From an uncultured Eubacteriales bacterium (lineage in GTDB: Bacteria > Bacillota > Clostridia > Christensenellales > Borkfalkiaceae), in the NCBI GenBank assembly GCA_900547645.1, contig URHP01000071.1:1-6972 (forward strand): a stretch of DNA of 6,972 bases. The letters are read 5' to 3'. The notes below the pieces were generated by a model, which was not told the DNA's origin, did no database searches, and saw nothing but the letters and a program-made list of their open reading frames with translations. Both the position numbers and the translations under genes were made by a program. Of this stretch, positions 1-6,972 are shown one piece after another; position 1 is the first letter of the stretch; each line of letters opens with the position of its first letter.

Positions 1-108
1 TTTTTCCAAAGGGAGCTGCGGCGGACAGTCGTCATGTTGTTTCGGTCTTTTGAAAGTTTCAATCGTGATTTCGATGTCGATAATTTGGGAAAGACGGATG
101 CCGGTTAA
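1..108 (+). CDS. possible 3' end of an upstream gene (unidentified, partial)
   Basis: A reading frame is open from the left edge to a TAA at 106-108 and gives 35 residues ending in DNLGKTDAG. I recognise no family. It would be the C-terminus of a gene running in the same direction as the RNA/slipin unit. No terminator-like hairpin follows the stop. The opposite strand of the same bases is also open in an in-phase frame (separate entry), and codon use does not decide between them, so at most one is real. Confidence 0.25.
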   Translation, partial: FFQRELRRTVVMLFRSFESFNRDFDVDNLGKTDAG

Positions 109-172
109 GGGGTATTTTTTCTCAAAAAAACGCGCTGTAGTGCGATGAGAGCGGAAAGAAAGGCTTGGTCAT
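1..172 (-). pseudogene. alternative: 5' part of a leftward gene with an apparent frameshift (unidentified)
   Basis: On the minus strand an ATG at 172-170 follows an AGGGA element by a few bases and encodes MTKPFFPLSSHYSAFF before a TGA at 124-122. The stop comes directly after a run of seven T (A7 on the plus strand, 124-130). Skipping one base of that run opens a frame of 41 codons that continues through the window edge and includes the sequence TGIRLSQIIDIEITIETF. It could be a real gene with an indel in a homopolymer, a sequencing error or a slippage site, or it could be only the shadow of the plus-strand frame at 1-108. I recognise no domain. Confidence 0.25.
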
Positions 173-205
173 ACGATTCCCTGTCCCATTTTTTGCCCAA
201 ATTGA

Positions 206-278
206 TTATTTTGAAAAATATCAAAATAAAAAATCCGATATATTTCGAAGATTATCAAAATAATGGTAGTTAAAATAA
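206..278. repeat. repeated TCAAAATAA half-sites, possible operator cluster
   Basis: A perfect inverted repeat has arms TTATTTTGA (206-214) and TCAAAATAA (221-229) separated by 6 nt. The right arm recurs as a direct copy at 255-263; the two share the 11-mer TATCAAAATAA at 219-229 and 253-263. A one-mismatch copy, TTAAAATAA, lies at 270-278. The cluster sits just upstream of the -35 box at 312, where an activator or repressor of the RNA/slipin promoter could bind. The surroundings are very AT-rich, so part of this could be chance. No regulator gene is in the window. Confidence 0.4.
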
Positions 279-311
279 GGGAAACCGATCGCTGTTTTTT
301 CCAAAAATACC

Positions 312-340
312 TTGAATCAGTAAAATTTTTATGATATAAT
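312..340 (+). promoter_or_regulatory. sigma-A type promoter for the tRNA-like RNA and slipin unit
   Basis: The -35 box TTGAAT (312-317) and a perfect -10 box TATAAT (335-340) are separated by 17 bp, and an A/T-rich block lies upstream. Transcription is expected to start near 347. The next coding start is 799, so the transcript begins with about 450 nt of non-coding sequence containing the tRNA-like element. No sigma-54 -24/-12 promoter, the type used by RtcR-controlled RNA-repair operons, was seen. Confidence 0.7.
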
Positions 341-346
341 GTATTT

Positions 347-441
347 TGGATGAACAAGGCGGGCATATTCTTTTTGCCGCGGTGCGCGCGGGTGTCCCGT
401 AGCGTATGCCGTTCGTCTGCGGATGAGAAGGAGCATCCGTC
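347..441 (+). other. 5' leader of the non-coding transcript, with a hairpin
   Basis: This segment lies between the predicted transcription start and the tRNA-like core. It is GC-rich and contains a short CGGG/CCCG hairpin around 388-398 and a clear 6-bp hairpin CGGATG/CATCCG (420-425 and 434-439) with an 8-nt loop, AGAAGGAG. That loop looks like a Shine-Dalgarno sequence, but no start codon follows at a suitable distance. Its AAGGA could instead pair with TCCTT at 450-454 as a pseudoknot, competing with the outer helix of the tRNA-like RNA. No coding sequence is evident. Confidence 0.35.
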
Positions 442-565
442 AAATAAAATCCTTCATTGATTTCGTGGGTTCGAATCCCACACGAGAGTGATCTCGTTGA
501 CCGGAGTGGTTAACGGAAATGCCTGTCAAGCATTTTATATCGTATGTCTGTAAGGACATATTTTT
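442..565 (+). ncRNA. circularly permuted tRNA-like RNA, candidate YrlA-type Y RNA
   Basis: The parts of a tRNA appear in rotated order. A T-arm at 465-481 has a 5-bp GTGGG/CCCAC stem and the canonical loop TTCGAAT. An acceptor-like 6-bp stem, ACGAGA/TCTCGT (482-487, 492-497), is closed by GTGA, a GNRA tetraloop, instead of ending in CCA. A 3-nt linker (T498 fits U8) leads to a D-arm at 501-516, with stem CCG/CGG and loop GAGTGGTTAA carrying A14, R15, GG and A21 equivalents. The anticodon arm at 518-534 pairs AATGC with GCATT around CTGTCAA, matching U33, GUC (Asp) and A37. The natural 5' and 3' ends would leave from the variable-loop position. The flanks can pair: 450-454 with 552-556, 455-457 with 544-546, 458-461 with 539-542. 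A TATGTC/GACATA hairpin (543-560) followed by TTTTT could be its terminator. Bacterial YrlA Y RNAs are known tRNA mimics, and a slipin gene follows. No clear GNCGAA-type Ro60-binding motif was found on this strand, so the family assignment is inference while the structure is directly visible. Confidence 0.6.
543..565 (+). terminator. weak intrinsic terminator-like hairpin ending the tRNA-like RNA
   Basis: TATGTC (543-548) pairs perfectly with GACATA (555-560) around a 6-nt loop and is followed by five T (561-565). The stem is AU-rich, so termination would probably be partial. That would give a free short RNA plus read-through into slipin. The hairpin is mutually exclusive with the long-range pairing of 552-556 to 450-454. 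Confidence 0.35.
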
Positions 566-798
566 CCATTGTATGGATCAATCTCTCGCTTCGGCGTCCG
601 TGCGGCGTCTGTCTTCCGACAGATAGCCGAAATGGAGTATCGTGCCTTGCGCTTGCGGGGATACCGCGTTGTTGGCGACGCAAACCAAATGTTAAGCATT
701 CCGTTTGCGAAGGAACTCGCTCAACTGCAGGCCCGTCGTGCCTCATCGGGCGTCTGTCGGTGATTCCGGGGTTTCCCGTTATTTTAGGAGCAATGGTT
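566..798 (+). promoter_or_regulatory. highly structured untranslated leader of the slipin gene
   Basis: No convincing gene is present; the frame open upstream of 799 lacks a ribosome site at its ATG (544). Hairpins seen are: CGC-TTCG-GCG (587-596), alternative to TTCGGC/GCCGAA (590-595, 626-631) enclosing TCTGTC-TTCC-GACAGA (608-623); GTATC/GATAC (637-641, 660-664); GCGT/ACGC (666-669, 678-681), competing with CGCAAAC/GTTTGCG (679-685, 703-709), which contains AATG/CATT (688-691, 697-700); GCCCG/CGGGC (731-735, 747-751); and CGGG/CCCG (767-770, 775-778) followed by TTATTTT. The 10-mer GGCGTCTGTC occurs at both 604-613 and 749-758, so GACAGA at 618-623 has two possible partners. The Shine-Dalgarno AGGAG is at 786-790. 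This could be a second small RNA or a regulatory leader. Confidence 0.45.
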
Positions 799-1920
799 AT
801 GCAGGTTATTATTCAGGAAAATCAGAAGGGACTGCTTGTCGTGAACGGAAAATTTTCCCGTTTGCTTGGTGCGGGGCGTTACCGCGCCTTTGGAACGCGT
901 GTGATCGAAGCGATCGGGTTTAGTCCGTATGCTGTTTGTCCCGGGAAAACAGTGCCTGTTTCCGTTCTTGAAAGGAATAATGACTTTCGGGAGCAGACCG
1001 TGTGCATCGACGTACATGACGGCGAATACGTTATGCATTTTGCAGACGGCGTATTTTTGGAGTTACTGGTCACCGCGGGACGCTATTTTTTCTGGAAAGA
1101 CGTCTGTAATCATGAATTTCGCACAATAGACGTTTCTTCGCCCGAAGTTGCCGAATCATTTCCGACGGTTTATTTTGCGAAACTTGCGCCCGCACTTTAC
1201 AGTGTTGTTGAAGTACGGGAGCGGGAGAGGGCGGCGCTCTATTTCGACCGCAGATTCGTTCGGTTTCTTGAACCCGGCAAATATTACTTTTGGAAGAATG
1301 GCGTTACCGTCTCGACGGTCTCCTATCCGTCCTGTCTGGTACAGAAGGAGATTGTCGGGCAGGAGATCCTCACGGCAGACAAGGTTACTTTGCGGATCAA
1401 CTGCATCTGTGACTATGCGATCGTCGATTTTCAGCGGATCGCAGAAGAAGTGGATGACTATGATCGGCAATTGCATACCGCAGTGCAGCTTGCTCTGCGA
1501 GAGTATGTCGGGAAGTACCGTATTGACGAGATTCTGGAAAATAAAGACGGACTGACCGATTATCTTACAAACGTATTGATCGGAAAAGGAAAAGAGCTGT
1601 TTTTGGATATCCGCTGCGTGTCCGTGCGCGATATCATTCTGCCGGGAGAGATCCGCGAAATCATGAATACGGTGCTGATCGCAGAAAAGCGCGCGCAGGC
1701 AAATGTGATCGCCCGTCGCGAAGAAGTTGCGTCCACGCGTTCCCTTCTCAATACGGCGCGGTTAATGGATGAAAACGAGACGCTGTATAAGCTCAAGGAA
1801 TGGGAGTATGTGGAACGCATTTGCGAAAAGGTGGAAAGCATTCATGTGAGCGGCGGGGATTTTTCTGCGCAACTTGCGGAGTTGCTTGCCGGAAAATTGC
1901 CGGAAAAAAAGAAAAAGTGA
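799..1920 (+). CDS. slipin / SPFH (band-7, prohibitin-homology) family protein
   Basis: This encodes a 373-residue protein. ATG 799 is chosen because AGGAG (786-790) stands 8 nt before it; ATG 793 is too close. Residues 9-32 contain QKGLLVVNGKF followed by LLGAGRY, the typical bacterial slipin start. The L-x-x-G-[RK]-Y pattern recurs at about 94-99 (GRYFFW) and 160-165 (GKYYFW), suggesting repeated beta hairpins before the SPFH core (about 170-285; VTLRINCICDYAI, LREYVGKYRIDEIL). A helical, charged C-terminal part (about 285-350; EKRAQANVIARREEVASTRS) probably forms a coiled coil for oligomerisation, and the chain ends in KKKK. There is no N-terminal membrane helix, unlike eukaryotic stomatins, so it may be soluble or peripheral. 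SPFH proteins form ring-like scaffolds, and such slipins are found beside RtcB/Ro60 RNA-repair genes (family knowledge). It follows the tRNA-like RNA and ends in its own terminator. The family is confident; the cellular role is inference. Confidence 0.85.
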   Translation: MQVIIQENQKGLLVVNGKFSRLLGAGRYRAFGTRVIEAIGFSPYAVCPGKTVPVSVLERNNDFREQTVCIDVHDGEYVMHFADGVFLELLVTAGRYFFWKDVCNHEFRTIDVSSPEVAESFPTVYFAKLAPALYSVVEVRERERAALYFDRRFVRFLEPGKYYFWKNGVTVSTVSYPSCLVQKEIVGQEILTADKVTLRINCICDYAIVDFQRIAEEVDDYDRQLHTAVQLALREYVGKYRIDEILENKDGLTDYLTNVLIGKGKELFLDIRCVSVRDIILPGEIREIMNTVLIAEKRAQANVIARREEVASTRSLLNTARLMDENETLYKLKEWEYVERICEKVESIHVSGGDFSAQLAELLAGKLPEKKKK

Positions 1921-1930
1921 AGCATACGGG

Positions 1931-1957
1931 AAAAGCGGGGCATTTGCCCCGCTTTTT
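1931..1957 (+). terminator. strong intrinsic terminator of the slipin unit
   Basis: AAAAGCGGGGC (1931-1941) pairs perfectly with GCCCCGCTTTT (1946-1956) around the loop ATTT, and the U-tract is completed by T1957. It starts 10 nt after the slipin stop. Because of the A-rich start and U-rich end it would also work leftward. It separates slipin from the following membrane-protein gene. Confidence 0.9.
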
Positions 1958-1984
1958 GCGTGAAAAAGGGGGATATTGCACACA

Positions 1985-1996
1985 ATGCCGGTATGA
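1985..1996 (+). other. possible three-codon leader peptide overlapping the next start
   Basis: ATG CCG GTA TGA reads from 1985 to 1996, and its stop overlaps the next gene's ATG (1993) as ATGA. The only good Shine-Dalgarno here, the G-run at 1968-1972, is spaced for this short frame (12 nt) rather than for ATG 1993 (20 nt). Translational coupling by termination-reinitiation is possible but could be coincidence. Confidence 0.25.
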
Positions 1997-2802
1997 GACC
2001 GGCGGTCAAAAAACAGAATGCATTTGTACGGGCGTGGCACAAGGGGCGCGCGGCTTACCGCGTTTTTTCTTTCCATCGGGCAACGACGATCGCCGGAACG
2101 CTCGTGTTTTTTCTGATCATGTCGCTTGTGCCGTTTTTGTTCTGGCTGACGCTCTTGTTCGGCGAAATGCATACCGTGCTTGACAGGATCCTTGAACTTG
2201 AATTGTTCGGATGGGCGCGGGATCTGCTGTCCTTTCTCAGAAACAACGCGCAGGGGGCGACGGCGGGCGCGAGTATCTTTCTGATCGCCACGACGCTCTG
2301 GTCGAGTTCCGCGTTCTTCTATCATCTCAGACGCAGCGGGGAGATCATCTATGCGGAGCCGCGCCCGCGCAAGGGGTGGAAGGTGCGCCTTGCCGCCATC
2401 GGCATGACGTTTGCCGTGTTGCTGTTCTTTGCTGCGGCCGGCGGTCTGCTGTTGGGCGTGAGCCTTGTCACGCGTCCGCTGTCGCCGTGGATCGCCTATC
2501 CCGCCGTATATGCGGCGGTCCTGATCCTTGGTTTTTTTGCCGCGTGGCTCTTGAATGTGTACGTATGCCCGCATGCGCATTGCGCCAAAAAAGTCGCGCT
2601 GGGCAGCTTTTTGACGGCGCTTGCCTGGCTTGCCGCGTCGGGTGCGTTTTCCGTCTATCTCATGTTCGGGAACAAAGAAAAACTGTACGGCGCGCTTGCA
2701 TTGGTTATCGTGTTTCTGCTGTGGCTGTATTGGCTGATGATCTGCTTTGTCGCGGGCGTTATCTTCAACAAGCACAGAGCAAAGCCGCCGCGCTCCGTTT
2801 GA
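1993..2802 (+). CDS. YihY/BrkB (UPF0761) family inner-membrane protein
   Basis: This encodes a 269-residue polytopic protein from ATG 1993. An in-frame GTG at 1960 would add 11 residues, but it abuts the slipin terminator and has no ribosome site. About six membrane helices are visible (roughly 31-55, 88-110, 131-153, 163-187, 200-220 and 229-255). A basic N-terminal helix is followed by a segment containing LVPFLFWLTLLF. The C-terminal half carries the family pattern of a G-x-x-x-x-x-x-A-W-L-x-A-S-G helix, then F-x-x-Y, a short loop with K-L-Y-G-A-L-A, and a tryptophan/leucine-rich last helix ending VIFN. Family members are widespread; the name virulence factor BrkB and an RNase BN label are historical, and the biochemical role is not settled. 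It may have its own unrecognised promoter or depend on read-through. It converges on the lipoprotein gene. Confidence 0.8.
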   Translation: MRPAVKKQNAFVRAWHKGRAAYRVFSFHRATTIAGTLVFFLIMSLVPFLFWLTLLFGEMHTVLDRILELELFGWARDLLSFLRNNAQGATAGASIFLIATTLWSSSAFFYHLRRSGEIIYAEPRPRKGWKVRLAAIGMTFAVLLFFAAAGGLLLGVSLVTRPLSPWIAYPAVYAAVLILGFFAAWLLNVYVCPHAHCAKKVALGSFLTALAWLAASGAFSVYLMFGNKEKLYGALALVIVFLLWLYWLMICFVAGVIFNKHRAKPPRSV

Positions 2803-2823
2803 GGGGGTCGCGGCGGCTGTTTC
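2783..2823 (+). terminator. terminator hairpin overlapping the end of the yihY-type gene
   Basis: AGCCGCCGCG (2783-2792) pairs perfectly with CGCGGCGGCT (2809-2818). The loop contains the last codons and the TGA stop (2800-2802), and GTTTCC follows. The U-tract is short on either strand, so termination is probably moderate. It sits between convergent genes and may serve both. Confidence 0.6.
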
Positions 2824-2833
2824 CTGATCTGTT

Positions 2834-3292
2834 TCAAGCGCCGAATTCAGGGTGAGCCGTCAGAAAATCTTCGTTGAAATATTTGCTGCCGGCATTCGTC
2901 ATGATCATATTTTCGGAAATTATGAGAACCACAGACCAATCGCTGTCAGAAAAACCGGAAGCAGGGGCTTCATTGTTGTCGCCTGCTTCGACATGATCGA
3001 AGACGCACAGAATCGTTTCCCTGTCTTTGTCGATGACAGAATAGTCGAAATAGATCGTATACTCGCTTGGGTAATTCATGCTGCCATCCCAATATTGACC
3101 GCGCGTGTAGCGGATTCCCGTACCGTCTTTGTGGAACAGGTAATAATCGCTGTCTTCGAGCGCAGTGTCGGTCTCGACTGCGTAATATCTTTTCTCCATG
3201 GCAAGACTGCCCGCCGGAGAACATGCCGCAAGTCCCGCAATGATCGCCAAGGACATGACGGCTGTGCCCAAAAGTGCAAAAATTTTCTTCAT
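2834..3292 (-). CDS. small secreted lipoprotein of unknown function
   Basis: This encodes a 152-residue protein with a lipoprotein signal: MKK, a hydrophobic stretch to about residue 20, and the lipobox LAAC with Cys24 as the predicted lipidated residue after signal peptidase II cleavage. The mature part (about 128 residues) is acidic and rich in Tyr and Asp, with stretches such as DSDYYLFHKDGTGIRYTRG and YTIYFDYSVIDKDRETILC that suggest a small all-beta fold in which a tyrosine-rich strand is followed by a K-D-G-T-G turn. I recognise no named family. A good Shine-Dalgarno (GGGGG, about 3302-3306 on the plus strand) precedes the ATG, and a promoter lies just upstream, so it is probably monocistronic. 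It is expected on the outer face of the cytoplasmic membrane. The 477-nt frame on the opposite strand (2852-3328) is judged a shadow. Confidence 0.8.
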   Translation of the reverse strand: MKKIFALLGTAVMSLAIIAGLAACSPAGSLAMEKRYYAVETDTALEDSDYYLFHKDGTGIRYTRGQYWDGSMNYPSEYTIYFDYSVIDKDRETILCVFDHVEAGDNNEAPASGFSDSDWSVVLIISENMIMTNAGSKYFNEDFLTAHPEFGA

Positions 3293-3316
3293 CGTGCCAT
3301 TTCCCCCTTTGGGTGC

Positions 3317-3346
3317 ATTATATCATGACCGAGGCTCGCGTGACAA
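3317..3346 (-). promoter_or_regulatory. sigma-A promoter of the lipoprotein gene
   Basis: Read on the minus strand, TTGTCA (3346-3341) and TATAAT (3322-3317) are separated by 18 bp. Transcription would start about 10-12 nt before the ribosome site. The rest of the gap up to the tmcAL stop (about 3350-3466) contains nothing I can assign beyond a CGGAA/TTCCG hairpin that lacks a proper U-tract for the leftward direction. Confidence 0.65.
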
Positions 3347-3466
3347 TGGCTATGGGTTATTTTTAACGGTTGACAGGCTTCAGGATGCCGCCGCCCTTCG
3401 GTTGGTCGCTTAAGTCTGATTCTTTTTGTTGCGGAACTGCCGGCGGTATTCCGAGGGGGGAGCTGC

Positions 3467-4651
3467 TTATATGAATGCCGTTTCGAATTCGTTTGTGTGT
3501 TTTCCGGCAAGCACGTTGTACAGATCGTTGGCGCGCACGTCCGTTTCGAAGCAAGTGAGGGCGTCTTTTTTGAGAAGGGAATAGTCGCCCTTTCTGACGA
3601 TCAGGGGGAATTTCCCCGCGCCGAGGGCGGCGAGCGTCTCTTCCGCGCCCTCCTTTTTCAGAGCGAGCGTGCGGATATAGAGGGGCTCCTGCGCCCATTC
3701 CAGCGTGTTTTCCCGCGTCAGTCCCAGAAAGTTCTGCATGAGAACGCGGCGCACGCGCGCGGCGGTGTATCGTTTGGAGACCACTTTTTCCAGCATCGCA
3801 TGAAAATCCGGATTGGTGCGCGCCATGGAACGGATGCGGTTTTCCAGCCCTTCGGCGCAGTCGGGGCAGGCTGCCACGGCTTCGGCAGGGGCGGACAGCA
3901 GCGCGCACAGGGCGGCGGTCTCGTAGGGAACGGGCGCGTAGTCGAGCGCGGCGCGGTACACTGTCCCCGGCAGGTTCCCCTTCAGCGCCTTTTTTGCCTT
4001 GCGCGAGCCGTCCGCCATGGCGCCGCGCAGCGCCGTCGCCGAGGAAAAGTCCTTGAAGAGCGCCGTATCGGCGTATCCGCCGCCCACGCGGGGAACGGGG
4101 ATGGGTTCGATCGCGGCGTTTTCCGAAAGGACGGCGCGGCAGTATTCCGTTCCCAGAATGTTGTTGGGAGAGGTGAGCAGCGCTTCGTCCACGTCCGCGC
4201 CCGATGCAAGCAGCGCAGCGTTGCGCGCGCGGATATAGGAAGTGCCGTCCTTCATGTTTTCCCGGAGCGCCGCTTTGAACTGCTTGCTCTCCGAAAGCGT
4301 TGCGCGCGCCGTCTTCAGAAAGTCTTCCTTTGTGCCGCTCTCGCAGCCGAAGGCGAGCGCCGTCACGGAGGGAACGGAGGACAGGATATGCACCGCGCCG
4401 CGTGCAAACAGTTCGGCAGGGGCGACGGCAAAGGCGGCGGGCAGTTCGATCACGGCGTCCGCGCCGCCTTCGACCGCGTGCCGTGCGCGCTCGTATTTGT
4501 GGAAGACGGCAGGCTCCCCGCGCTGGGTGAAATTCCCGCTCATGATGCAGAGCACTTTGTCGCAGCCGGAAAGCCTGCGCGCTTCGGCAAGCTGGTACCT
4601 GTGTCCGTTGTGAAAGGGGTTATATTCGCAAATTACCGCACAAAATTTCAT
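3467..4651 (-). CDS. tmcAL: tRNA(Met) cytidine acetate ligase (TmcAL/YlbM family)
   Basis: This 394-residue protein is close to the usual family length of about 400. The N-terminus carries the nucleotidyltransferase signature CEYNPFHNGH (8-17) with the HxGH motif at His14-His17, then MSGNFTQRGEPA (37-48), ADAVIELP (64-71) and later SPNNILGTEY (161-170), all hallmarks of YlbM/TmcAL. Known function: it activates acetate with ATP to acetyl-adenylate and transfers the acetyl group to the wobble cytidine (C34) of elongator tRNA-Met, giving ac4C, in the cytoplasm. A weak Shine-Dalgarno (AAGGGA) precedes the ATG. The gene is divergent from pta-ackA, whose product is its co-substrate acetate. The long frame on the opposite strand (3497-4708) results from the strong GC bias at codon third positions. 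Confidence 0.93.
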   Translation of the reverse strand: MKFCAVICEYNPFHNGHRYQLAEARRLSGCDKVLCIMSGNFTQRGEPAVFHKYERARHAVEGGADAVIELPAAFAVAPAELFARGAVHILSSVPSVTALAFGCESGTKEDFLKTARATLSESKQFKAALRENMKDGTSYIRARNAALLASGADVDEALLTSPNNILGTEYCRAVLSENAAIEPIPVPRVGGGYADTALFKDFSSATALRGAMADGSRKAKKALKGNLPGTVYRAALDYAPVPYETAALCALLSAPAEAVAACPDCAEGLENRIRSMARTNPDFHAMLEKVVSKRYTAARVRRVLMQNFLGLTRENTLEWAQEPLYIRTLALKKEGAEETLAALGAGKFPLIVRKGDYSLLKKDALTCFETDVRANDLYNVLAGKHTNEFETAFI

Positions 4652-4669
4652 GTTTTTTCCCTTGTGTCC

Positions 4670-4698
4670 TTTACAATCATTGCAAAAAGGTGTATAAT
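4670..4698 (+). promoter_or_regulatory. sigma-A promoter of pta-ackA
   Basis: TTTACA (4670-4675) and TATAAT (4693-4698) have 17-bp spacing, and the start is predicted near 4705, giving a leader of about 72 nt. The -10 box forms part of the left arm of the inverted repeat at 4690-4733. Confidence 0.7.
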
Positions 4699-4733
4699 GG
4701 CAACGTGAGCGGACGTTTGTAATTATTATACAC
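4690..4733. repeat. inverted repeat framing two facing -10 boxes
   Basis: GTGTATAAT (4690-4698) and ATTATACAC (4725-4733) are perfect 9-nt inverted copies 26 nt apart. The left arm contains the pta -10 box and the right arm contains a TATAAT reading leftward for tmcAL. It could be an operator for a dimeric regulator or simply two promoters sharing the same -10 context. Confidence 0.5.
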
Positions 4734-4753
4734 GAAAACGCAAAAAAAGAAAA
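4725..4753 (-). promoter_or_regulatory. probable tmcAL promoter with a weak -35
   Basis: On the minus strand TATAAT lies at 4730-4725. The -35 position (about 4753-4748) reads TTTTCT, a poor match in a T-rich tract. Predicted transcription starts near 4718 and runs left through the pta promoter. An alternative with TTACAA and CATTAT, 17 bp apart, lies slightly further left. Confidence 0.4.
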
Positions 4754-4776
4754 GGGGTTATAGGAGAAAAAAGATC

Positions 4777-5826
4777 ATGGCGAATTTCATGAGACAGTTG
4801 AAACAGCTCGGAAGAAAGATCGTCGAAACGGGTTCCTTCGCGGAAGACCTCAAGAAGCGTGCGGGCGAAAAGCCGCGCACCATCGTGCTGTGCGAGGGCG
4901 AGGACAAGCGCGTCGTCGAAGCGGCGCAGCGCTGCGTGGAAGAGGGCGTTGCCAAGATCGTTCTGCTCGGCAAAGAGGCGGAGATCAGGGCGGCGAATCC
5001 CGAAGCGGAGCTGGAAGGGATCACGATCGTCAATCCCGCCACCTCTCCCAAGCTGGAGGAATATGCCGATCTTTTGTATGAACTGCGCAAGGCAAAGGGC
5101 ATGACGCAGGAACAGGCGATGGAGCAGGCGAAGGACGCCACCTTCTTCGGCGCGCTCATGCTCAAGGCGGGCGATGCGGACGGGCTTGTTTCGGGTGCCT
5201 GCCATTCGACGGCGAACACGCTGCGTCCCGGGCTTCAGATCATCAAGACGGCGCCCGGCGTGAGCGCGGTTTCTAGCTTCAATCTGATGATCGCGCCTGC
5301 GGGCGGAAACAAGTATATGGACGGCGACGTGCTCGTGTTTGCGGACTGCGGGCTCAATCCCACCTATACGGCGGAAGGGCTTGCGGACTGCGCCATTGCC
5401 ACGGCAAAGAGCGCAAAGGAGATCGCGGGCATCGAACCCTGCGTCGCCATGCTGTCCTTTTCGACCAAGGGAAGCGCCAAGCACGACAACGTGACGCTCG
5501 TGCAGGAAGCGACGCGCATCGCCAAGGAAAAGGCGCCCGAGCTGGCGCTCGACGGCGAACTGCAGTTTGATGCGGCGCTCGTGCCCGAAGTCGCGGCGCT
5601 CAAGGCGCCCGGTTCCGCCGTTGCGGGGCATGCGAACGTATTCATCTTCCCCGATCTGCAGTCGGGCAACATCGGCTATAAGATCGCCGAGCGTCTGGGC
5701 GGGTTCCAGGCGGTCGGTCCCATCTGCCAGGGCTTTGCAAAGCCTCTCAACGACCTTTCGCGCGGCTGCAAGGCGTCCGATATCGTGCTTGCCGTTGCGA
5801 TCACGGCGCTTCAGGTCAAGGACTGA
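4777..5826 (+). CDS. pta: phosphate acetyltransferase (phosphotransacetylase)
   Basis: This encodes 349 residues, the short single-domain form (the E. coli type is about twice as long with extra N-terminal domains). It converts acetyl-CoA and phosphate to acetyl phosphate and CoA, and the reverse, in the cytoplasm. Recognisable segments are ADGLVSGACHSTANTLRPG (about 134-152), VFADCGLNPTYTAEGLAD, SFSTKGSAKHD, AGHANVFIFPDLQSGNIGYK and the C-terminal KPLNDLSRG. Ser328, Arg329 and Asp335 keep the spacing of the catalytic Ser309-Arg310-Asp316 of the Methanosarcina thermophila enzyme. TAGGAG (4761-4766) is a strong ribosome site for ATG 4777. ackA follows after 27 nt with no terminator between, so the two form an operon. 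The long frame on the minus strand (4726-5631) is a shadow. Confidence 0.96.
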   Translation: MANFMRQLKQLGRKIVETGSFAEDLKKRAGEKPRTIVLCEGEDKRVVEAAQRCVEEGVAKIVLLGKEAEIRAANPEAELEGITIVNPATSPKLEEYADLLYELRKAKGMTQEQAMEQAKDATFFGALMLKAGDADGLVSGACHSTANTLRPGLQIIKTAPGVSAVSSFNLMIAPAGGNKYMDGDVLVFADCGLNPTYTAEGLADCAIATAKSAKEIAGIEPCVAMLSFSTKGSAKHDNVTLVQEATRIAKEKAPELALDGELQFDAALVPEVAALKAPGSAVAGHANVFIFPDLQSGNIGYKIAERLGGFQAVGPICQGFAKPLNDLSRGCKASDIVLAVAITALQVKD

Positions 5827-5853
5827 TTGTCACATCACACAAAGGGGTACGGA

Positions 5854-6972
5854 ATGAAAATACTTGTCATCAACGCGGGGAGCTCCTCGCTCAAATATCA
5901 GCTCATCAACATCGAGACGGAGGAAGTCCTTGCAAAGGGCAACGTCGAGCGCATCGGCATCAAGGGCGGCGCGCTCACCCATAAGGCGGGCGGAAAGACC
6001 TTCGTCATCGAAAAAGAGATCAAGGACCACACCGAAGCTATTCAGCTCGTTTTAAGCGAACTGATCGACGGGGAAGCGGGCGTCATCCGCTCGATGGACG
6101 AGATCGACGCCGTCGGACACCGCGTCGTCGCCTCCGGCGAGGCGTTCAAGAAGACCACGCTCGTCACCGACGAAGTGATGAAGACGATGGACGAGATCGC
6201 CGAACTTGCGCCGCTGCACAACCCTGCGGCGATCCTCGGCGTCAACGCCTGCCGCGCCGTCATGCCCGATAAAAAGATGGCGCTCGTCTTCGATACGTCC
6301 TTCCATGCCACCATGCCCGACTATGCGTACCTGTACGCGATCGATTACGACGATTACAAGACCTATCAGGTCAGAAAGTACGGCGCGCACGGCACTTCGC
6401 ATAAGTTCGTCTCGCAGGCGGCGGCGGAGTACCTGAACAGAGATCCCAAGGACCTGAAGATCGTCACCTGCCATCTGGGCAACGGTTCCTCCATCTCCGC
6501 GGTCAAGGGCGGGAAGTGCATCGATACGTCCATGGGCTTTACGCCGCTCGCGGGCGTTCCCATGGGGACGCGCAGCGGCGATATTGACGCGGCGGCGGTG
6601 GAGTTCCTGTGCAAGAAAAAGGGCATGGATATTCACGAGGCGCTCGTCTATCTCAACAAAAAGTGCGGCATGCTCGGCGTTTCGGGCGTTTCGTCCGACT
6701 ATCGCGACCTGACCGCCGCGGCAAAGGAGGGCAACTATCGCGCGCAGCTCGCGCTCAACATGTTCTCCTATGCGTGCAAGAAGTACATCGGCGCATACAT
6801 GGCGGCGCTCGGCGGGCTGGACGTCGTCGTGTTTACGGCGGGCGTCGGCGAAAATACGCCCCATATCCGCGCTTCCATACTTTCCGACATGCAGGCGTTC
6901 GGCATCGAGATCGACGAGGCAAAGAACGAATACAAAAACGACGGCGCCGTTCACGAGATCTCCAAGGACGGC
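5854..6972 (+). CDS. ackA: acetate kinase (3' end cut by window edge)
   Basis: 373 codons are present and the frame is still open at the right edge; the family is usually about 395-400 residues, so about 25 are missing. It transfers phosphate between acetyl phosphate and ADP, yielding acetate and ATP. Active-site residues are visible one position offset from the Methanosarcina thermophila enzyme: Asn7 in INAGSSSLKY, Arg90 in GHRVV, Asp147 in FDTSFH, His179 in YGAHGTSH, Arg240 in GTRSGD. HLGNGSS and GVGEN (330-334) mark the nucleotide-binding part of the ASKHA fold. AAAGGGG (5841-5847) is the ribosome site. It is the second gene of the pta-ackA operon and completes substrate-level ATP formation from acetyl-CoA, the standard fermentative route. 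The opposite-strand frames (6052-6954 and others) are shadows. Confidence 0.96.
   Translation, partial: MKILVINAGSSSLKYQLINIETEEVLAKGNVERIGIKGGALTHKAGGKTFVIEKEIKDHTEAIQLVLSELIDGEAGVIRSMDEIDAVGHRVVASGEAFKKTTLVTDEVMKTMDEIAELAPLHNPAAILGVNACRAVMPDKKMALVFDTSFHATMPDYAYLYAIDYDDYKTYQVRKYGAHGTSHKFVSQAAAEYLNRDPKDLKIVTCHLGNGSSISAVKGGKCIDTSMGFTPLAGVPMGTRSGDIDAAAVEFLCKKKGMDIHEALVYLNKKCGMLGVSGVSSDYRDLTAAAKEGNYRAQLALNMFSYACKKYIGAYMAALGGLDVVVFTAGVGENTPHIRASILSDMQAFGIEIDEAKNEYKNDGAVHEISKDG

Follow-up and report, generated by a model that had tools for sequence, protein, structure and literature searches.

How does a tRNA shape with its arms in rotated order come to lie upstream of a slipin gene in an uncultured bacterium of the Clostridia, and what might it do there? 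The window analyzed here, a stretch of 6,972 nucleotides (contig URHP01000071.1), carries on its forward strand, at positions 465 to 534, a T arm, an acceptor hairpin, a D arm, and an anticodon-like arm, in that order. An earlier note, made from the sequence alone, had described these 70 positions as a circularly permuted tRNA and proposed that they act as a tRNA mimic. Direct reading of the sequence confirms that the rotated tRNA shape is real, and a comparison with related loci places it within a much larger conserved element.

A rotated tRNA shape before a slipin gene

The domain opens with the T arm (465-481, GTGGG-TTCGAAT-CCCAC), whose loop is TTCGAAT, followed by the acceptor hairpin (482-497, ACGAGA-GTGA-TCTCGT), in which six perfect pairs are joined by the loop GTGA. 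A TGA linker (498-500), as read from the sequence, supplies a U8-like T at position 498 and leads into the D arm (501-516, CCG-GAGTGGTTAA-CGG), which has a 3-bp stem and a GG within its loop, GAGTGGTTAA. The anticodon-like arm (518-534, AATGC-CTGTCAA-GCATT) completes the domain with the loop CTGTCAA. All of these features are as the earlier note had read them, including the lack of a CCA end, the acceptor being closed by a loop.

Standard searches did not recognize the domain. With ARAGORN, the window gave neither a tRNA nor a tmRNA, nor did 12 of 16 related loci, the genes that it did report being confined to copies from Burkholderia and Photobacterium; a canonical tRNA or tmRNA was rejected on these results. 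The single Rfam match to the window at E <= 1 was antisense and belonged to a plastid family (22.7 bits against a cut-off of 68). When positions 430-575 were folded alone, 6 of 200 shuffled sequences were equally stable (z = -1.96). The minimum-energy fold of this single sequence keeps the T arm, four acceptor pairs, and the anticodon-like arm, and loses the D arm, whose place is taken by a 7-bp hairpin that competes with it at about 496-514. In the sequence of one relative (L001), the D stem is intact and the competing hairpin carries a mismatch. The longer segment 348-800, folded alone, was more stable than 100 shuffled sequences (z = -3.10).

Past the domain, an AU-rich hairpin with a run of T behind it (542-565, forward strand) reads as terminator-like, in this copy only. 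It is missing from the scan output of the window, and no matching T run occurs in L001, L002, or L072; a terminator as a general feature behind the tRNA-like domain was thus rejected. The slipin gene itself occupies positions 799-1920 of the forward strand, with an ATG at 799 or 793, and its product matches the Pfam SPFH/Band_7 model at 71.5 bits (cut-off 23.6). Downstream of it lie genes for a BrkB-type protein, an unassigned protein encoded on the opposite strand, a HIGH nucleotidyltransferase, and a phosphotransacetylase, and the last open reading frame of the window is one that we take, by inspection, to encode acetate kinase. A lipoprotein-like protein of 152 amino acids, without a Pfam match, is encoded at 2837-3292 on the minus strand.

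A larger, covarying predicted RNA among relatives

A slipin search yielded 5,936 relatives among 7,998 scored candidates. Scanning genomes with an alignment of seven slipins confirmed at least 540 relatives, of which the 80 best were taken further; their titles name mostly Clostridia or their families, along with one member of the Lentisphaerae (L080) and one of the Fusobacteriaceae (L066). Together with the window, these made a set of 81 loci, and the upstream regions of 78 could be aligned, the excluded ones being two whose contigs end just before the slipin gene (L003 and L078) and one that lacks the element (L040). A hand-made T-acceptor-D descriptor placed the element upstream of the slipin gene and on its strand in most loci; the descriptor is unspecific, with 126 matches in the 81 records, several of them inside genes or on the opposite strand.

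The T-acceptor-D-hairpin order was parsed in 74 of the 78 aligned regions (all except L013, L023, L036, and L054), a few of the parses being doubtful, as in L045. The T loop starts with TTC in all 74 parses, the parser itself having required TC-A, and a GG lies within the D loop in 70, a feature that the parser rewarded. Because the parser settles on whichever hairpins score best and reads some arms wrongly (the D arm of the window and the third loop of L002 among them), these counts are approximate. Two features highlighted by the earlier note hold for the window but do not extend to the family. Its GNRA acceptor loop recurs in only 11 of 74 parses, acceptor loops being variable, and its anticodon loop CTGTCAA is not conserved in the relatives: the third hairpin loop has 7 nt in 10 of the 74 parses, an undercount, and 4 nt in 38 (TTCG in 11 and GAAA in 10).

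The stems themselves are maintained by compensatory change. In 63 of the 74 parses, compared with 15% of 1,480 dinucleotide shuffles, an acceptor hairpin with 5 bp or more and free of mismatches was found at most 2 nt from the T arm, with 49 distinct stems. Across 43 sequences chosen from the 74, 84.3% of the T-acceptor-D pairing is kept, the T stem being paired in 100%, and 104 cells show double-sided changes, against 35.7 (sd 5.5) in shuffled and 11-40 in slid alignments. This was not a blind test, since the choice of 43 omits poorly parsed loci and the acceptor of the window is out of register, and two of five measures did not exceed the shuffles (reached by 132 and 113 of 500). The earlier note had named stems without compensatory substitutions in homologues as a finding that would count against a tRNA mimic; such substitutions were found, in keeping with its proposal.

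The conserved structure extends well past the limits of 442-565 that the earlier note had set, which are too small: it spans about 380 to about 753 in the window, with conserved blocks flanking the tRNA-like domain on both sides. The rotated arms are thus one domain of a larger predicted RNA of about 400 nt. When conserved columns are mapped onto the window, its predicted extent is about 348-755 on the forward strand, both transcript ends being putative. A promoter-like TTGAAT-17-TATAAT (312-340, forward strand; 10 of 12 matches), with a TG ahead of its second hexamer, would place the beginning of the RNA at about 348; as positions 1-2200 hold three promoter-like sites against 2.2 (sd 1.5) in shuffled sequence, this candidate is a match to consensus only. 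On the 5' side, the 78-locus alignment shows a conserved hairpin block, GGTGCGC...GCGTATGCC (380-410, forward strand), in which columns 100/117, 101/116, 104/112, and 106/110 covary. On the 3' side lies a conserved domain containing GGATACCG (628-752, forward strand), which scores 71.8 bits with R1, a model of this domain. In 58 sequences chosen from the 78, 28 of its 31 pairs show double-sided changes, 89.0% of cells are paired, and double-sided cells number 487, against 153 (sd 11) in shuffled and 104-146 in slid alignments.

R1, itself built from 58 of the same 81 loci, matched upstream of the slipin gene and on its strand, once each at E <= 0.001, in 77 of the 81. The four misses were the truncated L003 and L078, L077, in which the 3' domain is partly missing from the alignment, and L040, which lacks the RNA. 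Under strict filters, R1 matched 5 of 291 drawn Clostridia genomes, three of the matches being new. The slipin alignment matched eight of the 291, and R1 matched at every one of these eight slipin loci, in three of them weakly (36-45 bits). The distribution is patchy: among 41 Lentisphaerae relatives, R1 matched only G024 (1 of 41, seed included), and at family rank the seed alone was recovered (1 of 4). The L040 operon (L040:5300-6000) keeps its promoter region, an extra open reading frame, and the slipin gene in what amounts to a natural deletion of the RNA, which is thus dispensable there.

Rfam release 15 holds no description of this large covarying RNA, which precedes SPFH genes in Clostridia and in one Lentisphaerae genome; of its models, only that for tRNA reaches a copy, a single one, with 30.0 bits. 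A tRNA-like RNA linked to SPFH or slipin genes is likewise not described in the titles and abstract openings of the literature matches listed, among which subscription literature is thinly covered. Such an RNA as a kind was reportedly already predicted in 2016 by Burroughs and Aravind, who are reported to have described a novel tRNA-like molecule in SPFH/Band-7 modules. The likeness to the present element would lie in a tRNA-like RNA proposed as the cognate partner of an SPFH scaffold in RNA repair. A viral origin was rejected: the slipin alignment gave 49 pattern matches and no relatives among viral contigs, and a blastn search of positions 300-1000 found no plasmid match.

A proposed RNA partner of the slipin and rival readings

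The neighbours of the slipin gene in relatives include RNA-repair genes. Among the 68 loci that offer 1.5 kb or more of downstream sequence, tblastn placed an RtcB RNA ligase there in 48; among the 70 that offer 2.2 kb or more upstream, it placed WYL-type regulators there in 59. RlaP was detected in 5 of 60. Clustering showed two tandem regulators in many loci, and Pfam upheld the RtcB and RlaP identities and found WYL in one of two regulators tried. RtcB was present somewhere in 10 of 22 genomes, a sample picked mostly for its lack of an adjacent RtcB gene. No RtcB match was obtained in the three genomes nearest to the window (G001-G003, metagenome-assembled and of unknown completeness) or in Robinsoniella (G012). 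In the window, tblastn found no RtcB, Pfam identified no RtcB, RtcR, or RlaP among the five proteins scanned, and no WYL-type regulator was shown. A further protein of about 200 amino acids was detected by tblastn in 12 of 75 loci and lies between the RNA and the slipin gene in ten Clostridia loci (for example, L042:5312-5974 and L046:5344-5979); one of two examples tested gave a sub-cut-off match to Tctex-1.

The reading that we favour, at a probability of roughly 55%, is that positions 465-534 form a permuted domain of a conserved structured element before the slipin gene, and that this element probably acts as a noncoding RNA with which the slipin, itself predicted to have a vault-like plan, partners when the cell responds to damaged tRNA. 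Since RtcB, RlaP, and RtcR are recurrent partners, its likeliest use would be to sense cleaved tRNAs, or to handle them, as part of a slipin assembly. The most constant tRNA-like parts are the T loop, acceptor, and D arm, that is, the tRNA elbow; because the anticodon-like loop varies, docking to a tRNA-binding factor is favoured over decoding or an anticodon decoy. Mechanistically, a transcript beginning near position 348 would either be cleaved off the slipin message or stay separate from it, and its T-loop/D-loop elbow would dock a repair or decay factor that binds tRNA. In a cage that the slipin may build around the RNA, cleaved tRNAs could then come together with repair enzymes. The RNA has apparently been retained with the slipin through changes of neighbour, regulator, and even arm order. 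Against this reading we count the absence of RtcB and WYL genes from the window, the lack of RtcB matches in its three nearest genomes and in Robinsoniella, the RNA-less L040 operon, the two covariation measures that stayed within the range of the shuffles, a single-sequence fold that disfavours the D arm, the failure of R1 to match four proteobacterial upstream regions, and the low scores of the vault comparison. If the reading is right, it links SPFH assemblies, RNA repair, and tRNA mimicry.

The main rival, which we hold to be possible and clearly less probable, is a cis-acting leader: a tRNA-like fold in the 5' untranslated region would sense the state of tRNA, or a tRNA-binding protein, and set translation of, or read-through into, the slipin gene. 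In the 37 loci measured, the distance from the end of the 3' domain to the start of the slipin gene is 35-81 nt (median 51), and as a run of at least five T lies within it in only 2 of the 37, co-transcription is likely. The extra open reading frame can, however, separate the two: the RNA ends more than 150 nt from the slipin gene in 15 of 78 loci, with the frame for the protein of about 200 amino acids in between in 10 of those 15. The L040 operon, moreover, persists without the RNA, and dedicated regulators, WYL-type or RtcR, already adjoin the operon.

A more speculative proposal, which we regard as doubtful, extends the RNA-partner reading to a bacterial vault. Vaults contain RNA and a TROVE protein. 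The AlphaFold2 model gives the slipin three beta repeats of five strands each, together with an SPFH domain and a long helix; this predicted plan would resemble major vault protein beyond the SPFH domain, and the slipin gene, too, is linked to an RNA. The alignment of the model with the vault protein covers the repeats and the SPFH domain; its TM score is below 0.5 and ranks behind those of stomatin and prohibitin. In contrast to vault proteins, five slipins gave no match to the Pfam vault repeat or shoulder models at E <= 10, in a search whose HMMER filters drop most weak matches, and both cage and RNA content are putative. Under this proposal, a soluble slipin cage resembling major vault protein would carry its own large RNA, whose permuted elbow would gather cleaved tRNAs with RtcB or RlaP. 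The permutation would have arisen from a tandem tRNA pair that lost its outer halves, with living intermediates (tandem, half, permuted, and doubled permuted) in different bacteria.

It is improbable that the RNA instead keeps anticodon nucleases busy as a decoy. A 7-nt anticodon-like loop does occur in the window and in some relatives, the linkage to RtcB would fit, and the same role was suggested for the tRNA-like domain of YrlA in the accessible part of one report (PMC7790460). A decoy of this kind is hard to reconcile with third loops that mostly depart from 7 nt in the parses described above (10 of 74, even as an undercount, with 38 at 4 nt).

Known permuted RNAs and a possible origin of the rotation

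The nearest structural precedent is YrlA (RF02553, PDB 6CU1), which the available portion of one source describes as a circular permutation of tRNA (PMC11472068). According to excerpts of two others, YrlA binds the Ro60-like protein Rsr and PNPase and lies in an RNA-repair operon of some bacteria, the Salmonella Y RNA being located in the rtc operon (PMC8394870, PMC7790460); the P. aeruginosa rtc locus, in the part of a further report that was accessible, includes an SPFH gene (PMC13086221). The slipin-linked RNA shares the circularly permuted tRNA-like domain but differs in that no Ro60 was found in relatives' genomes, that a larger body surrounds the domain, and that the adjacent gene is a slipin. 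That it is a divergent Y RNA tethering a Ro60 protein is very unlikely. The topology in common and the RF02553 scores of three copies placed by coordinate arithmetic (L022, 33.0; L072, 25.8; L020, 16.4 bits) speak for it. The L022 match, however, which is what was seen with respect to the 5'/3' end stem that binds Ro60 in YrlA, covers model positions 29-81 only, none of 28 genomes exceeded the cut-off of 69 bits, and 13 of 14 controls also matched at E <= 10, so that weak matches are background. In the window, RF02553 had no match at E <= 1. TROVE/Ro60 was found in none of 24 relatives' genomes and in one of 14 controls. The search for a Y RNA that the earlier note had suggested thus gave scores far below the cut-off, and YrlA membership was rejected on these and the TROVE results. 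RF02553 also matches apparent tandem tRNA genes in genomes G001-G036; as adjacent tRNA genes form a rotated unit, this model likely yields false positives.

Likenesses to other systems are more partial. Like the RtcR-controlled rtcBA RNA-repair operon, relatives of the slipin-linked RNA have RtcR, RtcB, or RlaP as partners, whereas the slipin loci of Clostridia carry WYL-type regulators and the window has none of these partners. With the permuted tRNA genes of algae and archaea and with permuted tmRNA, as far as the accessible descriptions go, the domain shares rotated tRNA halves. Those transcripts are matured to working tRNA or tmRNA; the slipin-linked RNA differs in its loop-closed acceptor and lack of a CCA end.

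Least probable of all is a chance resemblance with no function, or a tandem tRNA pair in decay. Tandem tRNA genes do give a T-acceptor-acceptor-D order, and the Rfam tRNA match of 30.0 bits (cut-off 29) over L072:5714-5775 fits. Against this stand the constant position upstream of the slipin gene and the covariation, seen for acceptor and D arm in 43 sequences and for the 3' domain in 58. The covariation refutes decay or chance for the family, although a copy in a single genome could be decayed.

Slipin relatives outside the Clostridia carry other arrangements. A tblastn search of plasmids gave nine, eight of them at 30-33% identity, from Escherichia, Citrobacter, Burkholderia, and Photobacterium. 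In Citrobacter, rtcR adjoins the slipin and RlaP genes, and the gap holds a T arm, an acceptor hairpin, and a GG. The Burkholderia copies combine a T-arm unit with one canonical-order tRNA-like unit that has a tiny third loop, and in Photobacterium (L099:4662-4803), two tandem canonical-order units lie just upstream of the slipin gene, with Rfam tRNA scores of 54.1 and 46.4 bits. With filters off, R1 found no match upstream of the slipin genes in L095, L096, L099, and L101, the nearest (L101:4517-4566, 9.3 bits) being at chance level; homology there accordingly rests on motifs seen by eye.

In E. coli, a region of about 300 nt with a T arm (L095:7680-7997; also L102 and L103) was observed upstream of the slipin and RlaP genes. 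Of 5,426 E. coli genomes, 1,624 gave a match to the region and 1,623 a match to the slipin, totals that were counted separately; a similar element is present in about 30% of complete genomes. The two chromosomes inspected carry no RNA annotation at this element, and sequences near it may, by eye, be sigma-54-like. In one strain, a gene of the zeta-toxin type adjoins the slipin-RlaP pair (L102:6482-7405).

The copies would offer a natural series for how tRNA order becomes permuted. Neighbouring tandem tRNA genes also give the order T-acceptor-acceptor-D, and a rotated domain could derive from such a pair through loss of the outer halves, the reverse direction being possible too. Some Clostridia loci (for example, L015, L025, and L031) have a second T-arm-like hairpin upstream of the main one, which reads TGGGGTTCAACTCCCC in L015 and L025 and is maybe the remnant of a second unit. 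In two distant Clostridia (L092 and L094), the reverse strand at about 2650-3000, upstream of the slipin gene, was read as two rotated units in tandem, the second of which has a 7-nt anticodon-like loop.
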